From an uncultured Bacteroidota bacterium (GTDB taxonomy: Bacteria > Bacteroidota > Bacteroidia > 2-12-FULL-35-15): a stretch of DNA of 64,000 bases. The stretch covers positions 1-64,000 of the forward strand of contig CAIYIS010000002.1 of NCBI GenBank assembly GCA_903926385.1. Reading direction: 5' to 3'. The notes below the pieces were generated by a model that saw nothing but the letters and a program-made list of their open reading frames with translations, searched no databases and was not told the DNA's origin. Shown here in pieces: positions 1-64,000 of this stretch. The position numbers and the translations under genes were made by a program. Each line of letters begins with the position of its first letter. Position 1 is the stretch's first letter.

Positions 1-68
1 AAAAACTTCCTGCATTTCGGCAGGGAGTTATTATGTTTTAACCCCGTTAGGGGTGACATATTCCTCCC

Positions 69-186
69 CCAACCGTCACACCATGGCCCCCCTCTCCTTT
101 TTTCAAGGAGAGGGGCCGGGGGTGAGGTGTTACCCAACCGTCACCCACCTCCCCCTCTCTATTGGAGAGGGGATAAAGGGGTGAGG
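69..186. repeat. two tandem copies of a GC-rich palindromic (REP-like) element
   Basis: Each copy begins with CCAACCGTCAC (69-79 and 134-144) and contains an inverted repeat built on CCCCTCTC / GAGAGGGG followed by GGGGTGAGG. In the first copy the arms are 89-99 and 105-115; in the second 152-158 and 166-172. Related copies lie at 586-641 (opposite orientation), 3407-3442, 35826-35848 and 48717-48747. Similar GC-rich palindromes are dispersed in many Bacteroidota genomes; the function is unknown. Confidence 0.7.
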
Positions 187-281
187 CGTTCAGACGAATA
201 TAATCTTAAGGATTAGTGCCAAACAAACAGCTCTTTGAGAATTTTGAAAATGAAAAAACCTTGCAAAATGCCTTATGAGTC

Positions 282-449
282 GATTTCAACTTTGATGTTT
301 AGTCACCAGACGTGTAGTGATACGATTTCAACTTTGAAATCGAGTGGCAAGGCGTGTGGTGATACGATTTCAACTTTGATGTTTAGTCACCAGACGTGTA
401 GTGATACGATATCAAAGTTGAAATCGAGTGGCAAGGCGTGTTGTTACAA
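282..449. repeat. tandem array A: 42-bp unit made of two 21-bp halves
   Basis: Eight consecutive 21-bp blocks start at 282, 303, 324, 345, 366, 387, 408 and 429. Odd blocks begin GATTTCAACTTTGA (or a variant), even blocks begin TCACCAGACG or TGGCAAGGCG and mostly end GTGATAC. Blocks 3 and 7 contain 6-bp inverted arms (GATTTC / GAAATC, with one mismatch in block 7) around a 6-bp centre that reads AACTTT in block 3 and its reverse complement AAAGTT in block 7. An 81-codon frame runs across the array but has no other coding support. Confidence 0.85.
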
Positions 450-585
450 AAGTTCAATTTCAAAAACTATGAACTATTAACTAAAACCTAATAACGAATA
501 ACTAAAAACTAAAAAAAATGACGAAAAGCTGTTACTTTGGCAGATAACGGGAACCCGAGATGGAGAGAAATTTAGGAAAAACTTA

Positions 586-641
586 TCACCTCTCCCCTTT
601 ATCCCCTCTCCGCAAGAGAGTGGGAGAAGCGTGACGGTTGG
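586..641. repeat. GC-rich palindromic element, inverted copy
   Basis: This is the reverse-orientation relative of the copies at 69-186: it carries CTCTCC and GAGAG arms around 606-620 and ends with GTGACGGTTGG (631-641), the reverse complement of the CCAACCGTCAC box. Together the copies bracket array A as inverted elements. Confidence 0.6.
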
Positions 642-655
642 AATAAGTTTTAATT

Positions 656-673
656 ATACATATATATATGTAT
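656..673. repeat. 18-bp perfect AT-rich palindrome upstream of array B
   Basis: The sequence ATACATATATATATGTAT reads the same on both strands. The same palindrome, with the same AATT preceding it, occurs at 47919-47936 upstream of array D. A TAnnTTTG box (TATATTTG, 674-681) directly follows this copy, so it could be part of a promoter for a transcript running into array B. Confidence 0.5.
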
Positions 674-738
674 TATATTTGTCTGAGGAAATTAAACAGG
701 TTCGGTTTGCGGGTGAAAAAACACTTGCAAAGGCATCA

Positions 739-998
739 AGCTTTGTTGCCTCTCTTTAAAGCTTTGTTGTCCCGCTTTAAAGCTTTGTTGCCTCTCTTTA
801 AAGCTTTGTTGCCCCTCATTAAAGCTTTGTTGCCTCTCATTAAAGCTTTGTTGCCCCTCATTAAAGCTTTGTTGTCCCTCTTTAAAGCTTTGTTGCCTCT
901 CTTTAAAGCTTTGTTGCCCCTCTTTAAAGCTTTGTTGCCCCTCTTTAAAGCTTTGTTGCCTTTCTTTAAAGCTTTGTTGTTCCTCTTTAAAGCTTTGG
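739..998. repeat. tandem array B: 12 units of 21 bp
   Basis: Twelve full units and a partial one start every 21 bp from 739 to 991. Each unit starts AGCTTTGTTG and ends in a CTCTTTAA- or CTCATTAA-type segment. The junction holds overlapping 8-bp palindromes (CTTTAAAG and AAAGCTTT), so each unit has a dyad centre. Three frames on the two strands are open across it because the unit is seven codons long and has no stop; none looks like a real protein. Confidence 0.9.
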
Positions 999-1221
999 AG
1001 CATCCAAATGCCCCCCTCGCCCTCATTTGTAACGAGTGCGGTTGAGAATGGCGTTTGTAACGCAACTCCCCTCATCAATCCCAAATTTGAAATCTGAAAT
1101 CTAAAATTCGAAATCCTCCTCCCCTCTATCCCAACCTTCATTCGTAAATTAGTATCATTCGTATTTCGTAAAGATTTTCATTCTAAAATTCTACAAATCC
1201 AAAATTCTAAAATTATTATTC

Positions 1222-1229
1222 TACTTTTG
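1222..1229 (+). promoter_or_regulatory. Bacteroidota -7 promoter element (TACTTTTG) for the E1 gene
   Basis: TACTTTTG matches TAnnTTTG. Transcription would be expected to begin about 1234-1237, giving a roughly 50-nt leader. I see no clear -33 TTG. Confidence 0.55.
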
Positions 1230-1240
1230 TCGGGCAAAAA

Positions 1241-1272
1241 AGCGGGAGGGTAGCAGAGCATCTGCTTCCGCT
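1241..1272 (+). promoter_or_regulatory. stem-loop in the 5' leader of the E1 gene
   Basis: AGCGG (1241-1245) pairs with CCGCT (1268-1272), and inside it AGCAGA (1252-1257) pairs with TCTGCT (1261-1266) around a GCA loop. The structure lies right behind the predicted transcription start and ends 13 nt before the first ATG. It may affect mRNA stability or translation; it matches no riboswitch class I know. Confidence 0.4.
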
Positions 1273-1285
1273 GTAAAGTAAAGGT

Positions 1286-3388
1286 ATGCAAAAAGCAATG
1301 TCGGATAAAAAAAGAAAAATAAATTCACCTTTGGATGAAGCTACTTTGCTGACTGCATACGAGCTGATGTGTACCGCCAAAAGTATGACAGAGCTATATG
1401 AAGCCAACAAGGAAGTAACATCTAAATATGTTCATGCTACTTCGCGTGGGCACGAGGCTGTGCAACTGGCTATGGGACTTCAGCTAAAACCACAAGATTA
1501 TTTGTCGGCTTATTATCGTGACGACAGTATGCTGCTGGGCATAGGCATGCAGCCTTACGAACTGATGCTTCAGTTGCTTGCCAAGCGTGACGACCCTTTT
1601 AGTGGAGGGCGCACCTATTACAGTCACCCAAGTTTAAAAAGAGATACAATGCCCAAAATACCGATGCAATCATCGGCCACAGGGATGCAAGCCATACCTA
1701 CCACAGGTGTGGCACTCGGAATTCAATATTTCGAAAAGCTAAAGAGCATTACTCATCCGGATGAAAAGAAGGATAAAGAACCCGGAGTGGCGGTATGTTC
1801 GCTGGGCGATGCCTGCATTACCGAAGGAGAAGTGGCCGAAGCGTTTCAGATGGCTGTATTGAAAAAACTGCCCATACTGTATCTGGTTCAGGACAACGAA
1901 TGGGATATATCGGCAAATGCCCGCGAAATAAGAGCTCAGGATGCTACCGAATATGCAAAAGGTTTTAAAGGACTCGAAACACGAACCATAGACGGAACTA
2001 ATTTCGAAAAATGTTACACCACCATAGCCGAAGTGATTGGTATTATTCGAAAAGAAAGAAGACCCTTTTTGATTCATGCCAAAGTGCCTTTGCTCAATCA
2101 CCATACATCGGGGGTTAGAAAAGAATGGTACAGAGACGACCTGGAAGAAGCCCAGCAAAGAGACCCGTTTCCGAAACTGCGCAATTATATGCTGGTGGCA
2201 GGTTTTTACAACAGCGAGCTGGAAGAGATAGAAAAACACGCCAAACAAAAGGTGGAAGACGATTTCAAAAAAGCTCAGGCTGCCGAAGACCCCAGACCGG
2301 AAGATTTGTTTACTCACGACTTTGCCCCTACCCCCGTTACCGAAGAAAAAGGAGAACGTGCTCCGGCAGGAAAAGAAAAAACTGTGATGGTAGATTCGGC
2401 TTTGTTTGCTATTCGCGAACTGATGGCCAAACATCCGGAATGCCTGTTGTATGGTCAGGATGTAGGACAACGACTGGGAGGTGTGTTTCGCGAAGCGGCC
2501 ACATTGGCTCAAACGTTTGGCGACCATCGCGTGTTCAACACCCCCATTCAGGAAGCATTTATTATAGGAAGCACAGTAGGTATGAGTGCGGCAGGTTGTA
2601 AACCCATTGTGGAGGTTCAGTTTGCCGATTATATTTGGCCGGGATTAAATCAATTGTTTACCGAAGTAAGTCGCTCGTGTTATTTATCCAATGGTAAATG
2701 GCCGGTGAGTTGCATCATTCGTGTGCCCATAGGAGCTTACGGAAGCGGTGGGCCTTATCATTCATCCAGTGTAGAAAGTGTGCTGGCTAATATCAGAGGT
2801 ATAAAAATATGTTATCCATCTACCGGTGCCGATTTAAAAGGACTAATGAAAGCCGCCTATTACGACCCTAATCCGGTGGTGATGCTTGAGCACAAAGGTT
2901 TGTACTGGAGTAAAATTAAAGGAACCGAAGATGCCCGAACCATAGAGCCAGATGAAGATTACATCATACCTATCGGAAAAGCAAGAATGGTGCAGGAAGC
3001 AGAAGTGAGCGCAGTTACTACCACGCTTACCGTTATTACTTACGGCATGGGCGTTTACTGGGCAAAGAATGCAGCTAAAGAGTATTCAGGACGTATAGAA
3101 ATTATCGATTTAAGAACCATCAGTCCGTTGGACGAAGAAACCATAATTACTTCTGTAAAAAAACACGGAAGATGTATAGTACTAACCGAAGAGCCTACCA
3201 ACAACAGTTTTGCTCAGGCACTGGCCGGACGAATTTCGAAACTATGCTTCGAACACCTGGATGCTCCGGTGGAAATAACAGGTTCGGAAAACCTGCCTGC
3301 CATTCCGCTTAACTCTACTTTAGAAAGCACCATGCTTCCGAATACCACCAAAGTAAGTGCGGTGATGAAACGAGTGCTGGAGTATTAA
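1286..3388 (+). CDS. fused alpha/beta E1 subunit of a 2-oxoacid dehydrogenase (branched-chain or pyruvate type)
   Basis: Thiamine-diphosphate enzyme that decarboxylates a 2-oxoacid and passes the acyl group to a lipoyl E2. Residues about 1-340 are the E1-alpha half, with the ThDP motif GDACITEGE starting near residue 174 and the closing N in QDNEWD near 208. Residues about 365-700 are the E1-beta half (LLYGQDVGQRLGGVFR, PIQEAFIIGSTVGMSAAG). Fusion of the two subunits is common in Bacteroidota and explains the 700-residue length. Substrate class (branched-chain, pyruvate or mixed) cannot be settled from sequence alone, and no E2 or E3 gene is adjacent. The first ATG is 1286; an in-frame ATG at 1298 is better spaced from AAGG at 1281 and is a good alternative start. 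Confidence 0.9.
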   Translation: MQKAMSDKKRKINSPLDEATLLTAYELMCTAKSMTELYEANKEVTSKYVHATSRGHEAVQLAMGLQLKPQDYLSAYYRDDSMLLGIGMQPYELMLQLLAKRDDPFSGGRTYYSHPSLKRDTMPKIPMQSSATGMQAIPTTGVALGIQYFEKLKSITHPDEKKDKEPGVAVCSLGDACITEGEVAEAFQMAVLKKLPILYLVQDNEWDISANAREIRAQDATEYAKGFKGLETRTIDGTNFEKCYTTIAEVIGIIRKERRPFLIHAKVPLLNHHTSGVRKEWYRDDLEEAQQRDPFPKLRNYMLVAGFYNSELEEIEKHAKQKVEDDFKKAQAAEDPRPEDLFTHDFAPTPVTEEKGERAPAGKEKTVMVDSALFAIRELMAKHPECLLYGQDVGQRLGGVFREAATLAQTFGDHRVFNTPIQEAFIIGSTVGMSAAGCKPIVEVQFADYIWPGLNQLFTEVSRSCYLSNGKWPVSCIIRVPIGAYGSGGPYHSSSVESVLANIRGIKICYPSTGADLKGLMKAAYYDPNPVVMLEHKGLYWSKIKGTEDARTIEPDEDYIIPIGKARMVQEAEVSAVTTTLTVITYGMGVYWAKNAAKEYSGRIEIIDLRTISPLDEETIITSVKKHGRCIVLTEEPTNNSFAQALAGRISKLCFEHLDAPVEITGSENLPAIPLNSTLESTMLPNTTKVSAVMKRVLEY

Positions 3389-3406
3389 TATCAAGAAACA
3401 ATAACG

Positions 3407-3442
3407 CCTCACCCCCGGCCCCTCTCCAAAGGAGAGGGGTGA
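3407..3442. repeat. GC-rich palindromic element
   Basis: CCCCTCTCC (3419-3427) and GGAGAGGGG (3431-3439) are perfect arms around AAA, preceded by CCTCACCCCCGG. It lies in the convergent gap after the E1 gene. A degenerate relative (CCCCCCAAGGGGATAAAGGG) follows at 3479-3498. Confidence 0.7.
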
Positions 3443-3546
3443 ATAAGTACAAGCAAAATTTATTTATCACTAAGCTTCCCCCCCAAGGGGATAAAGGGGT
3501 GATATAATGTATGAGATAGGCAAGAAACCATTCTATCATAAAAAGA

Positions 3547-3580
3547 AAAACCCGAACACATGTTCGGGTTTTCTTTTTTT
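3547..3580. terminator. bidirectional rho-independent terminator
   Basis: AAAACCCGAACA (3547-3558) and TGTTCGGGTTTT (3561-3572) form a stem followed by a T run on the plus strand and preceded by an A run, so it works in both directions. It separates the converging E1 gene and the secreted protein gene ending at 3579. Confidence 0.85.
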
Positions 3581-4892
3581 ATCTTCTTCTTCCGCCTCCA
3601 CCTCCGGAATTACCAGAGTTGCCTGAATTGTTACCTCTTGATTCACTCCTTGGTTGAGCTTGGGAATGTTGCTCCGAACGTTGCACTTGTCTGGCTTCTC
3701 TTCGTTCCGAACGACTAGGGCGAGCTTGTTGATTATTGCGCTCTGGTCGGCTTTCGTGCGTATTGTTTTGAGGAGGATTATTTCGCTCCTGTCTGTTGTT
3801 TTGCTGCTGTTGATTATCGTTTCTGTGGTCATCTCTGCCTTGAGGAGGATTATTCCTTTCCGGTCTGTTGTTCTGCTGTTGATTATCATTTCTGTGATTA
3901 TCTCTTCCCTGACCAGGATTGTTTCTTTGGTCATTTCTGTTCGGCTGACCATTGTTTCTGCGATCATCTCTGCCTTGCTGATTATTGTTATCTCTAATTA
4001 CTCTGTTTTCGTTTATCGATTTATTCAACATATCACGATGCCCATAAGTGGAGTGATAAGCGCCTTCCGATTCGCGGTGATGAACGGTTTCAGAAACAGT
4101 TCGTCTGTGACCATAAAAACCATGTGTGTCGGGCGAACGATATTCGTAAGCTCTGTGGTAATATCCATAATGATGATAATGGTAACCGTAATATTCGTGC
4201 CAGTACATAGGTACCCACGGATTCCAATAGGTAGGATAATACCCCCAATGCCATGGCGACACATACACTACATAAGTAGGAGCGAACAAGAAGTCCCACA
4301 TATACCAGGTGTTTACCGGATAATAAACCGTGTTGTAATTATTATGAGGGTAATAATTATCGTTGTCGTAATAATTATTGGTTGTATTATTAATAACAGT
4401 GGTCTGGTTGGTCTGCCCCGAATAACCCGGGTTAGGAGTACCTCCAGACGAAACACTCTTATCTTCCATGTCCTTTGGCTCCACAATGTAGTTTTTACCA
4501 TAAAGAGCTTCATCACCTACTATCTGAATCTTTACTTTACCGTTCTTGTCTTTTTCGACTTCTATCACGGCAACATCCTGCAAGTCTTTTTCGCTTATTT
4601 CATCTTTCAGAACAATGGCGTGAGAATTACCCTGAACATTATCCACCACTTTTATGTAGTCAATTTTGTTATCTCCGTTCAAATCGAGGTTATTTATTTT
4701 AGAATCCTGAGCATTTAGTTTTCCTTCAAATTCCTCTAAGGTTTTTGATTGTTGAAAAATGTCGAGTACACCATATAGGTTAAGATTGTCGCCCGGCAGG
4801 CCAAGAGAATCTTTTATCTGACCTTGAGCAAGGGCCGGCAGGCTGGTTAAACAGCTTCCGAACACCGCGATTGAGAAGAATACCTTTTTCAT
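3579..4892 (-). CDS. secreted Tyr/His- and Asn/Gln/Arg-rich protein of unknown function
   Basis: I do not recognise a named family. A signal peptide (residues 1-22, ending LPALAQ) leads to a globular part of about 120 residues with an EF-hand/dockerin-like loop (LDLNGDNKIDYIKV, about 73-86) that may bind calcium. Then come a Ser/Gly/Asn linker, an aromatic stretch rich in Tyr, Trp, His and Pro (about 175-260) and a low-complexity tail of repeated RDDHRNDNQQQ and ERNNPPQ-like units ending in Gly-Arg (about 290-437). The strongly basic, Gln/Asn-rich tail suggests a cell-wall, DNA or matrix contact rather than catalysis. A promoter-like TAACTTTG lies 20 nt upstream of the ATG. Confidence 0.65.
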   Translation of the reverse strand: MKKVFFSIAVFGSCLTSLPALAQGQIKDSLGLPGDNLNLYGVLDIFQQSKTLEEFEGKLNAQDSKINNLDLNGDNKIDYIKVVDNVQGNSHAIVLKDEISEKDLQDVAVIEVEKDKNGKVKIQIVGDEALYGKNYIVEPKDMEDKSVSSGGTPNPGYSGQTNQTTVINNTTNNYYDNDNYYPHNNYNTVYYPVNTWYMWDFLFAPTYVVYVSPWHWGYYPTYWNPWVPMYWHEYYGYHYHHYGYYHRAYEYRSPDTHGFYGHRRTVSETVHHRESEGAYHSTYGHRDMLNKSINENRVIRDNNNQQGRDDRRNNGQPNRNDQRNNPGQGRDNHRNDNQQQNNRPERNNPPQGRDDHRNDNQQQQNNRQERNNPPQNNTHESRPERNNQQARPSRSERREARQVQRSEQHSQAQPRSESRGNNSGNSGNSGGGGGRRR

Positions 4893-4912
4893 TTTGATTA
4901 TTTTTTAAGTTA

Positions 4913-4920
4913 CAAAGTTA
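4913..4920 (-). promoter_or_regulatory. -7 promoter element (TAACTTTG) for the secreted protein at 3579-4892
   Basis: On the minus strand this reads TAACTTTG, an exact TAnnTTTG match, 20 nt from the start codon. No obvious -33 TTG was found. Confidence 0.5.
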
Positions 4921-4999
4921 AGACGAATAACTTTCTATTTGGTTTAAATGCATAAACCGTTCCAATTTTATTTCTAATTTTACGAACAAACTAAAAATA

Positions 5000-5242
5000 A
5001 TGTTAACGAACAACGATATTCTTAAAAAACTACGCGTAGCGCTTGAACTAAAAGACGAAGATGTAGTGAAGATTTTAAAGCTTGCCGATTTTGATATTTC
5101 GAAAAGCGAATTGAATGCACTTTACCGTAAACCCGATCATCCTAACTATGTAGAGTGTGGAGACCAGTTGTTACGAAATTTCCTGAACGGATTAATTATT
5201 TACAAGCGGGGCCCTATGCCACCTAAAAATAACAAAACATAG
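5000..5242 (+). CDS. DUF1456 (YehS-like) small protein
   Basis: An 80-residue protein made of one DUF1456 unit: MLTNNDILKKLRVALELKD followed by LADFDISKSELNALYRK and a C-terminal LRNFLNGLIIYKRG. E. coli YehS carries two such units, so this is a single-unit version, as far as I know the common form in Bacteroidota. Molecular role unknown; the fold is predicted helical. It lies 12 nt before the Pif1-like helicase gene and is probably co-transcribed with it, which hints at a nucleic-acid related role. Divergent from the secreted protein gene at 4892. Confidence 0.8.
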   Translation: MLTNNDILKKLRVALELKDEDVVKILKLADFDISKSELNALYRKPDHPNYVECGDQLLRNFLNGLIIYKRGPMPPKNNKT

Positions 5243-5254
5243 TTAGCTTGCATC

Positions 5255-7573
5255 ATGGAACAACTCAACATTGATTTGGAACCAGCCGAGTTTGTTGCTA
5301 AATTCATTAGTCAGACAAATAAAAATGTGTTCCTTACCGGAAAAGCCGGAACGGGCAAAACCACCTTACTTCATCAGATAGTTAATTCTACTTATAAGAA
5401 ATGTGTGGTGGCTGCTCCAACGGGTATTGCCGCAATCAATGCTAAAGGAGTTACATTACATTCGTTGTTTCAATTGCCTTTCGGGAGTTTTATTCCGGAA
5501 ATTCAACTTTCGAAAACCTTTGCCGAAAACTCGAGAGTAAGCGACCCTACTTCGCTAATCAAAAACCTTCAGATGTTTGATGCCAAACGTAAACTGTTGC
5601 GCGAACTCGAACTCCTGATTATTGATGAAGTAAGTATGTTGAGGGCCGATTTGCTGGATGCAATCGATGTTATATTACGTCATGTGCGCAGACGAAATCA
5701 TCTTCCTTTTGGCGGTGTTCAGGTATTATTTATTGGGGATTTACTGCAGTTGCCCCCTGTAGCAAAAGATGATGAATGGGCCTATCTTAAACCTTTTTAT
5801 AAGAGTATTTATTTTTTCGATTCAAGGGTTTTGCAAAACAACAAACCCGTGTACATCGAACTGGATAAAATATACCGTCAGGCCGATACCACTTTTATTG
5901 ATTTGCTGGGGCATTTGCGCAATAATATCCTCACCACCGAAGATTTTACATTACTGAACACCTTTTACAAACCAAACTTTAAACCTTTACCCGAAGAAAA
6001 TTATATAACGCTTACCACACATAATTATAAAGCAAACGAACTGAACAAATCGTTTTTGCAACAGCTACCCGAAAAATCTTTCTTTTACGATGCGAAAATT
6101 GAAGGCGACTTTTACGATAATTCTTATCCGATAGAGAAAACTCTGGAACTAAAAAAAGGGGCACAGGTAATGTTTGTAAAAAACGACCCTACCGGTCAAC
6201 AACGCTTCTTTAATGGCCGAATCGGAGTGATTGCATCTTTAACAGACGAGTCGATTGAAGTGTATTTTAACGATACAAAAAACAAGATACTGGTTGAACC
6301 CTATACATGGGAAAATATTAAATATAAACTGAACTCAGCAAGCAACGAGATTGAAGAAAGTGTTAGCGGAAAATTTATTCACTTTCCGATTAAGCTGGCC
6401 TGGGCTATCACTGTGCACAAGAGTCAGGGATTGACTTTCGACAAGGCTGTGGTGGATATAGGAGATGCATTTGCACCGGGGCAGGTATATGTGGCTCTTT
6501 CCCGCTTGCGTTCTTTGGCCGGACTGGTGCTCACATCTCAGGTAAATGCAAACAGTATTAGCAGCGATATTAAGATTGCCGATTACTCCAGAACGTTAAC
6601 AGAAGAACAAAACCTGAAACAGATTCTATCAGCCGAAACGCATACTTTTCTTAAAAATTACATCTTACGCTGTTTTGATTTCACCGCTTTGGTTAAGGAA
6701 ATTCAGGAACATGCCGACAGTTATAAAAAAACAGACGAAACAAAATCGGTTAAACAAAAACATCACGCCTGGGCAAAAGAACTGGAGAAAGACCTTTTGG
6801 AAATACAACCCATTGCTGATAAATTTAAAGGTCAGGTAACACATATTCTGGGTACCCGGCAAGAAGGCTATATGGAATTTCTCCACAAACGAACCGTGGC
6901 CGCCTGTGAGTATTTTACACCCATTTTAAAAGATTTCTCCAAAAACATATTTAAGCAGATTGAAAAAATAAAGGAAGAAAAGAAAATCAAAACCTATGTT
7001 CAGGAATTGCTCGAACTGGAAGTTTTGTTTTTCGAACAATTAAAATTAATCAGCAAATCGGCTTGTGTGGTGGAATCGGTAATTGCCAACAAAGAATTTA
7101 CCGGAGCTGATGTTAAACGGATTTATAAAGATATTGTTCGTGATGAAATGTTGAGGCAGGTAAACGAAATTCCAATCAGTAACACAAGTTCAGGCAGAAC
7201 AGAAAAACTGAGCAAATCGAAAAAAGAGAAAACAAAAAAAGAACCTGCCGTTAAAAAAGAGAAAACAGATACCAAACTCGAAACGTTTAAAATGTATAAA
7301 GCCGGGAAAAGTGTTTTGGATATTGCTCAGGAAAGAAGTATGTCGACAGGAACCATTGAGGGGCATTTAGCACATTATGTTACCAAAGGGGAATTGCCGG
7401 GCAGCGATTTTATTTCGGATGAAAAAGCAAAAAAAATAATAGCTACTGCAAAAAAATTAAACACCCTTTTCTTCGGACAAATTAAACAATCCCTGGGTGA
7501 CGAATTTACCTACAGCGAAATTAAATTTGCTATTGCAGCTCACCTCGCTTCCGACCCTGATGGCACAGATTAA
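5255..7573 (+). CDS. Pif1/RecD-like superfamily 1B helicase with C-terminal HTH
   Basis: ATP-dependent DNA helicase. The Walker A motif GKAGTGKTT is at residues 29-37; Walker B (LLIIDEVSML) lies near 118-127, followed by the Gln-containing motif GDLLQLPPV. Motifs V/VI appear around 380-425 (WAITVHKSQGLTFDKA, VYVALSRLRSL). Residues about 440-660 are helical and charged, and a Lys-rich linker leads to a C-terminal HTH region (about 675-772) containing SVLDIAQERSMSTGTIEGHL, a helix-turn-helix of the type found at the ends of RecQ- and Pif1-like proteins. Likely roles are replication-fork or G-quadruplex processing. Forms an operon with the DUF1456 gene just upstream. Confidence 0.9.
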   Translation: MEQLNIDLEPAEFVAKFISQTNKNVFLTGKAGTGKTTLLHQIVNSTYKKCVVAAPTGIAAINAKGVTLHSLFQLPFGSFIPEIQLSKTFAENSRVSDPTSLIKNLQMFDAKRKLLRELELLIIDEVSMLRADLLDAIDVILRHVRRRNHLPFGGVQVLFIGDLLQLPPVAKDDEWAYLKPFYKSIYFFDSRVLQNNKPVYIELDKIYRQADTTFIDLLGHLRNNILTTEDFTLLNTFYKPNFKPLPEENYITLTTHNYKANELNKSFLQQLPEKSFFYDAKIEGDFYDNSYPIEKTLELKKGAQVMFVKNDPTGQQRFFNGRIGVIASLTDESIEVYFNDTKNKILVEPYTWENIKYKLNSASNEIEESVSGKFIHFPIKLAWAITVHKSQGLTFDKAVVDIGDAFAPGQVYVALSRLRSLAGLVLTSQVNANSISSDIKIADYSRTLTEEQNLKQILSAETHTFLKNYILRCFDFTALVKEIQEHADSYKKTDETKSVKQKHHAWAKELEKDLLEIQPIADKFKGQVTHILGTRQEGYMEFLHKRTVAACEYFTPILKDFSKNIFKQIEKIKEEKKIKTYVQELLELEVLFFEQLKLISKSACVVESVIANKEFTGADVKRIYKDIVRDEMLRQVNEIPISNTSSGRTEKLSKSKKEKTKKEPAVKKEKTDTKLETFKMYKAGKSVLDIAQERSMSTGTIEGHLAHYVTKGELPGSDFISDEKAKKIIATAKKLNTLFFGQIKQSLGDEFTYSEIKFAIAAHLASDPDGTD

Positions 7574-7654
7574 CGTTTATTCAACGCATAATTTTCATTC
7601 AAAAGGAATGAACTAAATTGAGGGATTGATTTATTTTTAGAGAAAGAAAAACAA

Positions 7655-8035
7655 CTAACTTTTCCAGTACCAGATATCGTCTCGCGATTCTGTTTCCTGT
7701 TGCTTCCAATATCGCACAGTCACAAAGCGCCCATCAGGTGTTTTCAACTGACGGTTGTATACCCCATTAACAGGGTTGAAAGTTAGGTCAGTCACACCAA
7801 CTGTAAAAGTAGTAGGAGCAGGAGGCGGTGCAGGTGCTACAGAAGCATCAGCCTCAGCCACGGCAGGCTTAGCAGCCGTCTTAGGTGGCGGACTATTCAC
7901 CACCACCACCGTGAACCCATTAAATTCTAAAAGTTTTTTAAGAAATTCGACACGTTCGGCAGAGCAGTTTTTTTCAATAACGGAGCATTTTACCTCTCCA
8001 AGTTCTTCGAATACATAGTTTCCGTTTAATGCCAT
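7655..8035 (-). CDS. hypothetical protein, last gene of the nuo operon
   Basis: A 126-residue protein I do not recognise. An N-terminal half (about 1-50, MALNGNYVFEELGEVKCSV) and a C-terminal half (about 78-126, ending in RYWKQQETESRDDIWYWKS) are joined by a Pro/Ala-rich linker (about 50-75), a common sign of two small folded units. No signal peptide or membrane segment. It starts 14 nt after the nuoN stop on the same strand and is probably co-transcribed with complex I. It could be an assembly or accessory factor, but nothing in the sequence proves this. Confidence 0.6.
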   Translation of the reverse strand: MALNGNYVFEELGEVKCSVIEKNCSAERVEFLKKLLEFNGFTVVVVNSPPPKTAAKPAVAEADASVAPAPPPAPTTFTVGVTDLTFNPVNGVYNRQLKTPDGRFVTVRYWKQQETESRDDIWYWKS

Positions 8036-8049
8036 TTTTTATTTTTCGA

Positions 8050-9456
8050 TTAAAATGTGAGGCTATGAATATAATTATAGATGCAACTTGCAAATCCGAT
8101 GACAACTACACCTATCATACATATAATAAGTCCTAGGCGAGCAGTGATGCTACCTGTGATTTTAGGTATTGGCGACTCGTTAGGGTCAACAAACATCGCT
8201 TTTACCACACGTAAGTAATAATATAGAGATACAATCATATTAAGCGCTGCAATAATAACCAAGATGTAATTACCACGACTAGCACCTGCCGTTACTAAAA
8301 ACATTTTCCCGAAAAACCCAGCCGTTGGCGGCACTCCGGCAAGCGAGAACAATGCGATAGCCAATATCCAGCTTAGCATTGGATTTGTTTTGTAAAAGCC
8401 TTTGTAATCACTTATGTTTTCTTTGTCTGCATAATAAGATACTAGCCCAATAACGCCAAATGCACCAAGATTGGAGAATACGTAAACTAGTAAAAAATAA
8501 ATGGTGGCTGTAGTTCCCATTTGGTTCCCTGCCGATAATCCTAATAAAATATAACCAGCTTGTGCAATTGACGAAAATGCAAGGAATCGCTTGATATTAT
8601 CCTGACGAATAGCAAACAAATTACCTACGGTTATGGTAAGAATAATGCTTAAGAATAAGATATTGTACCAAGTGCCAGGAAGATTCAGAAACAAAGGCCC
8701 AAGCACAGATATGAATACAAACACAATGGCCGCTTTCGAAATAACGGAAAGGTAAGATGTGATAGCCACAGGCGAACCTTCATAAACATCCGCAGTCCAC
8801 AAATGAAAAGGAACGGAAGATAGTTTGAACGCAAACCCCACAAAAATAAATATCAACGCAAGCAACTGAAGATGTCCGGCAGCAATGAGCGCAGGCAATT
8901 CAGCAAAACTTAAAGTACCCGTACTTCCGTATAACAATGAGATACCGAAAAGCATAATACATGATGAAAATGCAGAAAGTAAAATCATTTTAACTGCCGC
9001 TTCCGATGATTTTAATTTTTCTAAATCGAAGTTGGCAAGTGCAGCCAATGGTATAGAAGCCAGTTCAAGACCAAGATAAAACATCAGGAAGTTCCCGCTA
9101 GATATCATAAAGAACATACCCATCAAAGTGGTAAGCAAAAGAATGTAAAACTCAGGTACATGTTTATGTGTTTTAAGCCAATCAAAAGCTTGCAACGAGA
9201 TAAGAAGTGTACCTAAATTCAATATTGACTTTTCGAATACAAGCAAAGTCGTGGTATGGAACATTCCGTTGAAAAGCACCCCTTCGTTGGTGTAAATAAA
9301 TCCTACAGCAAAGTTCAACAACAATAGAAAATTGGCGATATGCAAATACGTACTGTTATCTTTAATGCCATCCCATACTTTAAGGATAAGCAAAATAAAG
9401 ATGATGAGCGTAAGGCTCAACTCTGATTTCATAAATAAAAAAATGTCAGTACTCAT
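8050..9456 (-). CDS. nuoN: NADH-quinone oxidoreductase subunit N
   Basis: One of the three antiporter-like proton-pumping subunits in the membrane arm of complex I. At 468 residues with about 14 hydrophobic helices it has normal length. The broken helices and conserved lysines of the Mrp-antiporter family are visible around FAFKLSSVPFHLWTADVYEG and IAQAGYILLGLSAG. Lies 3 nt after nuoM in the operon. ATG start; the first helix follows within ten residues. Confidence 0.95.
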   Translation of the reverse strand: MSTDIFLFMKSELSLTLIIFILLILKVWDGIKDNSTYLHIANFLLLLNFAVGFIYTNEGVLFNGMFHTTTLLVFEKSILNLGTLLISLQAFDWLKTHKHVPEFYILLLTTLMGMFFMISSGNFLMFYLGLELASIPLAALANFDLEKLKSSEAAVKMILLSAFSSCIMLFGISLLYGSTGTLSFAELPALIAAGHLQLLALIFIFVGFAFKLSSVPFHLWTADVYEGSPVAITSYLSVISKAAIVFVFISVLGPLFLNLPGTWYNILFLSIILTITVGNLFAIRQDNIKRFLAFSSIAQAGYILLGLSAGNQMGTTATIYFLLVYVFSNLGAFGVIGLVSYYADKENISDYKGFYKTNPMLSWILAIALFSLAGVPPTAGFFGKMFLVTAGASRGNYILVIIAALNMIVSLYYYLRVVKAMFVDPNESPIPKITGSITARLGLIICMIGVVVIGFASCIYNYIHSLTF

Positions 9457-9459
9457 ATT

Positions 9460-10968
9460 TTAAATTCCTGTTACGCTACGTGCAATGTTTTCCATTATTA
9501 ACTGAGCATCCGGAGCAATTAGATTATATAACCAAAAGGGAGCAATACCGATTGCGAGTATGGCTAAAATCAATAAAACCGAAGCAAACTTTTCATTCCA
9601 TGTAGCATCTTTAAGATGTTCAAAATGTTCGTTCACAATTGGACCCATAACAGCTTTTCCTGCTGCGCGCAAAATGTAAACAGCCGTTACCACAATAGAT
9701 GCAGCTGCAAGAATAGTTGCAACACGATGAAACATATCATTGCGTTGCCATGAACCTACAAACACAGTCATTTCGGCAACAAATCCACTTAAGCCAGGTA
9801 AGCCTAATGAACATAGTCCAGTAATAACATACACTGTTCCGATAAAAGGAAGCACCTTAAGCAATCCTCCTAATTCAGATAACTGACGAGTATGTGTTCG
9901 TTCGTATATCATGCCAATTGCACCGAAGAAAAGGGCTGTCATCACACCGTGAGAAACCATTTGCATCACCGCTCCTATTATAGCCGTTTTGGTAAGCATA
10001 CCCATACCAAGTAAAATAAATCCACAGTGACTTACGGATGAATAAGCATTCATGTATTTTAAATCTTTTTGCATCAAAGTTGCAAACGAACCATAGATAA
10101 TGGCAATGGTAGCAAGCAATACAATCACCCACGAATATTGTTGTGCTGCTTCAGGCATTAAATAAACGGCTACACGTAATGCACCATAACCTCCAAGTTT
10201 CATTGAAATACCAGCAAGGAACATAGATGCCGCTGTAGGTGCCGAAGAGTGTCCGTCAGGCACCCAAGTATGAAAAGGAAACAAAGCTGTGAATACTCCA
10301 AATCCTACAAACAGGAAAGGAAAAATATACATCTGTGTTTGAAGTGAAATGTGAGCATGAGCTATTTGTAATAAATCCCAAGTATGCGCTCCACCACCTG
10401 TATCTGTAGCAAAATAGGTTGCCAATAAACCTATCAGCACAAACACCGAACCTCCCATTAACATCAAGGCAAGTTTCATGGCACTGTATTCCTTTTTACC
10501 ACTTCCCCATATTGCAATCAACAAGAATTTAGGAATTACTGCTACTTCAAGGAAGAAGAACATGGTGAACAAATCGAGAGAAATGAAGAATCCGTATGCA
10601 CCAACACTCAGTAATAATAGTAAGAAGAAAAATTCTTTTGACAACGTTTCTACTCGCCACGAGATAAGGATACCTGCTACCACCACACAGGCAGTAAGCA
10701 TAATCATGACCATCGAAATGCCATCCACACCAATAAAGTATTCAATGTTTAGAGCTTTATACCAGCTGTAACGCTGCTGAAACAGCATTTGAGCTGTATT
10801 TCCCGAAGCTCTTTCTGCTATATAAGCTAAGAACATAGTGGTAGCAATTCCCAATTGAATGAGTGATCCAATAAAAGAAGTCCACTTTATCTGTGCAGTA
10901 TTTTTACAGAACAATACAGCAATAGCCGTAAGCAGGGGAACAATTATTAGTATGGTTAAATTAGTCAT
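9460..10968 (-). CDS. nuoM: NADH-quinone oxidoreductase subunit M
   Basis: A 502-residue antiporter-like membrane subunit of complex I. Typical NuoM signatures include LTACVVVAGILISWR, the Glu-containing helix LFTMFFFLEVAVIPKFLLI, PFHTWVPDGHSSAPTAAS and SVSHCGFILLGMG. Its ATG overlaps the stop of the small gene at 10968-11366 by one base, so the two are translationally coupled. Confidence 0.95.
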   Translation of the reverse strand: MTNLTILIIVPLLTAIAVLFCKNTAQIKWTSFIGSLIQLGIATTMFLAYIAERASGNTAQMLFQQRYSWYKALNIEYFIGVDGISMVMIMLTACVVVAGILISWRVETLSKEFFFLLLLLSVGAYGFFISLDLFTMFFFLEVAVIPKFLLIAIWGSGKKEYSAMKLALMLMGGSVFVLIGLLATYFATDTGGGAHTWDLLQIAHAHISLQTQMYIFPFLFVGFGVFTALFPFHTWVPDGHSSAPTAASMFLAGISMKLGGYGALRVAVYLMPEAAQQYSWVIVLLATIAIIYGSFATLMQKDLKYMNAYSSVSHCGFILLGMGMLTKTAIIGAVMQMVSHGVMTALFFGAIGMIYERTHTRQLSELGGLLKVLPFIGTVYVITGLCSLGLPGLSGFVAEMTVFVGSWQRNDMFHRVATILAAASIVVTAVYILRAAGKAVMGPIVNEHFEHLKDATWNEKFASVLLILAILAIGIAPFWLYNLIAPDAQLIMENIARSVTGI

Positions 10969-11366
10969 TATTTCAATTCACTTTCATTAATCTTCAACTT
11001 TTCAAGCAGTAATTCTTTTACCGCTTTTGCTACAGTCACACATTCACTCACTTTATCAACCGATAAACAATACCTTCCTTCACACTCTTCGTGTTGTATA
11101 TCGTTGCATCTAATTGAAGTAAGATCAATGGAAGCAAACCTATTGTCTCTTTTCAAACATTCATTGTATAGTTCCTTTATGTTTGAACTCGGTGCTGAAT
11201 TTTCACCAACCAAGTACAGTTGCAACAATGAAATCAGTGATTGACGAGCACCATAGCAAACAGACATGGACACAACATCTTCGTGAGGACGATTCATTTC
11301 AAACTCTGCAATTTCAAGACTTGCAAGTGCTTTTTTCAGTGATGTACGAATTTCATTGGTTTCCAT
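10968..11366 (-). CDS. small helical protein (HEPN-like?) inserted between nuoL and nuoM
   Basis: About 132 residues, not a known complex I subunit. The sequence is soluble and predicted all-helical; ETNEIRTSLKKALASLEIAE and GARQSLISLLQLYLV followed by a late helix (VSECVTVAKAVKELLLEKL) recall HEPN-fold proteins, but the RNase motif R-x4-6-H of active HEPN toxins is not evident. Five cysteines (in VCYGA, IRCND, EECEG, RYCLS and SECVT) are unusual for so small a protein. Start: ATG at 11366 chosen because the predicted first helix begins there; an in-frame ATG at 11387 would overlap nuoL by 10 nt. Its stop overlaps nuoM by one base, so it is fixed in the operon. Confidence 0.6.
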   Translation of the reverse strand: METNEIRTSLKKALASLEIAEFEMNRPHEDVVSMSVCYGARQSLISLLQLYLVGENSAPSSNIKELYNECLKRDNRFASIDLTSIRCNDIQHEECEGRYCLSVDKVSECVTVAKAVKELLLEKLKINESELK

Positions 11367-11377
11367 AATTCCGCTTT

Positions 11378-13324
11378 TTATGTCCATAAATAAATGAATA
11401 ATAATACAAACCCTAAAGTTCCGGCAAAGAAGTAAATGGCATACTCTTGCACTTTGCCAGATTGAAACGGCTTAATCAGTTCTGAAAGTTTTTCGGTAAG
11501 AGTTGCTAATAAATTCATAAATCCATCAAAAATATTTTTGTCAACCCAAGCAGCAGGTCTACCAATTAAATTGAAAATTATTTTCTTGGTAAAAAACAAA
11601 TAGATTTCATCAAAATAGAACTTATGGTAAGCTGCTGTATAAAATCCTTTAAACGCATCAGAAACTTTTTGAGGAACCAAACTTTCTTTTGCATACATAT
11701 AATATGCAAGAGCAATGGCGCACACTGCAAGTATTACGGGACCAGCAGCAAAACCTAGGTGAAACTCTGTTCCAAATCCAATTCCATCAGCGGTAACTAA
11801 TTTGCTGAAGGGAACAAAACCGGCAACAACAGAAAGTACTGCAAGAATAAGAAGAGGCAGTAGCATTGTTTTTGGAGCTTCACCGTGATGATGTTCGGTG
11901 GTATCATGGTGATGCGATGAATAGTCCTTATTCCAGAAAATATTGAAGTATAAACGGAACATGTAAAATGCAGTTAACCCAGCAGTAATTACAGCTGCTC
12001 CAAAAATGATTTTATTTGAGTTCCAGCAAGCGGTTAATATTTCTTCTTTACTGAAAAACCCTGCAAATGGAGGAATACCGGCAATTGCCAAACAGGCTAA
12101 TAAAAATGTTATATGAGTAATCGGCATTAGTTTTCTTAACCCACCCATGTCCTTCATTTCGTTGCTATGCACATAATGAATTACCGCACCAGCTCCCAAG
12201 AATAATAATGCTTTAAATATTGAGTGAGTGAATAAGTGAAACATGGATGCCATAAATCCAACACCCTCTTCTCCATGATAACCAGAAACACCAAGAGCAA
12301 ACATCATAAACCCAATTTGCGACATGGTTGAATAGGCTAATACTCGTTTAATATCTGTTTGCGTACAAGCAATAATCGCTGCGAACATGGACGAAAATAT
12401 GCCCACATAAGCGACCACTTCTAATGCGGCAGGACATGAAACTGTAAACACTGGAAATAAACGAGCAACTAGGTATACACCGGCTACCACCATAGTAGCA
12501 GCGTGAATCAAAGCTGAAACAGGAGTAGGACCTTCCATCGCATCGGGTAACCAAATGTGGAACGGAAACATAGCTGACTTTCCTGCTCCTCCTGCAAACA
12601 CAAGTAATAAACCCCATGTTAATCCGGAAGCTCCAAGGAATGACACTGAAGCAATACTGCTTAGATAAGTTCCATCAGTTGTCAACCGTTGAATTAATGT
12701 CTGGAAATCCAAGGTCTCAGAAAAATAAGAAAGCACAAGGATTCCAATTAAGAAACCTAAATCGGCAAAACGAGTAACGATAAAGGCTTTCTTGGAGGCG
12801 GCCACAGCTGAAGGTTTTTCGTAGTAATAGCCAATAAGAAGGAATGAAGAAACTCCAACAAGTTCCCAGAATATGTAAATTTGAAAGATATTAGTAGACA
12901 ATACCAAGCCCAGCATCGAGAATGTAAACAATGACAGAAATGCATAATAGGTCGCAAATCTAGATTCACCATGCATGTATCCCAAACTGTAAATATGAAC
13001 CATTAGCGAAATGAAGGTCACAATCACAATCATCATTACTGAAATCGGGTCTAACAATATTCCCATATCAATTGAAATGTTTGGAGTGAATTGTAACCAA
13101 ACATATTTCAATGCAATTATTTTCTGGTAAACACCATCAATTTTTCCAACTTCAAAGAAGTACTGATAGGCAACCGTTGCAGATAGAATGAATGAGGTCA
13201 ACAATGAAAGTGTGCCCAATATACCACTAAAATTAGGGAAGTACCTGCGTCCGATTAACCCAATTACCAAAAAGGTAAGGATGGGAAGAATTGGAATTAA
13301 TGCTATGTAATTTTGATTCAACAT
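11378..13324 (-). CDS. nuoL: NADH-quinone oxidoreductase subunit L
   Basis: The distal antiporter-like pump of complex I, 648 residues. Signatures: ISLMVHIYSLGYMHGE, FWELVGVSSFLLIGYYYEKPSA, FPFHIWLPDAMEGPTPVSAL, and the C-terminal region carrying the long lateral helix and last membrane span. A His-rich cytosolic loop (HHHDTTEHHHGE, near residue 475) is an extra local feature that could bind metal or be a neutral insertion. Two nt separate it from nuoK. Confidence 0.95.
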   Translation of the reverse strand: MLNQNYIALIPILPILTFLVIGLIGRRYFPNFSGILGTLSLLTSFILSATVAYQYFFEVGKIDGVYQKIIALKYVWLQFTPNISIDMGILLDPISVMMIVIVTFISLMVHIYSLGYMHGESRFATYYAFLSLFTFSMLGLVLSTNIFQIYIFWELVGVSSFLLIGYYYEKPSAVAASKKAFIVTRFADLGFLIGILVLSYFSETLDFQTLIQRLTTDGTYLSSIASVSFLGASGLTWGLLLVFAGGAGKSAMFPFHIWLPDAMEGPTPVSALIHAATMVVAGVYLVARLFPVFTVSCPAALEVVAYVGIFSSMFAAIIACTQTDIKRVLAYSTMSQIGFMMFALGVSGYHGEEGVGFMASMFHLFTHSIFKALLFLGAGAVIHYVHSNEMKDMGGLRKLMPITHITFLLACLAIAGIPPFAGFFSKEEILTACWNSNKIIFGAAVITAGLTAFYMFRLYFNIFWNKDYSSHHHDTTEHHHGEAPKTMLLPLLILAVLSVVAGFVPFSKLVTADGIGFGTEFHLGFAAGPVILAVCAIALAYYMYAKESLVPQKVSDAFKGFYTAAYHKFYFDEIYLFFTKKIIFNLIGRPAAWVDKNIFDGFMNLLATLTEKLSELIKPFQSGKVQEYAIYFFAGTLGFVLLFIYLWT

Positions 13325-13326
13325 AC

Positions 13327-13641
13327 TTAAAATTTCATTATATCTGTGTCATCAACATCAATTGATTTCAATTTACGATACAGATGTATTATTATGGCAA
13401 TCGCCACAGCAGCCTCAGCAGCAGCAATGGTAATAATGAAAACAGTAAAAAACAATCCATCTAATTTATCGGCATATAAAAACTTGTTGAATGCAATAAA
13501 ATTGATATTTACACTGTTTAACAATAACTCAATAGACATGAGCATTGTAATCATATTCTTTCGTGTAAGAAAACCATACACACCAATGAAGAACAAAGCT
13601 GTGCTAACAAATAAAATCTGTGTTAATCCTATTTCGTTCAT
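13327..13641 (-). CDS. nuoK: NADH-quinone oxidoreductase subunit K
   Basis: A 104-residue three-helix membrane subunit. MLMSIELLLNSVNINFIAF carries the Glu of the second helix that is essential for proton transfer, and a further Glu sits in AAAEAAVAIAIIIHLYR. The ATG overlaps the nuoJ stop by 4 nt, showing tight coupling. Confidence 0.95.
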   Translation of the reverse strand: MNEIGLTQILFVSTALFFIGVYGFLTRKNMITMLMSIELLLNSVNINFIAFNKFLYADKLDGLFFTVFIITIAAAEAAVAIAIIIHLYRKLKSIDVDDTDIMKF

Positions 13642-14153
13642 TCTTTTGTTTTTATTTTAATAGCAATCACAATACATCCGATAAGGGCCGCTAACAAAAG
13701 CATACTTACTACTTCGAATGGTAAAATATAACCATGTTCTGTTGTGCTTAACATTTGCAATCCAATATTCCTTACTGAAGGCGATACTGATGCTGCTGAA
13801 TTAGCTACAAAATTATGTTCAGTGATGTACAAGTAGGTAAGTGCTGTGGCAAAAACAGCCGCTAATCCTGCAAAAAAGGAACGCCACAATACCGGTTTTT
13901 TCATTTCGTCACCCGAAGCATGAGTTAAGAAGATGGAGAATATTATCAATACTACTATACCTCCCACATACACTACAATTTGAACAGCGGCTATGAATTC
14001 GTAATTAAGGTAAAAATACAAAGCGGCAATTCCGAGTAATGAAAAAAGCAAAAACACTGCAGCACGGAATATTTTACGGGATGTTACCGCTAATATTCCA
14101 CCACCAATAATTATAGCAGCGATGATGTAAAATATGACTTGTGATGCGCTCAA
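13638..14153 (-). CDS. nuoJ: NADH-quinone oxidoreductase subunit J
   Basis: A 171-residue membrane subunit with five hydrophobic helices. The conserved helix AAVQIVVYVGGIVVLIIF is clear. The stretch between helices four and five is a soluble loop of about 25 residues. Located between nuoI (34-nt gap) and nuoK (4-nt overlap). Confidence 0.93.
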   Translation of the reverse strand: MSASQVIFYIIAAIIIGGGILAVTSRKIFRAAVFLLFSLLGIAALYFYLNYEFIAAVQIVVYVGGIVVLIIFSIFLTHASGDEMKKPVLWRSFFAGLAAVFATALTYLYITEHNFVANSAASVSPSVRNIGLQMLSTTEHGYILPFEVVSMLLLAALIGCIVIAIKIKTKE

Positions 14154-14187
14154 CTTAATTTTATTTATAAATTTTTAATCTTTTAGG

Positions 14188-14664
14188 TTATTCAACTCCA
14201 TCCTTCAATCTTGAACCAGGTTTGTTTAAAACCTTTTTCAAGTACTTTTTTTCGTATTGACTATGCTCAAATTCATTACCCATAAGTATGGCTGTGGTTG
14301 GACAAGCCTCAACGCACATACCACACATGGTACACATATCCAAGTGATACACCCAAGTATCTATTCGTTTTTTCTTTTTACCGTCAGCTTGAATTTCTTG
14401 TTTGGTAATAATTTTTATTGAACCATTTGGACAAGATAATTCACACGACTGACAACCTGTACACTGATGCTCGTTCTTCTCATCATGAGGCATGATTACC
14501 TCTCCACGGAAGCGTTCTGCCATTTTTAAGGTAGCACGGTTATCCGGATATTCTTCTGTTACAATTTTATTGAGATGGGTAAAATAATATCCCGTCAATT
14601 TCATCCCTGTAAGCAAGGATTTGATTGATTTAAAAATTGTCCCGAAATACTCTTTTATAAACAT
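14188..14664 (-). CDS. nuoI: NADH-quinone oxidoreductase subunit I (two [4Fe-4S] clusters)
   Basis: The ferredoxin-like subunit that joins the hydrophilic arm to the quinone site. Two cluster motifs are complete: CTGCQSCELSCP (near residue 67) and CTMCGMCVEACP (near residue 104). With nuoEFG absent from this operon, NuoI is a plausible first acceptor of electrons from a soluble ferredoxin, as proposed for other 11-subunit complexes. Length 158 residues is normal. Confidence 0.95.
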   Translation of the reverse strand: MFIKEYFGTIFKSIKSLLTGMKLTGYYFTHLNKIVTEEYPDNRATLKMAERFRGEVIMPHDEKNEHQCTGCQSCELSCPNGSIKIITKQEIQADGKKKKRIDTWVYHLDMCTMCGMCVEACPTTAILMGNEFEHSQYEKKYLKKVLNKPGSRLKDGVE

Positions 14665-14693
14665 CTTTATTTAAATTCTATTATTCAAACTAT

Positions 14694-15788
14694 TTATAAG
14701 TGCCAACCCATAATTGCCATTAATGTTACCAGTAATACATTCACCATGCTGATTGGCAACAAATATTTCCACTCCAAATTCAACAATTGGTCGATACGCA
14801 AACGCGGGAAAGTCCAACGGAATTGCATAATGATAAAAATGATGAAAAGTGTTTTTCCGAAAAACCACACAGAAGAAGGAATATAATCCATAACGTGATT
14901 AAATCCGGTGAGACCTCCGATATGGAAAGGCATCCATCCTCCAAGGAAAATAGTGGCAGCCACAGCCGACACAACGAACAAGTTAATATATTCTGCCATC
15001 AAAAACATTGCGAATTTCATTCCGGCATATTCTGTATTGAATCCACCGGTAAGCTCTTGATCGGCCTCAACTAAGTCGAATGGAGCACGGTTTATTTCTG
15101 CTGTGGATGCTATGACAAATACAACAAATGCAATCATCACAGGAATGTGTCCTTTAAATATCCACCAACCGTTAGCCTGACTTTCCACAATATCATTCAA
15201 ACTTAAACTACCAGTAAGTACTACAATTGAAACAAGCGACAAACCAATAGAAAGTTCGTAACTTACTATTTGCGCTCCGCAACGCATCGCACCAATAAGA
15301 GAGTATTTATTACTGCTCGACCAACCCGCCATTAATATTCCAATAACAGCCATAGATGAAATAGAAGAAATATAGAGAACTCCAATATTGATATCCCAAA
15401 TCTGAAACCCTCTAGCAAACGCAATTGGGGCAACTGCTAATAATGCAGTGGTAATAATGATTCCCGGAGCAAGGTTGAATAAAAATTTATCAGCAGCATC
15501 AGGAGTAAAGCCTTCTTTGAATAATAACTTAACAGTATCGGCAACAATTTGCAGCGTTCCTTTTGGCCCCACACGATTTGGTCCCAGACGTATTTCCATA
15601 AAGGCAGCAACTTTTCTTTCCATATACCCCAGGAAGAAGGCGAGTAATATTAGAAATACCAGCAAAACAACACCTACAATAACCAATTCGGTTATGGTAA
15701 GGAGTATTCCATTGCCAATTATGCTTTGCAACCAATTGTGAAAGTAGGCAGCAAGCGATGAAAAACTATATGAGAGTAAAATATTCAA
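14694..15788 (-). CDS. nuoH: NADH-quinone oxidoreductase subunit H
   Basis: A 364-residue, eight-helix membrane subunit that forms part of the quinone chamber. Signatures: GYMERKVAAFMEIRLGPNRVGP, the acidic loop AEINRAPFDLVEADQELTGGF and TEYAGMKFAMFLMAEYINL. It directly follows nuoD (16 nt), which is where nuoEFG would be in a 14-gene operon. Confidence 0.96.
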   Translation of the reverse strand: MNILLSYSFSSLAAYFHNWLQSIIGNGILLTITELVIVGVVLLVFLILLAFFLGYMERKVAAFMEIRLGPNRVGPKGTLQIVADTVKLLFKEGFTPDAADKFLFNLAPGIIITTALLAVAPIAFARGFQIWDINIGVLYISSISSMAVIGILMAGWSSSNKYSLIGAMRCGAQIVSYELSIGLSLVSIVVLTGSLSLNDIVESQANGWWIFKGHIPVMIAFVVFVIASTAEINRAPFDLVEADQELTGGFNTEYAGMKFAMFLMAEYINLFVVSAVAATIFLGGWMPFHIGGLTGFNHVMDYIPSSVWFFGKTLFIIFIIMQFRWTFPRLRIDQLLNLEWKYLLPISMVNVLLVTLMAIMGWHL

Positions 15789-15804
15789 GTTTCAGTTTTT
15801 TAAT

Positions 15805-16926
15805 TTATCTATCAATATCCGGAATAATTAAATCGATGGTAGCCATGATTGCAATCAAATCTCCGATTTTGTAACCTCTGGCAATATGCGGTATTGCTGA
15901 TAAGTTTGCAAAGTTAGGTGAACGATATTTACAACGATACGGAGACGCTCCTCCATCACTTACAATGTAAACGCCCAATTCACCACGTGCTGTTTCTACG
16001 CGCTGATAGAATTCTCCTTTTGGTAATTTGATTACATTTTTTGTTTTTGCCACAATGTCTCCTTCAGGAATATTATCAATCAACTGTTCGATAATACGCA
16101 CCGATTGCAACATTTCTGCCATACGTACTTCATATCTTGCCCAACTATCGCAGCCGGTAGATATCACCTCATCAAACTGAAGTTTTTCGTATCCATCATA
16201 AGGATACATTTTACGAATGTCGCAGCTTAAGCCGGATGCTCTTGCTGTAGGGCCTGTACAACCAAAGGCAATGGCATCTTCTTTAGTAAGTATTCCAACA
16301 TCCTTCAAACGATTTTGAAAAATAACGTTACCGGTTAATATCTCATTATATTCATGAAAATTATCTTTAAACTGTTTCAACACTTCCTTTACGCGAGATT
16401 GAAAGTCAGGTCGAACGTCATAAACAATACCACCCGGAACCATAAAGTTTTGGGTGAGTCGTGCTCCGCAATTCTCATCCATTATGCTATTGATGGCTTC
16501 ACGTTCGCGGAATGCATAAAAGAAAGGAGTTACTCCACCTAAGTCGAGACCGGCAGAAGCAAACCATAATAAGTGGGAACCAATACGGGTTAATTCGCCT
16601 ATGATAATGCGTATAGCCTGAGCACGAGCAGGAACTTCAACCTGTAACGCTTTTTCGACAACTAATGCACAAGCAAGGTTGTTGATGTGTGCAGATAAAT
16701 AATCCATTCGGCTGGTTAAATAACCATACTGACGATAAGAAAGGCTTTCGCTCATCTTTTCGATAGAACGGTGAATATATCCGAGATGGGGCTCAACTTT
16801 TTTAATTGTTTCACCATCTAGCCAAACCTTCAAACGCAACACACCATGTGTTGACGGATGCTGTGGCCCCATGTTGACAACAAATTCGCCCTCTTCGGTT
16901 ATATAATCTTCTTCTCCTAGTATCAT
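15805..16926 (-). CDS. nuoD: NADH-quinone oxidoreductase subunit D
   Basis: The 49-kDa-type subunit lining the quinone site, separate from NuoC (373 residues). The motif VNMGPQHPSTHGVLRL holds the His that contacts quinone, and the Tyr-containing RMDYLSAHINNLACA follows. The C-terminal IPDIDR is the expected NuoD end (DIDR). Start ATG is the base after the nuoC stop. Confidence 0.96.
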   Translation of the reverse strand: MILGEEDYITEEGEFVVNMGPQHPSTHGVLRLKVWLDGETIKKVEPHLGYIHRSIEKMSESLSYRQYGYLTSRMDYLSAHINNLACALVVEKALQVEVPARAQAIRIIIGELTRIGSHLLWFASAGLDLGGVTPFFYAFREREAINSIMDENCGARLTQNFMVPGGIVYDVRPDFQSRVKEVLKQFKDNFHEYNEILTGNVIFQNRLKDVGILTKEDAIAFGCTGPTARASGLSCDIRKMYPYDGYEKLQFDEVISTGCDSWARYEVRMAEMLQSVRIIEQLIDNIPEGDIVAKTKNVIKLPKGEFYQRVETARGELGVYIVSDGGASPYRCKYRSPNFANLSAIPHIARGYKIGDLIAIMATIDLIIPDIDR

Positions 16927-17382
16927 TTATAATTCTATCATGTGTTCGTCAACATAATTTTTTCTCAATGGAAAGCCTACCCAATCTTCTTCCAAAAACA
17001 ATCTACGTAGATTGGGGTGATTCAAAAATTTCACTCCGAACAAATCAAATATTTCATCTTCGTTCAATTCTGCAGTAGGCCAGATATGAAATACAGATTC
17101 TATTTGTGGATTGATGGTATCTGTAATTTTTGCTTTTACAACAAGTGTATGATTGTAAGTTCTTGAATTTAAAAAATACACCATCATTAAATGGTCTTTC
17201 CAGTCAACGCATGTTTCGCAAAAAAGATAATCGAAATAAAGTTCAGGTTTTGTGCGTAGTACATTCATTACCGGCAACAATTCTTCTGAAGGTATAATAG
17301 CTGTAAGAAACTCTCCGCTTTCGTCAAAAGTGACTGCCGGAAATATTTGGGTAAAGCTATCTTTAAGTTCTTCTTTAGTCAT
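16927..17382 (-). CDS. nuoC: NADH-quinone oxidoreductase subunit C
   Basis: A 151-residue 30-kDa-type subunit. Recognised by the C-terminal signature HIWPTAELNEDEIFDLFGVK and HPNLRRLFLEEDWVGFPLRK. No clusters. Soluble part of complex I, between nuoB (32-nt gap) and nuoD (no gap). Confidence 0.94.
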   Translation of the reverse strand: MTKEELKDSFTQIFPAVTFDESGEFLTAIIPSEELLPVMNVLRTKPELYFDYLFCETCVDWKDHLMMVYFLNSRTYNHTLVVKAKITDTINPQIESVFHIWPTAELNEDEIFDLFGVKFLNHPNLRRLFLEEDWVGFPLRKNYVDEHMIEL

Positions 17383-17414
17383 TCTTCATTTACGTGTTCA
17401 CCACACGAATCAAT

Positions 17415-17942
17415 TTATTTTTTATCTACTTGTTTTCTGTAATAAGCGTCATTCTTTATCTTTTCCTGCAATGTAATCATTGAGTGTAACAAAGCCTCTG
17501 GACGAGGAGGGCATCCCGGAACATAAACATCAACCGGAATAATATGGTCGATACCTTTTACTACGGAATAAGTATTGTAGAAAAAAGGGCCTCCTGAAAT
17601 AGTACAGGCTCCCATTGCAATTACATATTTTGGTTCAGGCATCTGATCGTATAATCTTTTGAGCACAGGTGCCATTTTCATTACTATGGTTCCGGAAACA
17701 ATAATTAAGTCGGCTTGACGCGGAGTGGCACGCATTACTTCAAATCCAAAACGCGACCAGTCGTATTTTGCATTTACGGTATGCATCATTTCGATGGCAC
17801 AGCAACTGGTACCAAATGCCAACGGCCAAACAGAATTGGAACGAGCCCAATTAATAATATCATCTAACTTGGTTAGCACAAATCCTCCGTCAGGAGTTTC
17901 GTGTATTTGTCCGGGAAATTCTAATTTATCTTTTAAACCCAT
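17415..17942 (-). CDS. nuoB: NADH-quinone oxidoreductase subunit B (cluster N2)
   Basis: A 175-residue subunit that holds the terminal [4Fe-4S] cluster N2. The ligands are in [20 protein letters not shown] and [11 protein letters not shown]. The frame is open upstream to 18053, but that region lies inside nuoA; the real start is ATG 17942 ([11 protein letters not shown]), which overlaps the nuoA stop by 10 nt. Confidence 0.95.
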
Positions 17943-18283
17943 TTCAGCGCTCCTTTTTTCCAGGCATATAATAAGCCCATAAATAATATAAACATAAACA
18001 CCAAAATTTCGAAGAAGGCAAGAATTCCAACTTCTTTTACAACTACAGCCCAAGGGTACATGAAAACAAGTTCCACATCAAAAACTAAAAAAACCAAGGC
18101 GAATAAATAATAACCAACATTGAATTGAATAAAAGAAGTACCGGTGGTTGGAATACCGCATTCGTATGTTTCTCCTTTTTGTGAGTTGAATGAAGTTTTT
18201 GCAAGAGCCTTTGAAATGAGTATTCCTCCTGCTGCAAACGCAACTCCACAGAAAAGTAAAAGTATAAGTGCTACTGAGCCCAT
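17933..18283 (-). CDS. nuoA: NADH-quinone oxidoreductase subunit A; first gene of the operon
   Basis: A 117-residue three-helix membrane subunit. The conserved loop [13 protein letters not shown] holds the Cys exposed in the deactive state of complex [11 protein letters not shown] is also typical. The frame extends upstream to 18376, but ATG 18283 places the first helix at the N terminus and fits the family length. A TACATTTG promoter element sits 17 nt upstream. Confidence 0.94.
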
Positions 18284-18300
18284 TCTATTTTTTTTGGGCA

Positions 18301-18308
18301 CAAATGTA
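18301..18308 (-). promoter_or_regulatory. -7 promoter element (TACATTTG) of the nuo operon
   Basis: Exact TAnnTTTG match on the minus strand in the 113-bp gap that separates the divergent nuo and ferredoxin-kor operons. The predicted leader is only about 10 nt long. Confidence 0.6.
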
Positions 18309-18396
18309 CAGTGTAAATGTTTACGAAATATGATTTCTGTCATTGATATGAAAATTAAATAGCATTTCCTTTGCACAACTATTCAAAAAAAATATT

Positions 18397-18744
18397 ATGG
18401 CAATAAAAATCACTGATGAATGTATTAATTGCGGGGCATGCGAACCAGAGTGTCCAAATGGAGCAATATACGAAAACGGAGCAGAATGGAGATTCTCCGA
18501 CAAGACAGAAGTAAGCGGAAGTTTTACTTCGAAGAGTGGTATCACATCCGATGCAGATGATGCTCATCCTGCTGTTGCGGACGACTTCTACTACATTGTT
18601 ACCGATAAATGTACAGAGTGTGTTGGGTTTCATGACGAGCCTCAATGTGCCTCCGTTTGTCCGGTAGACTGTTGTGTGCCCGATCCTGACCATGTAGAAT
18701 CGAAAGAAGAATTGCTTGGTAAAAAAGCAAGTTTACATCCTTAA
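18397..18744 (+). CDS. 2x[4Fe-4S] ferredoxin
   Basis: A 115-residue low-potential ferredoxin. The first cluster motif is [12 protein letters not shown] (residues 9-20); the second is [18 protein letters not shown], with the longer spacing seen in the YfhL/Alv-type ferredoxins. A loop of about 45 residues separates the two. It starts the operon with the 2-oxoacid:ferredoxin oxidoreductase (15-nt gap) and is its likely electron acceptor; from there electrons could reach complex I encoded on the other strand. Confidence 0.93.
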
Positions 18745-18759
18745 AATTATTTTCAAAAA

Positions 18760-20634
18760 ATGGAAACCGTTAAAAAAAATGTTGCCCAAAAAACAACCAT
18801 TACTGAGTCAGAGAATTTTGTAGTACGTTTCTCTGGCGATTCGGGCGATGGGATGCAATTAACCGGTATGCAATTTACCGATACAGCCGCTCTTTTAGGG
18901 AACGACTTAAGTACTTTTCCTGATTACCCTTCTGAAATAAGAGCCCCGATAGGAACCATAGCTGGAGTTTCCGGCTTTCAGGTAAATTTCGGAAGTAAAG
19001 AAATTTTTACTCCTGGTGATAAATATGATGTGCTGGTAGCGATGAATGCTGCTGCCCTTAAAGTGGATTTACCTCGACTAAACAAAGGCGGTGCTATCAT
19101 CGCGAACCTTGCAGGTTTTGATAAAAAAAATCTTGGACTGGCTCAGTATCCTGATGGTGTAAACCCTTTGGAAGATGGCTCTCTTGATAATTACATCGTG
19201 CATAAAGTAGACGTAACCAAACTTACTAAAAACTGTCTGGCTGATTCAGGGCTGGGTTCAAAAGATATCGACCGTTCTAAAAACATGTTTGTTTTGGGAT
19301 TGTTGTTTTGGATGTTTGACAAATCGCCTGATTCGACCATTAAATTTATTGAAGAAAAATTTGCTAAAAAACCGGATATTGCTCAAGCCAATGTTAAGAC
19401 ATTAAAAGCAGGATGGGATTTTGGTGATAATTCAGAAATATTCACTACTCAGTACAGAGTGAACGCAGCTAAATTGCCGAAAGGAAATTACAGAAACATT
19501 ACCGGAAATCACGCTACTGCTATCGGACTGATTGCAGCTGCTGATAAATCGGGTTTACCTTTGTTTCTTGGCTCCTACCCTATCACACCGGCTACAGACA
19601 TATTACATGAGTTATCAAAATACAAAGCTAACGGAGTAAAAACGTTTCAGGCCGAAGATGAGATAGCAGGTGTATGTTCTGCTATTGGTGCTTCTTACAC
19701 AGGTAGTCTTGCTATCACTACTACATCCGGTCCGGGAATGGCTCTGAAAACAGAAGCTGTTGGATTGGCTACCATTTTGGAAATACCATTGGTAATTGTA
19801 AATGTACAACGCGGAGGACCATCAACAGGACTTCCTACTAAAACCGAACAAGCCGATTTACTTATGGCTATGCACGGAAGACATGGTGAAGCACCTGTGC
19901 CTGTTATTGCAGCTTCATCACCTTCCGATTGTTTTAATGCAGCTTACGAAGCTTGTCGCATAGCAGTAGAACACATGACTCCGGTTATTCTGTTAACTGA
20001 CGGATACATTGCTAACGGTTCTGAACCGTGGAGATATCCTACCGAAGACCAATTGCAACCTATTACTGTTTCTTTCCTTGACAAACCGAATGGTGCCGAA
20101 GGTGTATTGTTGCCTTACAAACGCAACGAAAAATTAGTACGCCCTTGGATTAAACCAGGAACAAAAGGACTGGAGCATCGTATAGGTGGACTTGAAAAAC
20201 AAAACGAAACAGGAAACGTATCGTACGACCCGTTGAATCACGAAAAAATGGTTCAACTGAGAGCAGCTAAAGTTGCTAAAATTGCTGATTATATTCCATT
20301 GGCAAAAGCCGACAGCGGAAACGAAAAAGCAAAACTATTGGTACTTGGATGGGGTTCTACTTACGGTGCTATTAAAACTGCGGTACTCGAAGCTATTGCC
20401 GAAGGGTACGATGTAGCACATGTTCATTTACGTAACATTAATCCTTTCCCTAAAAATCTGGGTGAAGTATTGAATAATTATGACAAAATAATTATTCCGG
20501 AAATGAACAATGGTCAATTGTTACAGCTCATCAGAGCTAAGTATTTGGTTCCGGCTATTGGATTATCCAAAGTGCAGGGATTACCTTTTACCACTACAGA
20601 ATTAAAAGCAAAAATTGTTGAATTGTTAAAGTAA
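18760..20634 (+). CDS. korA: 2-oxoacid:ferredoxin oxidoreductase, fused gamma-alpha subunit (KorA-like)
   Basis: Oxidatively decarboxylates a 2-oxoacid (2-oxoglutarate is most likely for this architecture) to its CoA ester and reduces ferredoxin. Residues about 20-210 are the gamma domain with GDSGDGM (26-32); residues about 240-620 are the alpha (pyrimidine-binding) domain with [30 protein letters not shown] and the [19 protein letters not shown] signature. The length of 624 residues is normal for the fused form. KorB follows 5 nt later. Confidence 0.93.
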
Positions 20635-20639
20635 AAAAA

Positions 20640-21671
20640 ATGTCAGAAATATTAGAACCTAAATTAGCTTCCAAAGATTTTGCATCCAATCAGGAAGTAA
20701 AATGGTGTCCCGGATGCGGAGACTATTCCATATTAAAACAAGTGCAAACTGTTTTCCCTGACTTGGGAATTCCTAAAGAAAAGTTTGTATTCATTTCGGG
20801 AATTGGATGCTCCTCCCGTTTTACCTATTACATGGACACTTACGGAATGCACAGTATTCACGGGCGTGCTGCAGCTATCGCTTCGGGCGTAAAAGCAGCC
20901 AATCCGGATTTAAGTGTGTGGGTGGTATCGGGCGATGGTGATGCGCTGTCTATTGGTGGCAATCACTTTATTCATGCCATGCGAAAAAACTTTAACCTGA
21001 ATTATCTGGTTTTTAATAATCAGATTTACAGTTTAACCAAAGGGCAATACTCGCCTACTTCTGAAAAAGGAAAGGTTACTAAAACTTCGCCTTACGGTTC
21101 TATCGAAGAGCCGTTCAATCCTTCGGAATTGGCGCTTGGAGCTAAAGCATCTTTTGTAGCTCGTTCGTTAGACCGCGATCCAAAACACATGCAAGCCATG
21201 TTGAAAAGAGCGCATGAATTTAAAGGAACTTCGTTTGTAGAAGTTTATCAAAACTGCCCTGTGTTTAACGATGAGGCTTTCTTTGCTTTCTCGGATAAAG
21301 AAACTAAGAAAGAAGAAGCCATATTCCTTGAGCATGGCAAACCACTTATTTTCGGGTATAACGATGAAAAAGGAATTATGCTTGATGGCATCACTCCGAA
21401 AATTGTAAACATTAAAGAGAGTAATATTTCGCCAAATGACTTGTGGATTCACGATGAGAAAAACAAGACTAAGGCAAACATGATTGCACGCTTCTTTGAT
21501 ACATTGTTCGAAGGCGTTCATTTCCCTCGTCCGTTTGGTGTTATATACGCTGACGAACGTGCGGTGTATGACGAAGGAATGGCTGATCAGATTTCTACCA
21601 TTAATTCTAAAAAAGGTAAAATGCCTTTAAACAAAATTCTATCAGGCGATAAAACCTGGTCGATAAACTAA
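20640..21671 (+). CDS. korB: 2-oxoacid:ferredoxin oxidoreductase beta subunit (KorB-like)
   Basis: The ThDP- and [4Fe-4S]-binding subunit, 343 residues. KWCPGCGDYSIL (21-32) gives two cluster cysteines, GIGCSSR a third, and GDGDALSIGGNHFIHAMRKN is the ThDP motif ending in NNQIYSLTKGQ. No extra ferredoxin domain, consistent with the separate ferredoxin gene upstream. Followed by a long structured terminator at 21691. Confidence 0.94.
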   Translation: MSEILEPKLASKDFASNQEVKWCPGCGDYSILKQVQTVFPDLGIPKEKFVFISGIGCSSRFTYYMDTYGMHSIHGRAAAIASGVKAANPDLSVWVVSGDGDALSIGGNHFIHAMRKNFNLNYLVFNNQIYSLTKGQYSPTSEKGKVTKTSPYGSIEEPFNPSELALGAKASFVARSLDRDPKHMQAMLKRAHEFKGTSFVEVYQNCPVFNDEAFFAFSDKETKKEEAIFLEHGKPLIFGYNDEKGIMLDGITPKIVNIKESNISPNDLWIHDEKNKTKANMIARFFDTLFEGVHFPRPFGVIYADERAVYDEGMADQISTINSKKGKMPLNKILSGDKTWSIN

Positions 21672-21690
21672 GGTAACGAAACAGAATACT

Positions 21691-21765
21691 GCCACAGCTT
21701 TTCCGATTTCTGCAGAGCATAAGTCATTAGGTCTATCTCGAAATCAGCAAAGCTGTGGCATTTTT
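21691..21765 (+). terminator. long two-part stem terminating the ferredoxin-kor operon
   Basis: GCCACAGCTTT (21691-21701) pairs with AAAGCTGTGGC (21749-21759), then a small internal loop, then GATTTC (21705-21710) pairs with GAAATC (21740-21745). A T run follows (21761-21765). The loop of about 30 nt is large for a simple terminator, so a stable 3' end or a processed RNA is possible. Confidence 0.7.
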
Positions 21766-21806
21766 GTCAAATAAAAACTCATGATTCAAACTTAAACTCA
21801 AATAAC

Positions 21807-22343
21807 ATGGACCCAATTAAAATTCTTTTTGACGAACACGACATCATTCTGGATGCCATACAAACCGCTAAGAACCTTCGGAAAATAATCCACAAACAAG
21901 AAACATACGCCCAGCAGGTGTTTGCCCTTATTTCTTTTTTCAGAGCCTATGCCGACAAGTATCATCATTATAAGGAAGAAGAAGTACTGTTTCCGGAGAT
22001 GGCAAAAGCCAACGAAATGCTCGAAAGTGGAGTGATACAAGAGATGCTCGAAAACCACGAGGATTTCAGGGAGCTTATTCGAGAAATAGAAATGCTCACC
22101 AAAAATCTTCTACTTGACGAGGCTCAGGAAAAGTTAGAACAATACGTGGAAGCGCTTACCGACCACATAGCAGTGGAAAACGATGAAGTGTTTGAAATAG
22201 CTAAAACTTTATTTTCGGAAAAAGAAATGGAAAAACTTTATTTCCGTTTTAAAGACCTGGATGCCGAACTGGGTGACAAACGCAAAACAGAACTCACCCA
22301 ACAATTATTGCTTATCAAGAAAAGCATTGAGATGCTGGGGTAA
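21807..22343 (+). CDS. hemerythrin-like HHE-domain protein
   Basis: A 178-residue four-helix protein with the spaced His/Glu set of hemerythrin-like di-iron proteins: FDEHDII near residue 11, YHHYKEEEVLFPEM near 52-65, MLENHEDF near 80 and LTDHIAVENDEVF near 112-124. Family roles include oxygen or nitric-oxide sensing and iron-sulfur repair (YtfE-like); which applies here cannot be told. Stands alone between two terminators, beside the oxygen-sensitive ferredoxin oxidoreductase operon. Confidence 0.85.
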   Translation: MDPIKILFDEHDIILDAIQTAKNLRKIIHKQETYAQQVFALISFFRAYADKYHHYKEEEVLFPEMAKANEMLESGVIQEMLENHEDFRELIREIEMLTKNLLLDEAQEKLEQYVEALTDHIAVENDEVFEIAKTLFSEKEMEKLYFRFKDLDAELGDKRKTELTQQLLLIKKSIEMLG

Positions 22344-22438
22344 AAATCCTTTATTTCGGAACTAAACAATTATAATTATAATTTTATTAAACAACAGTAT
22401 TGGTTTTTAAACACAAAAACAAAAAGCACCCATTATAT

Positions 22439-22480
22439 AAAGAGCCGCAGAGAAAAAACACTCTGCGGCTCTTTACGTTT
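22439..22480 (+). terminator. rho-independent terminator after the hemerythrin gene
   Basis: AAAGAGCCGCAGAG (22439-22452) and CTCTGCGGCTCTTT (22461-22474) are perfect arms around an A-rich 8-nt loop. Confidence 0.8.
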
Positions 22481-22650
22481 ATTATCTTCCTCACGCTATC
22501 GCTTGCTCTCCTCCTACTCTACCTATATTATTTTATGGTCGATGGCATATTTTTGTCGTTTTTTATCATTTTTCGACATTTTAAGGGATATTTAGTGAAC
22601 CGTCAATTCTGTAATGCATTAAATTTCATCTTTTTTAGTAGAAAATCAAA

Positions 22651-22985
22651 GTAGGCGCTACTCGAACCAGAGTAGGAGCTACTCGAACACGAGTAGGAGC
22701 TACTCGGACAAGAGTAGGAGCTACTCGGACAAGAGTAGGAGCTACTCGGATAAGAGTAGGAGCTACTCGGATAAGAGTAGGAGCTACTCGGATAAGAGTA
22801 GGAGCTACTCGGATAAGAGTAGGAGCTACTCGGATAAGAGTAGGCGCTACTCGGACAAGAGTGGGAGCTACTCGGATAAGAGAGGGAGCTACTCGGATAC
22901 GGTAGGAGCTACTCGGATAAGAGTAGGAACAACTCAGCAGTTTGATTGAATAACTCAGCATTTTGATTGAACAATTCAAGATTTT
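22651..22985. repeat. tandem array C: 16 units of 21 bp
   Basis: Units start at 22651, 22672 and every 21 bp. One 20-bp unit occurs (22882-22901) and the following units then resume 21 bp. The core is GTAGGAGCTACTCGGA. Each unit boundary forms GAGTAG-GAG-CTACTC, a dyad with 6-bp arms. The three last units (22923, 22944, 22965) have decayed to GATTGAA...CTCAGCATTTT-like sequence but still keep the 21-bp step. Middle units are near identical while the edges are worn. Confidence 0.92.
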
Positions 22986-23080
22986 GTATCAAACACTGAA
23001 AATTGACAAACAGAAATCCCTTCAATAGCTTATTCTACTAGCAAAAGAAGAGAAAAAGCGAAAGAAAGGAATAAAAAAAC

Positions 23081-23117
23081 AAAAAGCTCCCTTTAAAAAA
23101 GGAGCTTTTTTGTTTTA
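23081..23117 (+). terminator. rho-independent terminator downstream of array C
   Basis: AAAAAGCTCC (23081-23090) pairs with GGAGCTTTTT (23101-23110), with a T-rich tail to 23116. No protein gene precedes it within 700 bp, so it may end a transcript covering array C. Confidence 0.7.
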
Positions 23118-23134
23118 GCTGTTTACTAAATAAG

Positions 23135-23142
23135 TATATTTG
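23135..23142 (+). promoter_or_regulatory. -7 promoter element (TATATTTG) of the glycan locus
   Basis: Exact TAnnTTTG match with a TTG at 23110-23112, 22 bp upstream, that could be the -33 element. The leader to the GTG start at 23286 would be about 135 nt; no riboswitch was recognised in it. Confidence 0.55.
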
Positions 23143-23285
23143 TACATTAATTACCGAAAAAACACCAGCGGGTATCTACTCCCAAACGATACAATTACAG
23201 CAGAAATGGAGTGGAGTGGGATGGATAACGGATAATATTAAATGACAGAAAAAATTGAAACAAATAAAATAAATAAGCCTCAGCA

Positions 23286-25652
23286 GTGCGTAAAACAAAA
23301 AGCAACGTAATCTTGTTTCTCCTTTGCCTGTTTACAGCGTCAGTATATGGTCAGGCACTAAATAAGGATATTGAAGTAACTGTTACCGATAATCCTTTCA
23401 AAATAAAAATAACCGATACGTTTAAAGAAATAACTCTCTTGGAAACGGATGGCCCGGTAATGGTTCAGAACCTTACTAATAACATTCCTTACAAAAAAGC
23501 ACCGTATATAAGATGGAAACCGGGCAAAACAAAATACATTCGAACAGCTGACAGAGTGCTGAATAAGTCGGTTAACAATGGATGGAATGTATTTCAATTA
23601 ACCAATCAGGACAACTTGCCGATAGTAAATTTCAGATATAAGCTTGACGAAAACAACATTCTTAAACTTGAGTTTGAAGAAATCAATCCTCCTCTTGTAA
23701 CCGAATTTCAACATTCTCGTATCACAGTTCATTTCAAATCGGACACTGCCGATAGTTATCTGGGCATGGGTATGCGTTTTGACCAATGTAATCATTACGG
23801 CACCATTGTTACCAACTGGTGTGACGAAGTAGGAATCAATGCACCTGTTATTGCAAAAAACAAAACACCCGAAGGCAGAGATATTACCTATGCACCTGTT
23901 CCCTTTTTTGTGAATCTGAAAGGATATGGATTGTTGCTGAACAGTTATTATTACAGCGTTTTTGATTTTGCAAAAACAAATTCTAATCAGTTTGGATTAA
24001 CCAATAACACTTCTAATCTAAATCTGCAAATGTATTTTGGTAACACTCCTGTGGATATAGTAGGCAGTTATTATAAATCTACCGGACAGTACAAACTCCC
24101 TAAACCATGGGTATTCGGAGTGTGGGCTGCGGCATCTGTCGATTTTCTTTCGAACAAAACTTCAGAAGAAATTAATTATTCAGTGCTCAAAAAGTGTCGC
24201 GACAACAGAATTCCATTGAGTGCAATAATGGCCGAAGACTGGTACTTTACATTCTTTAAGTTTCCTCCTTTGGATGCATGGGAACTCAACAGAGATGAAT
24301 ATCCTAATTACGAACGAATGATAGCAGACCAACATAAAATGGGAGTTAAACATATTTCCTATTTTCTTTCCTACCTTTCCGAAGGCTCTGCATTTGCCGA
24401 AAGTAAAGTGTTTGATGAAGCAAAAAAGGAAAAGTATTTTACTAAAAATAAAAAAGGAGAACCTTACCTGTTCGATTATTTTGTTTGGGACGAAGCGCAG
24501 ATAGATGTATCAAATCCTAAAGCTGTAGATTGGTTTCAAACCAAGTTTTATGCTCAATCTGCTAAATGGGGTTGCGATGGATGGATGAATGATTTTGGGG
24601 AATACACACCTTACGATTCGCATTCGTATAATGGCGAATTGGGCTTAACCATGCACAACCGTTATCCTTTATTATGGGCAAAAATGGCAAGAGATTTTTG
24701 GGATAAAACAAAGCCTGATGGCGATTACTGTTTTTTCTCCCGAAGTGGCTACATTGGTCAGCTAAGTAATTCATCTTTTATTTTTACTGGTGATAGAAAT
24801 GCAAACTATGAGCCCCTTTCGGGAATGGGAGGTGAAATAACAGGAGTATTATCGGGCAGTATGTCGGCACATCCCAATATATCAATAGATATAGGGCCTT
24901 ACAATTGTGATGGAAATCCTCCAATGGGAAAACTGATGATGTTTCGTTGGATAGAATTAGGAGCCATGATTCCCGTTATGCGATTGCACAGAGGTTTGCA
25001 ACTTTGCGACCATTGGCGATTCGACAGTGACAAAGAAACATTGGAACAATGGAAAAAGTATGCAACACTGCACGCGCAGTTTTTTCCATATATCTATACA
25101 CTCGGCAAACAAGCCGAAGACAAAGGTTGGCCTATGCTTCGTCCGCTTTCGTTTTATAACACTACCGATAAACAATCTTTAAAAACAGAATACGAATTTT
25201 TGTTGGGAGACAGAGTACTGGTGGCTCCTGTGATAACAGAAGTGATTCCAAAAACTCAATCGGACATGAGTATTGCTCGCGATTCGAACAATGTATATTT
25301 GCCAGAAGGCAATTGGTATCATTACTGGAGTAATCAAAAATTTGCAGGAAAAAGAAGCTATACCGTGTTTGCCAAACCCGGCTATTTACCTTTATTTATC
25401 AAAGAAGGAACCATTCTTCCTTTGTTCGACAAACCCATTGATACTTTTGTGGAAGGAGTGGAAGACGATAGAATTAACGATTTTGAAAAAGTAAATCAAT
25501 CCATCGAAATCAGATTTTACGGATATGGTAAAAATAAAATCACACTGTGGGATGGAACAGAAATAGAATGCAGCCGCGACAAAGGGAAAATAGGTGATAT
25601 GAAAGTTACCAATGAGCACAACAGAGTTTACAAATCAGTATTCATTGATTAA
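23286..25652 (+). CDS. glycoside hydrolase family 31, YihQ-like active site
   Basis: Secreted or periplasmic alpha-glycosidase: signal peptide MRKTKSNVILFLLCLFTASV ending before Gln, then a beta-sandwich (about 30-270), a catalytic barrel (about 275-600) and C-terminal beta-domains. The nucleophile is Asp436 in GWMNDFGEY; the acid/base is Asp503 in FTGDRN. The spacing of 67 residues and the DGWMNDFGEY motif resemble the GH31 branch that includes sulfoquinovosidase YihQ, but the sugar specificity is not settled. Starts with GTG; no in-frame ATG fits the signal peptide better. First gene of a locus with a barrel protein (12 nt downstream) and two GH5 enzymes. Confidence 0.88.
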   Translation: MRKTKSNVILFLLCLFTASVYGQALNKDIEVTVTDNPFKIKITDTFKEITLLETDGPVMVQNLTNNIPYKKAPYIRWKPGKTKYIRTADRVLNKSVNNGWNVFQLTNQDNLPIVNFRYKLDENNILKLEFEEINPPLVTEFQHSRITVHFKSDTADSYLGMGMRFDQCNHYGTIVTNWCDEVGINAPVIAKNKTPEGRDITYAPVPFFVNLKGYGLLLNSYYYSVFDFAKTNSNQFGLTNNTSNLNLQMYFGNTPVDIVGSYYKSTGQYKLPKPWVFGVWAAASVDFLSNKTSEEINYSVLKKCRDNRIPLSAIMAEDWYFTFFKFPPLDAWELNRDEYPNYERMIADQHKMGVKHISYFLSYLSEGSAFAESKVFDEAKKEKYFTKNKKGEPYLFDYFVWDEAQIDVSNPKAVDWFQTKFYAQSAKWGCDGWMNDFGEYTPYDSHSYNGELGLTMHNRYPLLWAKMARDFWDKTKPDGDYCFFSRSGYIGQLSNSSFIFTGDRNANYEPLSGMGGEITGVLSGSMSAHPNISIDIGPYNCDGNPPMGKLMMFRWIELGAMIPVMRLHRGLQLCDHWRFDSDKETLEQWKKYATLHAQFFPYIYTLGKQAEDKGWPMLRPLSFYNTTDKQSLKTEYEFLLGDRVLVAPVITEVIPKTQSDMSIARDSNNVYLPEGNWYHYWSNQKFAGKRSYTVFAKPGYLPLFIKEGTILPLFDKPIDTFVEGVEDDRINDFEKVNQSIEIRFYGYGKNKITLWDGTEIECSRDKGKIGDMKVTNEHNRVYKSVFID

Positions 25653-25664
25653 TAAAATAGGATA

Positions 25665-26726
25665 ATGAAACCGATAAATAAATACACACTTTTGTTTTTT
25701 CTTATTTTCTTTATCTCGTCATCCTGCGTATTTGGTCAGCAGAAAGACAGTGTTGAAAGCAGAAGAAAAACAGTAGTAAAACTAAAACTACCCATAACAC
25801 TCGGCCTAACCGGTGCAGCATTTCCGGGAATGACTTCTGTTAAAGATTCGAATCACTATGGATTTTCAAATGCAAGTTTAAATCTTAATATCCCCATTTT
25901 TTTTCGACTTAAATTAGGCGACTTAAGAAATCCGATTAAGTACAGTACTTTATTTTTAAGCAGTTCTACAGGGTATAGTCAGTTTGCACCATCATCAGGC
26001 ATTCCCGGAAACCCTGTGTATTCTCAGATGCTTGGATTTACGTATTTAAAAGGAGAGTTAAAGCGCAATTATATTGCGGGTATATATGCATTCGAAAATG
26101 CGGATGAAAAAAGATTTTTGGATGCTCCGCCCGGTATTGCAGGACTGTTTCTGTACTCCTATACTACCTATCATAAAAACACAATTATTGCAGGCGCTGG
26201 CTTATTAGCAAGCAATGGAAGTATTTTAGGATGTCCGGTGATAGGTTATTTAGGAAAGATAAGCTCTAAATGGTCTTATCTCATCGTTCTTCCTGCTGTG
26301 GCTTCTGTTAATTACAAACCGAATCAAAAAAACAGCATCAGTTTACTGCTTGCTCCGCAAGGAAATTACTTTAAACTAAAAGGCGATTCTGTATCATTTG
26401 CTGATTCCACTGCAAAACTTAAAAACTTTACACTTCAAACAGGCTCCATAAAAACAGGATTTTCGTGGACACGAAAACTTGCAACCCGATTTGAATTATA
26501 TGCCGAAGCAGGATTTTTGATTGGTAACAGCATGTCTGTTTTTAATGACGATTTCAGATTGAAAGAAGACATGGGCATGTCCACTTATTTCCAAATTGGT
26601 TTAACCATTAATCTTACCAAAACTAAAGTAAAGCAGGACGGAGGTACTAAAGACAGCACAAATCCATTAAAGAAACAGAACTTTAATCCATCCATGTATA
26701 ACATTGAACGAATCTTTCTGGAGTAA
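25665..26726 (+). CDS. predicted outer-membrane beta-barrel protein, homologous to the C-terminal half of the GH5 fusion at 28293
   Basis: Signal peptide of 24 residues, then about 329 residues of alternating polar/hydrophobic strands with aromatic girdle residues (for example SLNLNIPIFFRLKLG, YIAGIYAFENADEKRFLDA, STYFQIGLTINL), as expected for an outer-membrane beta-barrel. From the first mature residue (QQKDSVESRRK) to the end (NIERIFLE) it aligns with residues 406-738 of the protein at 28293. No characterised family recognised with certainty. It sits between the GH31 and GH5 genes and may be a channel or anchor for the glycan-degrading enzymes. Confidence 0.7.
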   Translation: MKPINKYTLLFFLIFFISSSCVFGQQKDSVESRRKTVVKLKLPITLGLTGAAFPGMTSVKDSNHYGFSNASLNLNIPIFFRLKLGDLRNPIKYSTLFLSSSTGYSQFAPSSGIPGNPVYSQMLGFTYLKGELKRNYIAGIYAFENADEKRFLDAPPGIAGLFLYSYTTYHKNTIIAGAGLLASNGSILGCPVIGYLGKISSKWSYLIVLPAVASVNYKPNQKNSISLLLAPQGNYFKLKGDSVSFADSTAKLKNFTLQTGSIKTGFSWTRKLATRFELYAEAGFLIGNSMSVFNDDFRLKEDMGMSTYFQIGLTINLTKTKVKQDGGTKDSTNPLKKQNFNPSMYNIERIFLE

Positions 26727-26771
26727 ATTTTATTAATTTTGAACACTAAATTTTGATTATTATTTAAATTT

Positions 26772-28271
26772 ATGAATACAAGTAAAACATACAAATCAAC
26801 AAGACCTCTTTTATTTTTATTGCTTTTAACTATCGTTGTTTCAAACATACAGGCACAAGCGGTATGGAACAACACTTCATTTGTTCACCGAAGTGGTCAA
26901 CAAATTTTAGATGGTCAAAACAACGCTATTCGATTGGATGGTGTAAATCTTGGTGGATGGTTGTTGTGGGAAAGTTGGATTTGGGGAGGAGGATTTCAGT
27001 CGGAAACGACAATCAGAAACAAAATGGCAAGCGTTATTGGCGTTACGGCTGCAAAAGCGTTTAGGGATTCTGTTTACAAAAGTTATATTACACGGGAAGA
27101 CCTTAAAAAAATCTCAGAAGAATGTTTCAATGTAGTTCGTGTAAATTTAAATCACACTATACTTGAAGACGATTCTATTCCATACGTATATAAACAGAGT
27201 GGCTGGATTTTATTAGACAGCATTTTACAATGGTGTGAAGATTATAATGTCTATGCGGTACTTGATATGCATTCAGCACCCGGTGCACAGGCAGCCGGAT
27301 TTTTTTGTGAAGACCCTGATTCAATATGTTTATGGCAATCTCCCATAAAAAAAGACCGAACAGTAAAATTATGGAAAGCGATTGCTGACAGGTATAAAAA
27401 TCGTGGTATTGTTGCGGGCTATGACTTACTCGGTGAGCCCAATGTGGCTAATGGTGCTGACCTGCTTAATTTATACACTACTATTATTGACAGTATTCGC
27501 TCGGTAGACACCCATCACATGATACAGCTGGAGGGGAACGATTATTCTAAGGACTTCAGTATTTTTTCTTCTTTGCCCGACCCGAATGTTTGCTTCCATT
27601 TTCATTTCTACACCTGGCTGATTCCTACTGCACAACTTGGAACTAGTTTAAATGTTTATACAAATTGGTCAAACACATTCAATGTCCCTTTATGGTGTGG
27701 CGAATGGGGGGAAAACGATTTGGCTACGCTCGACACTACGCGTAAATTATTAAATGACCCTGCATATAAAATCAGCGGCAGTGCTTTCTGGACGTGGAAA
27801 AAGCAATGGAAGCTAATTCAATATCCTCATTATATGGGCTATTTTGGCTCTACCAATTGGGACAAAGTTACCGCCTGGATTGACACCAGCAGCAATCCGA
27901 TGCCAACAGCATTAGAAATGCAGCAAGGAATAACTGATTTTTTTACAAATATTAAATCACCAAATTGCTGGTTTAATACAACTACAAGCGATCTTTTAAA
28001 GGTTTGTGCACCTGTTAGTATAAAAGAAGAAGCACAAAACAACTTTAGTATTTATCCAAACCCTTTCACATCGCAGACCACAATTTCGTTTAATGAGGAA
28101 CAGAAAAACACACTAATCAGAATACGAGATATACTTGGCAAAGAAATAAAAACAATAAAATTTAATGGCAAACAACTGATAATAGACAGAGGAGAAATGC
28201 AGGCAGGGATCTATTTTGTGAGGGTGATAAGTGAAAAGGGAGAAATGAACCGAAAAATAGTGGTGGAATAG
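26772..28271 (+). CDS. secreted GH5-like glycosidase with T9SS type A sorting domain
   Basis: Signal peptide (about 1-27), a GH5 (clan GH-A) barrel (about 30-415) and a T9SS type A C-terminal domain (about 425-499; FSIYPNPFTSQTTISF ... GIYFVRVISEKGEM). The N-terminal LDGVNLGGWL recalls exo-beta-1,3-glucanase-like GH5 enzymes. The acid/base Glu is E222 in YDLLGEPN and the nucleophile E311 in WCGEWGEND. The Asn that almost always precedes the acid/base Glu (NEP) is Gly here, which may weaken or alter activity. Paralog of the next gene. A promoter-like TAATTTTG (26734-26741) precedes it. Confidence 0.85.
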   Translation: MNTSKTYKSTRPLLFLLLLTIVVSNIQAQAVWNNTSFVHRSGQQILDGQNNAIRLDGVNLGGWLLWESWIWGGGFQSETTIRNKMASVIGVTAAKAFRDSVYKSYITREDLKKISEECFNVVRVNLNHTILEDDSIPYVYKQSGWILLDSILQWCEDYNVYAVLDMHSAPGAQAAGFFCEDPDSICLWQSPIKKDRTVKLWKAIADRYKNRGIVAGYDLLGEPNVANGADLLNLYTTIIDSIRSVDTHHMIQLEGNDYSKDFSIFSSLPDPNVCFHFHFYTWLIPTAQLGTSLNVYTNWSNTFNVPLWCGEWGENDLATLDTTRKLLNDPAYKISGSAFWTWKKQWKLIQYPHYMGYFGSTNWDKVTAWIDTSSNPMPTALEMQQGITDFFTNIKSPNCWFNTTTSDLLKVCAPVSIKEEAQNNFSIYPNPFTSQTTISFNEEQKNTLIRIRDILGKEIKTIKFNGKQLIIDRGEMQAGIYFVRVISEKGEMNRKIVVE

Positions 28272-28292
28272 AAAGATTTTAAATTAAGGAGA

Positions 28293-30509
28293 ATGAAAAA
28301 AGTGTTTTTTCTTGTAGTCTTTGTCGCGACATTCTTTACAGTTAAAGCACAAGCTGTTTGGAATAATACCTCTTTTGTTCATCGCAGTAATCAACAAATA
28401 CTGGATGGAAAGAACAATGTAATTAAATTAGATGGCTTTAACCTTGGAGCGTGGTTGAATTGGGAGGGCTGGATGTGGGGCGGTGGTTTTACACCGGAAA
28501 AAGAAATGAATAAAAGTATGGTAAGTATAATCGGAAATACTGCAATGGATTCATTTAAAGATACCGTTTATAAAAACTTTATCACACGAGCTGATATAAA
28601 AAAAATTGCTCAATTAGGATTTAATGTAGTTAGAGTTCCTTTTAACCATACTCTTTTAGAGGACGACCTTGCACCTTTTGTTTACAAAAAATCGGGCTGG
28701 ACAATTTTAGACAGTGTATTAAAATGGTGTGAAGATTTTAATGTGTACGCTGTTCTCGACCTTCATTCTGTGCCGGGAGGAGCATCGCCTACTTACACGT
28801 CCGACCCGGATTCAATAACCTTATGGCAGTCGGATTTGAATAAAAAACGTACCGTAGAAACATGGAAAGCTATGGCCAGACGATACAGAAACAGAGGTAT
28901 TGTGGCAGGTTATGATTTGATTAATGAGCCAAATGTAACTAACCAAGCGGAGTTAATTGCAATGTATAATACCATCATTGATAGTATTCGACTGGTAGAT
29001 ACTAAACACATGTTTTTTTTGGAAGGAAATAATTATGCACAAGATTTTAGTATGTTTAATTCATTGCATGATCAAAATACATGTTTTGAATTTCATGTGT
29101 ACACCTGGTTTTATAGTAATAAAATTGCAGAAAATTTACTTCAATACACAACATTATCCCAAAAGCTAAACGCTCCTGTATGGTGCGGTGAATGGGGCGA
29201 AAACAACTTAAGCCAGTTAGATGCTACCATAAAAATATTAAAGAATCCAAAAAATAATTTTAGCGGACAAGCTTTTTGGACATGGAAAAAAATGAAAAGT
29301 GCTTTGCAACTTCCGGGTCAGGTTAATTACCCCTTTTTGGTAGGCATTGATAATACTCCCGAATGGGATAAAGTGAGTACATGGATAAATAATAAAAATG
29401 CGGATAAGCCAACAAAAAAAGAAACAGAAGAAGGAATCAAAAAGTTCACTCAATCCATAAAATTAAAAAACTGCTCACTCAATAGTACGCTATTAGATAT
29501 TTTGAAACAAACAAAAGACACCACCTATACTGAACACTCATCTTCTGTCAAATTTAATTTTCCGAGTATTCTTTCGCTAAGTGGTGCAGCATATCCGGGC
29601 ATGTCGTCAGTGCCAGAATCAAACAACTATAATTTTTATAATGGCACGTTAACCTTAACCTTTCCACTGTTTGCAAAACTGCATTTAGGTACTTTGAAAA
29701 AACCAATACGCTACAGTGGTTTGTTTTGCTCAGGCTCTGCAGGTGTTGCCAACTTTCAATCTTCAACTAACATTTCGCCTTTGCCCTTATACTCCGGATT
29801 TTTAGGGTTAACCTATATAAAAGGGTCAATAAAGAATAATTATATTGCAGGGATTTACGCATTTGAAAATGCTGATCAAAACAGATTTTTAGATGCCTCT
29901 CCAAGTATCGCAGGATTGTTTTTATACGCTCATCAAAACCGTAGAAACAACACCTTTATTGCTGGCGGGGGGGTGTTGGTATTTAATAATAATGGGTTTG
30001 CTGTCCCAGTAATTGGTTACATCGGTAAAATAAGTGAGAAATTTTCATTTCTGGTTATTCTACCTGTAGTAGCTACATTAAACTTTAAACCAAATGAAAA
30101 TAATCGGTTCAGTTTGATATTCGGCCCTCAGGGCAATTTTTATAAATTGAAGGGGAATACCTTTTCAATAGCCGATACAACCGTAAACTGGAACAAAATA
30201 AACCTACAAACCGGTGCAATAAAAAATGGGTTTTCGTGGAGTAAAAAAATAAATAATCAATTTGAATGGTATAGTGAAGCAGGTATTTTGGTCGGTAATA
30301 GCATCACCTTAACCAACAACGAAACTGTACTGAAAGAAGCAACACTCCCTTCGATTTATGTTCAAATTGGATTAACCATTACACTTAATCCAAATCGATT
30401 AGAAACCGGTTTGAAGCAATCTAACGAACGAAAACAGGTTGATAAGAATTTTAATAAGCAAAAAACAAACCCATCTATTTTTAATATCGAAAGGATATTT
30501 TTGGATTAA
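28293..30509 (+). CDS. GH5-like glycosidase fused to an outer-membrane beta-barrel domain
   Basis: A 738-residue fusion. Signal peptide (1-18), GH5 barrel (about 19-405) with intact NEP (acid/base E212 in YDLINEPN) and nucleophile E300 in WCGEWGENN, then a barrel-like domain (406-738) that aligns with the entire mature protein encoded at 25665, starting QTKDTTYTEHSSS against QQKDSVESRRKTV and ending NIERIFLD against NIERIFLE. There is no T9SS tail in the protein, unlike its GH5 paralog, but a remnant of one follows the stop (30510-30584). N-terminal passenger plus C-terminal barrel recalls autotransporter layout; whether the enzyme faces the periplasm or the outside is unknown. A good SD (AAGGAG, 28285-28290) precedes the ATG. 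Confidence 0.82.
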   Translation: MKKVFFLVVFVATFFTVKAQAVWNNTSFVHRSNQQILDGKNNVIKLDGFNLGAWLNWEGWMWGGGFTPEKEMNKSMVSIIGNTAMDSFKDTVYKNFITRADIKKIAQLGFNVVRVPFNHTLLEDDLAPFVYKKSGWTILDSVLKWCEDFNVYAVLDLHSVPGGASPTYTSDPDSITLWQSDLNKKRTVETWKAMARRYRNRGIVAGYDLINEPNVTNQAELIAMYNTIIDSIRLVDTKHMFFLEGNNYAQDFSMFNSLHDQNTCFEFHVYTWFYSNKIAENLLQYTTLSQKLNAPVWCGEWGENNLSQLDATIKILKNPKNNFSGQAFWTWKKMKSALQLPGQVNYPFLVGIDNTPEWDKVSTWINNKNADKPTKKETEEGIKKFTQSIKLKNCSLNSTLLDILKQTKDTTYTEHSSSVKFNFPSILSLSGAAYPGMSSVPESNNYNFYNGTLTLTFPLFAKLHLGTLKKPIRYSGLFCSGSAGVANFQSSTNISPLPLYSGFLGLTYIKGSIKNNYIAGIYAFENADQNRFLDASPSIAGLFLYAHQNRRNNTFIAGGGVLVFNNNGFAVPVIGYIGKISEKFSFLVILPVVATLNFKPNENNRFSLIFGPQGNFYKLKGNTFSIADTTVNWNKINLQTGAIKNGFSWSKKINNQFEWYSEAGILVGNSITLTNNETVLKEATLPSIYVQIGLTITLNPNRLETGLKQSNERKQVDKNFNKQKTNPSIFNIERIFLD

Positions 30510-30584
30510 ATGAATTGTATTTATTTCCTGCAGACAACAAATGAAATGAAAAATGTAGTGAATAGAAAAATAGTGGTGCAGTAA
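30510..30584 (+). pseudogene. remnant of a T9SS type A sorting-domain end after the GH5-barrel gene
   Basis: Immediately after the stop codon (30507-30509), ATG 30510 opens a 24-codon frame containing IYFLQ and, further on, NRKIVVQ before TAA. The paralogous GH5 at 26772 ends with GIYFVRV ... MNRKIVVE. The match covers the whole short frame with one or two single-residue gaps. I read it as the last part of the sorting tail that this gene carried before the barrel was inserted; it is too short to be a functional gene. Confidence 0.7.
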
Positions 30585-30613
30585 TAAAACAGAATACATA
30601 TAAAAAGAGTTAA

Positions 30614-31180
30614 TTGAAAACAGATACAAACAGCTTACACAGCAATGAACCACTAATCGAATATGGGACTTTCGGACTGCGATTGGGTGCATTATTTATC
30701 GACTCGCTTCTAATCCTTCCTTTTATCTTATTCGAAAATCTTTACAATATTCCTTATTTAAAAAGCGAATTACTATTAAGTGTAGTATTTATTTTTGCAT
30801 TACTTTATAAGCCTTTCACTGAATATTATTTTGGAGCAACTGTTGGCAAGATGATACTCCGATTAAAGGTTGTGAATAGTCAACTTAACAAACCTACATG
30901 GAAAGAAATCTTATTCAGAAACATATTCCACATTACCCCAATTATCATTGGTTTTTCGGTGGCATTCATTACCTTTTCTCAACCCGAATTCAGCAACATA
31001 ACTTCATTCAGAGAATACAGCATTTTAGAAAAGCACTATCTTAATTTTGTTTATCAATTCATTTCATTTACTGTAATAATTACCGACTCTTTGTTTTTGC
31101 TCACAGACAGAAAATGCAGGGCATTGCATGATAGAATTGCCAGCACTTATATCATCAGAAAACCCAAAAACAGCAAATAG
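30614..31180 (+). CDS. RDD-family membrane protein
   Basis: A 188-residue integral membrane protein. The RDD signature parts are present: FGLRLGALFIDSLLILPF (first helix with Arg and Asp), YKPFTEYYFGATVGKMILRLKVV and the late RALHDRIASTYII. Three to four helices. Function of the family is generally unknown; some members act in transport of small solutes or ions. The start is TTG at 30614, since no ATG in frame fits. May be co-transcribed with the glycan locus, 104 nt after the GH5-barrel gene. Confidence 0.8.
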   Translation: MKTDTNSLHSNEPLIEYGTFGLRLGALFIDSLLILPFILFENLYNIPYLKSELLLSVVFIFALLYKPFTEYYFGATVGKMILRLKVVNSQLNKPTWKEILFRNIFHITPIIIGFSVAFITFSQPEFSNITSFREYSILEKHYLNFVYQFISFTVIITDSLFLLTDRKCRALHDRIASTYIIRKPKNSK

Positions 31181-31321
31181 ATAAACAAGAATAAAACAAG
31201 TTACAGCAATTAGATTCTTCAATTGCAAAGCTTCTGGAAAATATATTTTAAGAACCTGTATCTTTTCAGAAAGTTTACGTTATAATAGAAATTAAATCTT
31301 AAAACTAACTTCTATTCAATT

Positions 31322-32107
31322 ATGAAAAAACTTCTTTCTCTATCATTCGCCTTATCTGTTTGCATTGCCACCATAGCACAATCGGAAATAAAAGAAATCA
31401 ATAAATCATTAGCAAAAATTAATGATAAGCTTTATGCTTCCAAGTATGAAGTATCGAATAAACTATACGCCACATTTCTTAAATCGTTTAAACCATCTGA
31501 CCATTCTAATGAATGGTCATCAGCGCAGATTGACACATTAAAATGGAGAGATAAGTTAAGCTTCAACGAACCTTATGTTCACTACTATCATTCACATCCG
31601 GCCTACCAAAACTATCCTGTGGTGAACATCAGTTACGAAGGTGCCAAACTTTTTTGCGAATGGTTAACTCAATATTACAACGCTAATCCCAAACGTAAAT
31701 TCAAGAAAGTACTCTTTCGTCTTCCTTCTGAAAAGGAATGGATGATGGCAGCACAAGGCGGAGACAGCACCGCTATTTATCCATGGAAAGGTCAATACTT
31801 GAGAAACATTAAAGGATGTATGCTTTGTAATTTTTCAAGTGAGATAAACGATTCATCAAAAGACATTGGAAGAAATTCCGACAAAGCCGACATTACCGCA
31901 CAGGTAAATGCATACTGGGAAAACAGTTTTGGATTATTCAACATGAGTGGGAACGTTGCTGAAATGATAGCAGAAAAAGGAATTGCAAAAGGTGGTAGCT
32001 GGAAAGATAAAGCTGAACTTTTAAAAATCAATTCTAAATACAACTACGATGGTAATGCACAAACCAATGTTGGATTCAGGTATTTTGCAGAGATTATTGA
32101 AAAGTGA
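31322..32107 (+). CDS. secreted SUMF1/FGE-domain protein (GldJ/GldK-like fold, not a proven FGE)
   Basis: Signal peptide (1-19, ending in IAQ) then a formylglycine-generating-enzyme-like fold: KYEVSNKLYATFL near the start, YPVVNISYEGAKLFCEWL, RLPSEKEWMMAAQGG, GLFNMSGNVAEM, IAKGGSW and a closing NVGFRYF. The paired catalytic cysteines of true FGE near the C terminus are not present, so sulfatase activation is unlikely. In Bacteroidota this fold occurs in the gliding/T9SS proteins GldJ and GldK, and a structural role at the cell envelope is the better guess. Converges with the adhesin gene ending at 32120. Confidence 0.78.
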   Translation: MKKLLSLSFALSVCIATIAQSEIKEINKSLAKINDKLYASKYEVSNKLYATFLKSFKPSDHSNEWSSAQIDTLKWRDKLSFNEPYVHYYHSHPAYQNYPVVNISYEGAKLFCEWLTQYYNANPKRKFKKVLFRLPSEKEWMMAAQGGDSTAIYPWKGQYLRNIKGCMLCNFSSEINDSSKDIGRNSDKADITAQVNAYWENSFGLFNMSGNVAEMIAEKGIAKGGSWKDKAELLKINSKYNYDGNAQTNVGFRYFAEIIEK

Positions 32108-32119
32108 TTCACTACATTT

Positions 32120-35100
32120 TTACTGAACAAGATTAACATTACCAATATACTTGTGTGCATTTTTCTGGTTGTCCATAATATTAAATATATAAATATAGAC
32201 ATCTTGCTGCACTGCCCCTGCACCTGATTTATCCTTACCGTTCCAGTGTTTTTCGGCATCATTAGAGTAAAATATAAGTTCGCCCCAACGATTGTAAATA
32301 CTCATTTCGTAAGATTTAATGTTGGTGCCTTTGCCATAAAACTCATCATTTTTTCCATCATCATCGGGAGTAAAAGAGTTGGGCACATAAAAAGTAAACT
32401 CAGGAGTAATGTCAATACAAAGTGTAGTAGAATCAGTACAATTGGCGTTAGACACAATCAGTCTTACACAGTACCTTCCGGTATCTTTATAGGTATGCAC
32501 CGGAGCCGACTCGGTACTGGTGTTTGTAGAAGGATGTGTATAGTCGCCAAAATCCCAGAAATAGCTAGAAGAATTGATGGAGTAATTGGTAAAACTAACG
32601 GTAGGGTTAAACTCCGAAGTGGCCAGAGGAGCGGAGAAACTAGCCACAGGCATTGGGTTAACTTCTACATAAACGGTAGCTGTTCCGGTACAATTGCCGG
32701 TAGTGCCGGTAACGGTATAAGTGGTACTTGCAAAAGGAGTAGCTTCGGCAGTGTTAGGTCCGGAAGCAGCCGCACCCGAACTCCACACATATGTATTGGC
32801 TCCGCTGGCTGTAAGATGAGCTACTTCTCCTGCACAAATGGTATCGCCCATGGCCAAAACAGTGATGGATGCACTTACGGTTACAGTAGCAACAGCAGAG
32901 GCTGTGCAGCCTGCCGTGTTTCCGGTAACTGTGTAGGTGGTGGTAGCAACAGGATTGACCGTAGCCGTGTTCACTCCTACAGGAGTAGCGCCAGTACTCC
33001 AGGTATAAGATGTAGCTCCACTTGCTGATAATGTAGCTGTGCCCCCGGCACACACAGAAGGAGAAGTAACAAAAACACTCGGTATGGGATTTACAGTAAC
33101 AGTGGCAATAGCTGTTCCGGTGCAGCTTCCGGTGGTTCCGGTAACTGTATAAGTAGTGGTGGCAGCAGGAGAGGCTGTAGCCGAACCACCTCCGGTGGAA
33201 GTAGCTCCGGCACTCCATGTATATGTATTGGCTCCGGTAGCTGTTAATGTAGCTGTTTGCCCATTACAAATAGATGGCGAATTAACCTGAATGTTTAATC
33301 CTGCATTGACAGTTACAGTGGCCACAGCAGTTCCTGTGCACGTTCCGGAAGTACCGGTAACAGTATAAGAAGTAGTAACACCAGGAGCAACATTAGCGGT
33401 ATCGGCACCTGCATTGGTAACTCCAGCTGTCCATGAATAAGATGTGGCACCGGTGGCAGTAAGTGTAGCTGTTTCGCCAGCACATATTACAGGAGAATTG
33501 ACAGTAACATTAAGCGAAGGAGCAATGATTACAGTGGTTTGAGCTGTATCTGTGCATCCAAATGAATTGGTAGCAGTCAGAGTATATGTGGTAGTAACGG
33601 CAGGGGTTACAGTAGGAGTAAGTGTAGTAGAATTGGTCATGTTAACGGTAGGCGCCCATACATAAGTGGGTGCTGAAGGATTGGAAAAAATCATGGTCCA
33701 GTTATCAATAGTACCGGTATCTCCACCAGCTTCGTCTCCCACTACCAAAACCCAGTTACCATTAGCTCCTGCACATGCCTGACTCGCTGTAATGAAAGCG
33801 GCCCAAGCCACAGCACCTCCGGCAGGAACAAATGTTCCATTAAATGGCGATACTCCCGAACCAATGCCTGTGGATGCACCAGGTGTGAAAGTCGTATTTG
33901 TAAAATTATCGCCAGCACCTCCATTGTTAGAAGCCAGCTGGATGCTGTTTCCGCAGGGGTCGAATAAATAAATGATTAAGTCCCCATCAAACGTATGGGT
34001 CAGATTAAAGGTTATGCTGCTCAACGTCCAGCCTGGATTTAAACCTGTAACAGGTATGGTGGAAGATGCGAAAGAGCTTCCTGTTCCAGTCCATCCGAAT
34101 GGTACACCTGCATCGGGAATGGCTACTGCGTTATTGGCCCCTGAACTCGAAAAGGTAACAGGTATGTTAGAAGGTCCGCTCACAGTTCCGGTAAGATTGG
34201 CACTTTGCCCTGCACAAATGGTCATGCCACCTGTGGCAGTAACCGTGGGAGGAGCAAGCACGGTAACAGTATGAGAGATGGTAGAGGTTCCGAAACCGCT
34301 GTTGGTAATCGATTCTTGCACGGTGTACACTCCGGGTGCCGCATAAGTATGAGTTGGATTCTGAAATGCTGCTGTTCCTCCGGCATACACAGGAGAGCCA
34401 TCACCAAAGTCCCAGGTCCAGTTAGTAATAGGCGTTCCGCTTGTAGATAAATCGGTAAACACAGTAGGACTGCCCTGACAAACCACACTGGAAGAAAAAT
34501 TAGCAATGATAACAATGCAAAAACTCTGTTGATTGGTAAGTGCACCGGTAGAACCAGTGAATCCCCAGAAAACATTTGGATTACCTCCAAACACATTGGC
34601 CACAATATTACCCGTGTATGTTAAACGCAGATTGCCATCAAACCAAACCTGCATAGTTTGTGTAATTGGGTCCCAGCTGATGCGCAAGGTGTGATTAATA
34701 CAATCTTCTACATCAATTGAACTTGCTGAAGCATCTACAGGTCCGGACAGATTGTTTACGGAAAGATGGTTTACATCACCGTTTGCATTGATTGAAATAT
34801 GGTCATCCGGGGGGTCGTTATCAGGAGAAATATTTTGATAGGTGTCGATGTAAACACCTAAAGAAGGATTAACTCCGCCAAGTCCCATCCCGTTACCGCT
34901 GATACCAATGTTCGTGCTTAGTGGTTGTAAGCCGAAACAAATACCATCGGCACCTCCATCGTTGCAACCGAGATTAACAAAAAAAGTAAAGTCGAAGGCA
35001 TTGTTCAGATTAATCAAGCTGGTGTTCCATACCGAACCCACCTGAGCTGCTGCATTTGGAGTAAGTTCGTAGCACCCTCCTCCCATTGACGATGCGTTAC

Positions 35101-35182
35101 CGTTTATTTGATATTGTCCAAAAATCTGTTGAGTTGATATAATCAAGAGAAGTGAAAAAAGTATTATGAATTTTTTTAGCAT
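32120..35182 (-). CDS. large secreted adhesin: L-type lectin, PKD, P-domain, Ig-like repeats, T9SS type B tail
   Basis: A 1020-residue surface protein. Signal peptide (about 1-22); L-type lectin domain (about 25-235) with the calcium/sugar-site style GVYIDTYQNISPDNDPPDDH; PKD domain (about 240-310, WTWDFGDGSPVYAGG); proprotein-convertase-like P domain (about 345-500, HTFDGDLIIYLFDPCGN); five repeats of about 78 residues built on CxGxTATLTATGATSYxW...TTTYTVTG (about 505-835); second PKD (SSYFWDFGDYTHPS); and a T9SS type B domain (FTFYVPNSFTPDDDGKNDEF ... ) at the end. Expected to be exported by T9SS and displayed or released; likely sugar binding and adhesion, possibly gliding-related. The repeats are near-identical at DNA level and may vary in copy number. 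Confidence 0.88.
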   Translation of the reverse strand: MLKKFIILFSLLLIISTQQIFGQYQINGNASSMGGGCYELTPNAAAQVGSVWNTSLINLNNAFDFTFFVNLGCNDGGADGICFGLQPLSTNIGISGNGMGLGGVNPSLGVYIDTYQNISPDNDPPDDHISINANGDVNHLSVNNLSGPVDASASSIDVEDCINHTLRISWDPITQTMQVWFDGNLRLTYTGNIVANVFGGNPNVFWGFTGSTGALTNQQSFCIVIIANFSSSVVCQGSPTVFTDLSTSGTPITNWTWDFGDGSPVYAGGTAAFQNPTHTYAAPGVYTVQESITNSGFGTSTISHTVTVLAPPTVTATGGMTICAGQSANLTGTVSGPSNIPVTFSSSGANNAVAIPDAGVPFGWTGTGSSFASSTIPVTGLNPGWTLSSITFNLTHTFDGDLIIYLFDPCGNSIQLASNNGGAGDNFTNTTFTPGASTGIGSGVSPFNGTFVPAGGAVAWAAFITASQACAGANGNWVLVVGDEAGGDTGTIDNWTMIFSNPSAPTYVWAPTVNMTNSTTLTPTVTPAVTTTYTLTATNSFGCTDTAQTTVIIAPSLNVTVNSPVICAGETATLTATGATSYSWTAGVTNAGADTANVAPGVTTSYTVTGTSGTCTGTAVATVTVNAGLNIQVNSPSICNGQTATLTATGANTYTWSAGATSTGGGSATASPAATTTYTVTGTTGSCTGTAIATVTVNPIPSVFVTSPSVCAGGTATLSASGATSYTWSTGATPVGVNTATVNPVATTTYTVTGNTAGCTASAVATVTVSASITVLAMGDTICAGEVAHLTASGANTYVWSSGAAASGPNTAEATPFASTTYTVTGTTGNCTGTATVYVEVNPMPVASFSAPLATSEFNPTVSFTNYSINSSSYFWDFGDYTHPSTNTSTESAPVHTYKDTGRYCVRLIVSNANCTDSTTLCIDITPEFTFYVPNSFTPDDDGKNDEFYGKGTNIKSYEMSIYNRWGELIFYSNDAEKHWNGKDKSGAGAVQQDVYIYIFNIMDNQKNAHKYIGNVNLVQ

Positions 35183-35295
35183 TAATCTAATCTGTTAACT
35201 AGTATTTTTGATTTATAAAATCGCTTTACTCATTTTTGTTTTTGATGTTCTATCTATATTGACGAACAAAATGTGGTAAGGGTTGCATGAAACTA

Positions 35296-35817
35296 TTAAA
35301 ATAATGCAATTTGTTTTCCAAACACTGCGCTGTTCTCGTGATTAAGTAACCATTCTTTTCTCCACATACCTCCTGAATATCCAACAAGTTCTCCTGTATT
35401 GCCAATTACTCTATGACAGGGAACAATTATAGATACCGGATTTTTTGCATTGGCATTTCCTACAGCTCGGTTGGCGTTGGCGTCACCTATTTGTTTAGCA
35501 ATATCGAGGTATGATTTTGTTTTGCCGTATGGGATTTTGATGAGTTTACTCCAAACCTTTTTTTGAAACTCTGTTCCCTCTGGATTAAGTTTCAATTCGA
35601 ATTGCCTCCGTGTACTTGCAAAATATTCGTCTAATTGCTGAATACAATCCGTTATTACCTTTGAAGATTCTTTTTTATTGAAATTATCACTTGCCAAGAG
35701 GGAAGGACTTTTGTCAATATTTTCTTCAATGAAAAAAACAGAAATGATACCTTCATCATTACCTGTAATTTCTATTTTCCCTATAGGAGAATTATAATAC
35801 GCTTTATGGATGTCCAT
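35296..35817 (-). CDS. ogt: methylated-DNA--protein-cysteine methyltransferase
   Basis: Repairs O6-alkylguanine by moving the alkyl group to its own cysteine, Cys134 in IVPCHRVIG. A conserved ADA-type N-terminal ribonuclease-like part (about 1-85) and a helix-turn-helix part with RAVGNANAKNP are visible. At 173 residues it is the stand-alone Ogt form without an AdaA domain. A GC-rich palindrome lies just upstream of its start. Confidence 0.92.
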   Translation of the reverse strand: MDIHKAYYNSPIGKIEITGNDEGIISVFFIEENIDKSPSLLASDNFNKKESSKVITDCIQQLDEYFASTRRQFELKLNPEGTEFQKKVWSKLIKIPYGKTKSYLDIAKQIGDANANRAVGNANAKNPVSIIVPCHRVIGNTGELVGYSGGMWRKEWLLNHENSAVFGKQIALF

Positions 35818-35825
35818 TATATGCT

Positions 35826-35848
35826 CACCCCTCCAAGAGGGAGGGGTG
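35826..35848. repeat. GC-rich palindromic element between ogt and the acyl-CoA dehydrogenase gene
   Basis: CACCCCTCC (35826-35834) and GGAGGGGTG (35840-35848) are perfect arms around AAGAG. It falls in the 45-bp gap in front of ogt and may act as a terminator-like or mRNA-processing structure between the two. Confidence 0.55.
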
Positions 35849-35862
35849 TTGAGCGAACTATT

Positions 35863-37641
35863 TTAGAAACAATATTTGTTTTCAGAAATCAATTTAGCAA
35901 CAACCGTTCTGCGAGCTTCTATCGAATTAAATGCATCCACTTTAGTGAAACGCTTTAATCCTGATATCATCATGCGTTGTTCATCTCCTGCAGCAAAATA
36001 ATTGATTGACTCCTTTCCTGATTTATATATTTTATCTGAAGCATCGTTGATATAAACACGCATCATTGCGATTTGTTCCTTGCATGCTTCTTCTCCCCGA
36101 ATGCTTACCAATTTTTCCACGCGAAGCAAGACAGATTCGCTTACATACAATTCAATCATCATATCGGCAACACTCATTAGTACTTCCTGTTCTTTGGCCA
36201 GTTGCTGCATGAGTTTTTGTACTGCAGAACCTGCAACCATCAACACTGCTTTTTTGAAATTACTAACGTATCCTTTTTCTTTTGCAAAAAGAGTGTCTTC
36301 AACACTTTCGAAAGAAGGGATACTCATTAATTCGGCTGCAACTTTTTGTGCAGGACCCATTAAATCAAGTTCACCTTTCATGGCGCGCTTCAACATCATG
36401 TCTACAATTAACATGCGGTTGATTTCGTTGGTGCCTTCAAAAATCCTATTGATACGTGCATCGCGATAGGCCCTGTCCATAGGAGCTTCGGCACTGTATC
36501 CCATTCCACCATATATCTGAACACCTTCGTCCACCACATAATTCAAAGTTTCGGAACCATGAACTTTAACAATAGCTGCTTCTACGGCAAATTGTTCAAA
36601 CCCTTTCAATTTGGCTTTGGCCTCAGGCATTCCTCCTGCAATAAGACCTTTTATAGCATCTTCAATATTCTGACTAGCTCTGTAAATTGCAGCTTCTGCA
36701 GCATAAATACGAGTGGCTTGCTCTGCCATTTTATAACGAATAGCCCCATACTTAGATATTGGTCTTCCGAATTGCTGACGTTCATTCGAATATTCAATGG
36801 CTTTTGTGGTTACCATCTTACTTGCACCAATAGCCGCTCCTGCCAATTTAATACGGCCAAGATTTAAAATATTAACCGCTATCTTAAATCCGTTTTGACG
36901 TTCCGATAAAAGATTTTCGACAGGAACTTTGCAGTCGTTAAAAAACACCTGACGTGTAGAACTGCCCTTGATACCCATTTTATGTTCTTCGGGATTTAAT
37001 GCTATTCCACCAAACGATTTTTCCACAATAAAAGCAGACAAATTAGCATCATCGTCAATCTTGGCAAATACTGTGAAGATATCAGCAAAACCACCGTTTG
37101 TAATCCACATTTTCTGTCCATTCAAAACATAATGTTTCCCATCAGCTGATAAGACTGCTTTTGTTTTACCCGAATTGGCATCTGAACCAGAACCTGGTTC
37201 TGTAAGGCAATAGCAAGCTTTCCATTCTCCGGTAGCCAATTTAGGTATGTACTTCGCTTTCTGTTCAGCATTGCCGTAATACAAGATTGGTAACGTACCA
37301 ATACCAGTATGTGCCGAAATAGCAACAGCAAAGGAATGCCCTGCTCCCAATATTTCGGTGGCTAGCATAGATGTGGTAAAATCTTTTCCAAACCCTCCGT
37401 ATTCTTCAGGAACTGAAATGCCCAATAAACCTAATTCTCCAGCTTTATTTAATAACCCGGGCATAAAACCCTCCTCTTGCGAATCTATTCTGTCGAGGTT
37501 ATGCCAAACATTCTGCTCCAGAAAATCGTGACAGGTTTGAGCTATCATTTGTTGTTCTTCATTCCATTCTTCAGGAATAAAAACATCTTTGGCTTCTGTT
37601 TCTTTAATGAGGAATTCTCCTCCTTTGGTATTTGTGCTCAT
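35863..37641 (-). CDS. acyl-CoA dehydrogenase (FadE-like, long form)
   Basis: FAD-dependent first step of beta-oxidation. Residues about 30-420 are the dehydrogenase core (CYCLTEPGSGSDANSGKT, KMWITNGGFADIFTVFAK, YGGMGYSAEAPMDRAYRDAR) with the catalytic Glu in RIFEGTNEINRM; a helical extension of about 170 residues follows, giving 592 residues, close to the length of Bacillus subtilis FadE. Last beta-oxidation gene of the minus-strand cluster fadN-fadA-creD-fadE; 11 nt after creD. Confidence 0.92.
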   Translation of the reverse strand: MSTNTKGGEFLIKETEAKDVFIPEEWNEEQQMIAQTCHDFLEQNVWHNLDRIDSQEEGFMPGLLNKAGELGLLGISVPEEYGGFGKDFTTSMLATEILGAGHSFAVAISAHTGIGTLPILYYGNAEQKAKYIPKLATGEWKACYCLTEPGSGSDANSGKTKAVLSADGKHYVLNGQKMWITNGGFADIFTVFAKIDDDANLSAFIVEKSFGGIALNPEEHKMGIKGSSTRQVFFNDCKVPVENLLSERQNGFKIAVNILNLGRIKLAGAAIGASKMVTTKAIEYSNERQQFGRPISKYGAIRYKMAEQATRIYAAEAAIYRASQNIEDAIKGLIAGGMPEAKAKLKGFEQFAVEAAIVKVHGSETLNYVVDEGVQIYGGMGYSAEAPMDRAYRDARINRIFEGTNEINRMLIVDMMLKRAMKGELDLMGPAQKVAAELMSIPSFESVEDTLFAKEKGYVSNFKKAVLMVAGSAVQKLMQQLAKEQEVLMSVADMMIELYVSESVLLRVEKLVSIRGEEACKEQIAMMRVYINDASDKIYKSGKESINYFAAGDEQRMMISGLKRFTKVDAFNSIEARRTVVAKLISENKYCF

Positions 37642-37652
37642 AAGTAATTGAA

Positions 37653-38975
37653 TTAATCGTTATAAAATTTAATTTTTCGTGAAAGATGCATGGTAACTAA
37701 TAATACAATAAAAAGACCGATACTACCCATCAGTAGGGCATAATCTTCTAATTGAATAATGACATAAATAAAACCATAAACAATCAAAAGTACAGCAGAT
37801 AGCAGCGCAGTTGTTCGACCATTATTAAACATAAATTTTGAATAATAAGTAATGGCCCCAAGTACAAGAATCATTGAAATGATATAAGAAAGGTTAAACC
37901 CGATGTGTTCGGAAAAAGCCAAAAGCAAAGCATAAAAGATGCAAATGGCGAGTCCCGCTAAGATATACTGAAATGGATGGATACGTGTTTTATTAATAAT
38001 CTCCACAAAAAAGAATCCCATAAAAGTTAATGCAATAATCAGTATTGCATATTTAGCGGCACGAGTTGATTTGAGGTAATGGTCAACAGCAACTAAAAAA
38101 TTAACTCCAAAAGCAGAACTTGCCACATTAAAACTGTTCGAAACCCAATGTTGAGGATAATTTCGGTTCAAATGCAGTACTTTCCATTTGGCATGAAAAC
38201 CTTGGTCAGTAACCTCTCGCGAATCAGGAATAAAATTACCGTCAAAACTTGGAGTAGAATAGGTAGAAGAAAGCTCAACATTATTTTCTTTTCCAAGAGG
38301 AACAAAGTACAACATCTTGCTTCCATTTAAATTCAAATCAAAAGAATAGTTTATCAATTTAGATGAATCATTAAGATTGATTTTAGTACTCACTCCGGAG
38401 GCTACAATGTCGGCATTTGCTATGCCGGGATTCAAATTGTACTTGGTGTCATTCAATTTCAATTCTATGTTTTCATTAATACCTTTCATATCTGAAATGC
38501 CAATTTCTACATAGGCTTCATCCCAAAGTAAGTCTTTATCGGGGATGTTTAATTCTTCAGGTTTGGGTAAATTAAAAGTGCCGCTAAAATTTAATTTTGA
38601 TGAATACACCACCACTTCATATATACCTCTGTGGCGTTTTTCAGTTGCGGCACTTCCGTTAATATTGAGTTTTTCAGGAAGGAAATGTGCATATTCTGTT
38701 ACCGTAACCAAATTATTTTTGTCATCCTTTACCAAAGTAGTGTAGGGGATAGTTATTACCGGACCTGTTATCGTTTGTTCGAGTCCCCATTTAGATGCGA
38801 CTTCTGTTACAGCATTCTCACTGGTGTATTGCCTTTCTCTGATCACGTTTTCAATCATAAAAGCAGGAATCAGCAATAATAAGATGATGATTCCTATTGA
38901 AAACAATTTAACAGTAATAGAGTTTCTTAACCAATAGTTAAGTTTTTCAAAAAAGGATTTTTCTGAGTCAGCCAT
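37653..38975 (-). CDS. creD: CreD-family inner-membrane protein
   Basis: A 440-residue protein with an N-terminal helix (SITVKLFSIGIIILLLLIPAF), a large extracytoplasmic beta-rich domain (about 50-305, GPVITIPYTTL near its start) and five C-terminal helices (about 310-435). This matches CreD, linked in gamma-proteobacteria to envelope stress and beta-lactam response, though its activity is unknown. It sits between fadA and fadE genes with short gaps (16 and 11 nt), an odd neighbour in a beta-oxidation operon. Confidence 0.85.
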   Translation of the reverse strand: MADSEKSFFEKLNYWLRNSITVKLFSIGIIILLLLIPAFMIENVIRERQYTSENAVTEVASKWGLEQTITGPVITIPYTTLVKDDKNNLVTVTEYAHFLPEKLNINGSAATEKRHRGIYEVVVYSSKLNFSGTFNLPKPEELNIPDKDLLWDEAYVEIGISDMKGINENIELKLNDTKYNLNPGIANADIVASGVSTKINLNDSSKLINYSFDLNLNGSKMLYFVPLGKENNVELSSTYSTPSFDGNFIPDSREVTDQGFHAKWKVLHLNRNYPQHWVSNSFNVASSAFGVNFLVAVDHYLKSTRAAKYAILIIALTFMGFFFVEIINKTRIHPFQYILAGLAICIFYALLLAFSEHIGFNLSYIISMILVLGAITYYSKFMFNNGRTTALLSAVLLIVYGFIYVIIQLEDYALLMGSIGLFIVLLVTMHLSRKIKFYND

Positions 38976-38991
38976 TTAATAGGATTTGAAA

Positions 38992-40170
38992 TTAATTCAA
39001 CATTTCGAACACGCCTGCAGCACCTTGTCCGGTGCCCACACACATACTTACTATTCCGTATTTTTTATTTCTTCTCTTCAATTCATTAAATAACTGAACA
39101 GAAAGTTTCCCTCCCGTACAACCTAGTGGATGCCCCAATGCAATGGCTCCTCCATTTACATTTACGAGTTCCGGATTCAAGTTGAGTTCGCGGCAAACTG
39201 CAAGCGACTGCGAAGCAAAAGCCTCGTTTAATTCAATTAAATCAATTTGATTTAAACTAAGTCCCGCAAGTTTCAGCGCCTTTGGAATAGCTGCTACCGG
39301 ACCAATACCCATGATTCGAGGAGGAACACCTGCGGCAGCATAACTTACCATGCGAGCAATGGGTTTCAGATTATGACTATTCATAAACTTTTCCGAAACC
39401 ACCATTACAAAGGCTGCTCCATCGCTTGTTTGAGAAGAATTACCGGCAGTTACACTTCCTTTCGCATCAAACACAGGTTTTAATTTTGATAATGCATCTA
39501 ATGTGGTATCTGCTCTTGGACCTTCGTCTGTTTCGACAATGAATTCGCGTGTCTTCCGTTTTTCATTTTCGTCAACATAAGTTTCAGTAACCTTTATGGG
39601 AACAATTTCATTTTTAAATTTGCCTTCTTGAATGGCCTTAATGGCTTTTTGATGGGAGTTGAAAGAAAAGACATCTTGGTCTTCTCGACTTATTTTGTAT
39701 TCCTTGGCAACAGCTTCGGCAGTTAGTCCCATTCCCCAGTAGTGTTCGGGATGAGCTAAAGCCACTCCTGCATGAGGCACTATTCGCCAGCCACCCATCG
39801 GAATCAAGCTCATACTTTCTGCACCTCCTGCAATGATGCAGTCTGCCATACCTGCATGAATTTTAGCGGAAGCGATGGAAATAGTTTCCAAACCTGAAGC
39901 ACAATATCTATTTACAGTTACCCCCGAAACTTTATCAGTATTGAGTGCCATAAGGGAAATAAGTCGCCCCATGTTTAAACCTTGCTCGGCTTCAGGCATT
40001 GCATTGCCCACTATCACATCGTCTACTTCCTCATGGGCAACGTTTGGAACAGAAGCCATCAAATGCTTAATAACATCTGCTGACAAATCATCAGGACGTG
40101 TAAATCGAAATCCTCCTTTGTTGGCTTTACCAACTGCTGTGCGAAAACCAGCTACTATATATGCGTTCAT
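38992..40170 (-). CDS. fadA: acetyl-CoA C-acyltransferase (3-ketoacyl-CoA thiolase)
   Basis: Thiolytic last step of beta-oxidation. Nucleophile Cys90 in [12 protein letters not shown], His in [18 protein letters not shown] and second Cys in [16 protein letters not shown]. The 392-residue length and [15 protein letters not shown] motif are normal. Lies downstream of the FadN-like gene with a four-helix-bundle gene in between. Confidence 0.94.
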
Positions 40171-40177
40171 TTTTATT

Positions 40178-40259
40178 AGATTTGAGATGTGAGATGTGAG
40201 ATGTGAGACCTAGGACGCGAGCGCATCTCAAATCTCAAATCTTATATCTCATATCTTAG
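40178..40259. repeat. heptamer repeats downstream of the four-helix-bundle gene
   Basis: Three GAGATGT heptamers (40184-40204) face five heptamers of the ATCTCAA type (40225-40259: ATCTCAA, ATCTCAA, ATCTTAT, ATCTCAT, ATCTTAG). The outer parts form an inverted repeat, AGATTTGAGATG (40178-40189) with CATCTCAAATCT (40224-40235). The last heptamers overlap the 3' end of the gene, including its stop. Confidence 0.8.
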
Positions 40260-40608
40260 TTTGAATAGTTTTTTGAAATGTATAATTCATTTTTTGTATT
40301 TCTTCAATCTGTTTTAAAAGTGACTCAAGTAAATCATTTGAAAGAAAAGTTAGTTTATTTGAAATAATCAGTTGTGTTTGTAATTCATATGATGAACCAT
40401 TTGCTATTCCTAAGAAATGAAGAAATTCTTTGTTTGAGTTTCGACCTGCACCTTCAGAAATATTGGATGAAATAGAAACAACACACCTTCTGATTTGTGA
40501 TGTCAAACCATAAACTTCTTCTTTTGGAAAATTGGAAGTCGCCTTGTAAACATCAACAGACAGAGCAATTGCTTTATTCCAAATTTTCAATTCCTTCAAG
40601 TTATGCAT
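40249..40608 (-). CDS. four-helix-bundle protein of the S23 / 23S rRNA intervening-sequence family
   Basis: A 119-residue protein with the family signatures LKIWNKAIALSVDVY, FPKEEVYGLTSQIRRCVVSI and SNISEGAGRNSNKEFLHFL; helices three and four follow. Members occur in intervening sequences of 23S rRNA and as stand-alone genes in Bacteroidota; the fold forms a pentameric basic ring and related proteins bind nucleic acid. Here it lies between fadN and fadA and is bracketed by heptamer repeats, which suggests it was inserted into the operon as a unit. Confidence 0.88.
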   Translation of the reverse strand: MHNLKELKIWNKAIALSVDVYKATSNFPKEEVYGLTSQIRRCVVSISSNISEGAGRNSNKEFLHFLGIANGSSYELQTQLIISNKLTFLSNDLLESLLKQIEEIQKMNYTFQKTIQTKI

Positions 40609-40687
40609 TTTTATTCTTCCTTTAAAATAGCTTTACTCAATTATTTTTTAAAATAGTATTTGTTTTAATCCTACCTCAACTTCTCTC

Positions 40688-40722
40688 ATCTCATATCTCA
40701 ATACTCACATCTCAATACTAAG
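40688..40722. repeat. heptamer repeats upstream of the four-helix-bundle gene
   Basis: Five heptamers in a row: ATCTCAT, ATCTCAA, TACTCAC, ATCTCAA, TACTAAG. They have the same orientation and the same count as the block at 40225-40259 on the other side of the gene, and end 3 bp from the fadN stop codon (40726-40728). Confidence 0.8.
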
Positions 40723-40725
40723 AAA

Positions 40726-43104
40726 CTAATTTCTTAAAATTTTACCTCCACTGATAATACTCTGTAATCTCTCCAGTGTCTTTCTTTCTCCACAAAGAGA
40801 TAAAAATGCTTCCCTTTCCAAATCCAGCAAGTATTGTTCGCTTACTAAAGCCGGTGCGGATAAATCACCTCCGCATAAAACCCATGCAAGTTTTTGTGAA
40901 ATCTTTGCATCATGTTCGCTGATGTAATTTCCGCTCAACATGGAGTTAGCTCCCAGATATGCTAATCCTAATGCTTGTTTGCCGAGCACACGAATATCTT
41001 TTCTGTATATAGGTTTAGTATATCCTTCTTTTGCAAGTTCAATACACTCTGCTTTTGCTTCTGCCAACACACGGTTGCGCGACACAACCACAATATCGCG
41101 TCCTTTTCGAAGATATCCTAAGTCGAATGCTTCGTAAGCTGAAGTAGAAACCTTAGCTTGCCCAATAGTAAGGAAACGATCTCTGAAACTATTCAATTCT
41201 ATGTCGCCTTCTTTTAGTTCATCCGAAAGTCGCACAGCAAACTCTTTGCTGCCACCTCCTCCCGGAATTAGCCCTACACCAAACTCAACAAGTCCCATGT
41301 AGGTTTCGGCATGTGCCACTACTTTATCAGAATGCATACTCATCTCGCAAGCTCCGCCCAACGCCATATTATGAGGTGCTACCACAACAGGAATGGAAGA
41401 GTAACGCACTCGCATCATTGCATTCTGAAAAGTTTTGATTGCAAAATTAAGGTCTTCAAATTCTCGCTCCACAGCCATCATGAATATCATACCTACATTA
41501 GCTCCCGCACTGAAATTAGCTCCTTCGTTAGATATAACAAGTCCTCTGAAATCTTTTTCGGCAATATCTATCGCTTTATTTATTCCTTCTATTACTTCAC
41601 CTCCTATGGAATTCATTTTCGTATTCCATTCCAGATTCACTATTCCATCACCAATATCGGTAACCGTTGCACCTGAGTTTTTCCAAACTATTTTATTTCC
41701 TCTGATGTTATCAAGCAAAATAAATGATTCGGTACCCGGTATGGTTTTATAAGATTTAGAAGGAATATCGTAATATTTTCGGTTGCCATTTTCGGTTTTA
41801 TAAAAAGCAGTTGCACCTCCTGCAAGCATATCGTAAATCCATTGAGCAGGTTTAATGCCTGCTGCTTCCATTGCTTTCAGGGTTTCGACAACACCTAAAG
41901 CATCCCATGCTTCGAAAGGACCCAATTCCCAACCGAATCCGGCATTCATGGCGGCATCTATCTTATAAAGCTCATCCGTTATTTCTGGAATACGATTACT
42001 TACATAAGCAAATAAACCAAAGAACGAAGCACGATAAAACTCACCCGCTTTATCTTTTCCTGCCATCAACACTTTCATACGGTCTCTCAGGCTATCAATA
42101 GTTTTGGTCATTTCGAGTGTAGCAAACTTTGCTTTTACTCCAAGCTTGTATTCTAATGTTTTTAAATCGAGCGAATGGATTTCAGATTTTCCACCTTCGC
42201 CTTTTACTTTCTTAAAGAAACCCTGTTCTGTTTTACTTCCAAGCCATTTGTTTTCGGCCATCTTTGCAACATAGCCCGGAATCTTAAACGATTCAATCGC
42301 TTCATCATTGGGGCAACTCTGAGCTACTCCGTTTGCCACATGAATCAACGTATCCAATCCTACCACATCGCAAGTGCGGAAGGTTGCAGATTTAGGGCGA
42401 CCCAAAACCGGCCCTGTAAGTTTATCCACCTCATCAATGGTCAATCCCATTTTTTCTACCAAATGAAATAAACTCATAATACCGTACACACCAATTCTAT
42501 TGGCAATAAAAGCCGGAGTGTCTTTACACAATACTGTGGTTTTTCCAAGATAAAGCTCACCATAGTTCATTAAAAAATCAATTACCCCGGGAGATGTTTT
42601 TGGTGTTGGAATTATTTCAAGCAGGCGTAAATATCGGGGAGGATTAAAAAAGTGAGAACCGCAAAAGTGTTTCTGAAAATCTTCGCTTCTCCCTTCATTC
42701 ATCAGATGAATCGGGATACCCGATGTGTTGGATGTAATCAATGTTCCCGGTTTGCGGAATTGTTCCACCTTGTCGAACACTTGTTTTTTAATATCCAAAC
42801 GTTCTATCACCACCTCTATTATCCAATCGCAGGTGGCAATGTCTTTCATGTTGTCATCAAAGTTGCCGGTAGTAATTCGTTTAGCAAACGATTTGCGGTA
42901 GATGGGCGAAGGGTTTGATTTGAGGGCAAACGCCAATGCATCGTCTACAATTTTATTTCTCGATTTGCGGTCGGCACCTGCGTCTTTTGGAACAATATCC
43001 AGCAATATTACTTCCACACCTATGTTGGCAAAATGGCAGGCAATGCGGCTTCCCATTACACCCGAACCAAGCACCGCCACTTTTTTTATGCTTCTGTTAC
43101 TCAT
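40726..43104 (-). CDS. fadN: bifunctional 3-hydroxyacyl-CoA dehydrogenase / enoyl-CoA hydratase (FadN-like)
   Basis: A 792-residue enzyme with the dehydrogenase part first: Rossmann motif VAVLGSGVMGSRIACHFANI (about 9-28), then SNTSGIPIHLMNEG and HFFNPPRYLRLLEIIPTPKT. The enoyl-CoA hydratase part follows (about 480-700; SNEGANFSAGANVG, GVGLIPGGGGSKEF). The order dehydrogenase-hydratase and the length match B. subtilis FadN rather than E. coli FadB. Leads the operon fadN, four-helix-bundle gene, fadA, creD, fadE. A TACTTTTG promoter element lies 69 nt upstream. Confidence 0.92.
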   Translation of the reverse strand: MSNRSIKKVAVLGSGVMGSRIACHFANIGVEVILLDIVPKDAGADRKSRNKIVDDALAFALKSNPSPIYRKSFAKRITTGNFDDNMKDIATCDWIIEVVIERLDIKKQVFDKVEQFRKPGTLITSNTSGIPIHLMNEGRSEDFQKHFCGSHFFNPPRYLRLLEIIPTPKTSPGVIDFLMNYGELYLGKTTVLCKDTPAFIANRIGVYGIMSLFHLVEKMGLTIDEVDKLTGPVLGRPKSATFRTCDVVGLDTLIHVANGVAQSCPNDEAIESFKIPGYVAKMAENKWLGSKTEQGFFKKVKGEGGKSEIHSLDLKTLEYKLGVKAKFATLEMTKTIDSLRDRMKVLMAGKDKAGEFYRASFFGLFAYVSNRIPEITDELYKIDAAMNAGFGWELGPFEAWDALGVVETLKAMEAAGIKPAQWIYDMLAGGATAFYKTENGNRKYYDIPSKSYKTIPGTESFILLDNIRGNKIVWKNSGATVTDIGDGIVNLEWNTKMNSIGGEVIEGINKAIDIAEKDFRGLVISNEGANFSAGANVGMIFMMAVEREFEDLNFAIKTFQNAMMRVRYSSIPVVVAPHNMALGGACEMSMHSDKVVAHAETYMGLVEFGVGLIPGGGGSKEFAVRLSDELKEGDIELNSFRDRFLTIGQAKVSTSAYEAFDLGYLRKGRDIVVVSRNRVLAEAKAECIELAKEGYTKPIYRKDIRVLGKQALGLAYLGANSMLSGNYISEHDAKISQKLAWVLCGGDLSAPALVSEQYLLDLEREAFLSLCGERKTLERLQSIISGGKILRN

Positions 43105-43173
43105 TATTCAGTTATTTAAAATTCATTTTACGAATGCTTGTAGTAGTTCTTGTTTTTCGTTGATTCGTTTGCT

Positions 43174-43181
43174 CAAAAGTA
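43174..43181 (-). promoter_or_regulatory. -7 promoter element (TACTTTTG) of the fad operon
   Basis: Exact TAnnTTTG match on the minus strand in the 184-bp gap between the gene ending at 43289 and fadN. A TTG on the same strand (43198-43200) lies 16 nt upstream and could be the -33 box. Confidence 0.55.
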
Positions 43182-43288
43182 ATAATTAATTCAAATGCAA
43201 ATGGGCAAATAAAGATTAATCTTTTGACAAAAAAGAAGAGATTTTCTTGCTTTACTGAAGCTGACAGGTTGGGGTATTCAGCAAAAAA

Positions 43289-43999
43289 TTACTTAGTAAT
43301 TACAAACTTATCGTTTTGCAAAGTGAGAAGTAACCAAGGACGTTGTATTCTAACCAAGTTGAGCCTAGTTAGCGGTTCGCCTTTTTTACCTACAATTTCT
43401 TCATCAAATATTTCGGGCTGAACCTTAATTTGAAGCTCATCTCCTGTCTTGGAAAATTCAACCAATGGATGGGGAATTATATAATTGGGATCAACATCCT
43501 GACGTTTGCAATAAGTTGAATCGAAAAACATTTTTATAGGTACTAAATCGTTTAATGGCTGAGCTCCCGACACCTTTCCTTTTTCAAAATAATAAAATTT
43601 AACGGTTTGATTCTTCCAGTCTTCCTTATAACTACCGGAAACCGCAATTAACGATCTTCCATCCGTAAGCGACCAAACCTTTAAGTCCATATTCAAATCA
43701 TTATTGGTACAGGAAAGTAATCGGTTGGTTTCGTTTTCGAATATAATATGAAAGCGGGGGTCGGATTTTGCAAACGACATTTTACGAGTGTCGAAGTTAC
43801 TTACCATCAAGGTACGTTCTCTCAATGGAAAAGAATCTTTTTCGGCAAAATTTAATTCGTGAATAGTTGTAAAAACTGAATCGGGAAGGGCTAGGAAAAA
43901 ATCGATTACGGTTTGGGGTTGTTGAGCCTCCGAAACAAAAGATAAAAAAAGAAAACAAGAGAAAACGAATAACCTATGTACAGTTTGTTTCATACTCAA
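43289..43999 (-). CDS. secreted protein of unknown function
   Basis: A 236-residue protein with an N-terminal signal peptide (about 1-25, FCFLFLSFVSEAQ-like end) and a mature beta-rich domain with no membrane segments. It resembles small Bacteroidota periplasmic proteins that begin with a helix of the type TVIDFFLALPDSVFTTI, but I cannot name the family reliably. Single gene; upstream gap of 114 nt to the S74 fibre gene, which is transcribed in the same direction. Confidence 0.6.
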   Translation of the reverse strand: MSMKQTVHRLFVFSCFLFLSFVSEAQQPQTVIDFFLALPDSVFTTIHELNFAEKDSFPLRERTLMVSNFDTRKMSFAKSDPRFHIIFENETNRLLSCTNNDLNMDLKVWSLTDGRSLIAVSGSYKEDWKNQTVKFYYFEKGKVSGAQPLNDLVPIKMFFDSTYCKRQDVDPNYIIPHPLVEFSKTGDELQIKVQPEIFDEEIVGKKGEPLTRLNLVRIQRPWLLLTLQNDKFVITK

Positions 44000-44113
44000 A
44001 TTTTATTTTATTAAAATGATTCGGCAAATGTAATTAATTAATTGAAATTTACAAATTTTAACAAAAAACTATTTACACCAATTCTTCCTTTAAAACAAGA
44101 AATATAAATCGTA

Positions 44114-46369
44114 CTATTTTTTCTCGGCCGATGCAGAGATGCTGTATGGAGAGGCTATCTTTATTCCATTACCGGCTCCAACCATTCGCTTAATTTCATC
44201 TACTTCGGCTTTCAATTGACTGATGCTGTTTTTCTGGTCGTCAATCATTTTTTGCTGATCTTTTATTGCTTCCAAAAGTATTGGTGTTAAACGAGTATAG
44301 TCAACAGTTTTGTAACCTTTATTATCAGTAAACACAAGTTCAGGATACACTTTTTCTAAATCCTGTGCTATTACTCCAATTTGTTTTACATTGGTAAAGT
44401 CTTTTTCAGGAAACTCATCTTTTCTCCAGTAATAACTTACTCCGGAAAGTTTCATTACATTTTCGAGAGCACCGCTTAAACGAGTAATCTCTTTTTTATA
44501 CCTCACATCCGAACAAGCCAATACACCACAACTTGCTGTGACTGTTCCAGTAAATAATCCATTACCCACCACATTTAATTCTGCTGTTGGTGCAGCTGTG
44601 CCGATACCGACAAAAACTTTATCTGCACCGGTACCACCAAGTACCATGGCGTTACTAATATTAACAGTAGCATTTTTACCAATAGCGATAGAATTAGTGA
44701 GCACCCCACCGGCAATAGACCCATCCACACCTTGACCTGCTTGATACCCTAGATACACATTATAACTTCCGGTATAATTAGCAAATAAGGCATTAGAAGA
44801 ATTGGCCCCCGCGAAAGTTCCAATAGCTACGCTATTATTCCCTAGAGTATTTTTAAAAAGAGCTTGATATCCCATTGCTACATTTTGAATTCCCAGAGTA
44901 TTTGCATCTAAAGCCTGAGCTCCTATTCCAGTGTTATATGTACCACTAGTGTTCTGACGAATGGCTCTGTAACCAATACCAACGTTACCATTAGCTGAAC
45001 CAACATTTGTCCGCAAAGCTTCCTGCCCTATCCCCACGTTATAATTCCCGTTTGTATTTAATTGTAAGGCATTGTACCCAATAGCTATATTGATTCCTCC
45101 TGTAGTGTTTGTGGTAAGTGCATTGTAACCTAAACCAACATTGTATGTACCGTTGGTATTATTTACAAGTGCATTCGCTCCAACAGCTACATTGTATAAA
45201 CCAACTGTATTTTTCAGTAAAGTTGAATACCCCACAGCGGTATTGTAATAGCCCGTAGTATTAGTGTATAAAGCGGAATCGCCTACTGCAGTGTTAAAAG
45301 TTCCTGATGTATTTGAATAAAGGGCACTAGAACCAACAGCGGTATGTCCATTAGAATTGACATTGGTATATAAGGCATTATTTCCAACCGCTGTGTTGTT
45401 ATTCGCCCCCAAGATGGAAAACAATGCATTTGCCCCGTCCGCCAGATTGCCGCTACCCGTTACTCCTGCTGCATTTCCAAACAAAGCCTGATAACCATTG
45501 GCCACATTATTGCTTCCCGAAAGAACATTATAAGAAGAATTATAACCTACACTCGTATTATTATTTCCGGATACATTTCGGTATAAGGAAAAACCTCCGA
45601 TAGCCATATTATCGTAACCTGTTTGATTGGCCGACATAGACGAAACCCCTACTGCTGTATTATTGTTTCCCGTGGTATTTGCCTGTAGGGAATTAGCTCC
45701 TATAGAGGTCATGTTAAATGCAGTAGTATTTACCTGCAATGCTGCCGACCCTAAAGCGGTATTATTAAAACCGGTGGTATTAACAGCAAGTGAATTATAC
45801 CCCACAGCTGTATTATTGCTTGCGGCAGTAAGTGTCATCAAGGCTTTTGCCCCTAAGGCCGTATTGTTAGCACCCGAAGTGCGGGCTGCCAATGCACTGT
45901 TTCCAAACGATGCATTCATATCGGCAGGATCGAGCAAACCAATGTAACCACTGCTGTGATTGTTTACTCTAAACGACATGGCTATACTATCCAATGTTCC
46001 CAAAAAATTAGTGTTTGCCACAGTACCTGCATTACCTGTAATGGCCCAACCCGAAAGAGCAGCCGAACTAATGTAATTCCAAATAGGAACCACAGTTGTA
46101 CTGGTGTTGTAATAGAACCCCTGAGCACCATCAGTTTGATAAATAAGCAACCCCTGAGCGGCAGCAGGCAATGGATTGAGAGCTGTTTTTTGGGCTGATG
46201 TCATTCGCGGAATAAGGAGTCCTTTTTTAGTTCCCAATGCACTCACATCAATATCGAGCATAGAAGAATTATTAGGTGCTGCACCAGTGCTATTGATACC
46301 CACATTTTGTGCTTTTGCATCAATAATTAAAAAGGTGATTAGTAAAATCAGGATGTAATTTTTCATCAT
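44114..46369 (-). CDS. surface fibre with 17-residue repeats and C-terminal peptidase S74 (self-cleaving chaperone)
   Basis: A 751-residue secreted protein. Signal peptide (1-20); an N-terminal head (GINSTGAAPNNSSMLDIDVS, GLLIPRMTSAQKTAL); then about 20 repeats of 17 residues with the pattern NTxxGxNxAVGxxALxxN (about 150-560), as in YadA-head-like trimeric beta-helices; then the intramolecular chaperone S74 (about 630-735) with its autocleavage site in CSDVRYKKEI (between Ser and Asp) and IGVIAQDLEKVYPELV. S74 domains in phage tail spikes trim themselves after trimer folding; here the host is a Bacteroidota surface protein. The ATG overlaps the upstream gene stop by 4 nt. Confidence 0.86.
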   Translation of the reverse strand: MMKNYILILLITFLIIDAKAQNVGINSTGAAPNNSSMLDIDVSALGTKKGLLIPRMTSAQKTALNPLPAAAQGLLIYQTDGAQGFYYNTSTTVVPIWNYISSAALSGWAITGNAGTVANTNFLGTLDSIAMSFRVNNHSSGYIGLLDPADMNASFGNSALAARTSGANNTALGAKALMTLTAASNNTAVGYNSLAVNTTGFNNTALGSAALQVNTTAFNMTSIGANSLQANTTGNNNTAVGVSSMSANQTGYDNMAIGGFSLYRNVSGNNNTSVGYNSSYNVLSGSNNVANGYQALFGNAAGVTGSGNLADGANALFSILGANNNTAVGNNALYTNVNSNGHTAVGSSALYSNTSGTFNTAVGDSALYTNTTGYYNTAVGYSTLLKNTVGLYNVAVGANALVNNTNGTYNVGLGYNALTTNTTGGINIAIGYNALQLNTNGNYNVGIGQEALRTNVGSANGNVGIGYRAIRQNTSGTYNTGIGAQALDANTLGIQNVAMGYQALFKNTLGNNSVAIGTFAGANSSNALFANYTGSYNVYLGYQAGQGVDGSIAGGVLTNSIAIGKNATVNISNAMVLGGTGADKVFVGIGTAAPTAELNVVGNGLFTGTVTASCGVLACSDVRYKKEITRLSGALENVMKLSGVSYYWRKDEFPEKDFTNVKQIGVIAQDLEKVYPELVFTDNKGYKTVDYTRLTPILLEAIKDQQKMIDDQKNSISQLKAEVDEIKRMVGAGNGIKIASPYSISASAEKK

Positions 46370-47637
46370 CGGGCTATTATTATTTTTTGGTTGTAGTTGG
46401 TTGTACTGCTTTCTGCTCTGAAAATATAAATGGCATTATCCAGTTCGTCTACCGGAAATGTTAATAACTGAGTTCCGCTTCCGGCAATGTATTCGCCAGT
46501 AAGCACCACTTTTCCCTGAATATCGTATAACTTATACGTTACTTTATCGTCAGCTGAAAAGTGAGAAAGCACATTGAGTGTACTGTTCGAATAAAATGCA
46601 GATAACGTATTGGCCGGACTGTTGCACGGCTGATGATACAGCACTCCGCTTATGTCGGCTCCCCCGTCCAGATTATTTGTTTTCAAACGATAATACAACG
46701 AATTGGTTTCGGTTTCCTGATAAGTGTAAACATAATTAGTAGTGGTGCTTTGGTTAGATGGAGCAGCCTCGTAAATGGTTGTCCAGGTATTCATATCATC
46801 ACTTTTTTGTAATTCTATTGTCGAAACATTGGTTTCGGAAGCATCGGTCCATTTTATTTCTGTTTGTGTTCCTTTACAAGTGGCTGTAAAACTTACCAGC
46901 TCTATAGGCAAAGGAGCAACGGTAGCCGAAAGTATATAAGGAGAGCTAACTCCCAATCCCACTTCGTTCATCACCACACCTGTAACAGTGGCTGTACCTG
47001 CCACCACACCCGGACCTGTTCCGGTGGCTGTAAGCCATGCAGTAGAGGGGATATCCCATTCCTGTCCGCTAAACGGACCGGCAGGATAAGCAGTAGTGTT
47101 TTCTACTCCCCGATAAGTAAAATCGGCTGTGCCGCTAACTGTAGTGAGCGATATTAATTGCCACCAGCGGTCTATAACAGAGTTAACGGCTGTAGCTCCT
47201 CCCAAACCTGTCATAGCGGTTACAGTGTTGGCATAAGCCAGATTGGTATTGGGGCTTGCCCAGGTAGACATATCTATGGCTCCTGCGTTATTAACTACTC
47301 CAACTAGGGTTTTATGAACGGTAACCGGCAAATAATCGGTATTACTGAATCCAAAAGGAAATACATATGCAGTGGGTGCTGCCACATGGGCTGTTATCCA
47401 ACGCACATAGCTACCTTCGCTTTCCGAAATTATAGCTCCTGTGGTGCGGGTTATGGCTGCCGGAGTTCCGTTATTTACTACCAGATAAACAGGAGATGCC
47501 CATGTGCCTCCGCTTACATTTATATACGCTCCGTTAATTACAAGCGCATTATTCTGTGCTTGCACTATAGCCCCATTACCTACTAACAAAAGCAAAGCAA
47601 GGAATTTTCTGAAAGAAGATGCAAATTTTTTAAACAT
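46366..47637 (-). CDS. secreted protein with T9SS type A sorting domain
   Basis: Signal peptide (1-27), a beta-rich repeat-free region of about 240 residues (INVSGGTWASPVYLVV ... ) and a fibronectin-like module around PIELVSFTATCKGTQTEIKW, then a T9SS type A tail (VTYKLYDIQGKVVLTGEYI ... NAIYIFRAE). The PIELVSFTA motif is typical of T9SS cargo of Bacteroidota. First gene of the pair with the S74 fibre; both likely surface-displayed. No catalytic motif seen. Confidence 0.8.
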   Translation of the reverse strand: MFKKFASSFRKFLALLLLVGNGAIVQAQNNALVINGAYINVSGGTWASPVYLVVNNGTPAAITRTTGAIISESEGSYVRWITAHVAAPTAYVFPFGFSNTDYLPVTVHKTLVGVVNNAGAIDMSTWASPNTNLAYANTVTAMTGLGGATAVNSVIDRWWQLISLTTVSGTADFTYRGVENTTAYPAGPFSGQEWDIPSTAWLTATGTGPGVVAGTATVTGVVMNEVGLGVSSPYILSATVAPLPIELVSFTATCKGTQTEIKWTDASETNVSTIELQKSDDMNTWTTIYEAAPSNQSTTTNYVYTYQETETNSLYYRLKTNNLDGGADISGVLYHQPCNSPANTLSAFYSNSTLNVLSHFSADDKVTYKLYDIQGKVVLTGEYIAGSGTQLLTFPVDELDNAIYIFRAESSTTNYNQKIIIAR

Positions 47638-47918
47638 TTTATTCCATTTGATTGCGCTAAAGTAATAATATTTGCATTAACTCACAAATTTTAATGACAT
47701 AAGTATGCTAATTAGGGATGGAAGTACTGTAATCTGGTTTGAATGATAAAATAAGTTGAGAATTGAACATGGAAGCGGTTATTTTTATTGCCTAATTTAT
47801 TCCTCTCTCAAAGTTTGAGTTTGTGTTTTTGTTGAATAAGGGAAATTAATTTTACTCTTTTACGAATCGAAAAATAGTTGAAACAGCTTTTTTGCTGGTT
47901 TCTGTCTTTTGGAAAATT

Positions 47919-47936
47919 ATACATATATATATGTAT
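47919..47936. repeat. 18-bp AT-rich palindrome upstream of array D
   Basis: ATACATATATATATGTAT, identical to 656-673 in front of array B; the shared block is 22 bp long including AATT before it. It begins 177 bp before array D. Confidence 0.5.
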
Positions 47937-48095
47937 GATTTTTAAAACAGATGGTTTTTGGGAGAAGTATCATGTTTACTTGCTGCTGTTACTTAAAAAC
48001 TAGATTTAGAACCCCTTCGGGTGCAATTGCCGAATTTATTTATTACTTAAAGTATGTTTTTACCCTCATTTTTCTCCAAAAGGTGGCACTTTGCT

Positions 48096-48347
48096 TCCGT
48101 GTTGAAGCGCGGTTGTATAAAACTCAAGCACGGTATTACCTTATTCGTGTGCGGTACTACCGTATTCAAGTACGTTGCTACCGTATTCAAGTGCGGTACT
48201 ACCGTATCCTAGTACGGTACTACCGTATTCAAGTGCGGTACTACCGTATTCAAGTTTGGTATTACCGTATTCAAGTGCGGTAATACCATATTCAAGCGCG
48301 GTATTACCGCACTCGAGTTTGATTGTACTGTACAGGAGTAAAGAAGC
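48096..48347. repeat. tandem array D: 12 units of 21 bp
   Basis: Units start at 48096, 48117, 48138, 48159 and each 21 bp to 48327. The consensus contains ACCGTATTCAAGTGCGGTACT; the unit junction CGGTA-C-TACCG is a dyad. The first and last two units are degenerate but keep the 21-bp step exactly. Confidence 0.9.
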
Positions 48348-48549
48348 AAAGTGACAACTTTTTGTTGATTTTTGTCTTTTTATAAGTCTTGTTTAAACTT
48401 ATTTTCAGACAAAAAATTTACGAAAAACGCTTTTCACCCTCCTTTTTCCTGGATTTTAGGGTCTGAAAACTTAATATCGAGCCACCTTTTTCGTTTTATG
48501 ATTTTATACAGTTAATGGTGATGATTACATCTAATACAAGCTAAAGAAT

Positions 48550-48654
48550 GATTCGGGGAGTTGGTAAAATGATTCGGGTAGTTGGTAAAATGATTCGGGT
48601 AGTTGGTAAAATGGTTCCGGGAGTTGGTAACATGATTCGAGGGAGTTGAATATT
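48550..48654. repeat. tandem array E: 5 units of 21 bp abutting a promoter
   Basis: Units start at 48550, 48571, 48592, 48613 and 48634, with core GATTCGGGTAGTTGGTAAAA. The last unit supplies a TTG (48646-48648) 16 bp upstream of the -7 element TATCTTTG (48665-48672), so the array overlaps the promoter of the pseudogene at 48679. Confidence 0.88.
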
Positions 48655-48664
48655 GTAAAATAAG

Positions 48665-48672
48665 TATCTTTG
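48665..48672 (+). promoter_or_regulatory. -7 promoter element (TATCTTTG), near-leaderless
   Basis: Exact TAnnTTTG match. Only 6 nt separate it from ATG 48679, so the transcript would be leaderless or nearly so. Array E lies directly upstream. Confidence 0.6.
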
Positions 48673-48678
48673 TAATCA

Positions 48679-49640
48679 ATGAAAATTATTTGCAAGCATT
48701 TTTTAATTGTACTTATCCTCACCCCTCTCCTTTGGAGAGGGGTGAGGCTTATGCGCAAACCAACCTCGTTCCAAATCCTAGTTTCGAGGTTTTTACAAAT
48801 TGCCCAATGAGCAATAGCCAAATATATTATTCTCCACCATGGTACACACCTACATGGGGGAGCCCTGATTATTTTAATGCCTGTGCCCCTGTGTATAATT
48901 TTTCAGTACCAATGAGCTTTTCAGGTAATCAACCAGCAAGAACCGGAGTTGCTTATGCTGGGTTATTTTTATATAACTATTCAATAGGTGCAAATTATGA
49001 TTTTAGAGAATATTTACAAGTTCAATTAACCGACAGTTTAATTCAAGATAGGAAATATTGAGTTAGCTTTTACGTTAATTACGCAGTTTCACCTTATGAA
49101 AATTATAATAATGTAGCAATAACAGAAATAGGGCTATATCTTTCTAATGATACTTTTTTTTATGCTAATCAATTTCCAGTGCCTTATACCCCTCAAATAG
49201 TTTCCCCTCCAAATGTTTTTATAAATGATACGTTAAACTGGACATTAATTTCGGGAGATTATATTGCTCATGGTGGTGAAAAGTATATTACCATTGGTAA
49301 TTTTAAACCATATGGGATGACAGATACCTTGCAGGTAATTCATCATAATAATTACTCGGCTGCCTATTATTTCATAGACGATGTGAGTGTGGTAGATTGT
49401 ACAACTGTGGGGGTGGAGGTTTACCCTAACCCGGCAACAAACCAACTAACCTTACAACTTAAGAATAACAAGCAAAAAAACATGCTTGAAATAAAGGATA
49501 TGCTATGGCAAACAGTATATAACGAAACAATGCTAACACCCATCATTACCTTAGACATAAGCACCTACCCAAGCGGTGTATATTTTATATCTATAAGAGA
49601 TGAGAAAAAAATAATAAACAGGAAGTTTATTAAAGAGTAA
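48679..49640 (+). pseudogene. broken T9SS type A cargo protein gene with a palindromic element in the signal-peptide region
   Basis: The promoter and ATG 48679 lead into a good signal sequence (MKIICKHFLIVLIL), but the mature part (AYAQTNLVPNPSFEVFTNC ...) lies in a different frame. A perfect GC-rich palindrome (48717-48747), flanked by CTTAT direct repeats (48712-48716, 48748-48752), sits at the frame switch. Further on, an in-frame TGA (49059-49061, after QDRKY) splits the frame; reading continues with VSFYVNYAVSPYENYN and ends in a T9SS type A tail (VEVYPNPATNQLTLQL ... PSGVYFISI). The intact ancestor would be about 320 residues of the NLVPNPSFE/CP...family. Sequencing error cannot be excluded for the TGA. 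Confidence 0.75.
48717..48747. repeat. perfect 31-bp GC-rich palindromic element inside a gene, with 5-bp direct repeats
   Basis: CCTCACCCCTCTCC (48717-48730) and GGAGAGGGGTGAGG (48734-48747) are perfect 14-bp arms around TTT. CTTAT on each side looks like a target-site duplication. This is the best-preserved member of the family listed at 69, 586, 3407 and 35826. Confidence 0.8.
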
Positions 49641-49648
49641 ACCCCAAT

Positions 49649-51418
49649 TTAACTCGCCTTATAAATCTTTTCAACCAACTCCTTGTTGGCATTCATTATT
49701 ATTTTTCGTTTTAATGAAAGTTTAGGAGTCATTTCGTTTTTATCTATTGTCCATTCCCGAGGCATTAACTCAGGTCGTTTTATGGTTTCGTAATGTGCCA
49801 GGTCTTTGTTAACGGCTTCCACCTCCTGCACAATGCGAGCCTTTATACTCGGATTTTTAATAATGTCGGCATCGGTATTATAAACGATGTTGTGCAATTT
49901 GCAATACTCTTTTAAATAAGCAAAAGCCGGAACTATTAAAGCAGATGCATATTTTTGGTTCTCGCCAATTACCATCACTTGTTCTATAAAAGGAGATTCT
50001 TTTAGTTTGTTTTCTATCATTACCGGGGCTATATATTTTCCTCCCGAAGTTTTAAATATTTCTTTTTTTCTATCTGTAATTCTTAAAAAACGATTCTCAA
50101 CCATTTCGCCAATATCACCCGTATGAAAGTAACCATCTTTATCAATAGCTTCCTCGGTTGCATCAGGGCGGTTGTAATAACCCATCATTACATTTGGCCC
50201 TTTTACCAGTATTTCTCCGTCTTCGGCAAACTTCACTTCCACTTTATCTATTATAGTTCCCACCGTACCAAAGCGAATACCATCGGGCAAAAAATTATTT
50301 ACGGCTACCACTGGTGATGTTTCTGTTAGCCCATATCCTTCTAAACACACAATACGGGCTGCATTGAACACTCTTGCCAACCGGGGTTGCAAGGCAGCTC
50401 CTCCCGAAACCACTGCCACCACATTACCTCCCAAAGCTTCTCTCCATTTATCAAATACCAGTTTATTCGCAAATTTCAATTGATACTCATACCACCATCC
50501 GTTAGCACCTTTCAACTCATATCGCAATCCTAAGTTTAACGCCCAGTAAAATATTTTCTTTTTTGTCCACGATAGGTTGGTGGCACTGGCTATAATTTTA
50601 TCGTATATTTTTTCGAGCAAACGAGGCACTGTAGAAAACACCTGAGGTTTGACTTCCTTCAAATTTGGCCCAATAAGATCCATGCTTTCGGCATAATAAA
50701 TGGAAATACCACGAAACATATAAAGAGTTGTAAGCATGCGTTCGTACACATGGTTTAATGGCAAAAAGCTCAATGCTCTCCACTCACTCTGAAACGGACA
50801 CAAGGTTTGTGAAGCAAGGGAATTACTGATTAAATTATCGTGGGAAAGCATTACTCCTTTTGGATTTCCAGTAGTTCCCGAAGTGTAAAGAATGGTTAAT
50901 AAATCGCTCGCTTTTATTCCGTTTTTAATTATTTCTATTTCATTTACTCTCGGGTTTTGTTTTCCGTCTTCCAATATCTCTGACCAATGTCGGGCTCCAT
51001 CAACTTTATTAAAAGTATAAATATCTTTCACCTGACATCCTGCGGCAACAACACCTTTCACTTTTGCATACAAATCAGCACTCGAAACAAAAACATATTT
51101 TATTTGAGCATCGTTCAGAATAAAAGCTAAATCGCTTTCACTAATAGTTGGATAAATAGGCACACTCACACCTCCCGATTGCTGAATGGCGTAGTCGGTA
51201 AAGTTCCATTCGGGACGATTGTTAGCAATAATGGCAATTTTATCTCCTCGCTGAAAACCCAAATTGAATAAACCATAACTCATATAATTTACAGAGTCGA
51301 CAAATTTTTGAGTGGAATATTCTGTCCACACACCATTTTCTTTTGCTACTAAAGCATTCGATTTATTATATTTTTCCAGCAATTGAGGAAGAATATCAAA
51401 CACACGTGTTACATTCAT
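49649..51418 (-). CDS. fadD: long-chain fatty acid--CoA ligase (AMP-forming)
   Basis: Activates fatty acids to acyl-CoA, feeding the beta-oxidation enzymes at 35863-43104. 589 residues; P-loop LLTILYTSGTTGNPKGVMLS, motif GYGLTETSPVVAVN, the Asp in GYFHTGDIGEMVE and the hinge RITDRKKEIFKTSGGKYIAP are all present. This resembles the long-chain FACS group with YEPT-like substitutions rather than acetyl-CoA synthetase. No neighbour shares its direction within 1.5 kb. Confidence 0.93.
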   Translation of the reverse strand: MNVTRVFDILPQLLEKYNKSNALVAKENGVWTEYSTQKFVDSVNYMSYGLFNLGFQRGDKIAIIANNRPEWNFTDYAIQQSGGVSVPIYPTISESDLAFILNDAQIKYVFVSSADLYAKVKGVVAAGCQVKDIYTFNKVDGARHWSEILEDGKQNPRVNEIEIIKNGIKASDLLTILYTSGTTGNPKGVMLSHDNLISNSLASQTLCPFQSEWRALSFLPLNHVYERMLTTLYMFRGISIYYAESMDLIGPNLKEVKPQVFSTVPRLLEKIYDKIIASATNLSWTKKKIFYWALNLGLRYELKGANGWWYEYQLKFANKLVFDKWREALGGNVVAVVSGGAALQPRLARVFNAARIVCLEGYGLTETSPVVAVNNFLPDGIRFGTVGTIIDKVEVKFAEDGEILVKGPNVMMGYYNRPDATEEAIDKDGYFHTGDIGEMVENRFLRITDRKKEIFKTSGGKYIAPVMIENKLKESPFIEQVMVIGENQKYASALIVPAFAYLKEYCKLHNIVYNTDADIIKNPSIKARIVQEVEAVNKDLAHYETIKRPELMPREWTIDKNEMTPKLSLKRKIIMNANKELVEKIYKAS

Positions 51419-51571
51419 TCGTTTACAGGTTTATTCGTTCAAGAGTCTTTGTTTGTATTTTATATCAGATTTGCCATTAAATATTCAACTATTCAAAACG
51501 ACAAATTGATACCTTTACGAATTCAAAAATAAATTATTTTTTTGATTTAATGGTTTTATTCTTTTTAATAA

Positions 51572-52573
51572 ATGACAACACAATTAACAAAAAGCATTTC
51601 TATTGACTTTCCAATAATAATGGCTCCCATGTTTTTGGTAAGCAATGAAGCTATGGTAATAGCAGGAATGAACAGTGGAATAGCGGGCACTTTCCCAACG
51701 CTAAACTACAGAAAAGAGGGGGAACTTGAACTTGTACTTGACAATTTGAATGAGGAAAAGAAACGATTAAAAGTAAACGGAACGTATGGTGTAAATTTGA
51801 TTGTTCAAAAAACTAATATTCTTTACGAAAAACATTTAAAAATTTGTGTGGAGAAAAAGGTTCCTTTTTATATCACTTCATTGGGTAGCCCCAAAACAGT
51901 AATAGAACAAGCACACGGTTACGGAGCAAAGGTTTTTTGCGATGTGACCAATATAGCTCATGCCCAAAAGTGTTTTGACTTGGGTTGTGACGGATTTATT
52001 GCTGTAGGGCAAGGAGCAGGAGGGCATGCCGGGCCTTATACATTGCAAGTGCTTATTCCATCGTTGCACAGACATTTCCCAAACACACCGGTAATCGCAG
52101 CGGGCGGTATTGCCACCGGCTCCGGAATACTATCTATGCTAACCATTGGTGCAGCCGGAGTTTCGGTAGGCACCCGATTTATTGCTTGTACCGAAGCAGG
52201 TGTAAGCAATGAATATAAAAATGCAATAGTATCATCAGGCATGAACGACATTGTAATGACTGATAAAATTTCGGGAACGCCATCAACTGTTATTAATACT
52301 GCCTTTGCAAAAAAAATAGGATACAAACAGAACTGGTTGGAAAGAGCATTATCTACTAATTCCAGAACCAAGAAATTATTCAAAATGTGGGTACAATTAA
52401 GTGGTATGAAAAAACTGGAGGCAGCTATTCATCCTGGTAATTACAACACCCTTTGGATAGCGGGGCAAAGTGTGGAACTCATTAACGAAATTGCTCCGTG
52501 CAAAGATATTATAGAACGAATGAAAGCAGAGACCATTGAAGCGTATAAAGAATTGGGGAAAACAATTGGCTAA
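51572..52573 (+). CDS. nitronate monooxygenase / FabK-like FMN enzyme
   Basis: TIM-barrel flavoprotein of the NMO/2-nitropropane dioxygenase and FabK family, 333 residues. The FMN/phosphate motif GIATGSGILSMLTIGAAGVSVGTRF is complete, as is GCDGFIAVGQGAGGHAGP, with the catalytic His in the GAGGHAG loop as in NMO. It could act on nitronates or, as in some family members, as an enoyl reductase; the GGHAG motif favours NMO. Single gene between the acyl-CoA ligase and the polysaccharide cluster. Confidence 0.85.
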   Translation: MTTQLTKSISIDFPIIMAPMFLVSNEAMVIAGMNSGIAGTFPTLNYRKEGELELVLDNLNEEKKRLKVNGTYGVNLIVQKTNILYEKHLKICVEKKVPFYITSLGSPKTVIEQAHGYGAKVFCDVTNIAHAQKCFDLGCDGFIAVGQGAGGHAGPYTLQVLIPSLHRHFPNTPVIAAGGIATGSGILSMLTIGAAGVSVGTRFIACTEAGVSNEYKNAIVSSGMNDIVMTDKISGTPSTVINTAFAKKIGYKQNWLERALSTNSRTKKLFKMWVQLSGMKKLEAAIHPGNYNTLWIAGQSVELINEIAPCKDIIERMKAETIEAYKELGKTIG

Positions 52574-52635
52574 GTATCGAAAGGTGGAATTATTCCCCTC
52601 CGCAAATGAAATCAAAAATGTAAGCCAAAAAATTT

Positions 52636-52643
52636 TACTTTTG
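52636..52643 (+). promoter_or_regulatory. -7 promoter element (TACTTTTG), 8 nt before the methyltransferase start
   Basis: Exact TAnnTTTG match; the expected start of transcription coincides with or just precedes ATG 52652. No -33 TTG is clear. Confidence 0.55.
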
Positions 52644-52651
52644 CGCCTCAA

Positions 52652-53389
52652 ATGAAAAACGCAGCCAAACTTTTTCTTCATAAATTACTTGGGTTCAAAA
52701 ACTATTTATTTGTTTTTTCGCTCTATAAAATTTATACACTAAAGAGTGATAAAAACGAAAAAGATTTTTTTCAGTTCCTTCGGTTAATTCCCGAAAACAC
52801 CACTGTGCTCGATATTGGAGCAAACATAGGAATTATGACTGTACACCTTGCAAAGTCGATAAAGAATGTTTCGGTTTTTAGTTTCGAACCCATGCCCAAT
52901 AATATTAGTGCATTTAACCGCATAATTAAATACTTTAAGTTGACAAATGTCCGACTTTTTGAAATTGCATTAGGTAATTCAGAAGGTGAAGCAGAAATGG
53001 TAATGCCTGTAATCTCTAATGTAAGAATGCAGGGATTGAGCCATGTGCTTCACGACTCCATACCGGAATTCAATGAAGGAGAAAAATTCAAAGTTCCGCT
53101 ACGAATGCTGGATAACATGGAAGAAATAATAAATGTCAAACAACGCATCAGTGCAATAAAAATAGATGTTGAAAATTTCGAATTCTTTGTTTTAGAAGGT
53201 GCACAAAATACCATTCGAAAACATCAACCCATCGTTTATGCCGAATTATGGGAAAACGAAAATCGCGACAATTGTTTTGCTCTGTTCAACAGTCTAAACT
53301 ATCGAACATTTGTGGTGATAAACCACACCACAGTTGAATTTAACCGTGCGATTCACAAAACCCAAAACTTTATCTTCCTGCCAAATTAA
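52652..53389 (+). CDS. FkbM-family SAM-dependent methyltransferase
   Basis: A 245-residue class I methyltransferase. SAM motif I is TVLDIGANIGIMTVHLAKSI (about residues 50-69); VFSFEPMPNNISAFNRII is motif II; ISAIKIDVENFEFFVLEGA is the family signature. In polysaccharide clusters FkbM proteins usually O-methylate a sugar; here it starts the cluster, just before the flippase gene. Confidence 0.88.
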   Translation: MKNAAKLFLHKLLGFKNYLFVFSLYKIYTLKSDKNEKDFFQFLRLIPENTTVLDIGANIGIMTVHLAKSIKNVSVFSFEPMPNNISAFNRIIKYFKLTNVRLFEIALGNSEGEAEMVMPVISNVRMQGLSHVLHDSIPEFNEGEKFKVPLRMLDNMEEIINVKQRISAIKIDVENFEFFVLEGAQNTIRKHQPIVYAELWENENRDNCFALFNSLNYRTFVVINHTTVEFNRAIHKTQNFIFLPN

Positions 53390-53395
53390 TTTCAG

Positions 53396-53403
53396 TACTT
53401 TTG
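53396..53403 (+). promoter_or_regulatory. -7 promoter element (TACTTTTG), 4 nt before the flippase start
   Basis: Exact TAnnTTTG match immediately before ATG 53408, inside the gap after the methyltransferase stop. If used, it would make a leaderless transcript. Confidence 0.5.
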
Positions 53404-53407
53404 CCCG

Positions 53408-54904
53408 ATGCACAAAAAGTTTCTAACCAATCTCGGATTAATTTTATTCCTGAACTTACTCATCAAGCCCATTTACGTTTTTGGGATTGAAAAAGCAGTA
53501 CAGCATCAGGTAGGAACAGCGGCATACGGTATTTATTTTGCTATTTTCAACTTCTCCTTTTTGTTAACCATTCTACTTGACTTTGGAATCACCAATTTCA
53601 ATAATAAGAATATTGCTCAAAATAACCACCTGCTCACCAAGCACTTCTCTAGCCTTTTTACACTAAAGCTCTTATTGGCGATTGTATATATTATATTGGT
53701 TGTTGTGGTGGGTTTCTCAATTGGTTATGACACACGCTTAATGAAACTGCTCTTAATTCAGGGATTCAACATGTTTCTTTTATTTTTCATCAGTTATTTA
53801 AGGTCGAATTTGGCAGGTTTGCATTTGTTTAAAACAGATGGATTCATTTCTGTTTTGGATAGAACAATCATGATAATACTGGGAGTTTACATGCTTCATT
53901 CAGGCATTTTTTACACTGAAAATGGAATTATGTATTTTGTATACGCCCAAACATTCGCCTATTCTTTTGCCGCTATGACTGCATTCTTTATCATTCTAAA
54001 AAAAACGCATTCGTTTAAGCTAAAGTGGAACTTCCCTTTTTCTATTATGATTCTTAAAAAGAGTCTTCCTTTTGCTATTCTAACCCTTTTAATGTCTTTC
54101 TACAATCGAATTGATTCCGTAATGATAGAACGAATGTTACCAAAAGGTGTAGGAGATGTTCAGTCTGGAATTTATGCACAAGGCTTCCGTATTTTAGATG
54201 CAACCAATATGATTGCATTTCTAGTTGCGGGTGTTCTTCTTCCTGTCTTTTCGAGGATGCTGAAAGAACAAGAATCTGTTGAACCTTTAGTGAAATTAAT
54301 TAGTCGTTTATTGTTAACTCCTGCTATAGTTATTGGAATAGGATGTTTGTTTTACAAGAATGAACTCATTCAATTACTCTATCACCAGGGAGACAAAGAA
54401 ACATTAGCTGAATACACTTTACACATCAAAGAATCTGCAAACATTTTCAGTCTTTTAATGTTAAGTTTCATCGCTGTCTCCACCACATATATCTTCGGAA
54501 CATTACTAACGGCTAACGGAAACATGAAACAATTAAATTACATGGCAGCAACTGGAATGATATTAAATATTATTTTTAATTATTTCTTGATAAAGAAATA
54601 TGAAGCTTTTGGATCGGCTATGTCGAGCATGGGCACTCAGTTTCTTACCGCTATAATACAGGTAATGATTGCACAACGGATTTTTAAATTCAAGGTTAAT
54701 TACAGACTCTTAAATGCCTTCGCACTATTTACAATTGGAGTAATTGCCATCAATTATTGTTCAAAAATGATCCATGTAGAGTGGTTCTCTCAAAACAATT
54801 GGATGGTTAGTTTCTCTATTATGTGTGGAGCCTGCGCAATATGGGCCTTTGTTACCGGTATGATTAGCATAAAGGCGTTTTTCAGAATTCTGAAATTTGG
54901 GTAA
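53408..54904 (+). CDS. polysaccharide flippase (Wzx/MATE-like)
   Basis: A 498-residue membrane protein with 12-14 hydrophobic helices, of the MurJ/Wzx/MATE fold group. IYFAIFNFSFLLTILLDFGI near the N terminus and MILNIIFNYFLIKKYEAFG in the second half are typical of oligosaccharide flippases. It would move a lipid-linked sugar across the inner membrane. Followed by two Wzz-type chain-length genes and a ligase/polymerase; no glycosyltransferase gene is present in this part of the cluster. Confidence 0.88.
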   Translation: MHKKFLTNLGLILFLNLLIKPIYVFGIEKAVQHQVGTAAYGIYFAIFNFSFLLTILLDFGITNFNNKNIAQNNHLLTKHFSSLFTLKLLLAIVYIILVVVVGFSIGYDTRLMKLLLIQGFNMFLLFFISYLRSNLAGLHLFKTDGFISVLDRTIMIILGVYMLHSGIFYTENGIMYFVYAQTFAYSFAAMTAFFIILKKTHSFKLKWNFPFSIMILKKSLPFAILTLLMSFYNRIDSVMIERMLPKGVGDVQSGIYAQGFRILDATNMIAFLVAGVLLPVFSRMLKEQESVEPLVKLISRLLLTPAIVIGIGCLFYKNELIQLLYHQGDKETLAEYTLHIKESANIFSLLMLSFIAVSTTYIFGTLLTANGNMKQLNYMAATGMILNIIFNYFLIKKYEAFGSAMSSMGTQFLTAIIQVMIAQRIFKFKVNYRLLNAFALFTIGVIAINYCSKMIHVEWFSQNNWMVSFSIMCGACAIWAFVTGMISIKAFFRILKFG

Positions 54905-54971
54905 AATTACCACCTATAACAAGCATACAACATAACGAAACGCAAATACATCCTGCTTAAATCATTTTATA

Positions 54972-55001
54972 TTGGCAGTTTCCGAAATTTTTCTACTTTT
55001 G
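54972..55001 (+). promoter_or_regulatory. complete promoter: TTG (-33) + 19 bp + TACTTTTG (-7)
   Basis: TTG at 54972-54974 and TACTTTTG at 54994-55001 with 19 bp between them is the best match in the window to the Bacteroidota vegetative consensus (TTG-N17-23-TAnnTTTG). It drives the wzz-like gene at 55033 with a leader of about 25 nt. Confidence 0.7.
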
Positions 55002-55032
55002 TCATCCAATTATTAAAAATAATATTTATTCT

Positions 55033-56064
55033 ATGAATAGAAGAGAACGGTCGGAAGACAATTTCAACTCGTTAAATGTATTATATTTCATTTATAAATG
55101 GCGTATTCCACTAATCATTATTGGGGTTGCGGCTATTATTATTTCCAGTATTGTTGCATTAACTATTCAGGAAAAATATAAATCTACTGTTATTCTATTC
55201 CCTGCCACTACCAGCTCTATTTCTAAAGCCTTATTATCCGAAAATAGTTTCAAAAACGAAGATGTACTTCAGTTTGGACAGGAAGAGGAAGCCGAACAAA
55301 TGCTACAGATTTTGAATTCTGATGAAATACGATCTCGAATAGCAGAAAAGTTTCATCTCATGCAGCATTACGGAATAGACATTACTGATCGCTACAAACA
55401 AACAAAGTTATATGATGAGTTTCAAAGCAACATAACTTTCAAGAGAACGGAATACATGTCTGTTAAAATAGAAGTAATGGATCGTGACCCGGACACAGCG
55501 GCATTTATTGCTAACGAAATTGCAGCATTGCACGATTCTGCCAAAATAAGAATGGTTCGCGACAGAGCGTATCAGGCACTGAGTATTGTTGGAAAGGAAT
55601 TCCATGCAAAGGAAGCGGATGTGAAACGCATGAATGATTCAATTAAAGCCATAAATAATCTTGGAATCTATGATTACGAATCTCAATCTGACAAAACAGT
55701 CGAGCAATATTCCATAGCTATTTCGAAAGGAGACCAAAGGGCAGTAAAAGCCTTAGAAGAAAAACTGAAGGTTTTGGCTCAGTACGGAAGCATTTATGTT
55801 GCCCTGAGAGACAATTTGGTTCTTCAGAACAAACAACTTAACATTTTAAAAACAAAATATGAGGAGGCCTTGGTGGACGCCAAGCAAATACTTCCCCAAA
55901 AATTTGTGGTGAGCAGTGCTTTTCCGGCAGAGAAGAAATCTTATCCCGTTCGCTGGATAATTGTTGTCGTTTCTTTAATGTCTTCTTTGCTTATCGCGAT
56001 TATCGGAATTCTGGTAATTGAAAACATTCGACAGTTTAAGGGTGGAAAAACCGAAGCCGAATGA
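55033..56064 (+). CDS. Wzz-type polysaccharide chain-length regulator (copy 1)
   Basis: A 343-residue inner-membrane protein with an N-terminal helix (about 20-42, IPLIIIGVAAIIISSIVALTI), a periplasmic coiled coil (about 45-300) and a second helix near the C terminus (about 313-332, WIIVVVSLMSSLLIAIIGIL). The EKYKSTVILFPATTSS segment is a Wzz-like wzzE/PCP motif. It lacks a kinase domain, so it is a PCP-1/2a type. Its stop TGA overlaps an ATG (56061) and a second PCP gene follows. Confidence 0.85.
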   Translation: MNRRERSEDNFNSLNVLYFIYKWRIPLIIIGVAAIIISSIVALTIQEKYKSTVILFPATTSSISKALLSENSFKNEDVLQFGQEEEAEQMLQILNSDEIRSRIAEKFHLMQHYGIDITDRYKQTKLYDEFQSNITFKRTEYMSVKIEVMDRDPDTAAFIANEIAALHDSAKIRMVRDRAYQALSIVGKEFHAKEADVKRMNDSIKAINNLGIYDYESQSDKTVEQYSIAISKGDQRAVKALEEKLKVLAQYGSIYVALRDNLVLQNKQLNILKTKYEEALVDAKQILPQKFVVSSAFPAEKKSYPVRWIIVVVSLMSSLLIAIIGILVIENIRQFKGGKTEAE

Positions 56065-56280
56065 CTACGGAAACCGGTCGTCAATTTCGTAAATAGAAAT
56101 AGGCAGCTGGCAACTCAAAAAATACTAAAGGCTATAGAAAAACCAGAAATTAATAAAGAAGAAAACACAAAAGATAACAAAAACAAATTAACAGAAACAA
56201 AAGCTGAAAAAGGAGAACGACAGGAAAAAATAATAGAAAAACCAACAGAAGAAAAAGACCAAACAACAACATACACTGCC
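56065..56280 (+). other. 72 stop-free Lys/Glu/Thr-rich codons preceding the second Wzz-type gene
   Basis: From the stop of copy 1 to ATG 56281 the same frame stays open but has no ATG, GTG or TTG; composition is very rich in Lys, Glu, Asn and Thr. A separate ATG at 56061, overlapping the TGA of copy 1, opens only 11 codons (MTTETGRQFRK). A single-base shift near 56093 would join that ATG to the open stretch and to copy 2, so a frameshifted N-terminal extension is possible. Confidence 0.45.
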
Positions 56281-57237
56281 ATGCAGGAATACACACAAAG
56301 CAACTATCACTTTTTAAAACTTATCATAAAATGGAAACTCTATTTTATAATTGTAACCGTTTTAGCTATTTTAACTGCCTCTTTATTTTCAAGCGAATTA
56401 TTCATTCCTTCAAAATATAAATCCTTTGCTATTGTTTACCCCTGTAATCTAACACCCTATAGTCAGGAAAGCGCTACGGAACAAATGATGCAATTATTAG
56501 CATCTGCAGATATTCAAAATTCTATAATCAAAAAATTTGACCTTCCTAAACGATATAAAATAGACACCACGGCACAAGCTGGAAAGGCTGCGTTAATTGC
56601 CACATACGAATCAAATGTATCTATAAGTCGTACACAATTCGAATCTATCGAGATAAAAGTTTTGGATACAGATCCTAAAGTAGCATGCGCAATGGTGAAA
56701 GAGATAATTAATGCCCTTAATTTAAAGGCGAGAAACTTACAGAGGGATAAAACAAAAGAAGTGCTTGTTGTGCTTTCTAATCAGCTTAAATATGAAAAAC
56801 AACAATTAGATTCAATCAGCTTTAGACTTCTGGATTTAAGAACCAAATACCAAATCCTCGACTATAATTCTCAAGCAAAAGAAATAATGAAAGCTTACCT
56901 GAAAGTTTTGGGAAGTGGAAAAGGAAGTGAAAACTTCAAAACGATTGAAGGAATGATGCATAATCTGGAAGAAAAAGGAGGAGATTATTATGAAAGCATG
57001 AAAGTATTTAGTGAACTTTTGAAAGGATATTCCAAAACCAAATTGGATTACAATTTAGAATGGAGAAATATGAACAAGGAATTAACGTATACCAATTTGG
57101 TAACAGCCCCTACTCCATCAGATAAAAAGGCTTATCCTATTCGCTCATTAATTGTATTAGTATCGGCTGTTTCCGCAAATTTGTTTTTATTTCTAATTAT
57201 TGTTTTTCTTGACACAAAAAGAAAAGCGTTTCAGTAG
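56281..57237 (+). CDS. Wzz-type polysaccharide chain-length regulator (copy 2)
   Basis: A 318-residue paralog of the preceding gene (FLKLIIKWKLYFIIV near residue 12; the ELFIPSKYKSFAIVYPC segment corresponds to the EKYKSTVILFPA segment of copy 1; second helix near 292-310). The ATG gives about 11 residues before the first helix, like copy 1 with about 20, so 56281 is the natural start; an upstream extension is discussed separately. Tandem PCP genes may set two chain-length ranges or form a hetero-oligomer. Confidence 0.83.
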   Translation: MQEYTQSNYHFLKLIIKWKLYFIIVTVLAILTASLFSSELFIPSKYKSFAIVYPCNLTPYSQESATEQMMQLLASADIQNSIIKKFDLPKRYKIDTTAQAGKAALIATYESNVSISRTQFESIEIKVLDTDPKVACAMVKEIINALNLKARNLQRDKTKEVLVVLSNQLKYEKQQLDSISFRLLDLRTKYQILDYNSQAKEIMKAYLKVLGSGKGSENFKTIEGMMHNLEEKGGDYYESMKVFSELLKGYSKTKLDYNLEWRNMNKELTYTNLVTAPTPSDKKAYPIRSLIVLVSAVSANLFLFLIIVFLDTKRKAFQ

Positions 57238-57245
57238 TTAAAACA

Positions 57246-58700
57246 TTGTCAGCTCAAAAAAACATATTATGGGTTTTGGGACTCAGTATTGCATTTATCA
57301 TTTTAAATGCAGTATGCACTTATTTTGAGTTCTATTATTTCAACCTTGTTCCTGCTGTTGTATTAGTCGTTTTACTCGCGCTCTTTTCTCTCGACAAACT
57401 AATTCTTTTCGTTGTTTTTCTTACTCCCTTGGCAATAAATTTACAAAATTTAGAAGGAGGATTAGGATTAAGTTTACCAACAGAGCCGATTATCTTTGGC
57501 ATTATGTTGATTTATATTTTTAAGCAATTGCACAAAAACACTATGGATATTAAAGTGATGAAACACCCCATCACTATTGCCATTATAATAAATCTTATTT
57601 GGATATTTATTACTTGTGTAACCAGCGACATTCCGGTTGTATCGTTTAAATTTTTAATTTCCAGATTGTGGTTTGTTATTGTGTTTTTCTTTTTGTGTAC
57701 TGAATTATTCAAAAACTACAAAAACATCAAACGATTCAATTGGCTTTATATTCTGCCGTTCACCATCATTATTTTTTATACACTTTACGAGCACTCATTA
57801 ATGAACTTTGCCGAAGCTCCAGCAAACTATGTTATGTCACCATTTTATAACGACCATACTATTTACGGTGCTATGTTAGCTATGTTTTTCCCTGTGTTGA
57901 TTTTCTATAGTCTAAACAAAAAGTATTCTGGCAGTATAAAATTCGCGGCTTTCTCTCTGCTTCTGATTTTTATTATTGCATTAATTTTCTCCTATACTCG
58001 TGCCGCTTGGGTTAGTTTGGCTGTTGCTCTTATAAGTTTTGCTTTACTACTATTAAGGATTAAATTTAAATACATCATGATTGTTTTTGTTGGTGTAGCC
58101 TCAGTTGCTCTTGTTTATCAGACAGAAATAGTAATGAAACTGGAACAAAACAGACAAGATGCTTCTCAGGACTTTGATAAACACATTCAATCTATTTCTA
58201 ACATTTCTACTGATGCTTCCAATCTTGAACGATTGAACAGATGGAATGCTGCATTCAGAATGTTTGCTGAGCGTCCTGTTTTTGGATGGGGACCGGGCAC
58301 TTATAGTTTTGAATATGCACCTTTTCAGCATGCACACGAAAAAACAATCATAAGTACCAATATGGGAGATAAAGGAAATGCCCATAGTGAGTACATAGGC
58401 CCCTTGAGTGAATCCGGTGTATTAGGTGTGCTCACGTTTTTAGGAATCATAGTTTGTACATTATCCACAGGCTTCCGATTATACTATACTTTGAAGGATA
58501 ACGAAACCAAAAAAATTGTATTGGTTACCCTGCTAGGTTTTATTACCTACATTGTGCATGGATTTCTAAACGACTTTTTGGACACAGACAAAGCATCTGT
58601 TCCGTTCTGGGGATTCATCGCTATTCTGGTAGCTATTGATATTTACCATAACAATCCGAAGGAGGAAATCATACTGACCTCTCCCGAACTTATCCCATAA
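57246..58700 (+). CDS. O-antigen ligase/polymerase family membrane protein
   Basis: A 484-residue protein with about 11 hydrophobic helices and a large periplasmic loop carrying RLNRWNAAFRMFAERPVFGW and GNAHSEYIGPLSESGVLG, the Wzy_C/WaaL signature with the His of the active region. It either polymerises the repeat units (Wzy) or transfers them (WaaL). Starts with TTG at 57246, 8 nt after the upstream stop, since no earlier ATG is in frame. Ends the cluster at a terminator. Confidence 0.85.
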   Translation: MSAQKNILWVLGLSIAFIILNAVCTYFEFYYFNLVPAVVLVVLLALFSLDKLILFVVFLTPLAINLQNLEGGLGLSLPTEPIIFGIMLIYIFKQLHKNTMDIKVMKHPITIAIIINLIWIFITCVTSDIPVVSFKFLISRLWFVIVFFFLCTELFKNYKNIKRFNWLYILPFTIIIFYTLYEHSLMNFAEAPANYVMSPFYNDHTIYGAMLAMFFPVLIFYSLNKKYSGSIKFAAFSLLLIFIIALIFSYTRAAWVSLAVALISFALLLLRIKFKYIMIVFVGVASVALVYQTEIVMKLEQNRQDASQDFDKHIQSISNISTDASNLERLNRWNAAFRMFAERPVFGWGPGTYSFEYAPFQHAHEKTIISTNMGDKGNAHSEYIGPLSESGVLGVLTFLGIIVCTLSTGFRLYYTLKDNETKKIVLVTLLGFITYIVHGFLNDFLDTDKASVPFWGFIAILVAIDIYHNNPKEEIILTSPELIP

Positions 58701-58702
58701 AA

Positions 58703-58738
58703 AAAAGCCGAATCTTGAATTATCACGATTCGGCTTTT
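58703..58738. terminator. bidirectional rho-independent terminator
   Basis: AAAAGCCGAATC (58703-58714) and GATTCGGCTTTT (58727-58738) are perfect arms around a 12-nt loop. It lies between the converging polysaccharide cluster and the phosphatase gene. Confidence 0.85.
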
Positions 58739-58755
58739 CTGTTTTACTTATAAAA

Positions 58756-59994
58756 TTAGTGCATCCTTAAACTGAACAAGGCTATATCGTCTATATATGG
58801 CATACTTTGTTTGTAGTTAATTATTGTCTCCATGATTAACCTGTTTAGCGATTTCATATCCAACTCAGGATTGTTCTTAATAATATCTTTTAGAGAATCT
58901 ATTCCAAAATCTTCCGAATTGTCATTTTCCAATTCTACCAAACCATCCGTATAACAAACAATCGTGGTTCCTGAAGAAATGTTGAGGATTCCCTCTTTCA
59001 CTTTTGTTATTTCATCAAACATTCCTAATCCTGTACAACCTGTTTTCAATAAACTAATGGAATTACCAACCGACACCAGAGGCGGATTGTGAGCAGCATT
59101 TATATAGGTAAGAGTTCGTGTTACCAAATTATATTTGGCAATAAATAAAGTAATAAACTTTTCGCCTTTTGCACTGGCCATTACTTTTGTATTTAGTTCT
59201 TTCACCAGTTCAGTCAACGAAGTGGTATGGCTAAACAAAACACGGAGGTTTGCTTGAAAGTTCGACATTAGCAAAGCTGCTGCTACTCCTTTACCCGATA
59301 CATCGGCTACACAAAAAGCACATTCGTTTTTATTGAGCCATATAAAATCATAGTAATCTCCACCAACTTCCTGATGTGGCAAATAAAATGCAGCAGTATC
59401 CAACACATTATCTTTTGGCAACGAGGTTGGGAAAAGCATCGACTGCATTTCCGAGGCGAGCTCCAGCTCTTTACGCATGGCAGCCTGACGAATGTTCTCT
59501 TTTGCCAGTTTTTTGTTTTCAATAGCAACTACAATAATACTTGCCAATGTTTGTACAAATGGCAAATGCTTAATAGTCGGACTTACCTCCACCTTGTCTT
59601 CTAAATCTCCAATCAGAACATAAGCTAAAGGTTGGGTTTTGTGAAACACAGGAATTATAATTTCGAAAGTCTTGCTTAATGAACTTTGTGAAAAATTTGT
59701 AGTACTAATTTCGTGAATTGGCAACAAATCTTTTTCGACATTAATATCGCTATATTCATTACCGACACCATACTTTAAGATGCATCTCCAACCGTTTTCG
59801 TAACTAAACAAAACCAGTTTCCCGATGTTCAATTCCACTTTAATTACTGTTTCAAAAATCTCCAGTAATTGTTCTGTTGAGTGATTATTGTTGATTGCTT
59901 TTGTAATTTCAAGAAGTGAATTAAGTTTTATATCCTTAATTCGCTTCGAGAGATTTCTATGCATTTGTGAAGACATTTCAAAACTATTATCCAT
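58756..59994 (-). CDS. GAF + SpoIIE (PP2C-type) serine phosphatase
   Basis: A 412-residue signalling protein of the RsbU/SpoIIE type. A GAF-like sensor domain (about 25-170) is followed by a helix LASEMQSMLFPTSLP and the PP2C domain (about 205-410), with metal-binding Asp residues in GGDYYDFIW, CVADVSGKGVAAALLM, CYTDGLVELEN and DDIALFSL. It likely dephosphorylates an anti-sigma-factor antagonist, but no such partner gene is adjacent. A near-consensus -7 box with one mismatch is upstream (TACCTTCG on the minus strand, 60004-60011). Confidence 0.88.
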   Translation of the reverse strand: MDNSFEMSSQMHRNLSKRIKDIKLNSLLEITKAINNNHSTEQLLEIFETVIKVELNIGKLVLFSYENGWRCILKYGVGNEYSDINVEKDLLPIHEISTTNFSQSSLSKTFEIIIPVFHKTQPLAYVLIGDLEDKVEVSPTIKHLPFVQTLASIIVVAIENKKLAKENIRQAAMRKELELASEMQSMLFPTSLPKDNVLDTAAFYLPHQEVGGDYYDFIWLNKNECAFCVADVSGKGVAAALLMSNFQANLRVLFSHTTSLTELVKELNTKVMASAKGEKFITLFIAKYNLVTRTLTYINAAHNPPLVSVGNSISLLKTGCTGLGMFDEITKVKEGILNISSGTTIVCYTDGLVELENDNSEDFGIDSLKDIIKNNPELDMKSLNRLIMETIINYKQSMPYIDDIALFSLRMH

Positions 59995-60095
59995 TTTGTA
60001 CTACGAAGGTATTAAACTTATGCGTTGGTTGTATCCAATTTTTAAAATAAATTAATGAATCTGGTGTATTTTCAAGCTTTTCAAACTTCAAAAAT

Positions 60096-61028
60096 TTACT
60101 CCCTTAATTTCGCTAATAGGTCAGGAAGCATCTTTAATGCTGCCACTTCTTTCATTTTGCCTCTTGCCTCACCAGCAGGGGAACCAAAGTATGTTTTCCC
60201 GGGTGCAATATCCTCGCCTAAGCCTGACTGAGCTAATAATACTGCTCCATTTCCTAACACCACATCACTTCTTACACCAGCCTGCCCCCAGATAGTTACT
60301 CCATCCCCAATTTTCACAACCCCTGCTACTGCAACTTGCGCTGCCATTAGACACATTTTTCCGATTTGCGTATCATGCCCAATATGTACCTGATTATCGA
60401 GTTTGGTTCCTGTGCCAATTATGGTTTCGCCCGAAACACCCTTATCTATGGTACACATAGCGCCAATTTCAACATTGTCTTCTATCCTAACACTTCCAGA
60501 TGAAATCATTTTATCAAACTTATCTGCCCTCTTTTTGTAATAAAATGCATCCGCACCTATCACAGTGTTTGCATGAATTATCACATTATTTCCAATATGG
60601 CAATCATCATAAATAACCACATTGGGATGTAACACACAATTATTACCAACTGTAACATTATTCCCCAAATACACTCCCGGCATAATCACAGTATTCTCGC
60701 CTACTTTGGCTGTATCACTTTTAGGTTGCAAAGAGTATGTCAGTGGGTAAAAATGGCGAACTAATTTGTTATAATCCCTGAATGGATCATCAGAAATAAG
60801 GAGTCCCTTACCTGCCAGGCACTCTACTTTTACGTTGATTAAAATGGTGGTGGCTTTTGAGTGTAGAGCCTTATCGTAATACTTGGGATGATCAACAAAA
60901 ACGATATCACCGGCTTCTACCATGTGAATTTCGTTTAACCCGGTAATACTATGGTTTTCGTCTCCCACAAATTCGCAATTAATGAGCGAAGCAATTTCTT
61001 TGAGGGTATGCGGATTTTTTAATTTCAT
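60096..61028 (-). CDS. lpxD: LpxD-type UDP-3-O-acyl-glucosamine N-acyltransferase
   Basis: A 310-residue left-handed beta-helix acyltransferase that adds the second acyl chain in lipid A synthesis. The N-terminal UDP-binding domain (HTLKEIASLINCEFVGDENH) is followed by hexapeptide repeats (about 100-270), with the catalytic His in LDNQVHIGHDTQIG and the VIGADAFYYKKR region. The C-terminal helical tail is shorter than in E. coli LpxD. Bacteroidota often carry two LpxD-like proteins; this could be either. Next gene downstream of efp, separated by a terminator. Confidence 0.86.
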   Translation of the reverse strand: MKLKNPHTLKEIASLINCEFVGDENHSITGLNEIHMVEAGDIVFVDHPKYYDKALHSKATTILINVKVECLAGKGLLISDDPFRDYNKLVRHFYPLTYSLQPKSDTAKVGENTVIMPGVYLGNNVTVGNNCVLHPNVVIYDDCHIGNNVIIHANTVIGADAFYYKKRADKFDKMISSGSVRIEDNVEIGAMCTIDKGVSGETIIGTGTKLDNQVHIGHDTQIGKMCLMAAQVAVAGVVKIGDGVTIWGQAGVRSDVVLGNGAVLLAQSGLGEDIAPGKTYFGSPAGEARGKMKEVAALKMLPDLLAKLRE

Positions 61029-61066
61029 TCAATTTTTAGTTATTAGTCAATAAATATATCCAAAAT

Positions 61067-61100
61067 AAAACGCCTTATTAAATCAATAATGAGGCGTTTT
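61067..61100 (-). terminator. terminator of efp
   Basis: AAAACGCC (61067-61074) pairs with GGCGTTTT (61093-61100), extended imperfectly by TTATT and AATAAT; on the minus strand the stem is followed by a TTTT run. Confidence 0.65.
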
Positions 61101-61121
61101 ACAGAAACAATTAGGTACTTA

Positions 61122-61682
61122 TTATTTCACACGCTCAACATACGAATTGGTACGTGTATCAATTTTAATTTTTTCGCCTTCGTTTACAAACAATGGCACA
61201 TTTACAACAGCTCCGGTTTCCATAGTTGCCGGTTTTAGGGTGTTAGTAGCTGTATCTCCTTTTACTCCCGGTTCAGCATAAGTTATTACTAATTCCACAA
61301 AAGTAGGGCCTTCAGCTAATATAGGTTCGTCACCTTCGAACGAAACTTTTACTTCCATTCCTTCTTTCAAAAATTTTATTCCATCTCCCAACAATATTCC
61401 CGGAATATGAATTTGCTCGTATGTTTCATTATCCATCAAAACGATAAAATCGCCTTCGGAATAAATAAACTGCATTTGTTTATAATCCACACGAACCATT
61501 TCAACTGCTTCGCCTGCACGAAAACGATTTTCTACAATTTTACCATTCTTCAAATTTCGCATTCTTGCCTGATAAAAAGCTCTTAAATTTCCGGGTGTAC
61601 GGTGTTGATACTCCTCTATTCTGCAAAGGTCGCCATTAAAACGTATTACCGAACCAACACTGATATCGCCTGAGTTTGCCAT
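61122..61682 (-). CDS. efp: translation elongation factor P
   Basis: Relieves ribosome stalling at polyproline runs. 186 residues, three OB-like domains, with RFNGDLCRIEEYQHRTPGNLRAF at the domain I loop and ATMETGAVVNVPLFVNEGEKI near the end. The loop tip, where E. coli has Lys34 (PGKG), is Asn32 here (PGNL), so the lysine modified by EpmA/EpmB and the arginine modified by EarP are both absent. Domain III TNSYVERV is normal. Promoter TATATTTG is 41 nt upstream. Confidence 0.94.
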   Translation of the reverse strand: MANSGDISVGSVIRFNGDLCRIEEYQHRTPGNLRAFYQARMRNLKNGKIVENRFRAGEAVEMVRVDYKQMQFIYSEGDFIVLMDNETYEQIHIPGILLGDGIKFLKEGMEVKVSFEGDEPILAEGPTFVELVITYAEPGVKGDTATNTLKPATMETGAVVNVPLFVNEGEKIKIDTRTNSYVERVK

Positions 61683-61723
61683 ATTTATATTCTTTTTTTG
61701 TTAATTATTTTTATTTTGGAGTG

Positions 61724-61731
61724 CAAATATA
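61724..61731 (-). promoter_or_regulatory. -7 promoter element (TATATTTG) of efp
   Basis: Exact TAnnTTTG match on the minus strand, 41 nt upstream of the efp start. Confidence 0.55.
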
Positions 61732-62275
61732 CAATTATTGCTTAATGTAACGATTCATTTACCGATAAAAACACCCAGACTCTGTAGCGAACTAAATCCT
61801 TAATTCAAAAAACAGAATTTGAGGAGGGGTTTGCCTTACATCATTTCACTAAAACAAAATATGTATCCCCCTAAATAAACACTTTTAAACTTGAGCGGAA
61901 ACCCATTCCTGAAAAATGGAAGCCACTTAAACTCTAGTAGAAGCCTATTCCTGAAAATTGGAAGCCACTTAAACTCTAGTAGAAGCCTATTCCTGAAAAA
62001 TGGAAGCCACTTAAACTCCGTTTTACCCATAGGCCAAGTTATTATATGCGTTTAAACGAAGGATTTTTAAGGTTGCGTATTTTTCAGCTTTCTGGGCAAA
62101 ATGCGTTTTAATGCGGTTTTTTTTCGAAAAATGAACAATTTTGAAAAATTTAAGAATTCTGATACTATCATATATGTACTAAAACCTAAAACCTAAGTGT
62201 AAAAACAGCCAAGCTAATTTTGTTGAGTAGGTGTCGAAAAACTTACTACTTTTATCCATCGAAAAAAATCGAATT
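61732..62275. other. gene-free gap containing array F
   Basis: Holds array F (61875-62021), then about 250 bp in which only a near-promoter box (TACTTTTA, 62247-62254, one mismatch) for the TPR gene is seen. A frame open on the minus strand through the array (to 61836) is a repeat artefact. Confidence 0.65.
61875..62021. repeat. tandem array F: 42-bp unit made of two 21-bp halves
   Basis: Seven 21-bp blocks start at 61875, 61896, 61917, 61938, 61959, 61980 and 62001. Two kinds alternate, TGGAAGCCACTTAAACTC and TAGAAGCCTATTCCTGAAAA. The two kinds share a TxGAAGCCxxTT core, so the 42-bp unit looks like a duplicated and diverged 21-bp block. Confidence 0.88.
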
Positions 62276-63337
62276 ATGATAAAATTAAATTTACGGCTTT
62301 GGGTATTAACAGCCTCCTTGGCTTTGAGCCTGTCAGCATTTGCCCAAACCGATACCGTGAAAGCAAAAATAATTGAAGACTCTAGCGTGGTGGTCGACAA
62401 ATTATATAACCGAGGTATTGAAGATTTCAAAAACAAAAATTTTAACAGTGCCTTAAAGAATTTCTCGGATGCTATTGCCATGAAAGCCGATTTTGAAAGA
62501 GCCTATTATAATAGAGGTACCACCAAATTTGAAATGAAAGATTATAAAGGAGCTATTGCCGATTTTAACTCAGCATTAGGCATAGCCGAAAAACCGGATA
62601 GTTATTTTAGTCGAGGCCAGGCGGAGTACGAATTGGGCGAAAAACAAAAAGCTGCGGACGATTACACCAAAACTGTTCAAGTTAAAAAAGATTATGCCCA
62701 GGCATATTATTATCGAGGAGGAATTAAATTTGAAGACGGAAATTACAAAGAAGCGGTTACCGATTTTACTTCCGCAATTACCTACAAACCCGATTATGCT
62801 TACGCATTAAACGACAGAGGAAGCGCCAAACGCAAACTTGGCGATTTGGACGGAGCAATAAAAGACTACAAAAGTTCGCTTGTGGCCAACTCTGATATGG
62901 CTTTTGCTTATAATAATCTTGGAAGTGCAAAACGTAAAAAAGGAGATTTTACGGGAGCTATTGCTGAATATACTGAAGCTATCAATCACAAAAAAGATTA
63001 TATAATTGCTTACAATAACAGAGGAAGTGCCAAGTACGATGCAGGTGATTACGAAAATGCGGTGCTCGATTTCGACAGAGCATTAGGATTTAATCCTAGT
63101 TACGAGTATGCTTATATTAACAGAGCTGCCGCCAAATTCAAATTGAAAGATTATAAAGGAAGTGTTGACGACTGCACAGAAGCCATCAAGTTAAATCCGA
63201 AATACGGATATGCTTACCTCAACAGAGGAATTGCCAAAGAGATGTTGAGAGACGACAATGGGGCTTGCGATGACTGGAAAAAAGCAATTGAACTCGGGGT
63301 GGAAGCTGCCCGTGATTATATAGGAGGATGTAAATAG
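62276..63337 (+). CDS. periplasmic TPR-repeat protein
   Basis: A 353-residue protein with a signal peptide (MIKLNLRLWVLTASLALSLS, end at AFAQ) and about nine tetratricopeptide repeats of 34 residues from residue 40 to the end (e.g. GTTKFEMKDYKGAIADFNSA, GSAKRKLGDLDGAIKDYKSS). TPR arrays mediate protein-protein contacts. The frame is open upstream to a GTG at 62231 but ATG 62276 gives a clean signal peptide. Upstream of a PorE/OmpA-like gene, so both may serve the envelope. Confidence 0.85.
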   Translation: MIKLNLRLWVLTASLALSLSAFAQTDTVKAKIIEDSSVVVDKLYNRGIEDFKNKNFNSALKNFSDAIAMKADFERAYYNRGTTKFEMKDYKGAIADFNSALGIAEKPDSYFSRGQAEYELGEKQKAADDYTKTVQVKKDYAQAYYYRGGIKFEDGNYKEAVTDFTSAITYKPDYAYALNDRGSAKRKLGDLDGAIKDYKSSLVANSDMAFAYNNLGSAKRKKGDFTGAIAEYTEAINHKKDYIIAYNNRGSAKYDAGDYENAVLDFDRALGFNPSYEYAYINRAAAKFKLKDYKGSVDDCTEAIKLNPKYGYAYLNRGIAKEMLRDDNGACDDWKKAIELGVEAARDYIGGCK

Positions 63338-63401
63338 TTTTCTTTGATAAATTGCTTTGATAAAATAAAATCCATTTAAGAAACCAATGATTAATTAACG
63401 A

Positions 63402-64000
63402 ATGATGAAGAAAATATTTTTATATATACTGTTTGTTTGCGTTACCTCTTTTGCTGCCGCACAAAACGTAGATTTCACAAAAGAAAATTTCAAGGACAAT
63501 AAAGATGGACTGAAAGAAGCTAGAAGAAATATGGAAGAGGGCGATAAATTTATGGATCAAGGAACCATGTTTTTTAAGCAGGCCCTCGCACCTTTCTTGC
63601 TTGCACAAAAATTTAATCCAAATAATGCCATCTTGAATTTCAGAATTGGTCATTGCTATTTATATTCAAACAATAAAGTTAAATCGTTGTCTTATCTCGA
63701 AAAGGCTTTAAGTTTAAATCCGGCTGTCGATCCGCTTATCCATTTTTTGCTGGGACAATCATACCATTTGAATATGCAATGGAACAAGGCCATTGCCGAG
63801 TTTAATTTATTTCAGAAACAGGTAGCCTTTACTGCTGAAACGAAAGATAATTTGGAAATTGCAAATAAACAAATAGCCGAATGTTTGGCAGGAAAAGAAC
63901 TTGAAAAAACTCCTGTTAGAGTTTTTATTGACAATGTTGGTAATGCCATCAATACCGAATATTCAGATTACGGCCCGGTGATTAGTGCTGACGAATCTGT
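63402..64000 (+). CDS. PorE/OmpA-like envelope protein, 5' part only (runs off the window)
   Basis: Begins at ATG 63402 (or the next codon, ATG 63405) with a signal peptide (KKIFLYILFVCVTSFAAAQ). A TPR-like region follows (about 40-170, ALAPFLLAQKFNPNNAILNF, KSLSYLEKALSLNPAVDPL), and the last visible residues (DYGPVISADES) match the start of the WD40-like PD40 propeller found in Bacteroidota OmpA-family proteins such as PorE of the type IX system. The C-terminal OmpA domain would lie beyond the window. Likely peptidoglycan-associated, possibly part of T9SS. Confidence 0.75.
   Translation, partial: MMKKIFLYILFVCVTSFAAAQNVDFTKENFKDNKDGLKEARRNMEEGDKFMDQGTMFFKQALAPFLLAQKFNPNNAILNFRIGHCYLYSNNKVKSLSYLEKALSLNPAVDPLIHFLLGQSYHLNMQWNKAIAEFNLFQKQVAFTAETKDNLEIANKQIAECLAGKELEKTPVRVFIDNVGNAINTEYSDYGPVISADES

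Follow-up and report, generated by a model that had tools for sequence, protein, structure and literature searches.

The window analyzed here, a stretch of 64,000 nt (contig CAIYIS010000002.1, positions 1 to 64,000), contains a gene in which a GH5 glycoside hydrolase is joined, in a single reading frame, to a β-barrel that stands in place of the T9SS C-terminal sorting domain (CTD) of its neighboring paralog. Homologous fusions occur in other lineages, and judging from sequence comparison, the GH5-barrel fusion is a real and maintained design that is also found in distantly related freshwater bacteria. We see about an even chance that this one polypeptide combines an outer-membrane sugar channel with a periplasmic hydrolase, a partner porin having taken the place of a T9SS enzyme's surface-export signal, which would have shifted the enzyme across the outer membrane, from its outer to its inner side. 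The reading that we favor, with a probability of roughly 0.6, is that of an enzyme-porin fusion whose GH5 domain lies in the periplasm, tethered at the channel's inner opening; it is preferred over surface display of the enzyme and over a pure anchoring role for the barrel. In the literature searched, no fusion of a glycoside hydrolase with a porin-like barrel was described.

Architecture of the fusion gene and its locus

The fusion gene is the last of four in a row on the + strand, encoding a GH31 enzyme, a stand-alone barrel, a GH5 enzyme with a CTD, and the fusion, with gaps of 12 to 45 bases between them (Table 1). Residues 17 to 416 of the fusion share 55% identity with the GH5 paralog encoded at 26772, and Pfam assigns both proteins to Cellulase/GH5. 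The predicted structure of this part is a (β/α)8 fold, for which GH5 structures head the fold search, the best match being 9ku5, a GH5_22 exo-β-xylosidase. The catalytic roles in Table 1, acid/base for E212 and nucleophile for E300, are ones that we presume from general knowledge of GH5 enzymes. The motifs around both glutamates, NEP and GEW(G), are conserved in the three homologous fusion loci described below (L054, L055, and L056), and with both motifs kept and a predicted GH5 fold, the GH5 domain of the fusion is intact.

Table 1. Features of the fusion gene and of adjoining genes (positions in the window)
Feature	Position	Strand	Basis
GH31 enzyme (signal peptide present, CTD absent), first of the run GH31-barrel-GH5-fusion	23286..25652	+	Profile matches
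Stand-alone barrel belonging to the family of the fused one	25665..26726	+	Alignment, AlphaFold; orthologue in G014, 84% identical as mature protein
Paralogous GH5 enzyme carrying a T9SS type A CTD at residues 427-498	26772..28271	+	Pfam
GH5-barrel fusion CDS, 738 aa	28293..30509	+	Pfam and alignments; homologous full-length fusions L054, L055
Predicted Sec signal peptide, residues 1-19 (MKKVFFLVVFVATFFTVKA, followed by Q)	28293..28349	+	Read from sequence; same position in all GH5 relatives
GH5 catalytic domain, residues 20-405	28350..29507	+	Pfam PF00150 at residues 89-333, E 1.4e-28
Putative acid/base glutamate E212 (NEPN)	28926..28928	+	Motif kept in fusions; GEPN in paralog 26772
Putative nucleophile glutamate E300 (GEWG)	29190..29192	+	Motif kept in fusions and paralog 26772
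Segment with 6-residue insertion (LQLPGQVNYP), only in fusion GH5s	29304..29333	+	GH5 alignment
Linker, last GH5 helix (398-406) to barrel strand 1 (418)	29508..29543	+	DSSP of AlphaFold model
Predicted DUF6268-related, OmpG/CymA-like 14-stranded barrel, ~residues 418-702	29544..30398	+	AlphaFold model, fold search, homologue profiles
Conserved C-terminal peptide NPSIFNIERIFLD past the last strand	30468..30506	+	Identity among close barrels
Post-stop frame resembling the final 22 codons of a T9SS type A CTD plus its stop codon	30510..30584	+	Shuffle test; DNA 76-82% identical to other CTD tails of this genome

The second part of the protein corresponds to the barrel gene two positions upstream, as an initial sequence-only reading of this DNA had claimed. 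Residues 403 to 738 align with residues 22 to 353 of the 25665 product (170 of 336 positions identical, 51%; E = 6e-116), far above chance, and the alignment covers the whole mature barrel. The same reading had given the paralog a T9SS type A tail that the fusion lacks, and this too was borne out: Pfam places a Por_Secre_tail at residues 427 to 498 of the 26772 product and none in the fusion, in which neither Pfam nor NCBIfam found a C-terminal sorting domain. The window's genome encodes PorU (1335 bits), so T9SS export of the CTD-bearing enzyme is plausible. The fusion thus resembles T9SS type A cargo such as the 26772 product in its homologous GH5 domain and its signal peptide, but differs in having a barrel for a CTD, with only a relic of the tail end past its stop codon.

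The order GH31, barrel, GH5-CTD recurs in the genome G014, where the GH31 and the barrel are 89% and 81% identical, respectively, to those in the window. Barrel and GH5 were therefore adjacent before the fusion or apart from it, and the repeated company of the barrel with GH31 and GH5-CTD genes ties it to sugar use. The GH31 enzyme has the sulfoquinovosidase YihQ as its closest PDB entry (E 1.2e-63); its nearest structures are of the sulfoquinovosidase/alpha-glucosidase kind, and its PRK10426 score does not reach the NCBIfam cut-off. A tandem array (22650 to 22935) with a 21-base unit, 13.7 copies, and 92% matches lies upstream of GH31 and yields a probably spurious frame on the - strand, RVAPTLIRVAPTL. 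A decayed locus in G026 (L061, contig C40, 7481 to 8890) consists of a GH31 fragment of 178 aa and a frameshifted barrel, with no GH5 following.

The barrel and the likely position of the enzyme

Neither the 25665 product nor the barrel part of the fusion matched any Pfam family up to an E value of 1, and the barrel was likewise without a match in NCBIfam or among PDB sequences. It is linked to DUF6268 (PF19783) only through intermediate homologues: 14 of the 21 members of the barrel alignment match that family, resembling the barrel in length and in their conserved Pro and Gly residues. The DUF6268 frames in 395 genomes of the class, however, are all stand-alone and no longer than 435 aa, so by frame length there was no enzyme fusion among them, although the model also misses the window's own fusion. 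A literature search on DUF6268 found nothing related.

An AlphaFold model of the stand-alone barrel, built with 26 homologues, shows a barrel fold as the sequence-only reading had expected (pLDDT 81). In a fold search with VIA-align, OmpG ranked first (Z 18.1; 203 residues, rmsd 2.6 Å, model residues 15 to 295 on OmpG 3 to 270) and CymA next (Z 17.5), with matches spanning 203 to 243 residues across the two; FadL-type, PorV, and autotransporter barrels scored well below. On the predicted model, the barrel has an OmpG/CymA-like fold with 14 strands, a count that depends on splitting a kinked region (residues 179 to 193) into two short strands. With that count, the mean length is 7.6 residues for loops opposite the termini and 4.7 for turns on the same side as the termini. 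The 14 strands, the longer loops opposite the termini, and the match to OmpG and CymA from first strand to last together argue that both ends of the barrel are periplasmic. OmpG and CymA are monomeric 14-stranded oligosaccharide channels. The likeness extends across the whole barrel (Z 17 to 18), but an identity of about 7% amounts to no sequence relation, and both proteins are proteobacterial and have no attached enzyme. Porin-like folds are widespread, and likeness in fold does not establish a function.

The last 13 residues of the barrel proteins (NPS-M/I/L-Y/F-NIER-I/L-F/Y-L-D/E; 26685 to 26723 and 30468 to 30506 in the window) are more conserved than the strands. Identity among close barrels is 0.75 in this peptide, versus 0.66 in the strands and 0.28 in the linker that precedes it, and the peptide could be a periplasmic docking or assembly signal.

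The AlphaFold model of the entire fusion is of moderate quality (pLDDT 72, pTM 0.52) and silent on the membrane side, which we deduced from strand order and from similar folds. In this model, the last GH5 helix ends at residue 406 and strand 1 begins at residue 418, leaving a linker of 11 residues; no helix lies between GH5 and strand 1 other than that last GH5 helix, none occupies the pore, and no POTRA domain is present. In a barrel of this type, a domain that precedes strand 1 is periplasmic unless it is threaded through the pore, and for threading, eleven residues would be barely enough. With periplasmic termini, so short a linker, and a pore free of a helix, the default place of the GH5 domain would be the periplasm.

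The mechanism that we infer, comprising a channel function, a periplasmic side, and a hand-over from channel to enzyme, would run as follows. After Sec export and removal of the signal peptide, the C-terminal domain would form a 14-stranded porin-like barrel in the outer membrane, and the N-terminal GH5 domain would fold in the periplasm, held by its linker at the channel's inner mouth. Oligosaccharides freed outside, for example by the T9SS-exported 26772 enzyme, would enter via the barrel; the tethered GH5 would cut them as they emerge, and the periplasmic GH31 would finish them. If the GH5 domain does sit at the inner mouth, a Bacteroidota barrel family without an assigned role would become linked to oligosaccharide uptake, and a single domain swap could change the compartment of a T9SS enzyme. 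The fusion would also be a naturally occurring model for joining uptake with digestion.

The sequence-only reading had instead proposed surface display, in which an autotransporter-like barrel or scaffold threads the GH5 domain to the outside and so replaces T9SS export. If so, the fusion would represent a novel type V-like display system, though we consider this unlikely. The layout of signal peptide, enzyme, and C-terminal barrel would suit it, the T9SS CTD of the paralog marks that protein as a surface enzyme, and autotransporter barrels do occur among the fold matches. Those barrels, however, score a Z of about 12 against 18 for OmpG, and type Va barrels have 12 strands and a pore helix, whereas the barrel predicted here is OmpG-like, with 14 strands, periplasmic termini, and an empty pore. 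The Autotransporter profile PF03797 matched none of the window proteins up to an E value of 1 (0.093 for one member of the barrel alignment). The short linker and the missing POTRA also weigh against display, as does the fact that the same barrel stands alone, without a passenger, both at 25665 and in G014.

It had also been stated that no system of this layout was described in Bacteroidota, which the literature contradicts: type Vd proteins, composed of a patatin, a POTRA domain, and a barrel, have been reported in Bacteroides fragilis (PMC4319957), so an enzyme-plus-barrel layout alone is not new in this phylum. Like the fusion, the type Vd proteins (PlpD, FplA; BF9343_2862) start with a signal peptide and an enzyme and end in a barrel, and they are found in Bacteroidota. 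They differ in their patatin, their POTRA, their 16-stranded barrel, and their surface-located passenger, whereas the fusion has a GH5 domain, fewer than 16 strands, and no POTRA, for which a linker of 11 residues leaves no room. The Omp85 profiles of Pfam and NCBIfam did not match.

Somewhat less probable again is a pure anchor of the PorP/SprF kind, with no channel role and with the enzyme merely fixed to the outer membrane. PorP/SprF barrels anchor type B CTD proteins, and such 14-stranded PorP-like barrels are present in Bacteroidota (PMC9143113); moreover, the barrel gene here lies directly upstream of a CTD-bearing GH5 gene, and PorV is among the fold matches (Z about 13). Against this, none of the 26 barrels matched any NCBIfam model, PorP/SprF included, the relatives of the family belong to DUF6268, the CTD of the neighboring GH5 is type A and not type B, and the barrel is absent beside most GH5-CTD genes of the genus.

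The periplasmic tethered enzyme is the reading that we prefer to either alternative. Outer-membrane pores are rarely fused to other domains (PMC4827864). The actinobacterial sphingomyelinase-channel fusion SpmT (TC 1.B.79) likewise joins a hydrolase to a putative outer-membrane pore, and there is evidence for transport of glucose and phosphocholine by its pore domain (PMC4827864). In SpmT, however, the pore is N-terminal and the enzyme C-terminal, and its domains and phylum are unrelated to those of the fusion.

Distribution and age of the fusion

A scan of GTDB genomes for further fusions, a search that the sequence-only reading had suggested, recovered full-length homologues at two loci, L054 (ErkenSummer_bin-3434) and L055 (Kiruna_bin-07023), along with a third, L056, that is partial because it ends at a contig end. 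The two complete proteins are 743 aa each and about 61% identical to the window fusion over residues 2 to 738. The only carriers found were the window's genome and the MAGs behind these three loci, and the genome of L054 (G252) belongs to another family of the class. In the GH5 tree, the fusions form one group (support 94/89), and all of them have a six-residue insertion that is missing from CTD-bearing GH5s. The junction is common to the two complete homologues (LLDILKQTKDT / LLEILIQNKDT). Because of the GH5 tree, the shared insertion, and the identical junction, we favor a single fusion event, as far as sequences can tell; the barrel tree (72/55; AU p = 0.285) did not discriminate a single origin from two.

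Fourfold-site identity between the window fusion and that of L054 is 0.34 against an expectation of 0.29, which means saturation, and a protein identity of 61% at saturated fourfold sites requires long purifying selection. The same full-length fusion, with the same junction, in two MAG loci of other lineages argues that it is no artefact. That the gene is a functionless product of a recent chance fusion or of an assembly error, as its rarity (the window's genome and the MAGs of L054, L055, and the partial L056) might suggest, is thus highly improbable given the identical junction in independent MAGs, the long purifying selection, and the two catalytic motifs intact in all copies, and the independent homologues L054 and L055 rule out an assembly artefact.

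The fused barrel had been taken for a copy of the neighboring one. The two are instead old homologues, with a fourfold-site identity of 0.31 against a random expectation of 0.26, again at saturation, and the fused barrel has its highest identity to the fused barrel of L055 (58%), versus 52% to the neighbor at 25665. A recent copy of the neighbor was rejected on both counts.

The sorting-domain remnant behind the stop codon

Immediately 3' of the fusion's stop codon, a 24-codon frame reads MNCIYFLQTTNEMKNVVNRKIVVQ and ends in a stop. We scored it against the 3' ends of twelve GH5-CTD genes, with 1,000 dinucleotide shuffles as the null. Its score of 52 (best tail G026c) compares with 25.7 ± 3.0 and a maximum of 42 for the shuffles, in agreement with the claim that the frame reads like the end of a T9SS tail, and among the regions after 42 window genes, only that of 26772 itself outscores it. 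Its closer matches are in sorting-domain tails of GH5 genes of the same genus, such as GIYFVQTTDEKKNVTNKKIIIQ in G026, rather than in the tail of 26772. The post-stop DNA of L054 and L055 aligns with the final codons and the 3' flank of a GH5-CTD gene at L057 (scores of 52 and 58 versus shuffle maxima of 34 and 44), and therefore the 3' end of a GH5-CTD-like gene trails the fusion gene in both lineages. A search of G252 for an L057-type tail was empty and uninformative.

The relic is 70 to 77% identical to functional tails. Against several of them, the differences fall mainly on third codon positions, the pattern of coding DNA (4, 2, and 11, and 7, 1, and 13 at positions 1, 2, and 3), and against two other tails the third-position excess is weak or absent (6, 3, and 7; 8, 3, and 5). 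The relic also resembles the CTD tails of unrelated genes in the same genome, where several unlinked loci have a matching 3' end, in at least four cases that of a CTD-bearing frame. It is a real CTD-tail remnant that still looks like recently coding DNA. Owing to that look, and because such tails are common to several T9SS genes, it need not date from the fusion event.

These data bear on the proposal that a mature barrel was inserted between the enzyme and the end of its sorting tail. Parts of that account stand: GH5 and a mature barrel share one frame, the T9SS tail was replaced, and the relic is real. A simple insertion does not, as the paralog's linker and about 50 residues of its CTD have no counterpart at the fusion, which makes the event at least a replacement. 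Nor is a single event for both fusion and relic supported, the fusion being older than synonymous saturation and the relic still so similar to working tails. Barrel insertion is possible as one history among others. The relic itself may derive either from recent loss from a functional gene, for example, deletion of a CTD-bearing gene downstream of the fusion, or from refreshment by recombination with other CTD tails.

The 3' ends of CTD genes at 30510 to 30584 of the window and on G000 contigs C57, C10, C83, C46, and C20 share 76 to 82% identical DNA over 40 to 70 bases, which looks like shuffling or homogenization of tails. A non-GH5 gene at L059 (4336 to 5976) has a CTD that is 63.5% identical to the GH5 CTD. 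The 3' flanks of the GH5 genes at L054 (2660 to 2960), L055 (3683 to 3960), and L057 (after 4059) contain GCTAACA...GTTAG-like stretches that recall the ends of gene cassettes.
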